The notes below the pieces were generated by a model that was given only the letters and a program-made list of their open reading frames with translations, made no database searches and was not told where the DNA came from. A program made the translations under genes and the position numbers. Positions 1 to 64,000 of a DNA stretch of 64,000 bases are shown here, in pieces. Source of the DNA: Jiella soli (GTDB taxonomy: Bacteria; Pseudomonadota; Alphaproteobacteria; Rhizobiales; Rhizobiaceae); contig NZ_JAJAVB010000016.1 in assembly GCF_020615385.1 (NCBI RefSeq), positions 49,332 through 113,331 of the forward strand, in the 5' to 3' direction. How positions within the stretch are numbered: the first letter of the stretch is position 1; each line of letters opens with the position of its first letter.

Positions 1-783
1 CCGCATCTGCGGCACCGTGCCGCGGCCCGCCTGTCGCTCGGCGCGCCCGAGATCGATGCCGCCCTCGGCGGCGGCCTGATCGCCGCGGGCCTCACCGAAA
101 TCCATCTCGACGAGGCGCGCGACGGCGGCACGCTCGCCGGCTTTGCCCTGGCGCTTGCCGTCCGGCTCGGCGCCAGTCCGCTCCGACCGCTGTTGTGGAT
201 CGCCGACGGCGCCGCCTTCGCCGAGGCCGGCCTGCCCTATGGGCCGGGCCTTGCCGGCTTCGGCCTCGATCCGGCCGCGCTGGTCCTGGTGCGCGCCCGC
301 CGGCTTGCCGATGCCGCCTGGGCGGGGGAGGAGGCGGCGGCCTGTTCGGCGATCCGGCTGGCGATCCTGGAGGTGCGCGGCAATCCCTCGCGGCTCGCCC
401 TGGAGGGCACCCGCCGGCTGCATCTGCGGGCCCGCGAAGCCGGGGTGCCGCTCCTCCTCCTGCGCCAGAGCGCGCGGGCCGAGGCGACCGCGGCACCGAT
501 GCGCCTGCGCATCCGCCCGGACCCCGCCGCCCCCGTCGCCGATCTTGCCGGAGAGGCGAGACTGATCGGCCATCCGGTCTTTTCCGTCACCGTCGAAAAG
601 TCCCGCGACGGCCGCCCGCAGACATGTCTTCTGGAGTGGAACCCCGATGAGCGACGTTTCGGTCTCGTTCGCCCGGCCGGTGCCGAGCCGCTATCTCGCC
701 GTCCGGCTGGCGCGGCTGTCGACGGACCGGATCCGGCGCGAGACGCTCGGACGGTCGTGGCGTTCGACCGCCGGGCGTCGTGA
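1..783 (+). CDS. imuA: ImuA, RecA-like partner of translesion synthesis (5'-truncated)
   Basis: The reading frame is already open at base 1 and stops at 781-783, so the N-terminal part of the protein lies outside the window. The visible part contains the segment LGGGLIAAGLTEIH, typical of the RecA/SulA-like core of ImuA, and the weakly conserved tail of this family. ImuA is known to bind ImuB and to be needed for DNA-damage-induced mutagenesis together with DnaE2. The next gene, imuB, starts 137 bases before this stop in another frame, which implies translational coupling. The SOS promoter, if present, must lie upstream of the window. The identification rests on this remnant plus the imuB-dnaE2 context. 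Confidence 0.85.
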   Translation, partial: PHLRHRAAARLSLGAPEIDAALGGGLIAAGLTEIHLDEARDGGTLAGFALALAVRLGASPLRPLLWIADGAAFAEAGLPYGPGLAGFGLDPAALVLVRARRLADAAWAGEEAAACSAIRLAILEVRGNPSRLALEGTRRLHLRAREAGVPLLLLRQSARAEATAAPMRLRIRPDPAAPVADLAGEARLIGHPVFSVTVEKSRDGRPQTCLLEWNPDERRFGLVRPAGAEPLSRRPAGAAVDGPDPARDARTVVAFDRRAS

Positions 784-2446
784 GGGGGCGGCAGCCGAGG
801 AGCCGGCCCGCGCCGACGGGTGCGAACCGGAGCGGACGGGTCCCGCCCGGGCCGGCTTTGCCGCGGCCTTCGCGCCGGCGAACCGGGCCCGCTACGAGCC
901 GCGGAGCGGGGCGCGCGGCAGCCATGCGGAGGAGGGGGCGCCAAGCGAGGCAGGCCTTGCGCCGCTCGCGCTCTACGAGAGCGTCGCCGGCGCCAACCGC
1001 ATCTCGGCCGTCTGCGAATGGGCCGAGGCGGCGGGCCTTGCCCCCGGCACAGGCCTTGCCGAAGCCAGGGCCAGGTTCCCGCATCTCGTCGTCCGCCCGG
1101 CGGCGCCGGAGGCCGACCGGCGGCTTCTGGAGGCGATCGCCGACTGGTGCGACCGCTATACGCCGCTCGTCGCCCTCGACCTGCCGGACGGGCTGGTGCT
1201 CGACATTTCCGGCTGCGCCCATCTCTTCGGCGGCGAAAAGGCGCTGATGGACGACCTTCTCGCGCGGCTGTTCCATCAGGGGTTTGCAGCCGCGGCCGCG
1301 CTGGCGAGCGAGGCCGGCGCGGCCATGGCGCTGGTGCGGGGACCGCGCGGCGGCGATCGGATCGTTCCCGCGGGAGCGGAGGAAGCCGCGGTGGCGGCTC
1401 TGCCGCTCGCCGCCCTGCGGCTCGATTGCGATCTGTCGGCCATGCTTGCCCGGCTCGGGCTGAAGACCGTCGGCGCCCTGTTCGATCTGCCGCGGGCGGG
1501 GCTCGCCCGGCGCTTCGGCAAGCATCTGATCCTGCGGCTCGACGAGGCGGCTGGCCGGGCGCGCCGCCCGCTCAGCCCGCGCCGGCCGGTGCCTGAACTT
1601 GCCGCCGAGCGCCGGCTGTTCGAGCCGATCAGCCTGATCGAGGACATCGAGCGGGTGCTGCTCATGCTGGCCGCCCGGCTCGAGACCGATCTCGAGAAGC
1701 GCGGCGCCGGCGCGCGCCGGCTCGAACTCTCGCTGTTTCGCGTCGACGGGGTGGTGAACCGCCTGTCCGCCGGGGCCTCCCGGCCGATCCGCCGGCCCGA
1801 GCGCATCGGCCGGCTGTTTCGCGAGCGGCTGAAGAGCGTCGGCGACGAACTCGACGCCGGCTTCGGCTACGATCTCGTCAAGCTCGCCGCCTTCGCGCTG
1901 GAGCCGCTGCCGGATGTCCAGACCGGCCTGTCCGGCGAGGACGACGAGGCGGACGCCTTCGCCGGCCTGGTCGACCGGCTCGGCGCGCGGCTCGGGCCCG
2001 CGAGCGTCTTGCAGGTCGTGCCGGTCGATAGCCATCGGCCGGAGCGGGCCGAATGCTGGCGGCCGGTGGGTGCCGCGGGCGCGGGCATCGCCATCGGTGC
2101 GGCGGCCGAGGCCTTCTTGCCCGGTGCCGCCGCACCGCGGCCGGTGCGGCTTCTCGCCGTGCCGGAGCGGATCGAGGCGAGCTTCGTCGTGCCGGACGGC
2201 GCGCCGATGACCTTCCGCTGGCGGCGCGTCCTCTATGTCGTGCGCCGCGCCGAAGGGCCGGAGCGGATCGCCGCCGAATGGTGGCGGGAGGCGGGCGAGG
2301 CGCTCCGCGACTATTTCCGGGTCGAGGACGAGGCGGGCCGGCGCTATTGGCTGTTTCGCGAGGGCTATGGCGATCCCGCCCTCGATCCGGAGCTGCAGCT
2401 GCCCGATCCGCGGCCGGTCTGGTATCTCCACGGGGTCTTCGCATGA
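647..2446 (+). CDS. imuB: ImuB, Y-family polymerase-like protein of the mutasome
   Basis: This 599-residue protein begins with [18 protein letters not shown] near residues 13-30, the usual opening of ImuB, and carries the Y-family palm, fingers and little-finger layout (for example [23 protein letters not shown] and the helix-hairpin-helix [20 protein letters not shown] region). ImuB proteins lack the acidic residues of active Y-family polymerases and act as a hub linking ImuA, the beta clamp and DnaE2. It is longer than many homologues because a low-complexity stretch of about 70 residues follows the first strand, exactly where the gene overlaps imuA. Its TGA overlaps the dnaE2 ATG as ATGA, so the three genes form one operon. 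Confidence 0.9.
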
Positions 2447-5400
2447 GGCGCGCTGCCGGGGAGCCGGCCTTCGCCGAGATCGGCGCGGCGAGCTGCTTCT
2501 CCTTCCTGAGGGGCGCCTCGCAGCCGGAGGAACTCGTCGTCACCGCCCATCGCCTGGGCCTTGCCGGTCTCGGCCTCGCCGACCGCAACACCGTCGCGGG
2601 GGTCGTCAGGGCCTATCAGGCGGCCGAGGAGGCGGGGCTCGCCTTTGCGCCGGGCGCCCGGCTGGTTTTTGCCGACGACACGCCCGACGTCTTCGCCTAT
2701 CCGCGCGACCGCGCCGGCTGGGGCCGGCTCTGCCGGCTCCTCAGCCTCGGCAATCTGAGAACCGAAAAGGGCGACTGCCGCCTCTTCCTCGACGATCTCC
2801 TAGACTGGGGCGAGGGGCTGAACCTCGCCGTCCTTGCGCCGGCCAGTCTGGGCGCTGGCGAGGGGGACGCGGTCGCGGCGCTGGAGAAAGGCATCGCCGG
2901 GACGCTCGTCCGGCTTGAGGAGGCCTTTTCCTGCCATGTCCGTCTCGCCGCCGCACCGGCCTATGACGGGCGTGACCAGCGCCGGCTGGCCCGCGCGGCT
3001 CGGACGTCCCGAGACTGCCGCGTGCCGCTGATGGCGACCAACGACGTCTTCCACCACGCGCCCGGCCGGCGCCGGCTGCAGGACGTGATGACGGCGATCC
3101 GCGAGCATGTGCCGCTCGCCGAAGCGGGCAAGCGCCTGTCGCGGAACGCCGAGCGCCATCTGAAGCCGGCGGGCGAGATGGCGCGGCTGTTTTCCGCCGC
3201 TCCGCAAGCGGTCGAGGCGGCCGGTCGGTTCTTCGCCGAACTCTCCTTCGACCTGAAGAGCCTGTCCTACGAATACCCCGACGAGGCCCTGAAGCGCGGG
3301 CGCACGCCCGCCGAAGAACTGTGTCTCCTCGCCGAGGCGGGGGCGAAGTGGCGCTATCCGCAGGGCGTGCCGGAAAGCGTCTCGGCGACGATCGCGCACG
3401 AGCTTAAGATCATCGGCGAGCTCCAATACGAGCCCTATTTCCTGACCGTCCACCACATCGTCGAGTTCGCCCGCTCGAAGGGGATCCTGTGCCAGGGCCG
3501 CGGCTCGGCGGCCAATTCCGTCGTCTGCTACGTGATCGGCGTCACCGAGGTCTCGCCGGAGCGGGCGGGCCTTCTCTTCGAGCGCTTCATCTCCTCGGAC
3601 CGGCGCGAGCCGCCGGACATCGACATCGATTTCGAGCACGAGCGGCGCGAGGAGGTGATCCAGTACATCTTCGAGCATTACGGGCGGAACAACGCCGCGC
3701 TGGCGGCGACCGTCATCACCTATCGGGCCCGCTCGGCTGCGCGCGAGGTCGGCAAGGCGTTCGGCCTGTCGGAGGACGCCGTCTCGGCGCTGTCCGGCTC
3801 GGTCTGGGGCTATTCCTCTTCCGACATGGGCGAGCGCGAGGCGCAGGCCGCGGGCCTGTCCACCGCCGATCCGACCACCGCCAATGTCCTGAAATATGCC
3901 GCCGAGCTTGCCGGCTTCCCCCGCCACCTGTCGCAACATGTCGGCGGCTTCGTCATCACCAGGGGCCGCATCGACGAGGTCGTGCCGATCCTCAACAGCG
4001 CGATGGAGGGCCGCACCATCGTCGAATGGGACAAGGATGACCTCGACGCCTTGGGGATCCTGAAGATCGACATCCTGGCGCTCGGCATGCTGTCGTGCCT
4101 GCGCCGCGCCTTCGTCCTGCTCGAGGCCCATTACGGCGAAAGGATCACGCTGGCAAAGCTGTCGGAGGCACAGGACGACCAGCCGACCTACAGGATGACG
4201 CAGCGGGCCGACACGCTCGGCGTCTTCCAGATCGAGTCGAGAGCGCAGATGACCATGCTGCCGAAGCTCAGGCCCGATTGCTTCTACGATCTCGTCATCG
4301 AGGTCGCGATCGTGCGGCCGGGCCCGATCCAGGGCGACATGGTCCATCCCTATCTGAGGCGGAAGATGGGGCTCGAACCGGTCACCTATCCGAGCCCGGA
4401 CCTCGAAAGGGTGCTCGGCCGGACGCTCGGCGTGCCGTTGTTCCAGGAGCAGGCGATGATGATCGCCATCGTCGCGGCGGGCTTCACGCCGAACGAGGCC
4501 GACCGGCTGCGCCGGGCTATGGCGACCTTCCGAAGGGTCGGCACGATCCACACCTTCCAGAAGAAGATGGTCGAGGGCATGGTGGCGCGTGGCTATGAAC
4601 GCGACTTCGCCGAGCGCTGCTTCAAGCAGATCGAGGGCTTCGGCGAATATGGCTTTCCCGAAAGCCACGCCGCCTCCTTTGCGCTCCTCGTCTACGCCTC
4701 CTGCTGGCTGAAATGCCATTACCCGGACGTCTTCGCCGCCGCGCTGCTCAACGCCCAGCCGATGGGCTTCTACGCCCCGGCCCAGATCGTGCGCGACGCC
4801 CGCGAGCACGGCGTCGAAATTCTCCCCGTCGATGTCAACGCCTCCCTCTGGGACCAGACGCTGGAGCCGGGCGGCTTCGATCCCGCGCGGATCAAGTCGC
4901 GCCACCGCGAGATGGCGGGCGACATCCGCACGACCCATGCGGTGCGGCTCGGCTTCCGGCAGGTGAAGGGCCTGGCCGAGGCCGAGATGGCGGCGCTCGT
5001 CGCCGCGCGCGGGGCGGGCTATGATTCCGTCCGCGATCTCTGGCTGCGCTCGGGCCTGAAGCGCTCCGCGATCGAGCGGCTCGCCGATGCCGACGCCTTC
5101 GCCTCGTTGGGTCTTGCGCGTCGCGATGCCCTCTGGGCCTGCCGCGCGCTCGATCCCAATGGTGCTGCCGAGCGGCTGCCGCTGTTCGAAGGCGCGGCTT
5201 CGGCCGCCACCGATCTCCAGTGCGAGCCGGACGCTTATCTGCCGCCGATGCTGCCGGGCGAGGAGGTGATCGCCGACTACCGCTTCCTGTCCCTGTCCCT
5301 GAAGGCGCATCCGGTCGCTTTCGTGCGCCGCGAACTCGACCGGCGTCGCATGGTGCCGACCGAGACACTTGAGCGCATGCGCTCCGGCTCGCGCGTCACC

Positions 5401-5958
5401 GTCGCCGGCATCGTCCTCATCCGCCAGCGGCCGGGCTCGGCCAAGGGCGTCATCTTCATGACCATCGAGGACGAGACGGGGGTCGCCAACGTCATCGTCT
5501 GGCCGAAAATCTTCGAGCGCTTCCGGCCGCTTGTGCTCGGCGCCCGGTTCGTCGCGGTCACCGGCCGGATGCAGTCCGACCACGGCGTGATCCATGTTGT
5601 CGCCGACCGGCTGGAGGATCTGACCCCGCTGCTCGCGCCGATCGCGGCGGGCGAGGATTTCAGCGCCGGTGCGATCGCGCCGGGCGACCATGTGAGGGCG
5701 CCGCTGCGCCGCCCTTCCGGCGCCCGCATTCCCCGGCCGGAAAACGGCGAGCTGGCGGCCAGCGCCGAGGCAGCCGCCTCGCTCGGCGCGGCGCTGGCGA
5801 GAGCCGACGAGGTGCGCCGGCCGATCGGCCAAGGACGCGGCTTCGGCGCATCTTCCGGCCGCAGGCCCGATCTGCGGCCCGCCGCGAATGCGGGACCCGC
5901 TGCGGCCGCATCGCCGATGATCCGGCAGGTGCTGCCGAAGGGGCGGAACTTCCAGTGA
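2443..5958 (+). CDS. dnaE2: DnaE2, error-prone DNA polymerase III alpha subunit
   Basis: This C-family polymerase of 1171 residues replicates across lesions with ImuA and ImuB. An N-terminal PHP domain (about 1-210) begins [21 protein letters not shown]. The histidine normally found in this first PHP motif is replaced by glycine here, which fits the catalytically degenerate PHP of DnaE2. The polymerase active-site motif [11 protein letters not shown] places the catalytic aspartates at 392, 394 and 396, and [19 protein letters not shown] precedes it. An OB-fold ([19 protein letters not shown]) lies near the C-terminus. The ATG at 2443 was chosen because it overlaps the imuB stop; the frame is open further upstream but that part lies inside imuB. 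The position in the imuAB operon separates it from replicative DnaE1. Confidence 0.95.
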
Positions 5959-6152
5959 GGCGCCGATCGTCGGCAGGTGGTGAGACGCCTCTCGCCACCG
6001 CCCTTCGCACCGCGTCCTCGGTACCATCGGCCCGCGGCTTGGCTCGGCCTTCAAGCCGCCGGGTCCGCTGCCTACATGCCAGTCGACAACACAAGCTGGA
6101 CGGGGCAGGCGATGACGCGAGACGACAGGTCCAAGGACGGAGCCGGCGGACG

Positions 6153-6539
6153 ATGAAGGCGCCGACGCTGGAGGAGATCGAGACCATGGCGGTGGCGGCC
6201 TATGGCGAGCTCCCGCAGGAATTCCGCGACCTTTGCGGCGAGATCCGCTTCATCGTCGCCGATTTTGCCGAGGACGAGGTGCTGGCGGAACTTGGGATCG
6301 AGAGCCCGTTCGAACTGCTCGGCCTCTTCGAGGGCCGGCCGATCGGCGATATGGGCGTGCCGGTGACCGGTGCCATGACCAACCGCATCCTGCTCTATCG
6401 CCGGCCGATCCTCGACTATTGGGCCGAGCACGAGGACAGCCTGCAGGAGATCGTCCGCCACGTCCTCGTCCACGAGATCGGCCATCATTTCGGCCTGTCC
6501 GACGACGACATGGAGGCGCTGGAGGCGGAAGCGGACTGA
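6153..6539 (+). CDS. Small metallopeptidase-fold protein (zincin-like, MMP family)
   Basis: This 128-residue acidic protein has the zinc-binding motif HEIGHHFGLSDDDME near its C-terminus, preceded by VRHVLV. This combination is typical of the small 'metallopeptidase family protein' group (DUF1025/PF06262-like) found across alphaproteobacteria, whose substrate is unknown. The motif supplies the two zinc histidines and the general-base glutamate. The start at 6153 was preferred over an in-frame ATG at 5955 because the family begins at this point, GGAG lies just upstream (near 6139), and the upstream extension is arginine-rich noise overlapping dnaE2. It is encoded 194 bases after dnaE2 and may or may not be co-transcribed. 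Confidence 0.85.
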   Translation: MKAPTLEEIETMAVAAYGELPQEFRDLCGEIRFIVADFAEDEVLAELGIESPFELLGLFEGRPIGDMGVPVTGAMTNRILLYRRPILDYWAEHEDSLQEIVRHVLVHEIGHHFGLSDDDMEALEAEAD

Positions 6540-6552
6540 GCGTCGGCGGCCT

Positions 6553-7266
6553 TCATGGCCGGTGCACGGCGCCATCGTGCAGATCGAGCGAGAGGAAGAG
6601 CAGCGGCGGAAGCGGCGTCCACAGGCCGGTCGCAAGCCCGGCCCGGCGCAGCATCGCCGCCGTCCAGGTGTTGCACCCGGCGAACGCCTGGAAGGTGCCC
6701 CGCGCCTCGTAGAAGCGGTCGAAGTCGCCATAGCCGGGGGCGGCGAGGGCGATCGGCGCGCCGTCGGGGCCGCGCCGAAAGCTCGTCTCGACGCCGTCGA
6801 GGAGCTCGGCATAGGCATCGGCCGAAAGCGCGATCTCGCGAACGTTCGGGCTCGTCGTCCCGATCGCTCCGGTCAACTCGACATGCAGCACGGACGCATC
6901 GCCGAAAAACGACTTCAGCACCGGCCACGGCCGGATATCCGACCAGTGCGGCGTCGCCACATAGAAGCTCCGTCCGCCCCAGCCGATCACCAGGAAGGCG
7001 ACATCGGGCCGGCCGATTGGAAGTCCGGCCGCGCGGAGGAATCCGAAGCGCTGCCGGAGTTCCGGGCTGGCCGGAAGTGCGATGTCGGTGTGGATGGGAT
7101 TGGCGAGGACGAGGATCTTCTCCGCCGGCTGCTCGCCGCCGGCCTCCGCCGCGTCATACGGCCCCGTTCGCGGGACGGCCACCCCGGTAAATACGGCTGC
7201 GGCGATCAGCGCCAGGATGGCGAACGCCGCCGGGACGATGCGCCGGCGGCGCCGAGTTCTTGTCAT
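6553..7266 (-). CDS. DUF2459 / TIGR02117-family exported or membrane-anchored protein
   Basis: This 237-residue protein has an arginine-rich N-terminus, RTRRRRRIVPAAFAILALIAA, forming a single signal-anchor helix, and a predicted periplasmic domain. The segment NPIHTDIALP, the strand WGGRSFYVATPHWSDI and the block GCNTWTAAMLRRAG are hallmarks of the DUF2459 family, in which the CNTW cysteine is conserved. No biochemical function is established for the family. The ATG at 7266 is chosen because it sits directly before the positively charged leader; an upstream in-frame ATG at 7362 would overlap the following small gene. It converges on the metallopeptidase-fold gene. Confidence 0.8.
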   Translation of the reverse strand: MTRTRRRRRIVPAAFAILALIAAAVFTGVAVPRTGPYDAAEAGGEQPAEKILVLANPIHTDIALPASPELRQRFGFLRAAGLPIGRPDVAFLVIGWGGRSFYVATPHWSDIRPWPVLKSFFGDASVLHVELTGAIGTTSPNVREIALSADAYAELLDGVETSFRRGPDGAPIALAAPGYGDFDRFYEARGTFQAFAGCNTWTAAMLRRAGLATGLWTPLPPLLFLSLDLHDGAVHRP

Positions 7267-7312
7267 GCGGCGCGAGCCACCCGCAAAGGCGCGGAGATCG
7301 CCCTTTCGGCCC

Positions 7313-7579
7313 TCATTTCCGGCTGACGAACTTGTTGAAGTTCGGGTTGTCTCCGGAATCATCGAGCATCAGCGCCAGTTCCTGTTCCTCGAAGATCTCG
7401 AAGAACCGGTCCCAGGAGATCTCTTCCAGGCCGTCATTGTCGCGGCCGTGGTCGAAGCGCAAAACGCCCGGGCCCTTGCCGCTGTTTTCGGTGTCGGCGA
7501 CCAGCGAGGGCTTGCCACCGGTCTTCTCGGCGAAGGACCTGATCTCATCATGGTCCACCACCATCTTGGAATGTGCCAT
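7313..7579 (-). CDS. Small conserved alphaproteobacterial protein
   Basis: This is an 88-residue soluble, acidic protein that begins MAHSKMVVDHDEIRSFAEK, contains GVLRFDHGRDNDGLEEISWD and ends FNKFVSRK. Similar small proteins are widespread in alphaproteobacteria and are often labelled '1,4-alpha-glucan branching enzyme'; nothing in the sequence supports such a function, because it lacks a GH13 fold and is far too short. The ATG at 7579 was chosen over one nine codons upstream because a GGGAGA ribosome-binding site lies at the right distance before it. Function unknown. Confidence 0.75.
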   Translation of the reverse strand: MAHSKMVVDHDEIRSFAEKTGGKPSLVADTENSGKGPGVLRFDHGRDNDGLEEISWDRFFEIFEEQELALMLDDSGDNPNFNKFVSRK

Positions 7580-7683
7580 TTCCGGTCTCCCGTCTGCACG
7601 TGGCAAAGACGGGGAAGCGGTGAAGGGAGCGCTTCGTTCCGGCTTAGCGCGCCGAAACCCGTCGGGCCCCTACGGCCCCGCGG

Positions 7684-7890
7684 CTACTGTTCGCTGAGCT
7701 TCATCTCGGGGTCGTAGTCGAGCCGCGGAACGTTCTTGATCACCGCCTGGCCGCAGCGCATCGCCCCGCTCGCCGCATCGAAGGCATAGGACGGTTCGCC
7801 GTAGAGATCCCAGCCCTTCGACAGCGCGAAGCTGACCTTGTGGCAGAAGGAGGAGTCGTCGGGTCCGGTGAGAAAGCGGTAGAGTTTCAT
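7684..7890 (-). CDS. DUF1737 domain protein
   Basis: This 68-residue protein consists almost entirely of the DUF1737 pattern: KLYRFLTGPDDSSFCHKVS, then ALSKGWDLYG and YAFDAASGAMRCGQAV. The family is small, soluble and uncharacterised. Its ATG overlaps the TGA of the upstream CitE-like gene (ATGA, 7887-7890), so the two are almost certainly co-transcribed and translationally coupled. This linkage suggests a shared metabolic setting but gives no reaction. Confidence 0.85.
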   Translation of the reverse strand: MKLYRFLTGPDDSSFCHKVSFALSKGWDLYGEPSYAFDAASGAMRCGQAVIKNVPRLDYDPEMKLSEQ

Positions 7891-8777
7891 CTCGTGCCTT
7901 TTTGTTCACGTCGAAGGATCATGTCGCGCAGCGCAAGGAGGCGCCGCGCCTCTTCCAGATGCAGGCGCTCGACCATGCGGCCGTCGATCTGGATGACGCC
8001 CCTTGCCGCGTTCGCCGGCTCGGCGAAGGCCGCGACGACGGCCTCGGCGGCGGCGAGCGCCTCCGGCGAGGGACCGAAAGCGGCATTGGCCGGCTCGACC
8101 TGCGAGGGGTGGATGAGGGTCTTGCCGTCGAACCCCATGCGACGGCCGGCGGCGCACTCGGCCGCAAAGCCGTCCGGATCGCCGAGGTCGGCGAACACGC
8201 CATCGAGGACAGCGAGGCCGGAGCTTCTGGCGGCGAGCACGATCTGCATCAGCCAGGGCAGGAGTTCGGAGCGGTCGGATTGCGGGGCGATCCGCGTGGC
8301 CAGCTGGATGTCGTTCGGTCCGACGACGAAGGCGGCGAGCCGGCGTTCGGCGCCCTCCGCGGCGATCCGGTCGGCTTCGAGAATGCCGCGCGGCGTTTCG
8401 ATCATCGCCCAGATCGCGAAGTGGGCCGGCGCATCCATGTCGTCGAGGGCGGCCGCGGCCTGGTGGATGACGGCGGGGGACTCGACCTTCGGCAGGAGAA
8501 TCGCGTCGACGCCGGCACCGCGCGCCATCAAAAGGTCCTCGGTGCCGGAGGCGGTATCGAGCCCGTTGATGCGCACGATGCGCTCGCCGGAGACCTTGGT
8601 CTCGGCAAGGTGCAGGCGCAGCTTCTCGCGTGCGTCGTCCTTTTCGGCCGCCCCGACGGAGTCCTCGAGATCGAAGATCAGGCCGTCGGCGGCAAGCGTG
8701 CCGGACTTTTGCAGCGCGCGGGCGTTGGAGCCGGGAACAAAGAGAAGCGAGCGGCGGGGGCGGGGTATCGCAGTCAT
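7887..8777 (-). CDS. CitE-like HpcH/HpaI aldolase family CoA-ester lyase
   Basis: This 296-residue TIM-barrel protein carries the family signatures RSLLFVPGSNARAL (CoA-binding N-terminus), GLIFDLEDSV (with the metal-binding glutamate/aspartate region), VRINGLD, LLPKVES, IETPRGIL and the metal ligand in GPNDIQL. Members cleave malyl-CoA, citramalyl-CoA or related thioesters with a divalent metal. The length fits a stand-alone lyase rather than a citrate lyase beta subunit, and no citD or citF lies nearby. The start at 8777 (MTAIPRPRRS) matches the usual beginning of the family; longer in-frame starts exist. It faces leuD across a 425-base gap. Substrate is not predictable from sequence alone. 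Confidence 0.8.
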   Translation of the reverse strand: MTAIPRPRRSLLFVPGSNARALQKSGTLAADGLIFDLEDSVGAAEKDDAREKLRLHLAETKVSGERIVRINGLDTASGTEDLLMARGAGVDAILLPKVESPAVIHQAAAALDDMDAPAHFAIWAMIETPRGILEADRIAAEGAERRLAAFVVGPNDIQLATRIAPQSDRSELLPWLMQIVLAARSSGLAVLDGVFADLGDPDGFAAECAAGRRMGFDGKTLIHPSQVEPANAAFGPSPEALAAAEAVVAAFAEPANAARGVIQIDGRMVERLHLEEARRLLALRDMILRREQKGTR

Positions 8778-9202
8778 GACGGGCTTGTCGCCGATCTCCC
8801 GCAAACAGTCCATGCCCGTTAATGTCGCTGCATTGAATTTCAGCATATTAGCCGAAAGCGCGTAGCCGCCTGACAAGCTTCCGGCCGATAGCGGGGAACG
8901 ATCTCTCCTCATCCGGCCTTGCAAGGGCATCGCGATGCGCCGTTCGCGACCAGTGAGTGTGGCCGCACCGGGATGCGGTCGACCGTGGTGCAGGCGGTCA
9001 GAGCTCCCCTCCCGACTTCCGACCGCTTGTGTCGCGCGGGTCCGACCTCCTCCCTCGGACCCGCGCCCCCGCCCGCCCGGCCGGTCCTGCCAAAGATCTC
9101 CAATGCTCCTGCCCGAGCGCGAACCACTCGCCGAAGAGTTTGCCTCGGCCGGACGCCATGGTATCCACGGTACCGTTCGTTTCGACAGCCAGGATGTACG
9201 CC
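8778..9202. other. Non-coding divergent region between the CitE-like gene and leuD
   Basis: About 425 bases separate the two divergent starts. The stretch must hold the promoters of both genes. I saw no tRNA, no leucine-rich leader peptide with an attenuator, and no convincing inverted repeat. The part nearest the lyase (8821-8860) is less G+C-rich than the surroundings, which fits promoter DNA. Confidence 0.4.
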
Positions 9203-9808
9203 ATGCAGAAGTTCGACACGCTGACCGGGGTCGCCGCCCCGATGCCGATCGTCAACGTCGACACCGACATGATCATCCCGAAGGACTATCTGCGAACCAT
9301 CAAGCGCACCGGGCTCGCCAGCGGGCTCTTCGCCGAACTCCGCTTCAAGGACGACGGCTCGGAAAATCCGGACTTCGTGCTCAACAAGCCCGCCTATCGC
9401 AATGCCGAGATCCTGGTCGCCGGCGACAATTTCGGCTGCGGGTCCTCGCGCGAGCATGCCCCCTGGGCGCTGCTCGACTTCGGCATCCGCTGCGTGATCT
9501 CCACCTCCTTCGCGGACATCTTCTACAACAACTGCTTCAAGAACGGCGTTCTGCCGATCCGCGTGACGCCGGAGCAGCTGGCGCTCCTGTTCGACGATGC
9601 CGAGCGCGGCGCCAATGCGCGGCTGACGATCGATCTTGCGGCGCAGACGATCACCGGCCCGGACGGCGGCTCGATCCATTTCGACATCGACCCCTTCCGC
9701 AAGCATTGCCTCCTCAACGGGCTCGACGACATCGGGCTGACGATGGAGAAAGCGGACGCGATCGGCGACTACGAGCAGAAGCTGGCCGAGAGTCGTCCCT
9801 GGGCCTAG
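9203..9808 (+). CDS. leuD: LeuD, 3-isopropylmalate dehydratase small subunit
   Basis: The 201-residue protein is the swivel (small) subunit that pairs with LeuC to isomerise 2-isopropylmalate to 3-isopropylmalate in leucine synthesis. It shows [51 protein letters not shown] and [19 protein letters not shown], all strongly conserved in rhizobial LeuD. The length equals the family norm when the ATG at 9203 is used; AGGA lies eight bases upstream. An ATG three codons earlier (9194) is possible. leuC and leuB are not in the window, so the leucine genes are split, which is usual in this group. Confidence 0.95.
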
Positions 9809-9943
9809 CCGGGACCAGTCTCGCCTCGCGTTTCGGGGCACAGCCACCGAACAATGGCTTGCTCCCGGCCGCCTTCGTCGCATCTGGCAAACGGCCGGCC
9901 TTCACGGGCCGGTCCCTGATGAAGCGGACAAGGCGGAAAGCCG

Positions 9944-10558
9944 ATGCTGCAGTGGCTGTCGGAACATAGCTCGGTCGTCAACCTGGCGCTCAACGCGGCG
10001 ATGCTCCTCGTCTGGGTCGTCTATCTGCAGCTCCTTCTCAACGGATATCGCCGGCAGCGCAGTTCCTCGATCCTGATCACAAGGGGCGCGGGGTCGGGCA
10101 TCCATTCGCGCTGCCTGATTACCAATATGAGCGCCGAGCCGATCTATGTGACCAGCCTGATCGCCACGCTGGTGACCAAGGATGACAGTGTCGAGCTGGC
10201 GCTCACCGACCTTCGCGATCTTCCCGAGGATCTCGGCACCGACCCGCGCTCGGTCATGCGGCAGGGCAGCCTCAGCACCGGCAGCTATCTCGACATCGGC
10301 CATTTCGACGATCTTCTGCGAGCCCTCATCGAGAACCAGCCGAAGATTCCAAACGTCGAGGCCGTCAGGGGGCTGGAGATCATCGTCGTCGCGCTCTACG
10401 GCCCGGAGCACTGGCCGGTCGGCGCCGAACGATATTTCCAACTGCAGTGGGACAGCGGGAACGGCAGCCGCATCGTCCCGTCGAGGGTCGAGACCCGTCA
10501 GCTGCGCTCGCGCCGCAAGAGGCGGCAGCTGTCACGCAAGCTGGCCGAGCACATGTGA
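9944..10558 (+). CDS. Hypothetical single-pass membrane protein
   Basis: This 204-residue protein has one hydrophobic helix near residues 11-33 (LALNAAMLLVWVVYLQLLL), then a soluble domain of about 150 residues and a basic tail (RSRRKRRQLSRK). The soluble part contains SRCLITNMSAEPIYVTSLIATL and LTDLRDLPEDLG, which suggests an all-beta immunoglobulin-like or C2-like fold facing the cytoplasm, although topology by the positive-inside rule is ambiguous. I do not recognise a named family. It stands 135 bases after leuD and 147 bases before the next gene. Confidence 0.6.
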   Translation: MLQWLSEHSSVVNLALNAAMLLVWVVYLQLLLNGYRRQRSSSILITRGAGSGIHSRCLITNMSAEPIYVTSLIATLVTKDDSVELALTDLRDLPEDLGTDPRSVMRQGSLSTGSYLDIGHFDDLLRALIENQPKIPNVEAVRGLEIIVVALYGPEHWPVGAERYFQLQWDSGNGSRIVPSRVETRQLRSRRKRRQLSRKLAEHM

Positions 10559-10705
10559 GCGCGGGGTGCCGGCGGCGGCGGCCGGAGCCGGCCGGAGGCG
10601 AGGATACCTGTATGGCGGCAAGGCATGCGGCGCCGCAGCTTGTCAGACGGCGGGATTGCGCCTTTACTGCATTCGAGCAGGAAGAAGACGAATCCGAGAA
10701 CCGCC

Positions 10706-11062
10706 ATGTGCCATCTCTTTGCAGGCATCCCCGTACATCTCTACGAGAGCGAGACCCGCTCCATGCGCCTGTCCGGCCATGCGACGTCGATTCGGCTCGA
10801 AGCAGTCTTCTGGCAGATCCTCGAGGACCTCGCCGCCTCTCAGCGGCTGAGCCTGCCCAAGTTCCTGACCACGCTCCACGAGGAAGTGCTGGAGCTTCAC
10901 GACGAGGCCCGCAACTTCACATCGCTGCTGCGCTGCGCCTGTCTGACCCATCTGGAGCGGGCCAATGGCGACCTTTCCGCGACCGCGCCATCCTGGCCAG
11001 CGCTCGATGCCGCCGGCCCGGCTCGCCAGGAGGTAGTTTCCGCCCGGCGGCAGATCGCCTGA
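10706..11062 (+). CDS. Ribbon-helix-helix (RHH_4) domain protein
   Basis: This 118-residue protein contains ETRSMRLSGHATSIRLEAVFW followed by helices ILEDLAA and LPKFLTTLHEEVLEL and the block ARNFTSLLRCACLTHLE. This is the signature of the alphaproteobacterial RHH_4 family (PF13467 type), in which a short beta strand and two helices form a dimeric DNA-binding fold. The role is presumed regulatory, target unknown. The start at 10706 gives the usual opening MCHLFAGIP; an upstream ATG at 10625 adds a region not conserved in the family. It is followed by a 350-base gap. Confidence 0.8.
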   Translation: MCHLFAGIPVHLYESETRSMRLSGHATSIRLEAVFWQILEDLAASQRLSLPKFLTTLHEEVLELHDEARNFTSLLRCACLTHLERANGDLSATAPSWPALDAAGPARQEVVSARRQIA

Positions 11063-11412
11063 GCCGCGCTGCGCGGGCTGCAGACGGAATCGCCATCTGA
11101 AGACTGGCAGCTCGTCGCCGGCGCTGACCAGACGACCGCCGGACGGCGGCTCAGAACGCGCGCGGGACGCTCCTTGCGTCGGTGAGGGCAAACCGTCGCG
11201 GGGCAAAAACGGCCTGTATTATCATCATACTACCAATGCCTTCGCCGGCCCGCCTAGACTCGTTCCTAACTGGCGGATCAAGCCGGTGTCGAAGGAGGAT
11301 GCGCCGTCGTGGCCCGCGTCACAGGCCGCTCGAGAATCCCTCGCACCGAAGATCCTCGAGGAGGTCGACGCGTCCGGCGAAGGGCGCGCCGAGAGTTGGT
11401 TAAGGGGCGAGC
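11063..11412. other. Gap before the glyoxalase gene, probably promoter-bearing
   Basis: This 350-base stretch holds no credible gene. An A+T-richer island around 11212-11240 (GTATTATCATCATACTACC) stands out in otherwise G+C-rich DNA and is a plausible promoter or regulator site for the glyoxalase/dehydrogenase genes downstream. No clear inverted repeat or terminator was seen. Confidence 0.35.
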
Positions 11413-11808
11413 ATGGCGAAAACGATCCATACGATGATCCGCGTTCTCGACGAGGCGCGGTCGCGAGACTTCTATGAAAAGGCATTCGGGCTGACGCTGG
11501 CCGGCCGCTACGACTTCGAGACCTTCACCCTCGTCTACCTCTCAAATCCCGAGAGCGAGCACGAGGTGGAACTGACCGTGAACAAGGCGCAAACCGAGCC
11601 CTACGATCTCGGCAATGGCTACGGCCACATCGCGGTCTCGGTCGGAGACCTTGCCGCCGAGCACGAGCGCATGCGCCAGGCCGGGCTTTCGCCGAAGGAC
11701 ATCAAGGAGCTCAGTCACGAAGGCCGGCATCTCGCCCGCTTCTTCTTCATCGAGGATCCGGACGGCTACAAGATCGAGGTTCTGGAGCGGGGCGGTCGCT
11801 TCAAGTGA
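11413..11808 (+). CDS. gloA: Lactoylglutathione lyase (glyoxalase I)
   Basis: The 131-residue vicinal-oxygen-chelate protein converts the methylglyoxal-glutathione hemithioacetal into S-lactoylglutathione. The four metal ligands of the family can be placed at H6, E53, H72 and E122 (IHTMIRV, HEVELTV, GYGHIAVSV, GYKIEVLE), close to their positions in the Escherichia coli enzyme, and FFIEDPDGYKIEVLER is the usual C-terminal signature. The length matches the short, Ni/Co-type bacterial class. It lies 108 bases before the Tat-exported subunit of a GMC dehydrogenase; the shared direction may be coincidental or may reflect sugar-derived dicarbonyl stress. Confidence 0.9.
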   Translation: MAKTIHTMIRVLDEARSRDFYEKAFGLTLAGRYDFETFTLVYLSNPESEHEVELTVNKAQTEPYDLGNGYGHIAVSVGDLAAEHERMRQAGLSPKDIKELSHEGRHLARFFFIEDPDGYKIEVLERGGRFK

Positions 11809-11916
11809 GGCGGAACGGCCTGAGGGCCCGGGGCAGGGAGTGGCGGTCCCGAGGAGGGGATCGGCGGCCGGTAGCCGGACCGCCGGCAGACGATACAACA
11901 AAGGGAGGAATGCAAA

Positions 11917-12441
11917 ATGGCCACATCCATGGTCGCGCCCGACAGGCGCCGTTTCCTGAAGGTGGGCGCCGGGCTCATCGCCATGACGATCATGCCGTCC
12001 GGCCTGATCGTCGGCGAAGCCTGGAGCCAGATGCCGCGCTCGACCCAGCCGGAGACGTTCGCGACGCTCGTCCAGATGTCGCGCGACTGCTATCCGCATG
12101 CCAGCCTCGATGACAGCTACTACGTCAAGGCGGTGGAAACCCTCGACCAGGCAGCAAGGGCTTCGGAAGCCGATCTCGCCCTCCTGGAGGACGGCGTCGC
12201 CGCGCTCAATAAGGCGGCGTCGGGGAAGGGCGGCGACTACAAGTCGCTCGCCAGCGATGCCGACCGGGCGGCGATCCTGACCGCGATCGAGGACGAGCCC
12301 TTCTTCCAGAAGGTGCGCTCCAACCTGATCGTCGGGCTCTACAACCAGAAGGATCTCTGGCCAATCTTCGGCTATGAGGGCGCCTCCGCCGACAAGGGCG
12401 GATACATCGAGCGCGGATTCGACGACATCGACTGGCTCTGA
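11917..12441 (+). CDS. Tat-exported small subunit of a GMC-type dehydrogenase (gluconate 2-dehydrogenase subunit 3-like)
   Basis: This 174-residue protein has a twin-arginine signal, DRRRFLKVGAGLIAM at residues 9-23, and a mature part rich in helices (TFATLVQMSRDCYPHASLDD, ADRAAILTAIEDEPFF). It resembles the small 'gamma' subunits that escort GMC dehydrogenases (gluconate or sugar dehydrogenases) through the Tat system. The partner oxidoreductase is encoded 98 bases downstream and lacks its own signal, consistent with hitch-hiker export. GGGAGG at about 11902 is a good ribosome-binding site. Confidence 0.75.
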   Translation: MATSMVAPDRRRFLKVGAGLIAMTIMPSGLIVGEAWSQMPRSTQPETFATLVQMSRDCYPHASLDDSYYVKAVETLDQAARASEADLALLEDGVAALNKAASGKGGDYKSLASDADRAAILTAIEDEPFFQKVRSNLIVGLYNQKDLWPIFGYEGASADKGGYIERGFDDIDWL

Positions 12442-12539
12442 GGCCGGACGGAAGACGTCTCCAAAAGGCTTCAGGAACAAGGGGCGGGGCTCGGGTCGCG
12501 AGGAGGCGGCTCGTCCCGACGGCTTCGGGAGGAAACGGC

Positions 12540-14108
12540 ATGTCAGCACCTTACGATCTCAACGACGACAGCGTGGTCGTCATCATCGGCTCCGGCGCCG
12601 GCGGCGGCACGCTTGGCACGCAACTCGCGCTCAAGGGCATCGACACGGTGATCCTCGAAGCTGGATCGCGCCACGAGACCTGGGACTTCATCAACGACGA
12701 ATGGGATTCCTTCGCGCAGCTCGCCTGGAAGGACAAGCGCCGCACCTCCGGCGACTGGCGGGTGTCGACGGACTTTCCGAATCTTCCGGCCTGGATCGTC
12801 AAGTCCGTCGGCGGCTCGACCGTACACTGGGCCGGTGCCTCGCTGCGCTTCCAGGAGCACGAGTTCAAGACCAAGACTCACTATGGCGAGGTCAAGGACG
12901 CCAACCTGCTCGATTGGCCGATCGACCTGAAGGAAATGGAGCCGTGGTACGCCATGGCCGAGGACCGGATGGGCGTGACGCGCACCAACGGCATTCCCGG
13001 CTTGCCTGGGAACAACAACTTCAAGGTGATGGAGGCGGGGGCCAAGAAGATCGGCTACAAGGAGGTCCATACCGGGCGCATGGCGATCAATTCGGTGCCG
13101 CGCGACGACCGGTCCTCCTGCCTGCAGATCGGCTTCTGCTTCCAGGGCTGCAAGTCCGGCGCCAAATGGTCGACGCTCGTCGCGGAGATCCCGAAGGGCG
13201 AGGCGACCGGCAAGCTCGAAGTGCGGCCGGATTCCATGGTCCTGAGGATCGAGCACGATGCTTCCGGCAAGGTGACCGGCGTCGTCTACGCCGACAAGGA
13301 CGGCAAGCAGCACCTGCAGAAGGCGAGGGTGGTCGCCGTCGCCGGCAACTCGATCGAGAGCCCGCGGCTCCTGCTCAATTCGCACTCGTCGAAGTTTCCG
13401 GACGGGCTGGCCAACTCGTCGGGCCAGGTCGGGCGCAACTACATGCGCCACACGACCGGCTCGGTCTACGGCATCTTCGAAAAGCCCGTGCATATGTATC
13501 GCGGCACGACCATGGCCGGCATCATCCGGGACGAGTCACGCCATGACCCCGCGCGCGGCTTCGTCGGCGGCTACGAATTCGAGACGCTGTCGCTCGGCCT
13601 GCCGTTCATGGCGGCGTTCCTCGACCCCGGCAAATGGGGCGGCGACTTCGCCGACGCGATGGACAACTACCGGAACATGGCCGGCATGTGGATCGTCGGC
13701 GAGGATATGCCGCGGGCGGACAACCGGATCACGCTCGCCGAGGAAACCGACGAGCACGGCATGCCGATTCCGGACGTCCATTTCGACGACCACGAGAACG
13801 ACAACGCCATGCGCGACCACGCCTACAGGCAGGGAAGCGCGATCTACGAGGCGGTCGGCGCGGTCCGCACGATCCACACGCCGCCCTATCCTTCGACCCA
13901 CAATCTCGGCACCAACCGGATGAGTGAGAAGGCGGAGGATGGCGTCGTCAATCGGTATGGGCAGACGCACGACATCCCCAATCTGTTCGTCTCCGACGGC
14001 TCGCAGTTCACCTCGGGCGCGGCCGAGAACCCGACGCTGACCATCGTGGCCCTGGCGCTGCGCCAGGCCGACCACATCGCCGGGCGGATGGCCAAGGGCG
14101 AACTCTAA
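12540..14108 (+). CDS. GMC family flavoprotein oxidoreductase (dehydrogenase large subunit)
   Basis: The 522-residue protein starts with a Rossmann motif, VVVIIGSGAGGGTLGTQLA, and contains the GMC signatures KSVGGSTVHWAGASLRF near residue 83 and, close to the C-terminus, LFVSDGSQFTSGAAENPTLTI. Such FAD enzymes oxidise alcohol groups of sugars or sugar acids in the periplasm when paired with a Tat-borne small subunit, which is exactly the upstream gene. Three-component members also use a membrane-bound multi-haem cytochrome c; no such gene follows here, so the electron acceptor must be encoded elsewhere or differ. Substrate is unknown. Confidence 0.85.
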   Translation: MSAPYDLNDDSVVVIIGSGAGGGTLGTQLALKGIDTVILEAGSRHETWDFINDEWDSFAQLAWKDKRRTSGDWRVSTDFPNLPAWIVKSVGGSTVHWAGASLRFQEHEFKTKTHYGEVKDANLLDWPIDLKEMEPWYAMAEDRMGVTRTNGIPGLPGNNNFKVMEAGAKKIGYKEVHTGRMAINSVPRDDRSSCLQIGFCFQGCKSGAKWSTLVAEIPKGEATGKLEVRPDSMVLRIEHDASGKVTGVVYADKDGKQHLQKARVVAVAGNSIESPRLLLNSHSSKFPDGLANSSGQVGRNYMRHTTGSVYGIFEKPVHMYRGTTMAGIIRDESRHDPARGFVGGYEFETLSLGLPFMAAFLDPGKWGGDFADAMDNYRNMAGMWIVGEDMPRADNRITLAEETDEHGMPIPDVHFDDHENDNAMRDHAYRQGSAIYEAVGAVRTIHTPPYPSTHNLGTNRMSEKAEDGVVNRYGQTHDIPNLFVSDGSQFTSGAAENPTLTIVALALRQADHIAGRMAKGEL

Positions 14109-14182
14109 AGACGACGCGGCCGTCGGGCTCTCCTCCGGGCCGTCCACGACGACCCGTACGCCTCCCGGCGAGAAGACGTCGC

Positions 14183-14218
14183 GGCGATTCGGCCACTCGG
14201 CCGGGTCGCCGAATCGCC
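14183..14218. repeat. Perfect 11-bp inverted repeat (hairpin) after the GMC gene
   Basis: Bases 14183-14193 (GGCGATTCGGC) are an exact inverted repeat of 14208-14218, with a 14-base loop. It lies 75 bases after the GMC stop. There is no T-run on either strand, so it is not a standard intrinsic terminator, but it could end transcription weakly or protect the transcript 3' end. The rest of the 328-base gap up to ftsK holds only the CtrA-type boxes described next. Confidence 0.5.
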
Positions 14219-14329
14219 AGAAAGGAAGGGCTTCTGCGGGACCTGCAGACTTCGCCCGGCGGCGTGCCGGAATGCGGTGCGACAGCCCTTTTCCAAGCTC
14301 ATGGCGAGCCGCGAACCCGAGCGGTTTTG

Positions 14330-14362
14330 CTAACGTCTGCTTAAACTTAAGCCAGCCTTAAC
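14330..14362 (+). promoter_or_regulatory. Tandem CtrA-type boxes upstream of ftsK
   Basis: A perfect TTAA-N7-TTAAC box lies at 14347-14362 (TTAA, GCCAGCC, TTAAC). Three bases upstream of it is a near-consensus CTAA-N7-TTAA box at 14330-14344. CtrA, the alphaproteobacterial cell-cycle master regulator, recognises TTAA-N7-TTAA. The boxes are 75-107 bases before the ftsK start, a suitable place to act on its promoter. In DNA this rich in G+C, three TTAA tetramers within 21 bases are unlikely by chance. Confidence 0.65.
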
Positions 14363-14436
14363 CCGCCGCCGCTAGGGTTCCGCGCAACGAGCGCGTCCGT
14401 CGAGTTCGGACTGCGCCAGAAGTACGGGTCAGACAG

Positions 14437-17340
14437 ATGGCATCTTCGATCGCAGGCGAACGGCAAGTCTCATTCATGCGCAGGCAAGGTGAAATCGGCG
14501 CGGCTGCAGCGCTGATCGCACTTGCGGGCTATCTTGGCCTCGCCTGCGCCACCTGGTCGGTGACCGACCCCTCGCTCAGCCAGTCCAATCAGAACATGGT
14601 CGAGAACTGGGCCGGTCCCTCGGGTGCGGTCGTCGCCGATCTCCTGATGCAGGTCTTCGGCATTGGAGCGGCGCTGCTCGTCGCCCTGCCGGCGATCTGG
14701 GGTCTGACGCTGCTCTCCGGCCGCCCGATCGAGGGCATCTGGCGCAGGGGCTGGTACGCGGTCGGCGGGATCGTGCTCGCCTGTGCGGCGATCGGCTGCT
14801 TCTCGGCGCCCGAGACTTGGCCATTGCCGATCGGTCTCGGCGGGGTCGCTGGCGACATCGTGCTGAAGTTTCCCGCGCTCGCGACCGGGGCCTATCCGAG
14901 CGGCGCGCTGGCCATGGTGCTGGCCGCGATGCTCGCCGCCCCCGCGACTTGGCTCTTCCTCAACGGTGCCGGCCTGATCGACCGGGACCGGGCCGCCGCC
15001 GAGCCTGCGACGGCACGTGGCAAGGCGGCGCGGCGCGACGAGCTCGACGAGGAAGACGAGGGCGAGAACAAGCTCGACCTCATCGTCGGCGCCATCGCCC
15101 ATACCGTCTACTCGGCCAAGGCCGCCTGGCAGCGCCATGCCGAGGAGCGCCGCGCCGCCAAGGGGCCGCGCGAATTCGGCGACCGGTTCGACGACTGGCA
15201 GGACGATGGCGAGGAATTCGCGCCGCCGCCTCCGCCGAGGCCGGTCGAGCGGTCGATCCGCGTCGCCATGCCGGCGGCGCAGGAGGGCTATTTCGATCCG
15301 ATCGGCGAGGGCGAGCCGGAGGTCGGTCATGACCCCTATGCGCCCCTCGCCGAAGATCCGGGCTTCGACGAGACGGCCTGGGGCGAGCCGCAGGCTGCTT
15401 CCAACGACTGGGACCGGCCCGAGGAGGACGAGGATTTCGACGTCGCCGCCGAGGCGCCTGCCAACAATGAAATGCTCGTCGGCCCGGCCGATCGCGTCGC
15501 GCCGAATGCCGCGCTTCCCGCCGAAGAAGGCTCCGGCTGGCGCGGGCTCCTCGCCGGCAACATCGTCGCCTTTCCAGGGCGGCGCGCCCAGAAGTCCGAA
15601 GCGGCCCAGCGCCCCGACCCGCGGCCCGCGCAGCAGCCGGCGCCGCGCGGCGGATCTCAGGCGCCACAGCCGCAGGGCGACCCCGGCGTCCGGGTGGTTC
15701 CGCAGGCGACGGTCAGCGCCGAGCAGCAGCGCCTGCGCACCGGCTCGGGCCGCGCCGTCGCCATGCGCCCGCAGGCGATGACGGTCGCCGACCCCGTCAA
15801 GTTCGAGCTCCCCTCGGTCGACTTCCTGACCCCGGTCAAGGCGAAGGGCCGCGATAGCTCCATGTCGCCGGAAGCCCTGCAGGAGAACGCACGGCTGCTC
15901 GAAGGCGTGCTCGAGGATTTCGGCGTCAAGGGCGAGATCATCGAGGTGCGGCCGGGGCCGGTCGTCACGCTCTACGAACTGGAGCCCGCGCCTGGCATCA
16001 AATCCTCCCGCGTCATCGGTCTCGCAGACGACATCGCCCGTTCGATGTCGGCGATCGCGGCCCGCGTCGCCGTCATCCCCGGCAAGAACGCGATCGGCAT
16101 CGAATTGCCGAACCAGCGCCGCGAGACCGTCTATTTCCGCGAAATGATCGATTCGGAAAGCTTCGCCAACCACAAAGGCAAGCTGCCGCTGGTCCTCGGC
16201 AAGACGATCGGCGGCGAGGCGGTCATCGCCGATCTCGCCAAGATGCCGCATCTCCTCGTCGCCGGCACCACCGGCTCGGGCAAGTCGGTCTCGATCAACA
16301 CGATGATCACCTCGCTGCTCTACCGGTTTACCCCGGCCGAGTGCCGGATGATCATGATCGACCCGAAGATGCTGGAGCTCTCCATCTACGACGGCATCCC
16401 GCATCTCCTCTCGCCGGTCGTCACCGACCCGAAGAAGGCGGTGGTCGCGCTGAAGTGGACGGTCCGCGAGATGGAGGACCGCTACCGCAAGATGTCGAAA
16501 GTCGGCGTCCGCAACATCGACGGCTTCAACGCCCGGGTGAAGGGCGCGATGGAGCGCGGCGAGACGATCTCGCGCACCGTCCAGACGGGCTTCGACCGCG
16601 AGACCGGCGAGCCGATCTTCGAGACCGAGGAGTTCGACCTCGAGCCCTTGCCCTACATTGTCGTCATCATCGACGAGATGGCCGACCTCATGATGGTAGC
16701 CGGCAAGGACATCGAAGGCGCCGTGCAGCGCCTCGCCCAGATGGCGCGTGCCGCCGGCATCCACGTCATCATGGCGACCCAGCGTCCCTCGGTCGACGTC
16801 ATTACCGGCACGATCAAGGCGAACTTCCCGACCCGCATCTCCTTCCAGGTCACCTCGAAGATCGATTCGCGCACGATCCTCGGCGAACAGGGCGCCGAGC
16901 AGCTGCTCGGCATGGGCGACATGCTGTTCATGGCGGGCGGCGGACGCATCCAGCGCGTCCACGGGCCCTTCGTCGACGACCCGGAAGTCGAACAGATCGT
17001 CTCCCATCTGAAGTCGCAGGGCGTGCCGGACTATCTCGACGCCGTGCTCGAGGACGAGGACGAGGACGGTGGCGCCGCCAGCGGCGGCTCGGCGGGCGGA
17101 TCCTCCGGCGGCTCGAATGGCGGCGGCGACGATTCGGAGGACCCGTACGACCAGGCGGTCGCCGTCGTCCTCAGGGACGGCAAGGCCTCGACCTCCTACA
17201 TCCAGCGCCGGCTCGGAATCGGCTACAACCGCGCCGCCTCGATCATCGAGAAGATGGAGCAGGAGGGGATCGTCGGTCCCGCCAACCATGCGGGCAAGCG
17301 CGAGATCCTGGTCCCGACGGAGGAAGAGGCGCGCATGTAG
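14437..17340 (+). CDS. ftsK: FtsK, DNA translocase of cell division
   Basis: The 967-residue protein couples chromosome dimer resolution and segregation to septation. Four hydrophobic helices lie in the first 180 residues, followed by a long acidic, proline- and alanine-rich linker (about 185-450). The motor domain follows, with the Walker A motif [10 protein letters not shown] (G610-S617), Walker [16 protein letters not shown] and the conserved [17 protein letters not shown]. The C-terminal gamma domain (about 902-967, [20 protein letters not shown]) is the winged helix that reads KOPS sites, preceded by a Gly/Ser linker. Length is normal for the 4-TM alphaproteobacterial form. An alternative start is [12 protein letters not shown] at 14476. 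Confidence 0.95.
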
Positions 17341-17681
17341 CGCCGGCGACGGGGTGTCGGGCCGCAAGCGGCTGGGAGACCCTGTCGGAGCGCGGGTGTC
17401 GCCTCGGGCCTCGTCAGGTCCGGGCGCGCAAGGAACCCGCCGGACATCGACTGATCTTGCCGCCTTGGTGCCGGATCTCGGGGCTGCCGATCCCAGCGGC
17501 CGCCCTTCACGAAATGCGGCGCAGCCAATTGCCATCGCCACGCCCCATTGCCGATCGATGAGAAGGTACGACATTCTCGACCATCGGCCTCGTGCCGGCA
17601 GGGCGCGTGTCGCGCGCGCGACGGCACGCAACGACGACGAACCGAAGGGCGGATTCACCTTAAGGGATTCCGGACGCAACC
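17341..17681. other. Gap between ftsK and lolA
   Basis: This 341-base stretch has no supported gene, no strong hairpin and no recognised operator. It probably carries the lolA promoter near its 3' end, where the only A+T-richer segment (ATTCACCTTAAGG, about 17652-17664) occurs. A single TTAA there is not a full CtrA box. Confidence 0.35.
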
Positions 17682-18344
17682 ATGCTGAACAAGACTTTCA
17701 ATCCGAGAAGCGCGATCCGAGCCGCGCTGTCGCGGCCCGTCGTGGCAGCGCTTCTTTCCGCGGCGGCACTCATCTCGGCCTCGAGCCTGCCCGCGGCGGC
17801 GCAGGCGACGGCCGCCGCGCAGAAGATCGCCGACCATTTCGCAAGCGTCTCGGCGATGCACGGCAATTTCATCCAGTTCGACCCGAGCGGCCGGCAGAGC
17901 GAAGGCAAGTTCTACATCGAGCGGCCGGGCAAGGTCCGCTTCGACTATGCCAACACGCCGCTGAGGGTGATCGCCGACGGCTCGAACGTCGCGATCAACA
18001 ACAAGAAGCTCAATACCTGGGATCTCTATCCCCTGTCGAAGACGCCGATGAAGCTTCTGCTCGACCGGCGCATCAACCTGTCCGACGCCAACATCCAGAG
18101 CGTCAAGGAAGAGCCCGACAGCACCACCATCGTCATGGGCGACTCGTCGGTCTTCGGCTCCTCGCGCATCACCATGCTGTTCGATCCGAAGTCCTACGAC
18201 CTGAAGCAGTGGACGATCCGCGACCAGCAGGGCAAGGACACGACGGTGATGATCTACGACGTCAAGGAAGGCGGCGACATCGCCGATTCGGCCTTCAAGA
18301 TCCCCTATACGGCGATCAGCCAGGGCCAGACCGGCAACAAATAG
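17682..18344 (+). CDS. lolA: LolA-type outer-membrane lipoprotein carrier
   Basis: The 220-residue protein has a signal peptide (about 1-41, ending PAAAQ) and a LolA fold: KIADHFASVSAMHGNFIQF, then SEGKFYIERPGKVRFDYA and LRVIADGSNVAINNK. LolA takes lipoproteins from LolCDE at the inner membrane and carries them through the periplasm to the outer membrane. In many alphaproteobacteria it lies directly after ftsK, as here. Compared with enteric LolA the signal peptide is extended. A strong intrinsic terminator follows the gene. Confidence 0.88.
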   Translation: MLNKTFNPRSAIRAALSRPVVAALLSAAALISASSLPAAAQATAAAQKIADHFASVSAMHGNFIQFDPSGRQSEGKFYIERPGKVRFDYANTPLRVIADGSNVAINNKKLNTWDLYPLSKTPMKLLLDRRINLSDANIQSVKEEPDSTTIVMGDSSVFGSSRITMLFDPKSYDLKQWTIRDQQGKDTTVMIYDVKEGGDIADSAFKIPYTAISQGQTGNK

Positions 18345-18414
18345 GCACCAGGGCCCGGACGGCAGGCGCGCAAACGAGCCGGCCGGAACTTCCGGCGATA
18401 CATGGGCATGAGAG

Positions 18415-18448
18415 GAGCGGCGTCCGGCGGGCGCCGCTCTTTCGTCTT
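18415..18448 (+). terminator. Intrinsic terminator of lolA
   Basis: GAGCGGCG at 18415-18422 pairs with CGCCGCTC at 18432-18439; three further inner pairs, one a T-G wobble, extend the stem around a GGC loop. The sequence TTTCGTCTT follows on the plus strand. It lies between the convergent ends of lolA and the hydrolase gene, and the T-rich side assigns it to lolA. Confidence 0.7.
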
Positions 18449-18455
18449 CAGCGGC

Positions 18456-19340
18456 TCATCTCGCGAAGAACCGCGCAAGCGCCTGCAGCGTCTCGTCGGG
18501 GGCTTCCTCGACGATGAAATGGCCGGCGTCGATCGCTTCCCCGGTGACGCTCTCGCACCAGTCCCGCCAGAGCGTCAGCGGATCGATGCCGTCGCCCGGA
18601 ATTCCGGCCGATCCCCAAAGCGCGAGTGTCGGCGCCTTGATCCTGCGGCCGGCGGCGCGGTCGTCCCGGTCGAGGCGCCAGTCGATCGTCGCGCCGGCGC
18701 GATAGTCGTTGCAGGCAGCCTCGACAGCCTCGGCGCGGGCGAAACTGCCCCGATATTCCGACAGCGCGTCGCCGGCGAAAGGCGCGAGTGAGTTCGTCTT
18801 GGTCCAGCTCGCCAGCGTGTGGTCGAGATAGAAGATCCTGTCGGCGCCGATCAGCCGTTCCGGGACGGGGTGCGGCTGGGCGAGGAACATCCAGTGATAG
18901 GTCTTGAGGGCGGATTGCGGGGTCATCCGCTCCCAGACCTCGGCCACCGGCACGATGTCGAGGACGGCGAGCTTTTCGATCTCATCCGGCCGGTCGAGCG
19001 CCATGCGATAGGCGACCCGTCCGCCCCGGTCGTGGCCGGCGACGGAAAAGCGGTCGTGGCCGAGTTCGGCCATCACCGCCGCCATGTCGCGTCCCATCCG
19101 GCGCTTGGAATAGGCGTCGTTGCCGGCATCGTTCGGCGGCGCCGAGGAGCGGCCGTAGCCGCGAAGATCCGGCACGACCACTCGGAACTGACGGGCAAGT
19201 TCGGGCGCGATTCCCGCCCACATCGCGCCGGTCTCGGGATAACCGTGAAGGAGGAGCAGCGGCGGCCCGTTGCCGGCGATCCGGCAGAAGATGTCGGCGC
19301 CGTCGCCGGCGATCGTCTTCGTCTCGAAGCCATCGAACAT
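18456..19340 (-). CDS. Alpha/beta hydrolase resembling fluoroacetate dehalogenase
   Basis: The 294-residue protein has the oxyanion motif HGYPETG (32-38) and the nucleophile motif GHDRGGR, with Asp104 as nucleophile instead of serine. All residues known for fluoroacetate dehalogenases can be placed: R105 and R108 (carboxylate binding), D128 (acid), H149 and W150 plus Y213 (halide pocket; YHWMF and NDYRAG) and H274 (base, AGHFIVEE). Family members displace halide from haloacetates through an aspartyl ester. Epoxide hydrolases and haloalkane dehalogenases also use Asp but usually lack this HW...Y set. It is a monocistronic gene, divergent from xthA. Confidence 0.8.
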   Translation of the reverse strand: MFDGFETKTIAGDGADIFCRIAGNGPPLLLLHGYPETGAMWAGIAPELARQFRVVVPDLRGYGRSSAPPNDAGNDAYSKRRMGRDMAAVMAELGHDRFSVAGHDRGGRVAYRMALDRPDEIEKLAVLDIVPVAEVWERMTPQSALKTYHWMFLAQPHPVPERLIGADRIFYLDHTLASWTKTNSLAPFAGDALSEYRGSFARAEAVEAACNDYRAGATIDWRLDRDDRAAGRRIKAPTLALWGSAGIPGDGIDPLTLWRDWCESVTGEAIDAGHFIVEEAPDETLQALARFFAR

Positions 19341-19461
19341 CGTGCGTCTCCCGTTTGACCGCAGGAAATTCGGGCGCGGTTCGGCGGCGGCAAGGGTTGC
19401 GGTGAAAGGTCTGCGCGCCTAGAGCGGTCGAGACCTTCCGCCTGCCGAAAGACCTCCCCCG

Positions 19462-20265
19462 ATGCCGTTTTCGATCGCCACCTGGAACATCAATTCCGTG
19501 CGCCTGCGCATCTCGCTCGTCGAGCGCTTCCTTCAGGAGGAGGCCCCCGACGTCCTCTGCCTGCAGGAGACCAAGTGCACCAACGACCAGTTCCCGGAAA
19601 AGGCGTTCCGCGCACTCGGCTACGAGCACATCGCCCTGCATGGCCAGAAGGGCTATCACGGCGTCGCAACCGTTTCGAAGCGGCCCTTTGAGGACATTCT
19701 CCGCCAGGATTTCTGCGCCGTCGGCGACGCACGGCACCTGTCGACGCGGCTGGCCGTCGGCGAAAGGCGTATCCGCATCCACAATCTCTACGTCCCGGCG
19801 GGCGGCGACGAGCCGGACCCTCAGATCAATCCGAAGTTCCGCCACAAGCTCGACTTCGTGGAGGAACTCCGCCTGATGAACGCGGAGGCCGAGCCCGGCG
19901 TCTCGGCGCTGCTTCTCGGCGATCTCAACATCGCGCCTTATGAGACCGACGTGTGGTCGCACAAGCAGCTCCTGAAGATCGTCTCGCACACGCCCGTCGA
20001 GACCGAGGGGCTCCTGCGGGCGCAGGCCGATGGCAAGTGGGTCGACCTGATGCGCCATCACATCCCGATGGAGGAGGTGGTTTTCACCTGGTGGAGCTAC
20101 CGCGCCAAGGACTGGGCGGCCTCGAACCGCGGCCGGCGTCTCGACCACATCTGGGGCTCGGCCGATCTCGCGCCGGCGCTGACCGGCATCGACATCCGCG
20201 CCGAGGCGCGCGGCTGGGAAAAGCCCTCCGACCACGTGCCGGTCATCGCGCGGTTCGAATTCTAG
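19462..20265 (+). CDS. xthA: Exodeoxyribonuclease III (AP endonuclease)
   Basis: This 267-residue Mg-dependent nuclease removes 3' blocks and cuts at abasic sites in base excision repair. Motifs of the exonuclease/endonuclease/phosphatase fold are complete: TWNINSVR (N-terminus), CLQETK with the metal glutamate E36, HNLYVPAGG, LLLGDLNIAP, RRLDHIWGS and the catalytic SDHVPVIARF at the C-terminus. Length is typical. It faces the dehalogenase-like gene across a 121-base gap and is followed, convergently, by the cNMP-binding gene 54 bases later. The neighbourhood xthA, cNMP-binding protein, response regulator is one I recall from other alphaproteobacteria. Confidence 0.95.
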   Translation: MPFSIATWNINSVRLRISLVERFLQEEAPDVLCLQETKCTNDQFPEKAFRALGYEHIALHGQKGYHGVATVSKRPFEDILRQDFCAVGDARHLSTRLAVGERRIRIHNLYVPAGGDEPDPQINPKFRHKLDFVEELRLMNAEAEPGVSALLLGDLNIAPYETDVWSHKQLLKIVSHTPVETEGLLRAQADGKWVDLMRHHIPMEEVVFTWWSYRAKDWAASNRGRRLDHIWGSADLAPALTGIDIRAEARGWEKPSDHVPVIARFEF

Positions 20266-20319
20266 GAGCCGAAGAACCTCGTCGCGGCGCTCAAGCCTTA
20301 GCGGAAGCGGTCGGGCCGA

Positions 20320-20772
20320 TCAGCTGAACCGCCCCTCCAGCGACAGAATCTGCGCCATCATGTCCTCTAGCTGAACGCGCAGGCGTTCGTGGAGACCGGC
20401 CGCGAATTCCGGATATTCCTCCAGCATCCGGCGAAACAGCGGCCGGGTGATGCGGATGACGTTGCACTCGCTCAAGGTCTTGGCGCTCGCGGGACGCTTG
20501 GTCTCGGTGATCAGTGCGAGTTCGCCCAGAAGCGTGCCCGGTCCATAGGTGCCGATCACCCTTTCGGCCTCGCCGCGGCCATGCAGCAGCGAGACCTCGC
20601 CGGAGACCACGACGAAACCGGCATCGGCGCGCGCGTTCTCGCGAAAGAGGAACTCGTTCGCGTGCAGGCGCCTGTGCTCCGCTCCGAATGCGAGAAGCCG
20701 CAGCTGGTCGGTCTCGAGACCGTCGAACAGCGGGACCGTGCGCAGGATGGCGATGTCGCTCTCAAGGCTCAT
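20320..20772 (-). CDS. Cyclic nucleotide-binding domain protein
   Basis: This 150-residue protein is almost entirely one cNMP-binding (CAP-type beta-roll) domain: LFDGLETDQLRLLAFGAEHR, then FVVVSGEVSLL and GTLLGELALITETKRPASAK, which is the phosphate-binding cassette with its Glu and the following Arg. It lacks the helix-turn-helix of Crp/Fnr regulators, so it probably regulates through protein contacts or is a sensor only. The start at 20772 (MSLESDIAIL) follows a GACGAG site; an upstream in-frame ATG would add an arginine-rich extension. The C-terminal helix LHERLRVQLEDMMAQILSLE could mediate dimerisation. Confidence 0.85.
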   Translation of the reverse strand: MSLESDIAILRTVPLFDGLETDQLRLLAFGAEHRRLHANEFLFRENARADAGFVVVSGEVSLLHGRGEAERVIGTYGPGTLLGELALITETKRPASAKTLSECNVIRITRPLFRRMLEEYPEFAAGLHERLRVQLEDMMAQILSLEGRFS

Positions 20773-21011
20773 CTCGTCAGCGAACCGCTCTCCCCAGTTC
20801 CGTCGGCGGACCCTGCGCCGCTGAAGCGGAGCGTGACGAGCCCGCCCGCCTGCCGCAAGCGGTCGACGCTTGCGCGACGACCTCCGCAATGGCGTCGGGC
20901 CATTATGGCCGCAGCGGATTCATAGTGAAACGGAATGGTCGACAAAAGGTAAACGCGTCGTGAAGCCCCAGAAAATCAGAGGCTTCCACAAGATACGCGC
21001 AGGTTTCGGCG

Positions 21012-21695
21012 TTAAGGAACCAGCTTGTACCCGCCGGAATCCGTCACCAGGATGCGGGCGTTGGACGGATCCGGCTCGATCTTCTGACGAAGACGATAGA
21101 CATGCGTCTCGAGCGTGTGGGTGGTGACCCCGGAATTGTAGCCCCAGACCTCCTCGAGCAGGACGTCGCGCGTGATCACCCGCCGGTCGGCGCGGTAGAG
21201 ATAGCGGATGATCGCCGTCTCCTTCTCGGTAAGCCGGATCTTGCCGCCCTTGTCGTCGACCAGAATCTTCTGGCTGGGCTTGAAGATGTAGGGGCCGACC
21301 TGGAAGGTGGCGTCCTCGCTCTGCTCGTGCTGGCGCAGCTGCGCGCGGATCCGTGCGAGCAGGACCGCGAAGCGGAACGGCTTCGTCACATAGTCGTTGG
21401 CGCCCGCCTCGAGCCCGAGGATCGTGTCGGAATCGGTGTCCTGCGCCGTCAGGATGATGATCGGAGCCTTGAAGCCGCCCTTGCGCAGGACCTTCACCGC
21501 CTCGCGGCCATCCATGTCGGGCAGGCCGACATCCATGACGACAAGGTCGATCAGCCCAGCCCGTGCCGTCGCGATCCCCTTGGTCGCGTTGGCTTCCTGG
21601 AGGACCGTGAACTCCTCATGCAGCGACAGTTGCTCGGCGAGTGTCTGACGCAGGTCGTCGTCGTCATCGACGATGAGAATGCTTCTTGCGCTCAT
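21012..21695 (-). CDS. OmpR-family response regulator, CenR-like
   Basis: The 227-residue protein has a receiver domain with acidic pocket D10-D11, phosphoacceptor D55 (VVMDVGLPDMDG), T84 and K105 (NDYVTKPFRF), and a winged-helix DNA-binding domain (RLTEKETAIIRYLYRA, VWGYNSGVTTHTLETHVYRLR, GGYKLVP). The opening DDDDDLRQTLAEQLSLHEEF closely resembles CenR, the essential cell-envelope regulator of alphaproteobacteria. I assign this as likely, not certain, because the assignment is from memory. The start at 21695 gives the canonical MSARSILIVDD. No histidine kinase is adjacent. An L,D-transpeptidase-fold gene is divergent 112 bases away, which would fit a cell-envelope regulon. Confidence 0.85.
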   Translation of the reverse strand: MSARSILIVDDDDDLRQTLAEQLSLHEEFTVLQEANATKGIATARAGLIDLVVMDVGLPDMDGREAVKVLRKGGFKAPIIILTAQDTDSDTILGLEAGANDYVTKPFRFAVLLARIRAQLRQHEQSEDATFQVGPYIFKPSQKILVDDKGGKIRLTEKETAIIRYLYRADRRVITRDVLLEEVWGYNSGVTTHTLETHVYRLRQKIEPDPSNARILVTDSGGYKLVP

Positions 21696-21807
21696 GCTTC
21701 CGTCGTTCGATCCCAGGCCCGTTCGGCCGCAGGCGGCCCGATTGGCTGTAACAATGCGTGATATCAGATAGGTCGAATTTGCCGCTGAACAGGGGGACTT
21801 TGGGCCT

Positions 21808-22341
21808 ATGCGAAGGAAAATCGACCGGATGATCGTCCGCCGCCTGCCGGGCTCGCCATCGCGCGGCATTCTGGCGGCCGGTCCGCTGCGGCTGGTCTGC
21901 GCGCTCGGGCGATCCGGAACCACCGTCTTCAAGAGGGAGGGCGACGGCGCGACGCCGGTCGGGGAGATGGCGGTGCTTTCGGCCTGGCACCGGCCCGGCC
22001 GGATGCCGCGGCCGCAAGCGAGGCTGGCGATCCGCCGCATCCGGGAAGGGGTGGACGGCTGGTGCGACGCGCCCGACCACGCGAGCTACAACCGCCATGT
22101 CCGCCTGCCGTTTCCGGCAAGCGCGGAAGAGCTCGCCCGCGCCGACCGGCTCTACGATTTCATCGTCGTTCTCGACTTCAACCTTTCCTCGCGTTCGCGC
22201 GGGCGCGGCAGCGCGATCTTCCTGCATGTTGCTAAGCCGGGCTATCCGCCGACCGCCGGCTGCATTGCCGTTTCGCCGGCCAACATGCTGCGCCTCGCCC
22301 CGCTCCTGTCGCGGCGAACGCGCCTCGTCGTGAGGCGCTGA
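21808..22341 (+). CDS. L,D-transpeptidase (YkuD) family protein
   Basis: This 177-residue protein contains the YkuD active-site region IFLHVAKPGYPPTAGCIAVS, with the catalytic histidine and cysteine at the spacing of the family, and the upstream block FKREGDGATPVGEMAVL (substrate-loop glycine/threonine). L,D-transpeptidases form 3-3 peptidoglycan cross-links or attach proteins to peptidoglycan. No signal peptide or membrane helix is visible, as in other short members of this DUF-like subgroup, so the site of action is uncertain. It is divergent from the CenR-like regulator, and a common envelope regulon is plausible. Confidence 0.8.
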   Translation: MRRKIDRMIVRRLPGSPSRGILAAGPLRLVCALGRSGTTVFKREGDGATPVGEMAVLSAWHRPGRMPRPQARLAIRRIREGVDGWCDAPDHASYNRHVRLPFPASAEELARADRLYDFIVVLDFNLSSRSRGRGSAIFLHVAKPGYPPTAGCIAVSPANMLRLAPLLSRRTRLVVRR

Positions 22342-22498
22342 GGCGGGGCTTTGACGGTGCCCGGGGAAGCGCGCCGGCTATCGGTTCCCGATGCAACCGA
22401 CCCGTCCCTGGCGAGTTGCTGCACGAGATGTGCGCCGGCTCCGGCCGGCCCCGTGTTGAGGCCGAGACGGGGGTGTCGTACCCCGCAAGGAGGACGAG

Positions 22499-24814
22499 AT
22501 GGACCGCAGCGAAGTGACCGATCATCCGAAGATCCAGCCCTATGAGGAGCCGACGGGCGGCTGGGGCTCAGTGAAATCGCTGCTGTCGAAAGCATCGGAC
22601 GAGGGCCTGCTCGCCTCTACTCTCTGGACGACGATGCAGCGGCAGAACAAGGCCGATGGCTATCAGTGCGTCTCCTGTTCCTGGGCGAAGCCCGCCGATC
22701 CTCACACCTTCGAATATTGCGAGAACGGGGCGAAGGCGACGATCTGGGAAATCACGCCGAAACGCTGCGATCGCGAGTTCTTCGCCAAGCACACAGTGTC
22801 CGAACTTCTCGAATGGACCGACCACGACCTCGAGAAGCAGGGCCGGCTGACGACGCCGATGAAATACGATTCCTCGCTCGATCAGTTCGTGCCGGTGAAG
22901 TGGGAGGATGCCTTCCGCGACATCGGCGCCGAGTTGAAGAGGCTCGATCCCACATCCGTCGTCTTCTACGTCTCCGGCCGGGCCTCGCTGGAAGCCTCGC
23001 ATATGTGGCAGCTGATGGCCCGTATCTACGGCTCCAACAACCTGCCCGACTCCTCCAACATGTGCCACGAATCGACGTCCGTCGGCCTGCCGGAATCGAT
23101 CGGTTCGCCGGTCGGCACGGTGACCCTCGCCGATTTCGACCAGTGCGACATGATGTTCTTCTTCGGCCACAACACCGGGACGAACGCCCCGCGCCTGCTC
23201 CACTGGGTGCAGGAGGCGCGAAAGCGCGGCGCGCCGGTCATCACCTTCAATCCCGTGCTCGAGCGCGGCCTGATGCGCTTCAAGAATCCGCAGTCGCCGA
23301 CCGAGATGCTCTCGCCGGACGAGGGCACCAAGATGTCGAGCGACTATTACCAGGTGAAGGGCGGGGGCGACGTGGCGGCGATGACCGGTATCGCCAAGGC
23401 GGTCTTCGCGCTCGACGATGCCGCCAAGGAGGCGGGCCGGCCGCGAGTGCTCGACGTTTCCTTCATCGAGGAACACTGCCACGGCTTCGACGAATTCGAG
23501 CGTTTCGTGCGCGCCGCCGAATGGGACCAGATCGAGCGCTGCTCCGGCCTGTCGCGCGCCGATCTCGAGCATGTCGGACGCACCTATGCCCGCGCGAGCA
23601 AGGTCATCGGCAATTACGGCATGGGCCTCACCCAGCACCGGCACGGCATCGAGAACGTCCAGATGCTGGTGAACCTCCTCCTGATGCGCGGCATGATGGG
23701 CAAGCCTGGCGCGGGCATTTCGCCGATCCGCGGCCACTCGAACGTCCAGGGCCAGCGGACCGTCGGCATCACCGAAAAGCTGAAGCTGATCCCGGTCGAG
23801 AAGTTCGAGGAGTTCTACGACTTCACCATTCCGAAGGAGGACGGCGTCGACACGGTCGAGGCCTGCGAGGGCATGCTGGACGGGTCGATCAAGGGCTTCG
23901 TCTGCCTCGGCGGCAATTTCGCCCGGGCGATCCCGGAGACCGGCCGCATGGAGGAAGCCTGGCGGAAGATGCGGCTCAATGTCCAGGTCTCGACCAAGCT
24001 GAACCGGACGCATCTCCTGACTACGGATAAGACCTACATTCTGCCCTGCATCGGGCGGATCGAGCGCGATCACCAGACGAGCGGCCCGCAGACGGTCTCG
24101 GTCGAAGATTCGACCGCCTGCATCCACGCCTCCTTCGGCCAGCGCGAGCCGGCCTCGAAGGAACTCCTGTCGGAGCCGAAGATCGTCGCCGAACTCGCCA
24201 AGGCGACGGTGGCGGGCAAGTCTTCCGTGCCTTGGGACGAGTGGGTCTCCGACTATGGCAAGGTGCGCGACGCGATCGAACGGGCCTATCCCGACGACTT
24301 CAAGGACTTCAACCAGCGCTTCGCCTCGCCCGGCGGGTTCCACCGCGACATCGGCGCCACCAAGCGGGAATGGCGGACGCAGACCGGCAAGGCGAACTTC
24401 CTGGTGCCGGAGAGCTTCGACGTCGATCCCGACATCGACACGACGGCGCCGGGCGTTCTCAAGCTGATCACGCTGCGGTCGAACGATCAGTTCAATACGA
24501 CGATCTACGGCTATGACGACCGTCTGCGCGGCGTCCACGGGACCCGCATGGTGATCCTGATGAACGAGGAGGACATGCGCAGCCTCGGCCTCACGGACCG
24601 GGACCGCGTCGATGTCGAGACGTATGCGGATGACGGCATCACGCGACGGGTCGAGAACTACCGCGTGCACGCCTGGCAACTGCCCAAGGGCAATTGCGCG
24701 GGCTATTATCCCGAACTCAACGCGCTGATCCCGCTCTGGCATCATTCCCGGCGGGCGCATGTGCCGGCGGCAAAGTCCGTGCCTGTGCGGCTGATCAAAC
24801 GGGCGGCGGCGTAG
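22499..24814 (+). CDS. FdhF/YdeP-type molybdopterin oxidoreductase
   Basis: The 771-residue protein matches the YdeP-like branch of molybdopterin oxidoreductases: QCVSCSWAKP near residue 59, NMCHESTSVGLPESIG with the putative molybdenum ligand Cys189, FFGHNTGTNAPRLLHWVQEA, and GLTQHRHGIENVQMLVNLLL. The C-terminal molybdopterin dinucleotide-binding domain starts near residue 650 (LKLITLRSNDQFNTTIYG). It lacks the N-terminal four-cysteine Fe-S cluster of classical formate dehydrogenases, a known feature of this branch. Substrate is unproven; E. coli YdeP is linked to acid resistance. No fdhD, electron-transfer partner or cofactor gene is adjacent. GGAGGACGAG before the ATG is an excellent ribosome-binding site. 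Confidence 0.88.
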   Translation: MDRSEVTDHPKIQPYEEPTGGWGSVKSLLSKASDEGLLASTLWTTMQRQNKADGYQCVSCSWAKPADPHTFEYCENGAKATIWEITPKRCDREFFAKHTVSELLEWTDHDLEKQGRLTTPMKYDSSLDQFVPVKWEDAFRDIGAELKRLDPTSVVFYVSGRASLEASHMWQLMARIYGSNNLPDSSNMCHESTSVGLPESIGSPVGTVTLADFDQCDMMFFFGHNTGTNAPRLLHWVQEARKRGAPVITFNPVLERGLMRFKNPQSPTEMLSPDEGTKMSSDYYQVKGGGDVAAMTGIAKAVFALDDAAKEAGRPRVLDVSFIEEHCHGFDEFERFVRAAEWDQIERCSGLSRADLEHVGRTYARASKVIGNYGMGLTQHRHGIENVQMLVNLLLMRGMMGKPGAGISPIRGHSNVQGQRTVGITEKLKLIPVEKFEEFYDFTIPKEDGVDTVEACEGMLDGSIKGFVCLGGNFARAIPETGRMEEAWRKMRLNVQVSTKLNRTHLLTTDKTYILPCIGRIERDHQTSGPQTVSVEDSTACIHASFGQREPASKELLSEPKIVAELAKATVAGKSSVPWDEWVSDYGKVRDAIERAYPDDFKDFNQRFASPGGFHRDIGATKREWRTQTGKANFLVPESFDVDPDIDTTAPGVLKLITLRSNDQFNTTIYGYDDRLRGVHGTRMVILMNEEDMRSLGLTDRDRVDVETYADDGITRRVENYRVHAWQLPKGNCAGYYPELNALIPLWHHSRRAHVPAAKSVPVRLIKRAAA

Positions 24815-24838
24815 CCTCCACCGCAGGAATGAACAAGG

Positions 24839-24879
24839 GTAGCGCCCGCGGCCGGCCTGATCCGGTCCGCGGGCGTTAC
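24839..24879. terminator. Bidirectional hairpin between convergent genes
   Basis: The arms 24839-24851 and 24867-24879 form a 13-bp stem with one G-T wobble (core CGCCCGCGG/CCGCGGGCG) and a GC-rich loop that can pair further. It sits exactly between the molybdoenzyme stop and the stop of the DUF1761 gene. T-runs are poor on both sides, so it is terminator-like rather than canonical. Confidence 0.55.
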
Positions 24880-25277
24880 TATTGGAAGGCGCCGAGGATG
24901 GCGCCCTGCGCCAGAAGCACGAAGAACCAGTGCCCGCCGTCGATCAGCGGCAGATCCCAGGCGAAGCCCTGATTGCGGGTGTTGGCGATCACCGTCGTTG
25001 CGATGAAGCCGATCCAGAGGAAGACCGCGGAGGCGAGGGCATCGGCGAGCGTGTAACCTTCGAAATGGCCGAGCAGCACGGCAAAGATCAGGGCCATGAC
25101 GAGTTCGCATAGGAAAGCCGTGGCGATGATGGCGGGCAGCGGACGCGCCATCGCCGGCGACATCCGCGCGGCCCTGAACCAGACTTTTCCGAAAGCCGTG
25201 TACCAGATCGTGCCGACGATCATCGAGGCGACCGCTGCCATGAAAACAGCGAAGTAATCGACCGCCGGTACCGACAT
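24879..25277 (-). CDS. DUF1761 family membrane protein
   Basis: The 132-residue protein has four hydrophobic helices. It opens with YFAVFMAAVASMIVGTIWYTAFGKVWFRAAR, continues with a helix including CELVMALIFAVLLG, then VFLWIGFIATTVIA, and ends with HWFFVLLAQGAILGAF. The Gly-x-x-WYTxxxFGKxW pattern and the NTRNQGFAWDLPLIDGGHW loop are characteristic of DUF1761. No function is known. The start at 25277 matches the family; the nine-codon upstream extension from an ATG at 25304 is unlikely. Confidence 0.85.
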   Translation of the reverse strand: MSVPAVDYFAVFMAAVASMIVGTIWYTAFGKVWFRAARMSPAMARPLPAIIATAFLCELVMALIFAVLLGHFEGYTLADALASAVFLWIGFIATTVIANTRNQGFAWDLPLIDGGHWFFVLLAQGAILGAFQ

Positions 25278-25349
25278 CGCCAGAGCCCCTCGCATTCCCC
25301 GCAACCGAGAATGACGTTCACCCTGGCGAGGGTCAAGTTTTGCGGAGGT

Positions 25350-26015
25350 TCAAGTCGCCGCGGGTGCCCAGCGCCAGACCACTGCCTGCTTCACCTCGGC
25401 ATCCTCGAGCGCGCGGGTGACCGACACGCGATATTCTGCGAGTTTCTGCAGCCTGCCGCCCGGCAGATAGGCGCGGCCGGGATCGCCCACGATGACGGTT
25501 TTTCCCTCTGCCGTGAGTCGATCGAACCAGGGCACGAGCGCGCCGGCGAGGTCGCGGTCGAAGAAGACGTCGCCGGCAAGGAGAATGTCGGCGTCAATCG
25601 GTTGACCGATCAGATCCTCGACCCGCATCTTGACCTCCACCCCGTTCAGCGCCGTGTTCAGCCGGACGGCGGCAGCGGTGAACGGGTCCGTGTCAGCGGC
25701 GAGGACATGGGCCGCTCCTGCGCTGGCGGCAGCGATCGCCACCAGGCCCGAACCGGTTGCGAAATCCAGCACCTGTCGGCCGGCCATGAGCGAAGGGTTG
25801 TCGAGGACGTAGCGGGCGAGCGCCTGGCCGCCGGCCCAGGCGAAGGCCCAGAACGGCGGCGGCAGGCCGATGGCTTCCAGTTCGGCCTCGGTCTTCAGCC
25901 AGAGTTCGTGCGCCTCGTCGGCAAGATGGAGCCGGATTTCCGGCACGTGCGGCGGCGACAGGACGGCGGTGTTCGCGCGGATGAAATCCTCGGCGCGGTC
26001 GGGATCGAGGGTCAT
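25350..26015 (-). CDS. Class I SAM methyltransferase resembling ETFB lysine methyltransferase
   Basis: The 221-residue protein has the SAM-binding motif I VLDFATGSGLVAIAAASAG, followed by VLAADTDPF (acidic ribose contact), and the substrate-side signature PPFWAFAWAGGQALARYVLD. This set belongs to the COG3897/ETFBKMT group, whose Agrobacterium member methylates lysines of the beta subunit of electron transfer flavoprotein. PrmA-like or nicotinamide methylase labels are also common for this group. Its ATG overlaps the stop of the MFS gene as ATGA (26012-26015), so the two are co-expressed. The start is fixed by that overlap. Confidence 0.82.
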   Translation of the reverse strand: MTLDPDRAEDFIRANTAVLSPPHVPEIRLHLADEAHELWLKTEAELEAIGLPPPFWAFAWAGGQALARYVLDNPSLMAGRQVLDFATGSGLVAIAAASAGAAHVLAADTDPFTAAAVRLNTALNGVEVKMRVEDLIGQPIDADILLAGDVFFDRDLAGALVPWFDRLTAEGKTVIVGDPGRAYLPGGRLQKLAEYRVSVTRALEDAEVKQAVVWRWAPAAT

Positions 26016-27316
26016 GCCTCGCTCTGCACCTCGTCGAGCTTCAGGGCAACCGGCACCGACGCCGCGCAAAGCAGCGCGAAGGCGATCAGCACGGCCGCGG
26101 CGCCGAGAGCTTCCGCGAGAAGGCCGAAGGCGCCCATGACGAGGAGCACCACGCCGATCGCCGTATTGGAGAAGGCCGTGTAGATCGCCCGGTCGTCGGC
26201 CGGCGCCATGTCGACGAGATAAGTCTTCCGCCCGAGCCGCACGCCCTGATAGGCCATCATCAAGACGAAGAGGGAGAAGGGCGCCGCCGTCTGCCAGAGG
26301 TCTGGCGACAGGAACAGCGCGGCGGCCGCGGAGGCGGCCAGGACGACGGCGCCGAGTGCTCCGGACAGGGCGAGGACCTTGCGGCTGGAGCGGTCCGACA
26401 TCGTGCCCCAGACGGTGGAGCCGAGGACCGCTGCCACCGACGAGGCGATGACGAAGGCGCCGAGACTGCCGAGCGCCCGTCCGCCATCCGCGCCCGCGGA
26501 CAGGAGGAGGTAGGGCGGCGCGAGGGCCGTGGCAGTCAGGAGCGCTCTTGCGACGACGAAGGCCCTGAACTGCGGGGCGCGCCAGAGCCTCCGCCCGCTG
26601 GAGAGGATCGCCGACAGGCCGTTCTCGCCGCCGCCGGTGGCGCCGGCCTCTTCGTCCAGAAGGGTGAAGACGAAGGCGGCGATGCCCCACAGCCCGGCTG
26701 CGACCGCGAGCCCGATCAGGAGCAAGCCCCGCTCCAGCGGCAGGAGACCGAAGGCGAGTGCCGCGCCATAGGCGAACACCACGGCCGCGCCGATCGAGCC
26801 CGCGATGCCGGTGATCGTGCCGCGGCGGGTCTTGGCGACGGTCTTGCCGAGGACGTCCTTGTGCGAAACGGAGGCGAGCGATCGCCCGAGCGCGAAGACC
26901 GCCAGCAGGCCGACGCTCAGCCATCCCGCGAGAGAGCCGTCGAAGAAGGCGAGCGTCAGCGCGATGCCGGCCACGGCCAGCCCTTCGACGGCCGAGCCCG
27001 CCGCCCAGGCCCATTTGCGCCGCGGCATTGCGCGGACCCGGTGCGAGACGAGGATCTGCGGCAGGAGAGCGAGCGACTCCCGCACCGGCACGAGCATGCC
27101 GATCGCCGCGCCCGGCGCGCCGACCGAGTGCAGAAGGAAGGGCAGGATGAGCTTGGGATCGAGAAGGCCGTCGCCGATCTTCGTGGCGGTCATGCTGACG
27201 AGATGGAGGCCGGCATTGCGCGGCTGATGACGGCAGGCCGATTCGGGAATGTCCTTGCAGACCCGGTTTTCCTCGTCGCCGGAAAAGAGGTGCTGCAATT
27301 GTCCGACTGTATTCAT
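26012..27316 (-). CDS. Major facilitator superfamily permease
   Basis: This protein of about 434 residues has roughly twelve hydrophobic helices, with cytoplasmic loop features such as GRSLASVSHKDVLGKTVAKTRRGTITG and, after the long central loop (EEAGATGGGENGLSAILSS), WGTMSDRSSRKVLALSG, which is the A-like motif of the second half. It begins with a hydrophilic leader of about 45 residues; a start at MTATKIGDGLLDPK (27193) would remove it and may be correct. Substrate is unknown. The coupled methyltransferase gene downstream does not point to one. Confidence 0.75.
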   Translation of the reverse strand: MNTVGQLQHLFSGDEENRVCKDIPESACRHQPRNAGLHLVSMTATKIGDGLLDPKLILPFLLHSVGAPGAAIGMLVPVRESLALLPQILVSHRVRAMPRRKWAWAAGSAVEGLAVAGIALTLAFFDGSLAGWLSVGLLAVFALGRSLASVSHKDVLGKTVAKTRRGTITGIAGSIGAAVVFAYGAALAFGLLPLERGLLLIGLAVAAGLWGIAAFVFTLLDEEAGATGGGENGLSAILSSGRRLWRAPQFRAFVVARALLTATALAPPYLLLSAGADGGRALGSLGAFVIASSVAAVLGSTVWGTMSDRSSRKVLALSGALGAVVLAASAAAALFLSPDLWQTAAPFSLFVLMMAYQGVRLGRKTYLVDMAPADDRAIYTAFSNTAIGVVLLVMGAFGLLAEALGAAAVLIAFALLCAASVPVALKLDEVQSEA

Positions 27317-27417
27317 TCCCGTCCCGATCCACCCGTGTCGACCTGGGCGAGTAGTTTAGAACGCTTCCAATCGGGATCAACGTGGAAGGCGCGATGCCGC
27401 GTCGGACGACAGGGCAT

Positions 27418-27450
27418 GAAAAAGCCCGCCGCCTCAGTTGGCAGCGGGCT
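27418..27450 (-). terminator. Intrinsic terminator of the DUF3072 gene
   Basis: Read on the minus strand, AGCCCGCTGCC pairs with GGCGGCGGGCT to give an 11-bp stem (one wobble) with a six-base loop, followed directly by TTTTT. It lies 65 bases after the DUF3072 stop and is the clearest Rho-independent terminator in the window. Confidence 0.85.
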
Positions 27451-27514
27451 CATCTCGCATCTCGTCGATGGAAGACCACGATGGCCTGACGATCCGGATT
27501 TTCCGGGCGCGCCC

Positions 27515-27736
27515 TCAGGCGCTTTTCACGCGCTCGCTCTCGTGGCGGAGTTCGTCGATCAGCTTCGAAGCATCGGCCTTGGTCAGATCCGCGTCGAACG
27601 GATGGCCGGTCTCTTCGCACAGGGTCTTCAGATAGGAGGCCTGCGCGCCGGTCATCGGCTCGCCCCCGGTGGTCCAGTTCGACGGATCCTTCTCGGTGTT
27701 GGATCCCGTGTCGGTCTTGGGTTCAAGTTCGTCCAT
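27515..27736 (-). CDS. DUF3072 domain protein
   Basis: This 73-residue soluble protein carries the full DUF3072 pattern: KDPSNWTTGGEPMTGAQASY, then LKTLCEETGHPFDADLTKADASKLIDEL. The C-terminal part resembles the short helix-turn segment of SAP-like or Lsr2-type DNA-binding modules, but no function is established. The start at 27736 is chosen because it has an AGGGAGTC site upstream and the extension from the ATG at 27829 is not conserved. It is a monocistronic unit closed by a strong terminator. Confidence 0.85.
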   Translation of the reverse strand: MDELEPKTDTGSNTEKDPSNWTTGGEPMTGAQASYLKTLCEETGHPFDADLTKADASKLIDELRHESERVKSA

Positions 27737-27896
27737 TGCTGACTCCCTGCTTTCATTGTTCCTGAAATGTTCCCAGCGGCGGATGGTTCCGATGCACCCT
27801 CCGGACGAGTGAGAGGGAAAGAAGCTCAAAGCTATTTACGTTAGGTAATTTTGGTTGTATTTGTGTCATGCATTGCAACCATTACGGGAGGAAGAC

Positions 27897-28256
27897 ATGC
27901 CGACGTTTTACCAGTTTGACCAGAATGCGGTGCAGGCGGCGCTCGACGCTGCCAAGCAGGACTTCGCCGAAGGCGACATCCAGACACTCACCGCCCGCGG
28001 CGCGGTGACGAAGAGCAGTGAGCGGAGCTTGCTGGCGGAATGCGTCAAGGTCGTAATCGAGGACCACAAGGTCTGCGTCGACCTGCCGCTCGGGCTCGGC
28101 AAGCACTGCATTCCGGTTCCGATCAATATCCCGAACGGCGAGGCGGGCAGCGCCTGCCTCACGATCTGCACGACGATCGGCTTTCCCACAGGCGTGAAGG
28201 TCTCGGTGATTGTGGCCGGCATCACCGTCGTTTCGGAGACGTTCGGCAAATGCTGA
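27897..28256 (+). CDS. Cysteine-rich small protein of unknown family
   Basis: This 119-residue protein has six cysteines (49, 60, 71, 87, 91, 119), all in the C-terminal 70 residues, and a repeated hydrophobic pattern (CVDLPLGLGKHCIPVPINIP, then SACLTICTTIGFPTGVKVSV) suggesting a beta-rich, disulfide- or metal-stabilised domain after a helical, charged N-terminus. There is no signal peptide or membrane segment. GGGAGGAAG gives a strong ribosome-binding site. About 70 bases upstream are unusually A+T-rich for this genome (27826-27895), which hints at acquired DNA or a strong promoter. I do not recognise the family. Confidence 0.65.
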   Translation: MPTFYQFDQNAVQAALDAAKQDFAEGDIQTLTARGAVTKSSERSLLAECVKVVIEDHKVCVDLPLGLGKHCIPVPINIPNGEAGSACLTICTTIGFPTGVKVSVIVAGITVVSETFGKC

Positions 28257-28277
28257 CGAGAGGCGCTTAGAGCCCCG

Positions 28278-28307
28278 GAACCGCCTGCGACGGATCGTGG
28301 GCGGTTC
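28278..28307. terminator. Hairpin between convergent genes
   Basis: GAACCGCC (28278-28285) pairs with GGCGGTTC (28300-28307), an 8-bp stem with a 14-base loop. It lies between the stop of the cysteine-rich protein gene and the stop of the EVE-domain gene, so it may serve either strand. There is no strong T-run. Confidence 0.45.
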
Positions 28308-28745
<438 letters not shown>

Positions 28746-28774
28746 GGCGCAATCCCCCTCGATGGCGTCCGGGC

Positions 28775-29065
28775 TCAGGCGGCGTCCGGGTTCTTCATGG
28801 TCCAGTTCCAGCGCCGGACGGTGACGTCGGCGAACAGCCCGGCCTTGGCATAGGGATCGGCCTCGGCCACCGCGATCGCCTCGGCCTCGTCGGCGACGTC
28901 GACGACGACGAGGCTGCCGCAGGGCTTGTCCTCGGCGTTGAGGAAGGGACCCGCGAGCTTCAGCCTGTCCCCGAGCCCGTTCAGATGGGTGAGGTGTTCC
29001 GGCCGGGTGTCCATGCGCAGCTGCAGGGAACCGGGCTTGTCGTTGCATAGAATCGCAAAGAGCAT
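28775..29065 (-). CDS. YciI family protein
   Basis: This 96-residue protein has the dimeric alpha+beta YciI fold: LFAILCNDKPG, RPEHLTHLNGLGDRLKLAGPF, GSLVVVDVADEAEAIAVAEADPYAKAGLF. The conserved His near residue 24 and the Asp in DPYAKAG are the putative active-site residues of the family; no reaction is established. The start at 29065 matches the family length. It lies between gpsA and the EVE gene on the same strand. Confidence 0.88.
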   Translation of the reverse strand: MLFAILCNDKPGSLQLRMDTRPEHLTHLNGLGDRLKLAGPFLNAEDKPCGSLVVVDVADEAEAIAVAEADPYAKAGLFADVTVRRWNWTMKNPDAA

Positions 29066-29168
29066 GGGATGAGCCTTCGGGAATGCGTGCCGGCTGGAAG
29101 GGCCGTTCAAAGGCTCGGCCGGCACAAGGAAAGGGTTTGGCGTCAGCTACCGCGCGGCGGCCGGGAGT

Positions 29169-30155
29169 TCAACCGCCGACCTCCCGCTTGAGCGGCCGGG
29201 CGAGCAGCGTCTGGACGGCCTCGTCGACCGTCATCCGGCCCGCCAGGAGCGCGGCCACGGTGGCGATGATCGGCGCGTCGATCCCATGTTCGCTCGCGAG
29301 CCTGGCCGCGATCTCGGCGCTGAAGACACCCTCGGCGAGCTTCAGCCCCGAGCGGTCGTCGCCGCGCCCGAGCGCCACGCCATAGGCGAAGTTGCGCGAT
29401 TGCGGGCCCGAGCAGGTGAGCACGAGATCGCCGAGGCCGGACAGGCCCATCAGCGTGTCCGGCCGGCCGCCGAGCGCCTCGCCGAGGCGCCTGAGTTCGA
29501 CGAAGCCGCGGGTGACGATGGCTGCGCTCGCCGATGCGCCGAGGCCCCGGCCGGCGACGGCCCCGGCGGCGAGCGCCAGGACGTTCTTCAGCGCGCCGCC
29601 CGCCTCGACCCCGCGCATGTCGCTGGAGGCATAGCCGCGAAAGCTATCGGTGGAGAGCATCCGCGCCGCCGCGTCCGCCTGAAGCTCGTCGGGCGCCGCG
29701 ATGGTGACGGCGGTCGGCAGGCCGCGCACGACGTCGCCGGCAAAGCTCGGGCCGGACAGCACCGCAAGACGCCGCTCGTGCCCGGCGGCCTCATAGAAGA
29801 TCTCGGAGGCAAAGCGGCCGGAGGAGCGCTCGATCCCCTTGGCGCACAGGACGGTGAGCGCGCCGGCGGGAATGGCGGGCGACAGCGCGGCGGCCGCCGC
29901 CGCGAGGCTCTGCGCGGGAACCACGAGAAGCACGACGTTAGCGCCGGCGAGCGCCCCTTCCGGATCGGTGGTGGCGGCGAGCGAGGCGGGCAGGGGGATG
30001 CCCGGCAGGTAGCGCGGGTTTTCGTGCGTCTCGGCGATGGCCGCCGCGGTGTCGGGATCGCGCGCATAGAGCGTCGTCGCGTGACCGGCCCGGGCATAGA
30101 GCGCGCCGAGCGCCGTGCCCCAGGCGCCGCCGCCGATCACCGCGAACCGGCTCAC
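29169..30155 (-). CDS. gpsA: Glycerol-3-phosphate dehydrogenase [NAD(P)+]
   Basis: The 328-residue enzyme reduces dihydroxyacetone phosphate to sn-glycerol 3-phosphate for phospholipid synthesis. The N-terminal dinucleotide motif [16 protein letters not shown], the signature [19 protein letters not shown], the catalytic lysine block [17 protein letters not shown] and [19 protein letters not shown] are complete. The start is a GTG at 30155, chosen because the frame runs on upstream into tsaD but the protein family starts here and the GTG overlaps the tsaD TGA (GTGA). The pair tsaD-gpsA is conserved in many rhizobia. Confidence 0.95.
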
Positions 30156-31348
30156 GCCTTGGCCCCCCGGCGTCCGAAGCCGACCACGGGCTGCGAGCGC
30201 TCGTCGAGCGGCCAGCGCGAGCGCACCGGTGCATCGAGCCCATCTGCCCGGCCGGCCTCGAAACGTTCGAGGCCTGCATAGGCGATCATCGCGCCATTGT
30301 CGGTGCAGAGCGCCAGGGGCGGCGCGACGAGCCGGACGCCGGCCTTGTCCGCTTCGCCTTCGAGGGCCACGCGAATCGCCCGGTTGGCCGCGACGCCGCC
30401 GGCGACCGCCAGGACCGGGCCGGCAAGCGTGGGATAGGTCTCGCGGAAGCGCTTCAGCGCCCGGCCGATCCTGTCGGCGAGTGTTTCCGCCGCCGCCGCC
30501 TGGAAGCTCGCGCACAGATCCGCGACGTCCTGTTCGCCCAGCGGCGCAGCACCCTCGGCGGCAAGGCGAAGGGCGGTCTTGAGGCCGGAGAAGGAGAAGT
30601 CGAGCCGTGCCTCGCCCTTCAGCGGCCGGGGTAGGGAAAACCGCTTCGGGTCGCCGGTCGCCGCCCGCTTCTCGACATTCGGCCCGCCCGGATGCGGCAG
30701 CGCCAGGAGCTTGGCCGTCTTGTCGAAGGCCTCGCCCAGCGCGTCGTCGATCGTCGTGCCCCAGCGCTCATAGTCTCCGAGGCCGCGGACGAGGATGATC
30801 TGGCTGTGGCCGCCGGAGACGAGAAGCAGGAGATAGGGATAGGCGAGGCCGTCGGTCAGGCGCGGCGTCAGCGCATGGCCTTCGAGATGATTGACCGCGA
30901 GGAAGGGCAGGGCATGCGCGGCGGCGATCGCCTTGCCGGTCATCGCGCCGACGATCAGCCCGCCGACAAGGCCGGGCCCGACCGTCGCGGCGACGGCCGC
31001 AAGCTCGCCGAAGCCGACTTGCGCCTCGATCATTGCCGCGCGCACGATCCCGTCCACGGCCTCGACATGGGCCCTCGCGGCGATCTCCGGCACGACGCCG
31101 CCGAAGGCCGCATGCTCCTCGACCTGCGAGAGCACGACGTTCGACAGGATCACCGGCGCGCCGGACGGGGAGCGGCCGACGATCGCGGCGGCGGTCTCGT
31201 CGCAGCTCGTCTCGATGCCGAGGACCAGCGAGCCGGGGACGAAAGGTCCGGGAGCGTCTGATGCGGAGGCTGAGCTGCCGTCTGGGGAGGCGTTCGGCGT
31301 CAAGTGCGGGTCTCGTCGGATTGGGGGCGCCGTTCGCAGATAGTCCAT
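30152..31348 (-). CDS. tsaD: TsaD, tRNA N6-threonylcarbamoyladenosine transferase
   Basis: This ASKHA-fold enzyme transfers the threonylcarbamoyl group to A37 of ANN-decoding tRNAs. It contains [30 protein letters not shown], the metal-binding [31 protein letters not shown] and [13 protein letters not shown]. From the ATG at 31348 the protein has 398 residues, including about 40 extra, serine- and proline-rich residues before the conserved LGIETS. No in-frame ATG or GTG lies closer, so either the extension is real or a rarer start codon is used. Its stop overlaps the gpsA start. It is divergent from hemC. Confidence 0.93.
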
Positions 31349-31586
31349 CGCGACGCAACCTGCCACCGCCGAAGCCGGCGATGCGGATCTTGCGGCAGCG
31401 TTCGCGCGATGGGTTTCATCCGTCCGCGACGGCCGAGCGCCAGACCGGCGGGGCGGCCTCCGCGCGCACCCCTCCCTGAGCCGGCGGCCGACAAATTCCT
31501 GCCGATGAGAGTTTCGTCCGTCGATGCCGCGCTCTAAGAAGGTCGGGACGGGCCCTCCGCGGCAAGATCGACAATGGGAGACCAAT

Positions 31587-32525
31587 GTGAGTTCGAGCGA
31601 TGTGATCCGGATCGGAACCCGCGGCAGCCAGCTGGCTCTCGCCCAGGCGAGTGAGGTCCGGGCCCGGCTGATGGCGGCGCACGATCTGCCGGAATCGGCC
31701 TTCGCGATCGAGGTCATCTCGACGTCCGGCGATCGGATCCTCGACCGGCCGTTGTCGGAAGTCGGCGGCAAGGGCCTGTTCACCAAGGAGATCGAGCTCG
31801 CGCTCCTCGACGCCCGCATCGACCTCGCCGTGCATTCCTCCAAGGACATGGCAACGGCGCTGCCGGACGGCCTCAAGATCACCGGCTTTCTGCCGCGCGA
31901 AGATGTGCGTGATGTCTTCATCGGCCGCAAGGTCCCGTCGATCCGCGACCTGCCCGAGGGCGCGACGATCGGTTCGGCCTCGCTTCGGCGCCAGGCGATC
32001 CTGAAGCGCATGCGCCCCGACCTCAACGTCGTCATCTTCCGCGGCAATGTTCAGACCCGGCTGCGCAAGCTGGAAGAGGGCCAGGCCGAGGGCACGCTTC
32101 TCGCGCTCGCCGGGCTGAAGCGCATGGACATGGTGTCGGTGGCGACCGAGATCCTGTCGCCGAAGGATTTTCCGCCGGCGCCGGGCCAGGGCGCGATCTG
32201 CATCGAGAACCGCATCGGCGACGAGCGGGTCGACGGGCTCGTGGCCGCGATCTCCGACCGGGCGACGACGATCGCGCTGACCGCCGAGCGCGCCTTTCTC
32301 GCCGAGCTCGACGGATCCTGCCGCACGCCGATCGCGGCCTATGCCGAACACCGCGACGACGGGACGCTGATGCTCCACGGCGTCATCCTGACGCCGGACG
32401 GCACGGCGATGCACGAGACGGTCCGCACCGGGATCGGCGAGGACGCCGAGGCGATGGGGCGGCTCGCCGGCCGGGACGTGCTGCAAGCGGCCGGACCGGA
32501 TTTCTTCAAGGGCTGGGCTGAGTGA
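31587..32525 (+). CDS. hemC: HemC, porphobilinogen deaminase (hydroxymethylbilane synthase)
   Basis: The 312-residue enzyme joins four porphobilinogens into hydroxymethylbilane. It contains [15 protein letters not shown], the catalytic loop [14 protein letters not shown] with the active-site aspartate nearby, and [15 protein letters not shown], whose Cys245 carries the dipyrromethane cofactor. A GTG at 31587 is chosen as start: GGGAG lies six bases upstream and the protein then has the family length, whereas an upstream ATG (31524) adds a leader that is not conserved. hemD follows 37 bases later. The promoter must lie in the 238-base gap shared with tsaD. Confidence 0.95.
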
Positions 32526-32562
32526 AGCGCCGCTCCCCGCCGCTCCGCGGACCGCGGCACGC

Positions 32563-33261
32563 ATGGCAAATGTCCTGATCCTGCGCGAACGCGAGGACGG
32601 CGAGCGGACCGCCGCCTCGCTTAGCGAGCGCGGCCACGTTCCGCTGATTCTGCCGATGGAGGCGACACGCCGTCTCGAGGCGCCGCCGCCGCCCGGCGCA
32701 TTCGCAGGTTTCGCGCTCACCAGCGCAAGGGCCGTGCCGGCTCTCGCGGAACACTTTTCGGGCGATCCCCGCCCTGTCTTCTGCGTCGGCGAGCGCACAG
32801 CCGCCGCCGCCCGCGCAGTGGGCTTCCCCAGCGTGCGGACTGGGGAGGGGACCGCCGCCGATCTCGCGGCGCTTGCCACTGATGCCGGCCTCGACGGGGA
32901 GCGCGGCCTCCTCTACGCGGCGGGCCGCCGGAGGACCGGGACCTTGGAACGTTCGCTTGAGGCCGCCGGTATCCGCCATGTGGTATGGGAGGTTTACGAG
33001 ACCGTTGCCGCCCGCCCCGATGCGGCCACGGTCGCCTCGCTCCTCGAAGGCCGGCGGCCGGATGTCGCCCTTCTTCTGTCGGCCGGCCAGGCCGAGGCCT
33101 TTGCCTGGCTGGCTGAGCGCCACGCCGGATTTCTCAACCCGCCGCCGCGGCTGCTTGCGCTGTCGCCGCGGATCGCCGCAGCCCTGCCGCCGGAGTTGGC
33201 GAGCGCTGCGGAGATTTCTCCAACGCCTCGTCTCTCCTCGCTTTTCGAACGCATCGGGTAA
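32563..33261 (+). CDS. hemD: HemD, uroporphyrinogen-III synthase
   Basis: This 232-residue protein cyclises hydroxymethylbilane with inversion of ring D. The sequence is poorly conserved as usual for HemD, but shows VLILREREDGERTAASLSERGH at the start, FALTSARAVPAL, FCVGERTAAAARAVGF, and VWEVYETVAARPD in the linker between the two lobes. The position after hemC and before the Mic60/HemY genes supports the call. Its length is near the low end for the family. Confidence 0.88.
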   Translation: MANVLILREREDGERTAASLSERGHVPLILPMEATRRLEAPPPPGAFAGFALTSARAVPALAEHFSGDPRPVFCVGERTAAAARAVGFPSVRTGEGTAADLAALATDAGLDGERGLLYAAGRRRTGTLERSLEAAGIRHVVWEVYETVAARPDAATVASLLEGRRPDVALLLSAGQAEAFAWLAERHAGFLNPPPRLLALSPRIAAALPPELASAAEISPTPRLSSLFERIG

Positions 33262-33399
33262 CCTAGTTTGGGTTGGAGAAGCGAGACGAAGCTTGCACGA
33301 TCCGCACGAATGAAGGACCAATGAGGCTCTGCATTCGCCGCGCGGTAACCGGCTCGACGACGCCGTGCGGCTGAGGCGCCCAGGAATGGAGCGAATTCG

Positions 33400-35679
33400 A
33401 TGACCAACCGTCCCCGGCGCTCGCGGCCGAACAAGACGCGCGGCCAGACGATCGACCTGAAAGCGGAAAAGAAGACGACGGTGAGCGACGGCGAAAAGGA
33501 CAAGACCCAGGCGGAGGCCGCTTCTTCGGCAAAGCCGGGGACGCCCCCGAAGAACGGTTCGGCAGAGCCCGCCAAGGGCTCGGACAGCACGGCTGCGACC
33601 GTCGGCAACACCATCACCGGCGGAGCGGTCGCATCTCCCGGGTCGCAATCGTCCCGGCCACAGGACGCGGTCTCGTCTTCGGCCGACGGAAAGCAGGCGA
33701 CGACGCGCACCTTCGCGTCCGAGGAGGGGCTCGCCCCTGACGCGCCGAACCCGCCGAAGGCCGGCGGAGCCGCCGGAAAGGATACCGTCAGCACGAGCAG
33801 CGGATCTGCGACCAACCCCTTCTCGACGGCCGCCAGCACCGCTGCGACAACCTCGGGGGCGACCCCTGCAAAGCCGGCTGCGACCTCCGGGACCCCCGCC
33901 GCGGGGACTTCTGCCTCGGGTGCTTCCAGCTCGCCGTCCGCCGCTTCGAAGTCCGGCAGCGGGGCGCAGGCAGTGACGCCGCCCTCGCAGACCGCCGCCG
34001 ACAGGCCGGTGGATCGCCGGCCGGAGCCGCCCTCGTCCTCGACCGGCCCCGGCAAGGCTGCCGGGAGCGGCGATGCCGCCAAGGAACAGGTGAAGCCCGC
34101 TGCCGCGGCCTCCGCAACGCCCGCCGCTTCGACCGCAACGTCGAAGCCGGCCGCTGCGTCCTCCTCCTCCGGTTCCGTCAGTTCGGCAAAGCCTGCCGCA
34201 TCGTCCCCGGCTGCGACGTCGTCTTCCGGGCCGCCTCCCTCCGGCTCGTCGTCGTCGGCAAAGCCCGCCACCGGCGCGGCCAGGCCCGCTGGTAGCGCAA
34301 GCACGCCGTCCGCTGGCAGAGGCGACGGCAGGGCGGAGCCTGCGCGCTCAGGCGGCGTCGGCTTCGGCGGCGCGCTGGCCGCGGGTCTCGTCGGCGCCGT
34401 CGTGGCGCTCGGCGCGGCCTGGGCGCTGCAGGCCAATGGCTATCTTCCGGGAGCCGGGGCGCCGAACGGCGCCGCCACCGACAGCACAGCCTATGCGACC
34501 ACCGACGACCTCCAGTCCCTGCGCGATCAGGTGGCGCAGCTGAAGAGCTCGACAGCCGCGCCGCAGGGTGGCGGCGATCAGGCGGCGGCGCTCGGCCAGC
34601 GTGTGGATGCGCTCGAGAGCGGCGCGAAGTCCACCTCCGACGCGGCCGGGAAGGCATCGCAGACGGCCGAGGCTGCCAGCAAGACCGCGACCGCGGCGCA
34701 GCAGGCGGCCGGCGAGGCTGGTGACAAGGCGGCTTCCGCCCAGCAGGCCGCGACCCAGGCCGCGGCGACCGCCAATGCCGCGTCGCAGACCGCCGGCGGT
34801 GCTCAGACCTCTGCCGTCCAGGCGCAGCAGACCGCCTCCGGTGCCGAACAGACGGCCAGCGAGGCGCAGCAGGCGGCCGAGAAGGCTCAGGAAACGGCAT
34901 CGGGCGCGCAGGCAACGGCGACCTCGGCGCAGGAAGCTGCCAACGCCGCCCAGACCGCGGCGGACAAGGCGCAGGCCGCCGCCGATTCGGCCGGAGAGGC
35001 AGCAAGCAAGGCGCAGGCGACGGCCGAGGCCGCGACCAAGACGGTCGACGAACAGCTCTCGGGGCTCGACCAGCGGGTGGCTGCGATCGAGCAGAGCAAC
35101 CGCCAGGCCCAGGTCGCGCTTGCGGCGGCAAATTTGAAATCGGCGATCGATCGCGGCGGGCCGTTCATGAGCGAGCTCGAAACCTATGCGAAGGCTTCCG
35201 GGGGCGGCAGCGATGCCACCCAGGCCCTTCGCGAATATGCCGCCAACGGCGTACCCTCCGAGCGCCAGCTCGCATCCGAATGGCCGTCGGTCGAAAGCCG
35301 GATTTCCGCGAGCCTCGCCCCGCCGAAGCCGGAGGCGCCGGTTGGCGATCAGGTTCTTTCGGGCCTGAGGTCGCTGATCCAGGTTCGTCCGGCCGGTCCG
35401 GCTCCCGCTAGCCAGGAAGGCGTGGGTGCGACCTTGTCGCGGCTGACCGCCAATATCCGCTCCGGCGACCTCGATGCCTGGCAGCGCGAATGGCAGACCC
35501 TGCCGCAGGCGGCGAAGGATGCGAGTTCCGACTTCGCCGCCAAGGTGGATGCCCGGCTGAACGCCGAGCAGGTCGTCTCGAATGCCTTGTCGTCAGCGAT
35601 CCAGACCGGCCAGACCGGCGAAGCCGCCGCTCCCGCTCCGTCATCCGCCCCGGCGCCCGCTCCGGAAAACCAGGGCTAA
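33400..35679 (+). CDS. mic60: Mic60/mitofilin-related inner-membrane protein (COG4223)
   Basis: The 759-residue protein has a long Ser/Ala/Pro-rich cytoplasmic N-terminus (about 1-318), one membrane helix at about 320-342 (AAGLVGAVVALGAAWAL), an alanine- and glutamine-rich coiled coil (about 365-575) and a helical C-terminal domain (about 590-735, e.g. RLTANIRSGDLDAWQREWQ) where the mitofilin signature resides. Alphaproteobacterial Mic60 bends and contacts membranes, as its mitochondrial relative does at crista junctions, and is typically encoded between hemD and hemY, as here. The low-complexity parts evolve fast, so the domain order and locus carry the identification. hemY follows 10 bases later. 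Confidence 0.8.
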   Translation: MTNRPRRSRPNKTRGQTIDLKAEKKTTVSDGEKDKTQAEAASSAKPGTPPKNGSAEPAKGSDSTAATVGNTITGGAVASPGSQSSRPQDAVSSSADGKQATTRTFASEEGLAPDAPNPPKAGGAAGKDTVSTSSGSATNPFSTAASTAATTSGATPAKPAATSGTPAAGTSASGASSSPSAASKSGSGAQAVTPPSQTAADRPVDRRPEPPSSSTGPGKAAGSGDAAKEQVKPAAAASATPAASTATSKPAAASSSSGSVSSAKPAASSPAATSSSGPPPSGSSSSAKPATGAARPAGSASTPSAGRGDGRAEPARSGGVGFGGALAAGLVGAVVALGAAWALQANGYLPGAGAPNGAATDSTAYATTDDLQSLRDQVAQLKSSTAAPQGGGDQAAALGQRVDALESGAKSTSDAAGKASQTAEAASKTATAAQQAAGEAGDKAASAQQAATQAAATANAASQTAGGAQTSAVQAQQTASGAEQTASEAQQAAEKAQETASGAQATATSAQEAANAAQTAADKAQAAADSAGEAASKAQATAEAATKTVDEQLSGLDQRVAAIEQSNRQAQVALAAANLKSAIDRGGPFMSELETYAKASGGGSDATQALREYAANGVPSERQLASEWPSVESRISASLAPPKPEAPVGDQVLSGLRSLIQVRPAGPAPASQEGVGATLSRLTANIRSGDLDAWQREWQTLPQAAKDASSDFAAKVDARLNAEQVVSNALSSAIQTGQTGEAAAPAPSSAPAPAPENQG

Positions 35680-35689
35680 GGAATCAAGA

Positions 35690-37384
35690 ATGCTGCGTAT
35701 CCTCGCCTTCTTCCTCGTCGTCCTGGCTGCCGCGCTCGGTTTTGCCTGGCTCGCAGACAATCCGGGCACCGTCACCTTCGTCTGGCAGGGCCAGGAAGTC
35801 GCGACCAGCCTGATGGTCTTCCTCATCGCGCTCGGCCTGTTGATCTTCGCGGCCCTCCTCGTCGTCTGGCTGGTGCGCGCCTTCTTCAAGACGCCCGGCG
35901 CGATCGGCGGATGGTGGCGCACGCGTCGCCGCGATCGCGGTTACTCGGCGCTGTCGAACGGCATCATCGCGGCGGGCGCTGGCGACGCGCTTCTGGCGCG
36001 GCGCATGACAAAGCGCTCTGAGAAGCTCCTCGATGCGAGGAAGGAGCCCCTGATCCGCTTCCTCGACGCGCAGACGGCGATGATCGAGGGCGATCATGCC
36101 CGCGCCCGCTCCGTCTTCGAGCAGATGGAGCGCGATCCCGAGACGCGGCTCCTGGCCATGCGCGGTCTGTTTCTGGAGGCCGAGCGCGTCGGCGACGAGT
36201 CCGCGTCGCGCTATTATGCCGAGCGGGCCGTGCGCATCGCGCCGCATGTGCCCTGGGCCGGCGGGGCCGTCCTGGAATCGAAATCGCTCGCCGGTGACTG
36301 GGATGGGGCGCTGGAAATCCTTGAGGCGCAGAAGAACACCCGCCTCATCGATCGCGACGAGTCCAAGCGCACGCGCGCCGTCCTGTTGACCGCGAAGGCG
36401 ATGCAATTGTCCGAGGCCGATCCGAAGGCTGCCAAGCGGGCCGGCATCGAGGCGCACGAGCTTGCGCCGGAGCTCGTTCCGGCCGCGCTGGTCGCAGCGC
36501 GTGCGCTGTTCAGGCTCGGCGACCTCAGGCGCGGCGCCAAGATCCTGGAGACCAGCTGGACCTACAGCCCGCATCCGGAAATCGCAGACGCCTATGTCGG
36601 TGCGCGACCGGGCGATTCGGTCGACGACCGTTTGCGCCGTGCCAAGAAGCTGCACGCTTTGCGGCCGAGCGACGTTGAGTCTGGGATCTGCCTTGCCAGA
36701 GCGGCTCTCGACGCCGACGATCTGGAGCTTGCCCGCGCCTCTGCCATGGAGGCCGCCAAGGCCTCGCCGCGCGAGAGCGTCTATCTGCTTCTCGCCGATA
36801 TCGAGGAAGCCGATACCGGCGAGACCGGTCGCATCCGCGAATGGCTCGCCCGCGCCATCCGGGCACCGCGGGATCCGGCCTGGACTGCCGACGGGATCGT
36901 TTCGCAGCATTGGGCGCCGATCTCTCCGGTCACCGGGCGGCTGGATGCCTTCCAGTGGAAGGTGCCGGTCGAGCGCCTGGGCGGCGAGAATGCGCCGGTG
37001 ATCGAGGCCGAGCCCGGCGAGGGCGCAAGGACGATAGAGACCAGGGCGGGCGAGACAGGCGTGGTGACGGGCGCCGCCGCGACCGAAGGTACTGCAACGG
37101 CGGTTCCGGCGAGGCCGGCAAGCGAGGCCGAGGGCGGGCGTCCCACATCCGAAGCGGCGGTCAAGTCCGCGACGGACAGCCACGGGAAGGTGTCTCCGAC
37201 CGTGCCTTTGAAGAACGCTCCGGTCGCCACCGAGGCGGCCGATCCAGCCGCGGGCCGCACCAATGGTGCGGGAATGCCGGTTGCGTCGACGGCCGGCGCC
37301 AAGCGGGAGCCGGCGCGCGGCGATGTTTCCGAAAACGCCTTCGGCCGCAGCAGCGAGGAACGGAAGGAGGCGCGGTTCGGTTGA
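35690..37384 (+). CDS. hemY: HemY-like TPR membrane protein of the haem operon
   Basis: This 564-residue protein has two membrane helices (about 2-20 and 41-63) forming the HemY N-terminal domain (LADNPGTVTFVWQGQEVATS between them), then tetratricopeptide repeats over about 100-410 and an Ala/Glu/Thr-rich tail of about 130 residues. It is the enteric/alphaproteobacterial HemY of unknown biochemical role, not the protoporphyrinogen oxidase that bears the same name in Bacillus. The start at 35690 gives the canonical MLRILAFFLVVLAAALG; the frame continues upstream inside mic60. The immediate proximity to mic60 suggests a membrane-organising partnership. Confidence 0.9.
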   Translation: MLRILAFFLVVLAAALGFAWLADNPGTVTFVWQGQEVATSLMVFLIALGLLIFAALLVVWLVRAFFKTPGAIGGWWRTRRRDRGYSALSNGIIAAGAGDALLARRMTKRSEKLLDARKEPLIRFLDAQTAMIEGDHARARSVFEQMERDPETRLLAMRGLFLEAERVGDESASRYYAERAVRIAPHVPWAGGAVLESKSLAGDWDGALEILEAQKNTRLIDRDESKRTRAVLLTAKAMQLSEADPKAAKRAGIEAHELAPELVPAALVAARALFRLGDLRRGAKILETSWTYSPHPEIADAYVGARPGDSVDDRLRRAKKLHALRPSDVESGICLARAALDADDLELARASAMEAAKASPRESVYLLLADIEEADTGETGRIREWLARAIRAPRDPAWTADGIVSQHWAPISPVTGRLDAFQWKVPVERLGGENAPVIEAEPGEGARTIETRAGETGVVTGAAATEGTATAVPARPASEAEGGRPTSEAAVKSATDSHGKVSPTVPLKNAPVATEAADPAAGRTNGAGMPVASTAGAKREPARGDVSENAFGRSSEERKEARFG

Positions 37385-37427
37385 GGGAGCGGACCCTGAC
37401 CGAACCCGCCGCCGAAGACGGAAATTG

Positions 37428-37895
37428 ATGTTCGAATCCTTCCGAGAATTCATCCGCACGCTGGCAAGTGACGAGGACGAGCGCCGATCGGATCCGGCGG
37501 ACGACGTGCGGGTCGCTGCGGCGGCGCTGCTCTTCCACATTGTCGACGCCGACGGCGTCGTCACCGATGCCGAGCGCCATCGCCTGAAGCAGGTGCTCGG
37601 CGAAGAATTCGGCCTTGCGCCCGGCGAGGCCGACCGGATCGCGGAGGCGGGGCGCCAGGCCGATCAGGAATCGGTCGATCTCTATAATTTCACCTCGGTG
37701 CTGAAGTCCCGGCTCAGCGAGGAAAAGCGGGTTCGATTCGTCGAGCTTCTGTGGGAGGTCACCTATGCCGATAGCGAGGTGCACGAACTCGAGGACAATC
37801 TGATCTGGCGCATGTCGGAACTGATGGGCGTTTCCACGCGCGATCGGATGCTGATGAAGCGGGAGGCTGCGGAAAAGAGCGGAGCTGCCGACTGA
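37428..37895 (+). CDS. TerB-family (tellurite resistance-like) protein
   Basis: The 155-residue helical protein matches the alphaproteobacterial TerB-like group: RVAAAALLFHIVDADGVVTDAERHRL, then LYNFTSVLKSRLSEEKRVRFVELLWEVTYADSEVHELEDNLI. The paired acidic DADG/YADSEVHELE segments resemble a metal-binding site. Function is uncertain and tellurite resistance should not be assumed. The start at 37428 follows the hemY stop by 43 bases and matches the family; the following GATase gene begins 4 bases after its stop, so the operon continues. Confidence 0.85.
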   Translation: MFESFREFIRTLASDEDERRSDPADDVRVAAAALLFHIVDADGVVTDAERHRLKQVLGEEFGLAPGEADRIAEAGRQADQESVDLYNFTSVLKSRLSEEKRVRFVELLWEVTYADSEVHELEDNLIWRMSELMGVSTRDRMLMKREAAEKSGAAD

Positions 37896-37899
37896 CGCC

Positions 37900-38688
37900 A
37901 TGGCTTATCTCGAAGAAGCGCAGAGCGATGCGGCGGGCGTGGTCCACGACGCTATTGCGAAACACCACTTCGTCCTCGATGGGAGCGATACGCGCCCGGT
38001 CCTGATCGTCCTCCACCAGGAAAGTTCGACCCCCGGGCGGGTCGGACAGGTCCTGGAGCGGCATGGCGTGAAGCTCGACATCCGCCGGCCGGTGATCGGC
38101 GACGGCCTGCCCGACACGCTGGAAGACCATCGCGGCGCGATCGTCTTCGGCGGTCCGCCGAGCGCCAACGACACCGATCCGCACCTCGTCAAGGAGGTGG
38201 ATTGGCTGGACGTGCCGCTGAAGGAAGAGCGGCCGTTCCTCGGCATCTGCCTCGGCGCGCAGATGCTCGCCAAGCATCTCGGTGCAAAGGTCGGTCCGCA
38301 TCCGGAGGGTTATGCCGAGGTCGGCTACTATCCGCTGAAGTCCACGACCGAAGGCCGGATCCTCGTTCCGCACTGGCCGGAGATGGTCTATCAATGGCAT
38401 CGCGAGGGCTTCGATCTGCCGCGCGGGGCGCGTAGTCTCGCCGAGGGCGACTGGTATCCGAACCAGGCCTTCAGCTACGGACCGGCCGCCTATGGCGTAC
38501 AGTTCCACGCCGAACTGACCCTCGCCATGATGCATCGCTGGACGACGCGCGGCCACGCCCGGATGACCCTGCCGGGCGCGCAGGGGCGCCGGGCGCACTT
38601 CACCGGCCGCGCGATCTACGACGCGCCGGTCAAGCGCTGGCTGGAGGCGTTCCTGGCGCGGATCTTCGGGCACCCGGCAAAGGGGTAG
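37900..38688 (+). CDS. Class I glutamine amidotransferase-like protein
   Basis: The 262-residue protein has a complete GATase triad: Cys117 in LGICLGAQM, His203 and Glu205 in GVQFHAELT. The oxyanion region AIVFGGPPSAND is also typical. It resembles the stand-alone 'GMP synthase - glutamine amidotransferase domain' proteins of alphaproteobacteria, for which the amide acceptor is unknown; GuaA itself would carry a synthetase domain. Its first 32 residues are weakly conserved, so the true start may be further in. It closes the run of genes that begins with hemC. Confidence 0.85.
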   Translation: MAYLEEAQSDAAGVVHDAIAKHHFVLDGSDTRPVLIVLHQESSTPGRVGQVLERHGVKLDIRRPVIGDGLPDTLEDHRGAIVFGGPPSANDTDPHLVKEVDWLDVPLKEERPFLGICLGAQMLAKHLGAKVGPHPEGYAEVGYYPLKSTTEGRILVPHWPEMVYQWHREGFDLPRGARSLAEGDWYPNQAFSYGPAAYGVQFHAELTLAMMHRWTTRGHARMTLPGAQGRRAHFTGRAIYDAPVKRWLEAFLARIFGHPAKG

Positions 38689-38736
38689 GACTGGGGCGGG
38701 GACGTGATCGCGCGTCCGGCGTTCGGCGGCCGACCC

Positions 38737-39357
38737 TCACCCCTCGAAGTGTTCGAAGTCCGCGAGCCGCAACGAAAAGCCCGGCACGGCGAGAGGCGTC
38801 AGCGTCTCAGCCTTCAAGCAATTTCCGATCGACGTGTACCGTCCGTCTTGGGGCTCCCGGAAGATTCGGGCTTCCAGCCTGCGGGCGTCGATGACCCATA
38901 GTTCCCGTATCCCGAATGCACCGTAGATCTCCGCCTTGCGGCCGCGGTCGTAGGCAAGGCTCGACACGCCGATCTCGATCGCCAGAAGGCAAGTGTCGCC
39001 CTTCAGGCCTTCGAGCCCGGAGGCCCGCTCGAAGACGACGAAGTCCGGCTCCAGGAACGTGTCCTCGGACAGGCGGAAGGTCGTTTCCGGATTGGTTGCG
39101 AACTGGCGTGGAAGATTGCGGATCAACGTCTCGTTCAGCCACATCTTGATCCGCTCGTGGCGCATGCCTTCTGGCGACATCGGCACGATCTCCCCGCCGA
39201 TCAGTTCGAACCGCTCGTCCTCGGCGATGACGCCCGCCTCGACGAAGCTCTCGATCTCAGCCACCGTGAACCGGCGCCGCGGCAGCCCTTCCGCCGCCCG
39301 CGTCGAGTTTGGGGGATCGGATCCGTCTTCGACCGGCTCTGCGATCAGAGTGGACAT
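38737..39357 (-). CDS. Uma2 family PD-(D/E)XK nuclease-like protein
   Basis: This 206-residue protein shows the Uma2 pattern: RFTVAEIESFVEAGVIAEDERFELIGGEIVPM, then EDTFLEPDFVVFE (catalytic Asp) and LLAIEIGVSS (catalytic Glu), RGRKAEIYGAFGI and ELWVIDARR. Uma2 domains are restriction-endonuclease-like and expanded in cyanobacteria and some bacteria, but their substrates are not known. It is a single gene, divergent from metH. Such genes move often, yet no mobile-element trace lies beside it. Confidence 0.88.
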   Translation of the reverse strand: MSTLIAEPVEDGSDPPNSTRAAEGLPRRRFTVAEIESFVEAGVIAEDERFELIGGEIVPMSPEGMRHERIKMWLNETLIRNLPRQFATNPETTFRLSEDTFLEPDFVVFERASGLEGLKGDTCLLAIEIGVSSLAYDRGRKAEIYGAFGIRELWVIDARRLEARIFREPQDGRYTSIGNCLKAETLTPLAVPGFSLRLADFEHFEG

Positions 39358-39460
39358 GACGCATGATCCTTTCGATCGTCCATGTTCGGATTAGATCGCA
39401 GGATCGATGCCGGTTTCAAGTCACGCGACGGGAGGTGGCCCCGTTCGCAGAGCTCATTTA

Positions 39461-39483
39461 TTGACATAAGCATATCTTTATGT
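39461..39483 (+). promoter_or_regulatory. metH promoter element with overlapping inverted-repeat operator (SahR-like)
   Basis: A 20-bp imperfect palindrome, ACATAA-N8-TTATGT with central ATAT, lies at 39464-39483, 32 bases before the metH ATG; eight of ten base pairs are symmetric. It overlaps TTGACA at 39461-39466, a consensus -35 hexamer. The S-adenosylhomocysteine-responsive ArsR-type regulator SahR controls metH in many alphaproteobacteria through A+T-rich palindromes of this kind. The match to SahR is from memory and inference; the palindrome itself is visible. Repressor binding here would block the -35 region. Confidence 0.6.
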
Positions 39484-39515
39484 GATCTGGTCTCAACGAT
39501 AGGGACAATCACGCC

Positions 39516-43310
<3,795 letters not shown>

Positions 43311-43316
43311 TCTTAG

Positions 43317-43350
43317 AAACCGGGGCGCCGTCTCACAGCGCTCCCGGTTT
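43317..43350 (+). terminator. Hairpin terminating metH
   Basis: AAACCGGG (43317-43324) pairs with CCCGGTTT (43343-43350), and inner GCGC/GCGC arms can extend the stem. It starts seven bases after the metH stop and ends before the convergent MliC gene. A+T pairs at the base partly replace the missing T-run. Confidence 0.6.
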
Positions 43351-43397
43351 GCGCTCTGCCTGAAAAGTCAGGGCCGTGCGGGCTCGCGTCGGCCCTC

Positions 43398-44816
43398 TCA
43401 GCGCTCGAAGCAGCTGAGGACGCTGCCGCCGCGCACCAGAAGCGCGGTCGACGCCTTGGTCTGCAGCTCCATCGCCGCGCCGGTATAGCGGCTGCCGGCG
43501 GAGGATTGCGCGGCCACGAGCCGGATATTCCTGTCGTCGCCCTGGCTGACCAGCGCGACATCGGCGGGCGCCGCGCCCAGGTAATAATCGACTTCCAGCC
43601 GGCTTCCGTCGGAGCAGTCATAGGCGACATGCTTCGGCGCCACCGCCGGAATCCCGGCGTTTGCCGTCGAGGCCGCGCGTTGCGGCGGCGCCTGCGGCGC
43701 GGCGCGCCCTTCGGCCGCGGCGACCGGGTCCGGGGCAGGGATCGCCGTCGTGATCGGAGTCGGTGCGGGCGTCGCGCGTTCGTCGGTGGGAACCCCTGCG
43801 CAAAGGCTGAGGAATTTCGCGACCTGCGGTGCCGCGCCGGCGAGCGGCCATTGCCGGGCCGAGCCGCCGCCCGCCTCGGTCGAGACGGACAGGGTTCCGG
43901 CCGGCAGCAAGGCCGCCCAGAGCGGATCGAGAAGGCCGACCTCGATGCGCACGCCCGCGGATTCGGAACTGTCGGCAAAGACCGTGGCGGGGAAGGCGAG
44001 GCGGCCTGACGGCGTCGACACCCCGACCGTCAGCGGGGAGCCTGCGGACAGGCCCTGCGGGTAGTCCACCGACAGATCGACGCGGACGCGCTGTGCCGGC
44101 TGGTTTGCCCGGCACTCGGCCGAAAAGCCGATGGCATCGGTCTCGGGAATGCCGAAGACGAGGCTGGCGCGCCCGTCCCCGGTCTCGTTCGAGGACCAGA
44201 TCGCGCCGTCGGCGGCCGCGGAGGCCGGACCGGGCTCCGGCGCGGCATCCGGCGCGCCATTGCTCGCTCCCGTGTCCGCCCCGCGCGGTTCGGGCGCTGC
44301 GGGCGCTTTTGCCTCTTGCCAGGGACATTCGGCGGCAAAGCTCGAAAGCGCGACGGACGAACCGGACAGGCCGATCGTGGCCATATTGCCCTCGAAGTCG
44401 AATTCGACCTCACGACCGGACTTCAGGGCATCGATCATCGGGTCGTCCGGGGCCAGATCGAAGACGGGCGTCGAGCCGACCTGCCCGAGAAACATGGTGC
44501 GGGCCGCGCGCCGGAAACGCTCGCCTCCCACCGCAATAGTGATCGTGCCGGTTTCCGCCACCTCGCCGTCGAAGGCCGCGGCCGGCACGGTGACCTCGGC
44601 CGGGCGCCCGGGGCCCTTGCACGCGATGAGGAGGCCGATGTCGTCGCCGCAATCCGTGCAGTCCGTGGCAGTGACCCGCTCGCCGCTGCCGCTTGTCGAC
44701 CAGCGCCGATCCTCGGCCCCGACCTGTGCCGAAGCCGGAACGCTGGCTGACGCAAGGGCGGCAAGGACGCTGAAGTGCAATCCGATGCTGGAACGCGCAA
44801 TTGTCATGGAACTCAT
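43398..44816 (-). CDS. Secreted multidomain protein with C-terminal MliC (lysozyme-inhibitor) domain
   Basis: This 472-residue exported protein has a signal peptide (about 1-31, ending ASVPASAQ). Two beta-rich regions follow: the first has a CTDCGDDIGLLIACKGPG motif and AECPW, the second has AECRANQPAQRVRVDLSVDYPQG and ends near LSLCAG; they look like two copies of one module. After a Pro/Ala linker the last 80 residues form an MliC domain: VAYDCSDGSRLEVDYYLG, SSAGSRYTGAAMELQTKASTALL and the closing cysteine. MliC inhibits C-type lysozyme in the periplasm. The start at 44816 has GGAA upstream. An ATG three codons in is also possible. Confidence 0.7.
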   Translation of the reverse strand: MSSMTIARSSIGLHFSVLAALASASVPASAQVGAEDRRWSTSGSGERVTATDCTDCGDDIGLLIACKGPGRPAEVTVPAAAFDGEVAETGTITIAVGGERFRRAARTMFLGQVGSTPVFDLAPDDPMIDALKSGREVEFDFEGNMATIGLSGSSVALSSFAAECPWQEAKAPAAPEPRGADTGASNGAPDAAPEPGPASAAADGAIWSSNETGDGRASLVFGIPETDAIGFSAECRANQPAQRVRVDLSVDYPQGLSAGSPLTVGVSTPSGRLAFPATVFADSSESAGVRIEVGLLDPLWAALLPAGTLSVSTEAGGGSARQWPLAGAAPQVAKFLSLCAGVPTDERATPAPTPITTAIPAPDPVAAAEGRAAPQAPPQRAASTANAGIPAVAPKHVAYDCSDGSRLEVDYYLGAAPADVALVSQGDDRNIRLVAAQSSAGSRYTGAAMELQTKASTALLVRGGSVLSCFER

Positions 44817-45100
44817 CGCTTCCGTTCGATGAAACGCCCCTGTCGTGATGTGTAGCACAGTATCCATCGCGCCGCGACGCGGTTTAGTCCGCAACGTCAT
44901 CTCGCCGGCTGCGTGCTGGCAGTCCGCCCGTGCCTCGGCCGGATGTCGCAGTTGTCTGGCCAGGGTGACGGCGGATCGCGGCGCGGGCGCCTCGCCGCTC
45001 CGCGTTCTCTTGTGCACCTGCCCGGCTGCTGCCGACAGCGCCGTCCGTCATTCCTATATGAGACGAGAAGACAGCGGCGAACCAATGGGAAGCGCTATTT

Positions 45101-45394
45101 ATGGACACGCATGACCGCGAGACGATCGATGCGGCCTGGGCGAGTGCGCCCAGCCCCTGTATCGACGTCTGCAAATACAAGCGGCAGGGCCGCTGCATCG
45201 GCTGTTCGATGACCAAGGCCGAGAAGCAGGCCTTTCCCGAAAGCGGCAGCGCCGAGGCCAAGAAGGCCTTTATCGAGGCGCTTCTCGGCAGGCTTTCGGA
45301 GATCGGCCGCAACCCTGCGTTCTGGGTGATGACCTACCGACACAAATGCGACCGGGTCGGCGTGCCTTGCCCGGTCGCGATCGAGGAGGACTGA
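45101..45394 (+). CDS. DUF1289 domain protein
   Basis: This 97-residue protein contains the DUF1289 cysteine signature SPCIDVCKYKRQGRCIGC, four closely spaced cysteines that very likely bind a metal or Fe-S cluster, followed by MTKAEKQAFP and a helical tail. The family is frequently encoded near Fe-S proteins and has no proven function. It starts 284 bases after the divergent MliC gene. Confidence 0.88.
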   Translation: MDTHDRETIDAAWASAPSPCIDVCKYKRQGRCIGCSMTKAEKQAFPESGSAEAKKAFIEALLGRLSEIGRNPAFWVMTYRHKCDRVGVPCPVAIEED

Positions 45395-45512
45395 TCGGGC
45401 GGTCCGCCGATCGAGGGGACATCTGGCCGGAGCCCGCGCGGCGCCTGGGTGTTTCAAGTCCGGCAATTCGAAGGAACCAGCCGGACTTCGTCCGGCCCGA
45501 AGCGCCTGCGTC

Positions 45513-46277
45513 TCAGGCCGGCCTGACGACGAAGGTCACGGCGTCGAGATGGAAGCTGCCATCCGGCTCGATCGAAAAGTGTCGGTTAACGGCCGGCGGC
45601 GAGACGTTCTGCAGCCCGCGGATCGCCGCGGCATTGGCGTCCGGGGCCCGCGTTCGCGCGATCCAGACCGGAAAGTCCATCCGCAGCCGGCGGGTCGTCA
45701 GTTCTTCGACCGCAAAGCCGGAGCGGGCGAGGGCGGCGACCCATTCCGAGGTGCGATAATTGCGCACATGCGAGGCGTCGCGGAGGAGTTCGACCGCCTG
45801 GACATGGGTGTCGAGCACCGGATCCTCCGGCGCGACGGTGTCGATGAAGACCGCCCGTCCGCCTGCCTTGAGGACCCGCCGCGCCTCCCTCAGCCCGGCC
45901 TCCATGTCCTGCCAGTGATGGGCAGTGAAGCGGCAGAGGACGAAATCGAAGCTCGCATCCTCGAGCGGCAGGGCTTCGGCCGCAGCTTCCAGGGTGGAGA
46001 TGTTGGCAAGGCCCCGCTCTTTCGCGGTGGCCGCGACCGCCTCCAGCATCCTCGCCGTCACGTCGCAGGCAACGACTTCCGCGACATGGGGGGCTGCCCG
46101 GTAGCTGACATGGCCGCCGCCGCAGCCGAGATCGAGGACGCGCGCTGCGGCCTTCCCGGAAACGACGGTCTCGATCTGGTCGAGATCGGCGCCGCCCGCA
46201 TGGACGGCGCTGGTCACGTAGTCCTGGGCGCGGATGCCGTACTGTTCGGCGGTGAAGGCGTGCTGCGGCGTCTGCAT
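45513..46277 (-). CDS. Class I SAM-dependent methyltransferase (UbiE-like)
   Basis: The 254-residue protein has motif I RVLDLGCGGGHVSY, the acidic second strand VACDVTARML, motif II SFDFVLCRFTAHHW and post-II LREARRVLKAGGRAVFIDTV. This is the Methyltransf_11/25 type, which methylates small molecules. The substrate cannot be read from the sequence. The gene lies 91 bases downstream of the HxlR gene on the same strand and could be co-transcribed with it. Confidence 0.85.
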   Translation of the reverse strand: MQTPQHAFTAEQYGIRAQDYVTSAVHAGGADLDQIETVVSGKAAARVLDLGCGGGHVSYRAAPHVAEVVACDVTARMLEAVAATAKERGLANISTLEAAAEALPLEDASFDFVLCRFTAHHWQDMEAGLREARRVLKAGGRAVFIDTVAPEDPVLDTHVQAVELLRDASHVRNYRTSEWVAALARSGFAVEELTTRRLRMDFPVWIARTRAPDANAAAIRGLQNVSPPAVNRHFSIEPDGSFHLDAVTFVVRPA

Positions 46278-46368
46278 CGATCGGCTCCCTCTTCGGGTGG
46301 CGCGCGGTTCGTCGTCGCCGCGCCTCGTCCACCGTCAGCGACGCTTAGCATGCTCTCAGCGTTGGCGC

Positions 46369-46752
46369 CTATTCCGCCGCTTCGCCCGCTGCCCTGATGT
46401 CGTAGGCCGCCCGCGCCTTCACCACCCGGGCATGGTTCTCCAGCGCCCAGGCGCCGAGCGCCTGCAGCGGCACCAGAAGCTCGCGGCCGAGATCGGTGAG
46501 GGCGTATTCCACCTTGGGCGGGACGGTCGGATAGACAGTGCGCGAGACATAGCCGTCGCGTTCGAGGCCGCGCAGCGTGACCGTCAACATCTTCTGCGAC
46601 ACACCGTCAACGGCTCGCTTGATCTCCATGAACCGCTTGGTTCCCGTGCCGAGCAGCATGACGATGTGGACGCTCCATTTGTCGCCGACGAGGGAAATCA
46701 CCTCGTTCGCGCGCCCACAGGCGCCGGGATCGTGAGCCTCACTGGGTTTCAT
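46369..46752 (-). CDS. HxlR-family transcriptional regulator
   Basis: This 127-residue winged-helix protein matches HxlR: GACGRANEVISLVGDKWSVHIVMLL, RFMEIKRAVDGVSQKMLTVTLRGLERDGYVSR, VEYALTDLGRELLVPL. Several family members sense electrophiles or quinones with the cysteine near the N-terminus, which is present here (C12). It is divergent from an NADPH-dependent FMN reductase gene 95 bases away, the classical arrangement of a regulator and its target, similar to the YodB/quinone-reductase pairs. Confidence 0.9.
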   Translation of the reverse strand: MKPSEAHDPGACGRANEVISLVGDKWSVHIVMLLGTGTKRFMEIKRAVDGVSQKMLTVTLRGLERDGYVSRTVYPTVPPKVEYALTDLGRELLVPLQALGAWALENHARVVKARAAYDIRAAGEAAE

Positions 46753-46820
46753 AAAGGTGCCCTAGGAACTTTCCGGTGCGATCTTGCGCTGCACCATAAC
46801 GGTATCAAATGGTGAGCCGG

Positions 46821-46832
46821 TTACTTTTGTAA
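46821..46832. promoter_or_regulatory. Candidate HxlR operator
   Basis: TTAC-TTTT-GTAA is a perfect 4+4 inverted repeat in the 95-base gap between the divergent HxlR and FMN reductase genes, 15 bases before the reductase ATG. HxlR-family operators are short dyads with A+T-rich spacers. The site is short, so the support is mainly its position and its A+T content in G+C-rich DNA. Confidence 0.45.
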
Positions 46833-46847
46833 ACGAAAGGCTCCTCC

Positions 46848-47426
46848 ATGACCACCGTCGCCGTCCTCGTCGGCTCGCTGCGCCGCGAATCGATCAACCG
46901 AAAATTCGCCGAGAGCATCGACAAGCTCGCCGGTGACCGCTTGACCTTCAACTTCGTCGAGATCGGCGACCTGCCGCTCTACAACGATGATCTCTGGCAG
47001 GATCCGCCCGCATCCGTCACGCGGCTGAAGCGGGAGGTCGAGGCGGCCGACGCCGTCCTCTTCGTCACGCCCGAATACAATCGCTCCTATTCGCCGGCGA
47101 TCAAGAATGCGATCGACTGGGGCACGCGGCCCTGGGGCAAGAATTCCTGGGAGGCCAAGCCTGCGGCGATCATCGGCACGAGCCCCGGCGTCACCGGCGG
47201 CGCGGCAGGGCAGAACGCGCTGAAGGGACTGGTGACGGTCGTCGACATGGTGCTGATGGGCCAGCCGGAGGTCTATTACGCCTACAATGGCGAGGCCTTC
47301 GACGAGAACAACAATGTCGTCGACGAAAGCACCAAGGTGTTCCTGGAGCGCTGGATCGACCGGTTCACCAAGTGGATCGCGCGCACGTCCGAGCCGAAGA
47401 CGACGGCCCAGCCAGGCCCGCGCTGA
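46848..47426 (+). CDS. NADPH-dependent FMN reductase / quinone reductase
   Basis: The 192-residue flavodoxin-like protein has VLVGSLRRESINRKFAESI (FMN phosphate loop), VLFVTPEYNRSYSPAIKNAIDW (the typical isoalloxazine-contact motif PEYN) and IIGTSPGVTGGAAGQNALKG. Such enzymes (ChrR, YieF type) reduce quinones, chromate or azo dyes with NADPH. Divergent linkage to an HxlR regulator suggests induction by electrophiles. AAAGG before the ATG is a good ribosome-binding site. Confidence 0.9.
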   Translation: MTTVAVLVGSLRRESINRKFAESIDKLAGDRLTFNFVEIGDLPLYNDDLWQDPPASVTRLKREVEAADAVLFVTPEYNRSYSPAIKNAIDWGTRPWGKNSWEAKPAAIIGTSPGVTGGAAGQNALKGLVTVVDMVLMGQPEVYYAYNGEAFDENNNVVDESTKVFLERWIDRFTKWIARTSEPKTTAQPGPR

Positions 47427-47429
47427 TCT

Positions 47430-47466
47430 CCGGGCCGGGTCTGCTGGCTGCAAGGCTCCGGCCCGG
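47430..47466 (+). terminator. Hairpin after the FMN reductase gene
   Basis: CCGGGCCGG (47430-47438) is an exact inverted repeat of 47458-47466 with a 19-base loop, starting four bases after the stop. There is no T-run, so termination would be hairpin-dependent or Rho-assisted. Confidence 0.5.
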
Positions 47467-47517
47467 CGACCCAAGCGTGGCTGCACCAGCAGCCGGACGG
47501 ACGAAGAACCCGCCGGT

Positions 47518-47541
47518 GGTCGCCGGCGGGTCGGATGGCCC
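47518..47541 (-). terminator. Hairpin downstream of the small secreted protein gene
   Basis: ACCCGCCGG (47518-47526) pairs exactly with CCGGCGGGT (47533-47541), a 9-bp stem with a six-base loop. Read on the minus strand it is followed by TCTTCGTCC, so it most likely ends the transcript of the gene at 47620-47850. Confidence 0.6.
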
Positions 47542-47619
47542 CGCCGTGGCGGGGCTGCATTTTTGTCGAGGGACCGTGCCCGGCCGCAGCCGGGCAAGGG
47601 CGGACGGCCCGAGGCGGTC

Positions 47620-47850
47620 TCAGTGGCAGCTGCGGACGCGCTTCCAGACCCAGATCTTGCGGCCGCACTCGTCATAGCCGCCGAAGACCTTCCGCTTCTC
47701 GGTGTGGCAGACCGGCTGGTAGCCGTCGTAGTCGACGGCATAGGTGCGGTAGCTGTGGGAGGAATGGCCGTAGCTATTGGCGCTGGCGGGTGCGGCGAGG
47801 GCGGCGGCCGTGGCGAGGGTGGCGAGGCCGATCAAGGCATTGCGGATCAT
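47620..47850 (-). CDS. Small secreted Tyr/His/Ser-rich protein
   Basis: The 76-residue protein has a clean signal peptide (MIRNALIGLATLATAAALAAPASAN) and a 51-residue mature part, YGHSSHSYRTYAVDYDGYQP, followed by a cysteine-bearing domain (VCHTEKRKVFGGYDECGRKIWVWKRVRSCH; three cysteines, basic). It is presumably periplasmic or released. Function unknown. An upstream in-frame extension to 48075 is low-complexity and was rejected. A similar Tyr/Gly/Ser-rich segment follows the signal peptide of the OmpA protein at 50822. Confidence 0.65.
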   Translation of the reverse strand: MIRNALIGLATLATAAALAAPASANSYGHSSHSYRTYAVDYDGYQPVCHTEKRKVFGGYDECGRKIWVWKRVRSCH

Positions 47851-48020
47851 TGCGGGTGTCTCCGGTGGGTTGGGGTCGGGTGTTCGTCGCTGACGCTGCT
47901 TCAGTGGAACAGCCAGAGCGGAATGCGGGGAGGGCGAGCCGCAGACTTGGCGCCGCCTTCGTCTGAGATCGCGTGCGGCCGCCGGATCGCCTTGTGTCGG
48001 ACGCCGGCCGCGCCTCTCTT

Positions 48021-48044
48021 CCGGCTCCGGCTCCGGCTCCGGCT
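48021..48044. repeat. Hexamer tandem repeat (CCGGCT x4) in a 592-base gap
   Basis: Four exact copies of CCGGCT lie at 48021-48044, followed by a degenerate fifth. The whole stretch 47851-48442 holds no credible gene; it contains this microsatellite and, in its last 150 bases, the presumed promoter of the di-haem oxidoreductase gene. The gap separates housekeeping-type genes from the accessory cluster that fills the rest of the window. Confidence 0.5.
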
Positions 48045-48442
48045 CCCCGCCTCCTGGGCGACGTTGCGACGCCACCGGCTCTTCCTGACGGCCTCGCTCT
48101 TCGCCGATGGTGAGTACGGGGGAGGGATCCTCTGCCGAGGAGGCGGGATCTCCTGCCCGTTCAGGGTCGCAAGAAGACCACCCTCCCGAGAGTTCTCAGA
48201 AAACGTCGATCCTCGCGCGATTGCGTCTCTGGCGCTTCCAATAGACTCTTTGCGAGCACATGGCTGCCGTTACGAAAGCGTGATAGAAGGCTGGAGCAAA
48301 CCATGCCGGGTGCGTCCAGGGTGCGAGTTCTTGTCAGGCTGTTCTATCCGCCCTTGCGTCATGCCGTGATCTCGCGGCTGCCCGATCGACGCCGATCGTG
48401 CGGTCCGGCGCAACCGTCACCCGATCGGGAGGCCTGTTTCAC

Positions 48443-50659
48443 ATGTTTTCTGCCTTTGCCCGCAATGCCGTCCTCGGCGGCACGGCGCTCGCGCTCATCG
48501 TTGGCGCGGCGACCCCTCTGCACGCTCAGCTGAGCGACGCCATCAACGACGCGATCCTTGGAGGCCGCAGTCCTCGCGCGCCGGATTCCCCGCCGACCGT
48601 CGATCTGCCGGCGACCCCGGTGGCACCGCCGCCCGCGGCCGCCCCCGCGCCTCCGGCCCCGGAGGCGCCGGATCCGGCGGCGCAGACGACCCCGGCCCTC
48701 GACACGGCGCCTGATCCTTCCGCCGCGGCTGCGCCAGCCCCGACGCCCGCTGCCGACACCGGCGGCACCTCCGATTCCGATACGACGTCGCCGACGCCGG
48801 TGGCCCTGCCGGCCCAGCCGCAGAATGCGGCCGGCTCCGGCGATCTGTCGACAGGCGACGAGCCGTCGCTGGAGCCGGGCATCCGTGTCTCGCAGGAGCA
48901 GATTTCCAGCGGCGCGGTGAACTTCCGCCAGGTCCAGGAGATCGGCCGGCACCTGTTCACCCAGTCCTTCACCACCGCCGACGGTTATGGTGAGGGGCCG
49001 GAGGGGCCGCGCGAGAAGAAGCGCCACCAGTCGACCTCCGGCATCTCGCCGATGGCCGCCTATGTGCATTTGCCCTGGATGCGCGTTGATGGCCTCGATT
49101 CCCAGGCCTGCCTCGAGTGCCACAACGCTTCGGGCTTCGAAGTCTCGGGAAGCCAGACCGCGGCACGCTCGGTCCGCCCCGACCGGGTGTCCGGCGCCGG
49201 GCCGATCGCGTCGGCCGCGATCATCAACCCGCTGCTCGAGGATCCCGCCCCGCAATGGGTGCTGGAGGCCTTCCGGGCGCGCGGGATCTCCGATCCGAGC
49301 AATCTCTACGCCGTCTTCCTGCGCAATCCGCCGCATGTCTTCGGCGCCGGCTACACGCAGAAGCTCGCCGAGGAGATGACCTTCGATCTCCTGTCGCAGC
49401 GGCTGTCGGCCGTGCGGCAGGCCGACGCCCAGCGCGGCCAGGCCTTCGAGATCCAGCTCAATTCGAAGGGCAGCGACTTCGGCAGCTATGCCGTGCGCAT
49501 CGACGCCAACGCACCGCCCGTGCCCGCCCGGCTGCAGCCCTGCGGCAGCAATCCGGGCATCACCGAGCGGTGCAGCACGATCGACGGCGTCAGCGAGGAC
49601 CTTGTCATCAGGCCGTTCCAGTGGAAGGGCATCGCCTCCAATATGCGCAATTTCGTGCGCGACGCCCTCAACTTCCATCTCGGCATGATGCCGGTGGAAC
49701 TCGCCCCCGACGAGGCCGATGCCGACGGGGATGGCGTTCCGAATGAGGTCTCCTATGGCGAGGTCACGGCGCTGACGGCGTTCGCGCTCGGCAACCGTCC
49801 GCCCGAGGAGATGGCGCCGGCGACGGCCGAACTCCAGGCCCAGGTGGCGCGGGGGCGGGCGCTGTTCGAGGGAACAGATACAGCGGGCGCCGGCCCCAAT
49901 TGCGCCGCCTGTCACCAGCCGACCAAGACGATCCTCAATCCGGTGGTCACAGTCCACGATCCCCGCACGCCGGAGGTCGCCGCGATCGCCTCGCGGGAAT
50001 CGTCCAACGGCAATCACGGGATGATCGTCGCCGGCAACGGCGTCGGCCTCGGCCAGGCGACGCCGCCGGAGCTGCCGCTGCCGGTCGAACGCGAGTTCTC
50101 CGAAGGCGGAGGCACGCCTGCCAGGGAGCGGGCGATCCTCAACGAAAGCGCGCGGGCGGAATCGGCCGGGCGCACCTTCCCCAAGGGCGCGGCCTTCGCG
50201 TTCAACCTCAACATGGACACGCCCTTCGAGAGCCAGGCGCTGCTCGCCTCCGAGCCGCGGCTGCCCTTCGATACGACCGGGGCGATCGCGGTCTCCCTGT
50301 TCTCGGACCTGAAGCGCCATGCGATGGGTCGGTGCCTCGCCGACATCATTCCGCAGCAGACCGACCGCAAGGGCGTGTTCGTGCGCCGCGACCTCTATCT
50401 GACGCGCCCGCTCTGGGGCGTTTCCGACACCGGACCGTGGCTCCATGACGGGCGTGCGCTGAGCCTCAAGGATGCGATCCTGCAGCATTCGGACGATGCC
50501 TGCGCCGACGACGGATCGGGCCATGTCAGCGAGGCGAACGGCGCGGTCGCGGCCTTCAGGGCGCTTTCGCCGGCCGATCAGGATGCGCTTGTCGCCTTCC
50601 TGCACACCCTGCGGCTGCCGCGTGACAAGACCTATGCGAGCGTCGATCCGAAGCTCTGA
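48443..50659 (+). CDS. Secreted di-haem oxidoreductase (DHOR / cytochrome c peroxidase-like)
   Basis: The 738-residue protein has a signal peptide (about 1-30), a Pro/Ala/Thr-rich linker of about 120 residues, and a large catalytic part with two c-type haem sites, CLECH at 223-227 and CAACH at 487-491. The C-terminal GPWLHDGRALSLKDAILQHSDDA is the conserved block of the MauG/CcpA/DHOR group. Members reduce peroxide or oxidise protein side chains. The start at 48443 has GGGAGG upstream and begins the signal peptide; a longer reading from 48398 is unlikely. A hairpin terminator follows, so this gene may be a separate transcript from the OmpA and caspase genes. Confidence 0.82.
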   Translation: MFSAFARNAVLGGTALALIVGAATPLHAQLSDAINDAILGGRSPRAPDSPPTVDLPATPVAPPPAAAPAPPAPEAPDPAAQTTPALDTAPDPSAAAAPAPTPAADTGGTSDSDTTSPTPVALPAQPQNAAGSGDLSTGDEPSLEPGIRVSQEQISSGAVNFRQVQEIGRHLFTQSFTTADGYGEGPEGPREKKRHQSTSGISPMAAYVHLPWMRVDGLDSQACLECHNASGFEVSGSQTAARSVRPDRVSGAGPIASAAIINPLLEDPAPQWVLEAFRARGISDPSNLYAVFLRNPPHVFGAGYTQKLAEEMTFDLLSQRLSAVRQADAQRGQAFEIQLNSKGSDFGSYAVRIDANAPPVPARLQPCGSNPGITERCSTIDGVSEDLVIRPFQWKGIASNMRNFVRDALNFHLGMMPVELAPDEADADGDGVPNEVSYGEVTALTAFALGNRPPEEMAPATAELQAQVARGRALFEGTDTAGAGPNCAACHQPTKTILNPVVTVHDPRTPEVAAIASRESSNGNHGMIVAGNGVGLGQATPPELPLPVEREFSEGGGTPARERAILNESARAESAGRTFPKGAAFAFNLNMDTPFESQALLASEPRLPFDTTGAIAVSLFSDLKRHAMGRCLADIIPQQTDRKGVFVRRDLYLTRPLWGVSDTGPWLHDGRALSLKDAILQHSDDACADDGSGHVSEANGAVAAFRALSPADQDALVAFLHTLRLPRDKTYASVDPKL

Positions 50660-50699
50660 GACCGAAGGGGCCGGCCGCTCGGCCGGTCGGCGACGAAGA

Positions 50700-50734
50700 G
50701 AGCCGGCGCTGTGGGAAGCCCCCTGCGCCGGCTC
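50700..50734 (+). terminator. Hairpin after the di-haem oxidoreductase gene
   Basis: GAGCCGGCGC (50700-50709) pairs exactly with 50725-50734, a 10-bp stem with a 15-base loop, followed by CGTCTTG. It lies 41 bases after the stop codon and 88 bases before the next start. Confidence 0.6.
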
Positions 50735-50821
50735 CGTCTTGAGTGCACCGGCGCAAAGCGTTCTGCGTCTTCCACTTGGCGGGGAGAATGCAAACCGCAC
50801 CTGAGGCGAGGAGAAACGACA

Positions 50822-51916
50822 ATGCGCTCAAGACTGACGACGACCGCCCTCTGCTCGACGCTGATCACTGCCGGGATCGCCATGCTCGCGGGGCCGGCGA
50901 GTGCCGGCGACTACGGCTCGGCCAACTCCGCCCGCATCAACCACATCATTTCCGGTCACGCTTCGGCGGGCCACTATGGCGGCCGCACCTCTTATGTCGC
51001 GCCCGGTTACGGCTATGGCGACTACGGCAACTCTACCGGCTACCGCTCCAGCCACGGCTATGACGACTACGGATATGGCGGCGACATCGTCTATCGCGAC
51101 GGCCGCGTGGGCTACGACTATGTCGGCTCCCACGACCTCGACGATTTCGGCTCGCATGTCGTGCGTTACGTGACGGTTTCGCCGCGCACCGAAGTCGTCG
51201 AACGCCCAATCGTCGTCGTCCATCGGGGCGAGCCTGTCGAGACTGACGCTTCGGCGGGCGACACCGCTTCGGTTTCCCGTGCCGATGTCGGCCGGCCGCT
51301 GTTCTTCGGCTCCGGTTCGACCGAATTGTCCGATGAAAGCAGGGTGAAGCTCGACAAGATCGGCGAGATCATCGCCGCTTACAGCGACACCGAGGCCCAG
51401 ATCCTGATTTCCGCCTATACCGACGCCAGCGGAACCGAGGAGCAGAACCAGGCGATCTCGCGCAAGCGGATCGAGGCCGTACAGTCCTACCTTGCCGAAA
51501 AGTTCCAGATCCCGGCCGCCGAGTTCGTCACCGCTGCGGTCGGCGCCGCGAATGTCGAGGAGACCAAGGACCCTTACGCTGCGGAGAACCGCCGCGTCGT
51601 GATCTCGCTGCTCAATCTCGATCTCAGCCGCGAGGGCGGGGCGCCCGTCGCCGCCGCGCAGGAGGCGGCTCCGGCGATGCAGCACGGAGATCATGCCGAA
51701 GCGCCGTCCATGATGCATGAAGGCCATGCCATGGCCGAGACCGCGGCTCCGGTGGTCGAGGAAGCGCCTGCCGCTTCGGATGCCAGGCGCTGCTCCGTGC
51801 CCGCCTATCCCCATGCCGGTGGCATGCGCAGCGGCCGGCTGATCTCCGTCGGCTTCCAGGATATCGACGATTTCGGCGGCGGCCGGCTGATCGAGGTCTG
51901 CGACGTCTCGCATTGA
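50822..51916 (+). CDS. OmpA-family protein with Tyr/Gly-rich N-terminus and His/Met-rich tail
   Basis: The 364-residue exported protein has a signal peptide (about 1-28, ending PASAG), then about 90 residues rich in Gly, Tyr, Ser and His (YGYGDYGNSTGY), a linker, and an OmpA C-terminal domain: RPLFFGSGSTELSDESRVKL, then ILISAYTDASGTEEQNQAISRKRIEAVQ and ENRRVVISLLNLD, which binds peptidoglycan. There is no visible beta-barrel. After it comes a His/Met-rich stretch (MQHGDHAEAPSMMHEGHAM) that resembles copper-binding sequences, and a C-terminal segment with two cysteines. GGCGAGGAG precedes the ATG at 50822. It stands between the di-haem enzyme and the caspase-like gene. Confidence 0.8.
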   Translation: MRSRLTTTALCSTLITAGIAMLAGPASAGDYGSANSARINHIISGHASAGHYGGRTSYVAPGYGYGDYGNSTGYRSSHGYDDYGYGGDIVYRDGRVGYDYVGSHDLDDFGSHVVRYVTVSPRTEVVERPIVVVHRGEPVETDASAGDTASVSRADVGRPLFFGSGSTELSDESRVKLDKIGEIIAAYSDTEAQILISAYTDASGTEEQNQAISRKRIEAVQSYLAEKFQIPAAEFVTAAVGAANVEETKDPYAAENRRVVISLLNLDLSREGGAPVAAAQEAAPAMQHGDHAEAPSMMHEGHAMAETAAPVVEEAPAASDARRCSVPAYPHAGGMRSGRLISVGFQDIDDFGGGRLIEVCDVSH

Positions 51917-51933
51917 GGCAGGTATCTTCCGGT

Positions 51934-51960
51934 GGGGCCGGTCCTTGGCGGATCGGCCCC
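51934..51960 (+). terminator. Weak hairpin after the OmpA gene
   Basis: GGGGCCG (51934-51940) pairs with CGGCCCC (51954-51960), a 7-bp stem 17 bases after the stop codon. No T-run follows. It could attenuate rather than stop read-through into the caspase gene, whose start is 174 bases after the OmpA stop. Confidence 0.4.
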
Positions 51961-52090
51961 GCACGCAAAGGTTTCATAGGTCTCAGACCTTTCATCTGCT
52001 TGATGCCTCTGCGTTAGGTCCTGCGACGGGGGCCTGTTCCACAAGACGAAGTTCATGCTAGAACTCTGACGTCCAGGAAGGAAACCTCCC

Positions 52091-55000
52091 ATGAGGGGAC
52101 GCGCGTCGAACCTTGGCCGGCTCTTCGGCCGACTGACCGGCATCTTCGCCGCCTGCCTTTTGGTCGTCGCGGGCCCGGCACGGGCCGAGAGCGCATCAGC
52201 CTATGGCGGCCTGCCGCTGATCGAGCAGGCGCGCTCAGAGGTTACCGGCGCAATCGCCGGCATCCTGACCTCCAACTGCATCGCGCCGGATGCGCCCCGG
52301 CCCTACGACCTGACCTATCTCGGCCTGCCCGCCGGCGATCCGCATGTCGGCGAGAATGTGCGCTCGCGCCTCAACAGCGCTCTTCAGGAGGCGATCAGCA
52401 CCTCTGGCCTCGCGATCAACGTCAACACCGCCGAGAATGCGCGGGTTCTGGTTCCCATCCTCGGCGCGGGCGGCGACAGCAGCCGGCGGCTGGAGCAGGT
52501 GGTGAACCGGCTCTACGCCTCGACCTTTGCCGTCGCGGTGCAGGCATCGCGGCCGAGCGTCGAGGTCGCCCGGCTGAGCATCTCGATCTTCGCCCGGTCG
52601 GACCAGGGCTCCTACAATTGCAATCGGACGGTGACGCTGGATGTCGACCTTTCGACCTTCACGGTGATCGACAATTTCCGCGGCTCCGGCGATCTGGTCG
52701 AACTGTCGGGCGCCTATCAAGCCTCGCTCGCCGCGATCGCGCCGAAGCTGAAGGACGCCAAGAGCCTGCGCTTTCGCCCGTCGATGAGCCTCGAGGGCAG
52801 CTGCCAGCTCTCCTTGCGCGCCTCCGACACCTTCACCACCGCCTATTTCCAGCTGCAGGACGGCGACTTCGCCGCCTGGCTAGACGGCACGCCGCTCCCT
52901 TCGCTGCGCAGCGGCGGCGGGTCCTCGCCGAGCGACGGCATCACCATGGACGTCGTCTACCGCATTCCGCATGCGTCCTCGCGCATCATCGACCTGACGA
53001 TCACCATCTCCTCCGGCGAGGACGTCATCGCCCGCCGGCGCATCCTCGCCATCGTCGACGAGGGCATTCTCGACGGCTGCCGCCCGGCGTCGGCGCAGTT
53101 CCTCGCGCAGTCCGCCGCCACGCCGACGGATGACGATCAGGCCGCAGGCTCCGGCGCTTCCCCCTCCAAGACGGCCGCTTCCAAGACCGCAGCCCTGGCG
53201 GAGCAGGCGAGACCGCAAGTGGCTGCGCTTGAAGCGGGAAGCGCCGCGGGCGCATCCGCCCCCGAGACCGCTGCGAAGGCGGAGGACGGACCGGAGCCGG
53301 AAGACAAAACGAGCGCGGGTGAAGGATCCACCGGCGACCAGCCCGCGCAGACAAAGACCGCGGCGTCCGATCCGGCGAAGACGGCCTTCGACGCATCCGC
53401 GGAAAACCAGCCGAAGCCGGTGGACCTTTCCGATACCGACGGCGCCGAGGCCCAGGCTGCGGCCGCCTCTGCCGACGATCAGGCCGCGAGCGTCCCGGAT
53501 GCCGGCGCCGACGATGCCGGACAGCCCCAGCGCTATCTCTTCATCATTGCCAATCACGAGTACAAATATGCCGAGTCGGTCCGCTTTGCCGAGAACGACG
53601 CGGCTTCGGTCGAGAAGCTGTTCGCTGAAGAGTTCGGGCTGGCGCCCGCCAACATCACCCGATACGACAATCTGACCAAGGCCGAGCTCGAGTATCTGTT
53701 CGGGGACTCCAACGATCCTGGCGTCATCGGCAATCAGATCACCGCGCGCGACGCCGAGGTCTATGTCTATTTCGTCGGTCACGGCTCGCGCGCCTTCCTC
53801 GCCAAGTCGGAAGACGCCACGCCCTATCTGCTCGGCTCCGACTCGCGGCCCGACCGGCTCGACCTCACCGGCTACGACCTCAACCTCCTGACCAAGCAAC
53901 TGGCCGACATGCGCGAGCGGTCGTTCCCCAACGGGCGCGCCATCGTGTTTCTCGAAAGCTGCTTTTCCGGCCGGTCCGATGCAGGCGATCTCGTCACCGG
54001 GATCAGCGCGCCGAATTCCGGCGTCACGCCGGTGATCAAGGCGGAGAAGGGCGTGACGATCGTCGCGGCCGCGCATTCCGACCAGGTCGCGGTCTGGGAC
54101 TCCGACTATCGGCACGGCGTCTTCACCGACGCGCTCGTCTCGGCCTTTTACGGCGAGGCGGACCAGACCCGCTTCGGCGGGGATGGAGACGGCGTCATCA
54201 CCGTCGGCGAACTCGAGAAGTTCCTGCAGAACCGGATGTCCCGGCGCATCAAGCAGGTGCGGCCGGAATTCCGGCAGACGCCCGAGATCACCGGTGCCGA
54301 GAAGTCGGACGTCCTGTTCCGCCTGCCCGAGGACGGGGTCGCCCGCGAGGAATCGACCGAGCGCGAACACTACGAGCTGCTGACGGCGCGCGAGATCCTG
54401 GAATCGAACGACCTGTCCGGCGTCCAGCCCTATCTGCGCAATTGCGTCTACTGCCCGATGAAGGACGAGTTGCGCGAACTCGTGCAGACCGAGCGCCGGC
54501 GCGAGGCGGTCTGCCGCGCCGAGCAGCGCCATGCGGCCGATCTCGCCAAGAGCGGCAGCGCCCTCGAAATCAGCGCCTATCTGCAGAGCTGCGACTGTTG
54601 CCAGAACAGCAAGGAGCTGAAGGACAAGCTCGCCAGCCTCAGTCCGCCCGATCCCAAGCAGCTGAAGGACGAGGCGCTCTGGGCCGCGGCCAAGCGCGAC
54701 GGGACGATCGACGCCTTCTGGTACTACAACAAGAACTGCGAGGACTGCTCCAGCCGCGCCGAGGGCGAGAAGAAGGTCGCCGAGATATGCCAGCGCGCGC
54801 AGGACACGGTGGATGCCCAATGGCCGGCGGACAAGTCCTATGACGGGCTGCTGCGCTATCTGGCGAGCTGCAACGACATGCCGCCGGTCTGCGGCAGCTG
54901 CCGGCGCATGTCGGAGGCGATCAAGCTGGTGGCGGAGATCGAGAGCCGGCCGGACTTCTCCAGCCCGGTGAAGGGGGAGGTCGGCGTGCCGGAGCATGCC

Positions 55001-55402
55001 ACGCCCGCGCAAACGCCGGACCAGGCCGCCTACAAGGCCGCCATGCTGGCAACCGAGTCGGACCCCTATGACGCCTTCCTGCGGAGCTTTCCAAACAGCG
55101 TCTACGTGCCGGAGATCAAGGCGCGGCTGACCAGGCTGCTCTCGGAGGAGGCCGACTGGGAAGAGGTGTCCAACACCCACACGGTCGAAGGTTATCGCCG
55201 CTACATGCTGCAATATCCGAGCGGGAAGCACATGCAGGAAGCGCGCGACCGCATCGATCTTCTGGGGGACGAGACCGACTGGCAGCAGGTCCTGGTCGAG
55301 CGCTCCCGGGACGCGCTGGTCGGCTACCTCTCCAAGCGCCCGAACGGCCGCTACTCGGACGAGGCGCGCCGGCGGCTGCGCGAGTTCGACGAAGCCGGTT
55401 GA
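52091..55402 (+). CDS. Exported caspase-like (C14) protein with cysteine-pair repeats
   Basis: The 1103-residue protein starts with a signal peptide (about 1-33). An N-terminal domain (about 35-340) with AYGGLPLIEQARSEV and RNRLYAS-like blocks is of unknown family. After an Ala/Lys/Glu-rich linker (about 345-475) comes a caspase domain (about 480-745): RYLFIIANHEYKYAESVRFA, catalytic His564 in YFVGHGS and Cys624 in FLESCFSG. An acidic GGDGDGVITVGEL segment resembles an EF-hand-type loop. The C-terminal 330 residues hold about seven short helical repeats, four with CxxC-type pairs (NCVYC, SCDCC, NCEDC, VCGSC), then three of the form FPNSVYVPEIKARL. It is probably periplasmic. Confidence 0.82.
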   Translation: MRGRASNLGRLFGRLTGIFAACLLVVAGPARAESASAYGGLPLIEQARSEVTGAIAGILTSNCIAPDAPRPYDLTYLGLPAGDPHVGENVRSRLNSALQEAISTSGLAINVNTAENARVLVPILGAGGDSSRRLEQVVNRLYASTFAVAVQASRPSVEVARLSISIFARSDQGSYNCNRTVTLDVDLSTFTVIDNFRGSGDLVELSGAYQASLAAIAPKLKDAKSLRFRPSMSLEGSCQLSLRASDTFTTAYFQLQDGDFAAWLDGTPLPSLRSGGGSSPSDGITMDVVYRIPHASSRIIDLTITISSGEDVIARRRILAIVDEGILDGCRPASAQFLAQSAATPTDDDQAAGSGASPSKTAASKTAALAEQARPQVAALEAGSAAGASAPETAAKAEDGPEPEDKTSAGEGSTGDQPAQTKTAASDPAKTAFDASAENQPKPVDLSDTDGAEAQAAAASADDQAASVPDAGADDAGQPQRYLFIIANHEYKYAESVRFAENDAASVEKLFAEEFGLAPANITRYDNLTKAELEYLFGDSNDPGVIGNQITARDAEVYVYFVGHGSRAFLAKSEDATPYLLGSDSRPDRLDLTGYDLNLLTKQLADMRERSFPNGRAIVFLESCFSGRSDAGDLVTGISAPNSGVTPVIKAEKGVTIVAAAHSDQVAVWDSDYRHGVFTDALVSAFYGEADQTRFGGDGDGVITVGELEKFLQNRMSRRIKQVRPEFRQTPEITGAEKSDVLFRLPEDGVAREESTEREHYELLTAREILESNDLSGVQPYLRNCVYCPMKDELRELVQTERRREAVCRAEQRHAADLAKSGSALEISAYLQSCDCCQNSKELKDKLASLSPPDPKQLKDEALWAAAKRDGTIDAFWYYNKNCEDCSSRAEGEKKVAEICQRAQDTVDAQWPADKSYDGLLRYLASCNDMPPVCGSCRRMSEAIKLVAEIESRPDFSSPVKGEVGVPEHATPAQTPDQAAYKAAMLATESDPYDAFLRSFPNSVYVPEIKARLTRLLSEEADWEEVSNTHTVEGYRRYMLQYPSGKHMQEARDRIDLLGDETDWQQVLVERSRDALVGYLSKRPNGRYSDEARRRLREFDEAG

Positions 55403-55462
55403 CGGTGATGACCATGTGCCGGCGCCTCTCTGGATGAGTTCGTTCCCAGCGGAAGGTTCGCC

Positions 55463-56956
55463 ATGACGCAGTCCAACGCGTTGTTCACCTGGTCGGAGAC
55501 GGCCCAATCGGAGTTCGATGCCGTCCTCGACGGCAGCGAGACCTCGGATCGCTTCCGCTTCGCCCTGGCGCAGACGATCGCCAATGGCTGGTCGTCCAAT
55601 CGCGACAAGCCGGTCTGGGCGCTGGCGGCCCTGTTGGCGGCGCTCGGCGAGGTCAAGGCCGGGCTCGGCACGAGCCTCGACTTCCTCTGGAGCCCGGCGC
55701 CGTCCATGCTGACGGCGCTCAGAAAGTCCGGCCACACGGCCGTGCAGGCGAACGAAGGCGGGTCGGTGCAGCTGAGGGCCCCCGGCGGGGCCCTGATGGT
55801 CGATCGGTTCCGCCTGAAGCTGCTCCAGAAATATCTGGAATTCCTCATCACCTGCAACGGCTTCCAACATGCCGAGGAGATCGCCCGGCAGCTCGATGCC
55901 TGCCTTGCCGGCGGGCTCGCCGACGCCGCTACGATCGAGGCGAGCGTCCGAATGATCTCGAAGATCCTCTATCGCTACCGGACCGAGCATTTCGACGACG
56001 GCCATGCGACCTCGGCCTTTTCGATCCTCCGCGCCTATCTCGCCACGGCCGGTGACAAGGTCACCGACGACAGCGTGCTCGAATTCTGGGTCTCGGAAGA
56101 AAACAGCTACTTCCGCACCTATCAGGCCAGCTACTTCGCCATGAAGGACTATGTCGACGCGCTGCGGGGCGCGCGGGCGCGATCTGCCATGCGCAATGCC
56201 GCCGAGGTCGACGCGCCCGGGATCGCCGGCGCTCTCTCGGTCGATTTCGTCGATCCGTTCGAGCGCGAGGACGAGGGCGATCTGGATGGGGACGGGCCGG
56301 ACCTGGAACTCGCCGCCGAGGCGGCCGAGAGCGCGGCGGAGGAGGCCGGGCAGGGCGAGGAAGCCGCGCTCGCAGCCCTGAGGGCGATCGAGGCTGGCAC
56401 GGTCAAGATCCTGAAGAAGAAGGAGGGAATGCTCGCCGCGCCGATCCTCTCGGCGGGTGTCTTCGGCTGCGCCCTGCCGACGGCTACCTTACGGCTCCTG
56501 GCCTTCCACCCGATCCAGTCTGCGCTTTCCAATAGTCTGAGGACAGGCCGGGCAACGCTGCCGCTCGAAGAGCGGGTCACCTGCGTGGAAGCCCGAACCT
56601 ACACGGCGCTGATGGGGGAGGTCGCCGAATTGGAAACTGCGATGCGCGACTGGTTGAAGATCGCGCTCGCCGTCAGATCCGAGGAAGCGGCCGCCGACGT
56701 CCGGGCAGAGACGGTCCGCTCTGAGGGGCTCGCGCTCCTCAAGAGCCGCCGCAGCCAGTCGCTGGCGCGCTCCCGCGCGGAGCTCGCCGAGGCCTTCGCT
56801 GCGGTCGAAACCGCCCTTGTCACCGTGGCGCGCGGGCTCGGTGCCTACCGTGCCGTCGTTCTCCAGCGGCTGGCCGGCGACCGCCTCGATGCCGGCTTCG
56901 AAGCCGACCGCGAACGCTTCGCGGCCCAGCTGCGGCGCCTCTACCTCGTTTCCTGA
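55463..56956 (+). CDS. Cytoplasmic protein of unknown family in the protease cluster
   Basis: This 497-residue, mostly helical protein has no signal peptide. It begins MTQSNALFTWSETAQSEFDAV and has an acidic central segment (about 262-300, including EREDEGDLDGDGPDLEL). The patch AAPILSAGVFGCALPTATLRLL in the second half is the only hydrophobic stretch and is too polar on both sides to be a clear membrane helix. The C-terminal third is rich in Ala, Arg and Glu, probably coiled coil. I recognise no family. It starts 60 bases after the caspase gene with GCGGAAGG upstream, and 44 bases separate it from the next gene, so it belongs to the operon. Confidence 0.65.
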   Translation: MTQSNALFTWSETAQSEFDAVLDGSETSDRFRFALAQTIANGWSSNRDKPVWALAALLAALGEVKAGLGTSLDFLWSPAPSMLTALRKSGHTAVQANEGGSVQLRAPGGALMVDRFRLKLLQKYLEFLITCNGFQHAEEIARQLDACLAGGLADAATIEASVRMISKILYRYRTEHFDDGHATSAFSILRAYLATAGDKVTDDSVLEFWVSEENSYFRTYQASYFAMKDYVDALRGARARSAMRNAAEVDAPGIAGALSVDFVDPFEREDEGDLDGDGPDLELAAEAAESAAEEAGQGEEAALAALRAIEAGTVKILKKKEGMLAAPILSAGVFGCALPTATLRLLAFHPIQSALSNSLRTGRATLPLEERVTCVEARTYTALMGEVAELETAMRDWLKIALAVRSEEAAADVRAETVRSEGLALLKSRRSQSLARSRAELAEAFAAVETALVTVARGLGAYRAVVLQRLAGDRLDAGFEADRERFAAQLRRLYLVS

Positions 56957-57000
56957 CGCGCAAGACCGCGCCCTGACCCAAAGCAAGAAAGGACGGCTCC

Positions 57001-57546
57001 GTGAGCATCCGGCTCGAATCCATCGACACTCCCGAAGACCTCGCGGAGGCCCGGCGCCGCTTCGTCGAGCGCCAGGCCGCCCGCCGTCTGGCCTCGCCGG
57101 AGACGGATGGCGTCGGCGCCGGATCTGCCCCGCGGATCGACGTCGCCGCCTTCCTGTCGGGCGAGGCGAGTCCGCCGGCGGGCACGCCTGTTCCGCTCGG
57201 TCTGCTGCGGCTGAAGCGCTATCAGAGCCAGGCCAAGAGCCTCGCCTTCTCCCCCGCTGCCAGGGCTGCGAGCACCGACACGCAGATCGCCCGCACCATC
57301 GGCGCCTTCCGGCTTGAAGTCCTCGAGGAAGAGGATGCCGTCTTCGTCGTGGTGGGCGGTCCCGAAGGCTTGGCGCTGCCGCGCCAGCTGACGTTGATCC
57401 ATGAGGGAATGCGCCAGTCGCTGGACCTGCCTCTCGGTAAGCCTATCGGCAAAATCGTCCAGACGGGACTTGATCCATTGTCTAGGGAAGATCAAACTGT
57501 CATAGACATGTTGAAAGATCCGGAAACGGAGATCTACCTTTCGTAG
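57001..57546 (+). CDS. Small cytoplasmic protein of unknown family (GTG start)
   Basis: This 181-residue protein starts at a GTG with AAAGGA about ten bases upstream. The N-terminus SIRLESIDTPEDLAEARRRFVERQ is helical and charged. The C-terminal half (LEVLEEEDAVFVVVGGPEGL, RQLTLIHEGMRQSLDLPLG, DQTVIDMLKDPETEIYLS) reads as alternating strands and helices. No signal peptide, no membrane segment and no recognisable motif. It lies between the unknown 497-residue protein and the Lon-like membrane protein, in the same direction and with short gaps. A subunit or regulator role is only a guess. Confidence 0.6.
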   Translation: MSIRLESIDTPEDLAEARRRFVERQAARRLASPETDGVGAGSAPRIDVAAFLSGEASPPAGTPVPLGLLRLKRYQSQAKSLAFSPAARAASTDTQIARTIGAFRLEVLEEEDAVFVVVGGPEGLALPRQLTLIHEGMRQSLDLPLGKPIGKIVQTGLDPLSREDQTVIDMLKDPETEIYLS

Positions 57547-57631
57547 GAATAGGTTGGGTATCGTGCATCTGGCGCTAGCAAGCGAGAGAATCGGTCGCCT
57601 GGGAGCGGGTCAATTTACCTGGTGAGCCGCA

Positions 57632-58906
57632 ATGGATTCGCTTGCAACCCTACGGAATGATCGGCCGGGTCCGGATGCTCAGCTCGTTATTCGCACAGGG
57701 TCCCGATCGACGCGATCCGACGTGACGCGGTCCGACATGAAGCCGGGTCCGAGACTGATCATTCCGACGACGGCGGGGCCGGTCGTGATCCGCGGCGTCC
57801 GGCGCCGCCCTCGGCTGCCGGCAAGCTACATGGCGATCGCCGGGGATTTTCGTCCGCTGGCCCTGTCCGGTGATTATGACCGCTTCGTCAACGGCCCGCT
57901 GCGGCAGGTCGCGCCCGATCTGCCGGCCGTGGAACTCAGCCTCGACGGGGATCTCGATTGCGGGCGCTCCTGGGAGCTGCCGGTCCTGATCGCGCACTGC
58001 CTGGAACTGGCGGGGCTCTTGGACGAAGCGACGCCGACCCTTGTCTGGGCGACCGGCATGGTGGACGCCGATCTCGACCCGCTGCCCGCCGAATACCACC
58101 TGCCGATGAAGCTCGCCCTGAGCGAAGCCCTGTTCAGCGAGGCGCGGGCACGGGACGAACGGATCGTGATGGTCGTCCCGCCGCCGCTGACACCGGCCGA
58201 GCGCGAGGTGGTCGAGGCCTTCGCCCGCCGCTACGGCGCCGAACTCATGATCGCCGAGCGTCTTGCCGACGTCTTCGCAGCCTTTGATCTGCCGCTTCCG
58301 GGCGATGCCGGGGAGAAGCTGCCTGCCCTTGCCGGTGGAGCGGAGACGGGCGCCGATGCTGCGGAGCCGGACGGCAGGGGAAGGCGCCTTTCGCGCATCC
58401 CGACGCTGATCGCGCTGTCGCTCCTGGCGGTGACTGGCAGCGCCGGACTTGCCTATCTCGTGTTTTCCTCTGGGCTTTCCACTGAGCCAACGAACCCGGG
58501 ACATCCGCCCGAACGCGCAGAGTTCGCGGCCGGCCCGGTTCTTTCGGTGGACGGGCTTTACGCAGAGGACAGAGCGGCATGCAAGGAGCGGATTTTCTAT
58601 GGCCGGCCGCTGACGACGGAACCGGCGCTCCAGGGAGCCGACGGGCTCGTCGTCGCCTCCAGGCCCGGGCTCTGCGGCCTTCGCTTTCGCAATCTCGCCG
58701 ACGGTCCGCGGGCTCTGACGCTCGATCCGCGCCTCGCCGGCCTGGGCATTCCCGGCAATGCCTCCCTCGTCTCGGACACCGATCTCGGCGCCGGCGAAAC
58801 GACGATCTTCTTCTTCTCGCGCTCGCCGCAGGACCTCGATGCACAGGCGGTGCTGCGCGATGCGGCGTCCGGGCGGGAAGACCGGGTGACCATCCGCATT
58901 CAATGA
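57632..58906 (+). CDS. Membrane protein with a diverged Lon (S16)-like domain
   Basis: The 424-residue protein has one membrane helix (about 256-279) dividing a cytoplasmic N-terminal part from a periplasmic C-terminal domain. The N-terminal part (about 95-215) follows the Lon protease fold: DCGRSWELPVLIAHCLELAG would place Ser113 as nucleophile, VWATGMVDADLDPLP is the following strand-turn, and LPMKLALSEALF places Lys160, a Ser-Lys spacing of 47 (43 in E. coli Lon). There is no AAA+ ATPase part. The periplasmic domain has C317, RP325, C348 and RN353, and shares these spacings exactly with the next gene product. Catalysis is inferred, not shown. Confidence 0.6.
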   Translation: MDSLATLRNDRPGPDAQLVIRTGSRSTRSDVTRSDMKPGPRLIIPTTAGPVVIRGVRRRPRLPASYMAIAGDFRPLALSGDYDRFVNGPLRQVAPDLPAVELSLDGDLDCGRSWELPVLIAHCLELAGLLDEATPTLVWATGMVDADLDPLPAEYHLPMKLALSEALFSEARARDERIVMVVPPPLTPAEREVVEAFARRYGAELMIAERLADVFAAFDLPLPGDAGEKLPALAGGAETGADAAEPDGRGRRLSRIPTLIALSLLAVTGSAGLAYLVFSSGLSTEPTNPGHPPERAEFAAGPVLSVDGLYAEDRAACKERIFYGRPLTTEPALQGADGLVVASRPGLCGLRFRNLADGPRALTLDPRLAGLGIPGNASLVSDTDLGAGETTIFFFSRSPQDLDAQAVLRDAASGREDRVTIRIQ

Positions 58907-58961
58907 ACCGGCATGCCGCAACGGCCGCGTGGCGCGGTCGGCAGGAACAGGGAGAAGGCGC

Positions 58962-59669
58962 ATGACCGGCATGGGAGGACCGGCGCGGTATCGGGCCAGA
59001 ACCTGGCTCCTGACGCGCCTTGCTGCCACGTTTGCATGGACCGCGCTCGTCGCGGCGACGCCGAGCCTGGCCGAAAGCGACATCAACGCCATCCTCGGCA
59101 ACCAGCCGACAGAGGCGCCGCAGGCCGTGCAGCCGCCGGTGCAGCCGGGACCGGCGGCGACCGTGAACTCTCCGCAGATCGGCGGCGAGACCGCGGGCGC
59201 TCCGATCAGCCGGGACGGCTCGGACGAGCGGTGGGTCAAGAGCGACCACCCGCTTCGCAATCTCAGCGTCATCTCGGTGCAGCCGCTGCCCTCGGAGACC
59301 TGTCAGGATGTTCTCTTCGATATCCGCCCCTCGACCCGTGTGCGCCATGCGCCGGAGATCGGCGGAACGATTGATTTCGACCTCGGCCAGCTGTGCCTTC
59401 TCGGCATCCGCAACGAATCCGATCAGCGCACCGTGGTGGTGCGGGTGGGCGACGAACTGCGCACCATCGCGATCGTCTCCGACAGCCGGCTGAACTCCGG
59501 CATGGCGCTGGGTCCCGGCCGCGAGATCCTCGTCCCGATCCGCCCGCTCGACATCAAGGCGCTGACCATCCTGGTCGATGCGGTCTGGGACGATCAGATC
59601 GACAAGGACAATCCGACGGTCGAGTCCTTCTCGATCCACGTCACCCATCAGAGCAAACCCGGAAGCTGA
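58962..59669 (+). CDS. Secreted protein sharing the periplasmic domain of the Lon-like protein
   Basis: The 235-residue protein has a signal peptide (about 1-38, ending TPSLAES), a Pro/Gln-rich linker and a beta-rich domain (about 95-230). Key residues C114, R122-P123, C145, R150-N151 are spaced 8, 31 and 5 residues exactly as C317, R325-P326, C348, R353-N354 in the preceding membrane protein, so the two domains are homologous and the cysteines probably form a disulfide. The ATG at 58962 has GGGAGAAGG upstream. Its stop overlaps the ribosome-binding site of the protease gene that follows. No named family was recognised. Confidence 0.7.
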   Translation: MTGMGGPARYRARTWLLTRLAATFAWTALVAATPSLAESDINAILGNQPTEAPQAVQPPVQPGPAATVNSPQIGGETAGAPISRDGSDERWVKSDHPLRNLSVISVQPLPSETCQDVLFDIRPSTRVRHAPEIGGTIDFDLGQLCLLGIRNESDQRTVVVRVGDELRTIAIVSDSRLNSGMALGPGREILVPIRPLDIKALTILVDAVWDDQIDKDNPTVESFSIHVTHQSKPGS

Positions 59670-59680
59670 AGGCCGTCATC

Positions 59681-60739
59681 ATGATCGTGACGCACACCAT
59701 CCGAGGCAAGAGCGGATCTCGGCATGCGCGGGCGATGCGCCTCGCCGCTTCGCTGATTGCGCTGATCGCCGCAGCGCAGACGGCCGAGGCCGCCGACTTC
59801 CGGCTGCCGGCGAACGATTACGGCAAGGTCGTCCTGCCGGTGCACGAGTCGCTCGGCGATGCCGCCCGCGAGGTCGTCGATCGCCAGAACGTCTTCGAGC
59901 CGGTGGGCCTCCTCCGCGACGACGATCCGATCCGCCTCCTGACGCGGGCGGTGGGACGCCTCGACCTGAAGGTGGAGGAGGACGGCAAGCAGTTCCTGTC
60001 CACCTGCACGGCGACCATTGTCGAGGGCAACATGGTCCTCACCAATTATCACTGCATTCCCGGCTTCACCGGCCGCGTGCTCGAGGCCTCGATCCTGCTC
60101 GACTACTACGGGTCGGACAGCAAGACGACGCGCATTCCGGTCGAAACCATGCCGGTCGAGAAGGATCCCAAGCTCGACTATTCGCTGACCCGTCTCGCCG
60201 GGCTCGCGCCCGCCGATCTGGTGCCGGTGCCGATTTCGCATGATCACGTGCAGCCGCTGGAACGCCTGACCCTCATCCACCACCCGGCCGGCCAGCCGAA
60301 GATGATGACCTCGTTCCGCTGCTATGCCGCACCCAACCAGGGCGACGGCAAGATGCTGCGGCATCGCTGCGACACGCTGCCGGGGTCCTCCGGTGCGCTG
60401 ATCTTCGACATAAACCGCCATGTCGTCGGCCTGCACCACAGCGGCGGCCTGTCGATCAACGATCCCGCGAGCTTCAATGAAGGCTCGAACATGGGGGACA
60501 TCCTCGACGAGAGCCAATTGCTGCGTACCTCGGTCGACGCGTCGACGACCGCCGGGACGCCCGGCGTCCCCGCCGTCTCCGCTGCCGGCTCGGACCGGCC
60601 GAGCGCGGGATCGGGCGCGGCGCCGGCGACCGAGATCGTCACGGACAGCCAGCCATCGGCTCCGAGCCGGGCCGATGCGGGGACGCCGCGGCCGGGCTCG
60701 CCGGCCGATCCCCTAAACAGCATGATCGTTGGCCAATGA
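59681..60739 (+). CDS. Exported trypsin-like serine protease (S1 family)
   Basis: The 352-residue protein has a signal peptide (about 1-37, ending TAEAADF) and a chymotrypsin-fold domain (about 40-290). The triad is His124 in LTNYHCIPG, Asp166 in KLDYSLTRL and Ser237 in LPGSSGALIF, where GSSGA replaces the usual GNSGG. Two cysteine pairs are likely (STC/YHC and FRC/HRC). It resembles the stand-alone 'serine protease/trypsin-like peptidase' group, not HtrA, since there is no PDZ domain. A Ser/Ala/Pro tail of about 60 residues follows. GAAGG at 59668-59672 overlaps the previous stop, giving translational coupling. Confidence 0.82.
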   Translation: MIVTHTIRGKSGSRHARAMRLAASLIALIAAAQTAEAADFRLPANDYGKVVLPVHESLGDAAREVVDRQNVFEPVGLLRDDDPIRLLTRAVGRLDLKVEEDGKQFLSTCTATIVEGNMVLTNYHCIPGFTGRVLEASILLDYYGSDSKTTRIPVETMPVEKDPKLDYSLTRLAGLAPADLVPVPISHDHVQPLERLTLIHHPAGQPKMMTSFRCYAAPNQGDGKMLRHRCDTLPGSSGALIFDINRHVVGLHHSGGLSINDPASFNEGSNMGDILDESQLLRTSVDASTTAGTPGVPAVSAAGSDRPSAGSGAAPATEIVTDSQPSAPSRADAGTPRPGSPADPLNSMIVGQ

Positions 60740-60781
60740 GCTCCGATGCCACCTGAAATCGCTCTGGGCTTTCCACCCCTT

Positions 60782-60797
60782 TGTTGGAGTTCCAACA
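60782..60797. promoter_or_regulatory. Inverted repeat in front of the second OmpA gene
   Basis: TGTTGGA-GT-TCCAACA is a perfect 7-bp dyad with a two-base spacer, 22 bases before the OmpA ATG. It could be a regulator site or a small mRNA hairpin that controls translation. It is too short and too close to the start to be an intrinsic terminator of the protease gene. Confidence 0.4.
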
Positions 60798-60819
60798 GCA
60801 GCAACAAGGCGTAGCAATC

Positions 60820-61797
60820 ATGGCAACGATTACGCGTAGAACAAAAGGCATGGAGTATCGGGCGGTGCGGTTGGTGCTCGCGGCGCTTCTGGCGACGGCT
60901 GCACCGATCGCCACGCCACAGCTCGCCACGCCGGCTGCGGCGCAGCAGAACCATCAGATGAGCGAGCGCGCCGAGCGGATCGTGCGGTCGCTGCGGCCGG
61001 CGGCACGCAGCCGCTATTCGGACAGCGCCTATATCCAGCGGATCATCGAGATGGAGATCCCCCTGCCGCACAAGCGCGGCAGCCGGTCGGTCCGTCTGAA
61101 CTACAATCATTCGATCGATCTTGCGGTCTATTATGATTTCGACAGCGCGAAGATCACCGGCGAGACCGCTGACGTCCTCGACGATCTCGGTGCGGCGCTT
61201 GCGACGACGGAGCTCGACGGCAGCCGCTATCTCGTCGCCGGCCACACCGATTCCGCGGGTTCCGAGGGCTATAATCAGTGGCTGTCGGAGCGTCGCGCCC
61301 TCTCGGCCAAGCGCTATCTGGTCGAGCATTACCGGATCGATCCCGAACGCCTGGTGGTCGTCGGCTTCGGCGAGACGCGCCTTGCCGACCGGCGCCGGCC
61401 GAAGGACGGCATCAACCGCCGGGTCGAGATCACGCTGATCGCCGACGACTACAGCGGACCGACCTCGGAAAGCTTCCGCGCCCCCGACACAAGCTATCTG
61501 CCGCGCGGAGCGTCCGAGCCGACGGCGGAGGAACTCGGCCTCGTCGAATACGAAGGACCGTCCTCGGCCGACATCGACTGCGACGCGGCCTCCCGGCTGC
61601 AGGATCCGCGGCCGACGCGAACCGGGCTCGACGACTTCGGCAGCCGGCGTACGCCGGTGCCGTGCGGCGATCCGCCCGACGACGCTGCTGCTGCGGCGCC
61701 GGTGGCTCTGCCCCCGGTTGCGGAGCCGCAGGAACCGGTCGAGCCGGTCGAGCCGGTGAACCCTGCCGCCGGGCAGAACTCCGCGATCCAGAACTAG
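60820..61797 (+). CDS. OmpA-family protein
   Basis: The 325-residue exported protein has a signal peptide ending near PAAAQQ (about residue 42), a short helical region (MSERAERIVRSLRPAARSRYSD), then an OmpA C-terminal peptidoglycan-binding domain: IDLAVYYDFDSAKITGETADV, LVAGHTDSAGSEGYNQWLSERR, RYLVEHYRIDPERLVVVGFGE, DGINRRVEITLI. The C-terminal 110 residues contain two cysteines and a Pro/Glu repeat (EPVEPVEPV). The ATG at 60820 was chosen; MEYRAVRLVL at 60850 is an alternative. It would anchor the exported cluster products to the cell wall. It lies 80 bases after the trypsin-like gene. Confidence 0.82.
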   Translation: MATITRRTKGMEYRAVRLVLAALLATAAPIATPQLATPAAAQQNHQMSERAERIVRSLRPAARSRYSDSAYIQRIIEMEIPLPHKRGSRSVRLNYNHSIDLAVYYDFDSAKITGETADVLDDLGAALATTELDGSRYLVAGHTDSAGSEGYNQWLSERRALSAKRYLVEHYRIDPERLVVVGFGETRLADRRRPKDGINRRVEITLIADDYSGPTSESFRAPDTSYLPRGASEPTAEELGLVEYEGPSSADIDCDAASRLQDPRPTRTGLDDFGSRRTPVPCGDPPDDAAAAAPVALPPVAEPQEPVEPVEPVNPAAGQNSAIQN

Positions 61798-61901
61798 GGG
61801 AGGTGCCGTACGCCCACGCATCCTTCCCGCCAGAAAGTCGAGAGGCGACTGCCGCTCGAATCCATCGCAGCCATTGAACCTTCCCGTTTCGGAGACCCGA
61901 T

Positions 61902-62951
61902 ATGAGAATGCTTGCCAAGACTGCCGCCCTCGCCATGTTCGGCGTCGCCCTGTCCACGACCGGCGTGTTAGCGGCCACCGTGAATATCGTCGTGATGCAG
62001 GAGGACTGGGATCCCGAAAGCCTGCCGCGCAACAACCGCATCCAGAACGCCGTCCTCTCGGAGTTCAACCAGACGCTCAACGCCCCGGCCTACCAGTCGG
62101 TGCTGAAGCGCTACGGCATCGAGGGCATGGACGTCTATGACGAGACCAGCGTCTCGCTGAACTTCTACCAGCAGGATCGCCAGCGCCGGACCGACGAGGA
62201 GCTGATCTCGCTCGCCCGCACGGTCAAGAACCCGACCCTCGACGTCGTCGTTCCCTACACCCTCTATGCCCGGGCGGTGACCGATCCCTACACGCAGATC
62301 GTCAAGCTGCAGATGTCGCTCAACTACCGGGCGCTCGACGTGCGCAGCGGCCGCTTCTTCGGCGGCGACAACCTGGACATCGACACCGCTGGCGTGCCCT
62401 TCACCGGCTGTGCCACCGCCATCAACGGCACCCAGGCCGACCCGCACTGCGTGAAGGAGTTCGTCTCGCAGAACGGTGAGAAGCTCGCCCGCAATGCCGG
62501 CAACAAGCTCGCCATCCAGCTCGCCGCGCTGCTCGGCCGGAAATATTCCAGCTCGGACAGCTACGACGACTCCAGCTCGGAGAACACGGCCGCGAACGAG
62601 GCGATCGAGACCGACGTTGCGCATGCCGATCGGGGGACGATCGTCCACGAGAGGCGCTCCTCGGCCTGCGGCAACCTCCCGACCACCTATGCGGTCAAAT
62701 TCCGCGGCTTCGAGCAGCGGCAGGTGAACGCGGTCGAAGAGTACATGGCCTTCTGGAAGTGCGCGATCAACCTGAACGTCTCGGACTCCGACTTCTCCGA
62801 GGTGACGTTCCAGTACAAGACCCGCGCCGACCAGCAGCGCGTCCTGCGCAACATCCGGCTGATGCTCGAACTGATGGGCGTCGTCGCAGAACCGCAGACC
62901 ATCGGCTCGAACGAGATCGTCGTCGAGGTCCTCGGCCTGCGCGAGAATTGA
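61902..62951 (+). CDS. Secreted two-domain protein of unknown family
   Basis: The 349-residue protein has a signal peptide (about 1-24, ending GVLAA). The first domain (about 25-210) opens TVNIVVMQEDWDPESLPRNN and includes DVVVPYTLYARAV, then LQMSLNYRALDVRSGRFFGG, which looks like the CsgG/FlgT/TolB-N type of periplasmic fold. A Ser/Asp-rich linker follows. The second domain (about 250-349, YAVKFRGFEQRQVNAVEEYM) resembles a ferredoxin-like FlgT/CsgG-associated module. Five cysteines occur. The comparison is by pattern only. It is the last gene before a strong hairpin. Confidence 0.6.
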   Translation: MRMLAKTAALAMFGVALSTTGVLAATVNIVVMQEDWDPESLPRNNRIQNAVLSEFNQTLNAPAYQSVLKRYGIEGMDVYDETSVSLNFYQQDRQRRTDEELISLARTVKNPTLDVVVPYTLYARAVTDPYTQIVKLQMSLNYRALDVRSGRFFGGDNLDIDTAGVPFTGCATAINGTQADPHCVKEFVSQNGEKLARNAGNKLAIQLAALLGRKYSSSDSYDDSSSENTAANEAIETDVAHADRGTIVHERRSSACGNLPTTYAVKFRGFEQRQVNAVEEYMAFWKCAINLNVSDSDFSEVTFQYKTRADQQRVLRNIRLMLELMGVVAEPQTIGSNEIVVEVLGLREN

Positions 62952-62958
62952 GACCGGC

Positions 62959-62985
62959 GCGGCGCCTTCGACTTGAAGGCGCCGC
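62959..62985 (+). terminator. Hairpin after the two-domain secreted protein gene
   Basis: GCGGCGCCTTC (62959-62969) pairs exactly with GAAGGCGCCGC (62975-62985), an 11-bp stem with a five-base loop, eight bases after the stop. TCCCGCC follows, so there is no T-run. It may end the operon that starts at the caspase gene and leave the subtilase as a separate transcript. Confidence 0.65.
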
Positions 62986-63045
62986 TCCCGCCGCGCGGCC
63001 ACGTCGGCCCTTTCGCTCATCCCCGCTTTCCCGGAACCGATTTCG

Positions 63046-64000
63046 ATGTGCAAGGCTGAAGTCCGTTTCCCGCTCGCCGCTTCCTCCGCCGTCGTCGCCG
63101 GCCTTCGGCTGACGATCGCCTCGGCGGCGCTGACTGTCCTTCCTTTCGCGCCCGGCGCCATGGCCCAACAGAGCCGCGCCGAAGCCGCGCGGCAGATTTC
63201 CCCGACCGCCGCCCCGGCGCTGAAGACCCCCGCCGTCCGGCTGATCGATCCGACCCGCGTCATCGTCACCCTGAAGCCGGGGGCGAGCCACGAAAGCCTC
63301 GTGACCGAAATGAACCGGCGCAAGGAATCGGCCGGCGGCGCTCTCGACCAGGCGACTGCCGCGGTCGCCGCCATGCGCCGCCAGTCCGGCCAGAGTTTCG
63401 TGCTGCCGCTCACCGCCGGCCAACGCGAAGCCAATATCGCCGTGCGGCCCGTCGCGGTCGCCGCGACCGGCGGTGATTTCTCCTCCGCGCTCGACGCGCG
63501 CGCCTCCCAGATGGTCGAGGCGCTGCGCCGCATGCCCGAGGTCGCGGCGGTCGAACCGAGCGTCATGTGGTTTCCGACGCAGGCGAACCCGGCCGATGCC
63601 ATGAATGCCCTGATCGAGGGGTCCACTGCTCCCAGAGGCGGCCGCGTCATCGCCGATACGCCGGATTCCGGTTCGATCGACGCCATCGTGGGAGCACCGC
63701 CGGCCCGCAATCCCGTCCCGGCGCTTGCCGTGACGCCCCAGGCGCTTCCGGACGATCCGCTGCTGCCGCTGCAATGGGCGCTGAAGACCAATGCGAGCGC
63801 CGTCACGAACGATGCGCTGCCGGGAGGAAGTGGCTTCGTCGCCCATGCGGGCCTCAGCGGCTCGGCGAACCAGGCGGCGCCGGTCGTCGCGATCATCGAC
63901 ACCGGCCTCGTGAAGAGCCATCAGGACCTTGCTACGGGCGAGGTCCTCCCAGGCTACGACTTCATCACGCTGCCCTTCGTCGCCAATGACGGCGACGGCC
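63046..64000 (+). CDS. Subtilisin-like (S8) protease, cut by the window end
   Basis: The frame from the ATG at 63046 stays open to base 64000, giving 318 residues of a longer protein. A signal peptide ends near GAMAQQ (about residue 43). A propeptide-like region follows (RVIVTLKPGASHESLVTEM, then VAAVEPSVMW), then DDPLLPLQWAL, the usual junction to an S8 catalytic domain, and VVAIIDTGLV with the catalytic Asp285. LPGYDFI and NDGDG match the secreted alphaproteobacterial and xanthomonad subtilases. The catalytic His and Ser, and any C-terminal anchor or autotransporter domain, lie beyond the window. Confidence 0.85.
   Translation, partial: MCKAEVRFPLAASSAVVAGLRLTIASAALTVLPFAPGAMAQQSRAEAARQISPTAAPALKTPAVRLIDPTRVIVTLKPGASHESLVTEMNRRKESAGGALDQATAAVAAMRRQSGQSFVLPLTAGQREANIAVRPVAVAATGGDFSSALDARASQMVEALRRMPEVAAVEPSVMWFPTQANPADAMNALIEGSTAPRGGRVIADTPDSGSIDAIVGAPPARNPVPALAVTPQALPDDPLLPLQWALKTNASAVTNDALPGGSGFVAHAGLSGSANQAAPVVAIIDTGLVKSHQDLATGEVLPGYDFITLPFVANDGDG

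Follow-up and report, generated by a model that had tools for sequence, protein, structure and literature searches.

A conserved proteobacterial gene cluster centered on a predicted membrane-anchored relative of Lon protease

A cluster of envelope genes in Jiella soli is strongly supported as a real conserved unit, a "system"; its gene order recurs in many genomes and the cluster is thus beyond chance. The core comprises two cytoplasmic proteins, U497 and U181, and LONL, a predicted membrane-anchored relative of Lon protease without an AAA+ domain. Exported proteases and peptidoglycan-binding OmpA proteins surround this core in varying combinations. We give about even credence to the interpretation that the cluster encodes a conserved trans-envelope sensing and proteolysis system. 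Questions persist about what bacterial caspases do physiologically, and the conflict systems from which they are best known operate in the cytoplasm; here, many genomes link exported caspases to wall-binding proteins and to a defined core that includes a Lon-like domain. The cluster offers a concrete gene set for asking whether bacteria signal proteolytically across the envelope, and it is available in culturable Methylobacterium and Aurantimonas/Jiella strains.

Gene content of the cluster

In the window (the whole stretch of J. soli DNA that was analyzed, 64,000 nucleotides), the list of open reading frames places eleven genes on the plus strand, from position 48443 to 64000 and beyond, all co-directional and with neighboring gene ends and starts close together:

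48443..50659, plus strand: exported di-haem oxidoreductase/peroxidase-like protein (PF06537, 5.5e-7; CLECH and CAACH are two CxxCH motifs)
50822..51916, plus strand: OmpA-domain protein 1, exported, peptidoglycan binding (PF00691, 1.7e-14)
52091..55402, plus strand: exported caspase-like protein of 1103 aa (C14, PF00656, 2.9e-9)
55463..56956, plus strand: U497, core protein of the cytoplasm, all helical (new family, no family match)
57001..57546, plus strand: U181, cytoplasmic core protein (new family, no family match)
57632..58906, plus strand: LONL, with a Lon-protease-like N-terminal domain, a transmembrane (TM) segment, and a periplasmic C-terminal domain (predicted model, alignment)
58962..59669, plus strand: S246, exported, related to the TM/periplasmic part of LONL (LONL profile match)
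59744..60739, plus strand: exported trypsin-like protease, gene start approximate (Trypsin_2, PF13365, 1.9e-13)
60838..61797, plus strand: OmpA-domain protein 2, exported, peptidoglycan binding, gene start approximate (PF00691, 2.4e-19)
61902..62951, plus strand: S349, secreted, new family (alignment)
63046..64000, continuing past the window to L003:850, plus strand: exported subtilase S8 (PF00082, 2.3e-46; D/H/S motifs present)

The co-directional run of eleven genes, with four protease folds and two OmpA proteins, had been proposed from the sequence alone and was confirmed by Pfam matches, by motifs, and by comparison of the LONL model with Lon domains. The caspase, which is the sole Peptidase_C14 match in the whole genome, retains an intact H and C dyad (GHG and ESCFSG), together with an EF-hand-like loop and a repeat-like C terminus; for the Methylobacterium caspases, GHG and DACFTG were read from the alignment. 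The catalytic motifs of the trypsin-like protease (TNYHC, LDYSL, and GSSG) are also intact. N-terminal hydrophobic export segments are readable in the secreted proteins, some of them under the simple hydropathy threshold used, and no such segment was found by hydropathy in U497 or U181. The di-haem gene (9/58 loci) is an accessory retained by the Aurantimonas/Jiella group.

No NTPase was found in the window cluster. The sequence-only reading was correct on this point for the window; some gammaproteobacterial relatives do have a Ser/Thr kinase, which in one case is joined to the Lon-like domain. Similarly, the extent that it had assigned to the cluster holds within the window, and the conserved cluster also runs on past it to a CxxCH-bearing protein and then a YceI-domain protein, both of which recur in Aurantimonas and Jiella. 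A promoter scan of the cluster returned 0 promoters, and a terminator scan returned a count at chance level.

Conservation of the core and variation of its partners

We analyzed 58 loci from Alpha- and Gammaproteobacteria. U497 and U181 each occur in 57 of these, the three core genes are found together in 57/58, and the core gene order is kept in 51/56 loci. Four of the five exceptions represent overlong open reading frames or overlapping starts, and L026 is truly rearranged. The partners vary: S349 is present in 38/58 loci, OmpA proteins in 34/58, caspase-related proteins in 34/58, trypsin in 27/58, S246 in 15/58, the SLT lytic transglycosylase in 13/58, and subtilase in 12/58.

Nearly the whole window order is found in Aurantimonas, Jiella, Fulvimarina, and one Rhodobacteraceae metagenome-assembled genome (MAG). 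Methylobacterium has the caspase, an extra gene, U497, U181, LONL, trypsin, OmpA, and S349 in that order, and Methylorubrum retains most of the window order with one extra gene. A Methylobacterium aquaticum plasmid carries the caspase, the unknowns, LONL, a serine protease, OmpA, and S349, ordered as in the window. Synteny of the caspase, the two unknown cytoplasmic proteins, the Lon-like gene, the trypsin-like gene, and OmpA, which had been suggested as a check on the cluster, is thus kept in Aurantimonas, Jiella, Fulvimarina, the Rhodobacteraceae MAG, and Methylobacterium. Independent occurrence of the neighboring genes was sought for U497, LONL, and S349 and was not found.

A LONL search across the order was positive in 12/297 genomes, and a contig scan yielded 42 loci. 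Among the 398 Pseudomonadota genomes sampled, 14 contained LONL, with the core again together. U497 was present in 13 of the 398, 12 of them in common with LONL (Fisher 4e-20, uncorrected for kinship), and S349 in 11, nine of them in common with LONL (Fisher 2e-13, also uncorrected for kinship); the two S349-positive genomes without LONL are fragmentary drafts. A query with U181 only was positive in 15/289 genomes across the class. Of the 13 firm further U181 loci, 10 have LONL and 9 have U497 as a neighbor, and some of the remaining loci lie at contig ends; U497 was not recognized in L133, L134, and L136. Pairwise distances for LONL correlate with those for U497, U181, S349, and trypsin (Spearman 0.72 to 0.77, uncorrected for shared ancestry).

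Around the core, many alphaproteobacterial loci have caspase, trypsin, subtilase, OmpA, and S349. At many loci in Alpha- and Gammaproteobacteria, the gene immediately preceding U497 encodes an SLT lytic transglycosylase (Pfam, 5e-24), accompanied by genes for small membrane and periplasmic proteins that form a conserved set. Both the caspase/OmpA/S349 set and the transglycosylase/membrane module occur round the single core of L137. At many loci, the core is accompanied by an incomplete set of exported proteases or by none; because these proteases vary among loci, they are not obligatory. Of the protease cascade in the envelope proposed by the sequence-only reading, the location is supported, and the cascade itself is unproven: the analysis found no activation order, substrate, or cleavage site, and many loci have an incomplete set of exported proteases or none.

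Two accessory families resemble ExbB/ExbD by eye. Comparison of their profiles with the genome's own ExbB-type and ExbD proteins was negative, and MotA_ExbB/ExbD profiles run against the accessory genes in relatives matched 1/12 members (E 0.1); thus, an ion-driven motor is not claimed. ABC/HlyD-type secretion genes were noted by eye beside the core in one locus only (L066).

Fusions and domain arrangements at three further loci bear on topology. The gammaproteobacterial locus L094 encodes a fusion protein that combines the Lon-like domain with a Ser/Thr kinase, a TM segment, and a TonB_C domain, which argues that the Lon-like side is cytoplasmic. The protein encoded downstream of LONL in L094 consists of an S349-like periplasmic domain, a TM segment, and an FHA domain. 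FHA proteins of like layout are found in L064 and L097; the S349 profile matches that of L064, which was included in building the profile, and not that of L097. At both loci, the adjoining kinases carry TM segments and PG_binding_1 or PEGA domains, and a PP2C-like gene is present in L064. These fusions favor placing the Lon-like side in the cytoplasm and the S349 side in the periplasm, and they favor a role in signaling.

The Lon-like domain of LONL and the other new families

LONL is laid out as a Lon-like domain (residues 37 to 222), a TM helix at about residues 256 to 278, and a C-terminal domain predicted to be periplasmic. The Lon-like domain has no match in Pfam, in NCBIfam, or in a PDB sequence search. 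Its AlphaFold model has a mean pLDDT of 81, with values >90 across most of residues 41 to 220. A Foldseek search of the model against the PDB gave nothing at E <0.001. With VIA-align, the top 50 PDB matches to residues 37 to 222 of the model were all Lon-fold chains (50/50; Z 11 to 14), including LonA, LonB-type, LonC, RadA, ComM, and BrxL.

In an alignment of 37 homologues, G111, S113, W114, P117, H122, T141, G142, and K160 are invariant, giving a catalytic-type motif of GxSW plus K160. The Ser-Thr-Lys spacing is similar to that of Escherichia coli Lon, for which we take the residues to be S679, T704, and K722. An hhalign comparison of LONL with the genome's own Lon paired TG and K160 with the TG and KEK of Lon in the catalytic-Lys region, at low probability. 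The part of LONL after the TM helix has two nearly invariant Cys residues (C317 and C348), and no AAA match was obtained in any LONL homologue. The modeled fold and these residues point to a membrane-anchored Lon relative that is probably a protease acting through Ser113 and Lys160. The Lon fold alone is insufficient proof of a protease because RadA and ComM, for which proteolysis is not the known role, share this fold.

U497, U181, LONL, S246, and S349 have no convincing Pfam or NCBIfam family and no PHROG family, and the U497-U181-LONL core has no PADLOC family either. PDB sequence searches with LONL, U497, U181, and two accessory membrane-family profiles gave no informative match. The U497 model (pLDDT 87) is helical, and its best PDB match was not above Z 5.8, with only the second half effectively compared. 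S246 is matched by positions 212 to 350 of the LONL profile (E 4e-9), and the S349 alignment reveals the conserved motifs EDxDxxSxPRN and RRxDxE together with two invariant Cys residues. No description of the core was found in the open-access literature. Three protein families, including LONL as a Lon relative, are new to databases, and the core is apparently undescribed.

Proposed mechanism, alternatives, and comparison with known systems

In the sensing and proteolysis model, cytoplasmic U497 and U181 would cooperate with LONL, which would be tethered to the inner membrane and bear a Lon-like serine protease domain (Ser113/Lys160). The C-terminal domain of LONL would reside in the periplasm and, with S246, S349, and the peptidoglycan-bound OmpA proteins, may monitor the condition of the wall or outer membrane. 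An alteration there would then be relayed through LONL to U497/U181. The exported caspase, trypsin, and subtilase would act in the periplasm, as would the lytic transglycosylase in other lineages. The peptidoglycan-facing partners (OmpA, 34/58; SLT, 13/58) support the wall-sensing reading. Proteolysis by LONL, the direction of signaling, triggering by envelope damage, and any sequence of cleavages are features that we infer. More broadly, and more tentatively, the cluster may represent a new class of trans-envelope machine, in which peptidoglycan state is coupled to exported lytic enzymes, the caspase type among them, by an ATPase-less, membrane-tethered Lon-type protease and two new cytoplasmic families; some variants would be wired to kinases.

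We give next to no credence to a chance neighborhood of ordinary secreted enzymes. Caspase, OmpA, trypsin, and subtilase are all common families, but the order is conserved across classes and U497, LONL, and S349 co-occur near-exclusively; synteny thus refutes this explanation. A constant core with varying hydrolytic partners would also fit an envelope conflict or defense system, in which a sensing core is served by swappable lytic effectors (caspase, trypsin, subtilase, and lytic transglycosylase) and, on breach, brings about death or arrest of the cell or keeps a phage or competitor from entering. Consistent with this are the sporadic distribution (14/398 Pseudomonadota genomes), the Methylobacterium copy on a mobilizable plasmid, with an integrase and a toxin-antitoxin pair close by, the malonyl-CoA synthetase gene, which neighbors the window cluster on its 3' side and lies on another contig or ∼1.2 Mb off in Jiella/Aurantimonas, and the AAA_21 and DUF4276 genes that adjoin L061. 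However, we regard a defense role as rather improbable: PADLOC families were absent except for weak OmpA/trypsin-domain matches, there is no phage record or PHROG match, no recognized defense genes lie beside most loci, and a large gene set is stably retained in Aurantimonas/Jiella.

The lytic transglycosylase immediately upstream of U497 in many loci, the conserved membrane/periplasmic set alongside, and the ABC/HlyD-type genes seen by eye next to the core in L066 could instead indicate a maturation or export machine. Here, the core and membrane module would build, or process, a structure at the surface or outside the cell, the proteases would trim secreted substrates, and the transglycosylase would open the wall. 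We consider this unlikely, as, S349 aside, the loci revealed no exported substrate family in common, the kinase and FHA links favor signaling, and the type I secretion genes occur in a single locus. It is also doubtful that the Lon-like domain is a scaffold as in RadA and ComM, with LONL a nonproteolytic membrane anchor and the exported proteases acting independently. The closest structural matches do include RadA and ComM, and the profile alignment to Lon is weak; yet Ser113 and Lys160 are invariant in 37 diverse sequences, along with G111, W114, H122, T141, and G142, and a scaffold need not retain both. Trans-envelope sensing and proteolysis is the reading that we prefer.

Among known systems, a 2020 survey of NTP-dependent conflict systems describes multi-peptidase operons, as well as iSTAND systems with OmpA/PEGA domains (PMC7159879). 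The iSTAND/VMAP vWA-MoxR ternary and NucA-trypsin-subtilisin systems share with our cluster the presence of several peptidase folds per operon and, in the iSTAND group, OmpA/PEGA domains (PMC7159879). In contrast, the window cluster has no MoxR, vWA, STAND NTPase, or NucA by Pfam and NCBIfam; its core families are different, and its proteases are exported. In the part of a 2012 survey that we consulted (PMC3501461), OmpA is listed in 14 predicted metacaspase operons and metacaspases are counted in Methylobacterium, and that part describes neither a shared core nor a Lon-like gene nor a system. PADLOC 2.0.0 retrieved nothing specific in the cluster, only weak matches to OmpA (ZorB) and trypsin domains. 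Threonine-phosphorylation modules composed of a kinase, PP2C, and FHA proteins act, for instance, in the regulation of type VI secretion. Some gammaproteobacterial loci share with these modules the kinase and FHA genes, and L064 also has a PP2C-like gene, whereas kinase, PP2C, and FHA genes are all absent from the window cluster. Among the neighboring genes that were read, none was noticed to belong to type VI secretion. Finally, LONL differs from Lon proteins (S16; LonA/LonB/LonC, RadA, and ComM) in having no AAA+ domain and no recognizable Pfam/PDB sequence similarity and in the N-terminal placement of its Lon-like domain, ahead of a TM helix and of a domain in the periplasm; nevertheless, it resembles them in its predicted fold (residues 37 to 222, Z 11 to 14) and, more tentatively, in the apparently Lon-like spacing of its invariant Ser and Lys residues.

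S349 relatives and membrane components

The genome that carries the window encodes a second, distant relative of the secreted S349 family (G000:C7:33137; L128:6634-7701), next to which none of the core genes (U497-U181-LONL) was found. At L095:13008-15239 and in its relatives, two conserved membrane protein families (alignments A7 and A8) appear ExbB- and ExbD-like by eye; profile tests did not support this resemblance. In a Hirschia MAG, genes that resemble those for a type I secretion ABC transporter and for HlyD lie immediately 3' of the Lon-like gene LONL (L066:11317-14492).

Enzymes and a repeat run around the core

An animal-haem-peroxidase-like protein is encoded upstream of the core in a single Hyphomicrobiales locus (L017:9092-11545), a place comparable to that of the window's exported di-haem enzyme, although the two enzymes differ. 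In Fertoeibacter niger, several copies of exported caspases with WD40-like repeats surround the core (L067:3358-18685). Near-identical HGRWGKPPTG-coding repeats form a run at L089:12899-13609, with the transglycosylase on one side and U497 on the other; this run is probably a non-coding tandem repeat.

Toxin- or defence-like gene pairs

Within a Methylobacterium cluster, a toxin-antitoxin-like pair (L055:9473-10188), assigned by eye as a PIN-type protein and an Arc/CopG-like partner, is flanked by trypsin and OmpA genes. At L061:13692-18752, the core is adjoined by an AAA_21 ATPase and DUF4276 gene pair, followed by a second pair of similar appearance; these pairs resemble known toxin or defence pairs.
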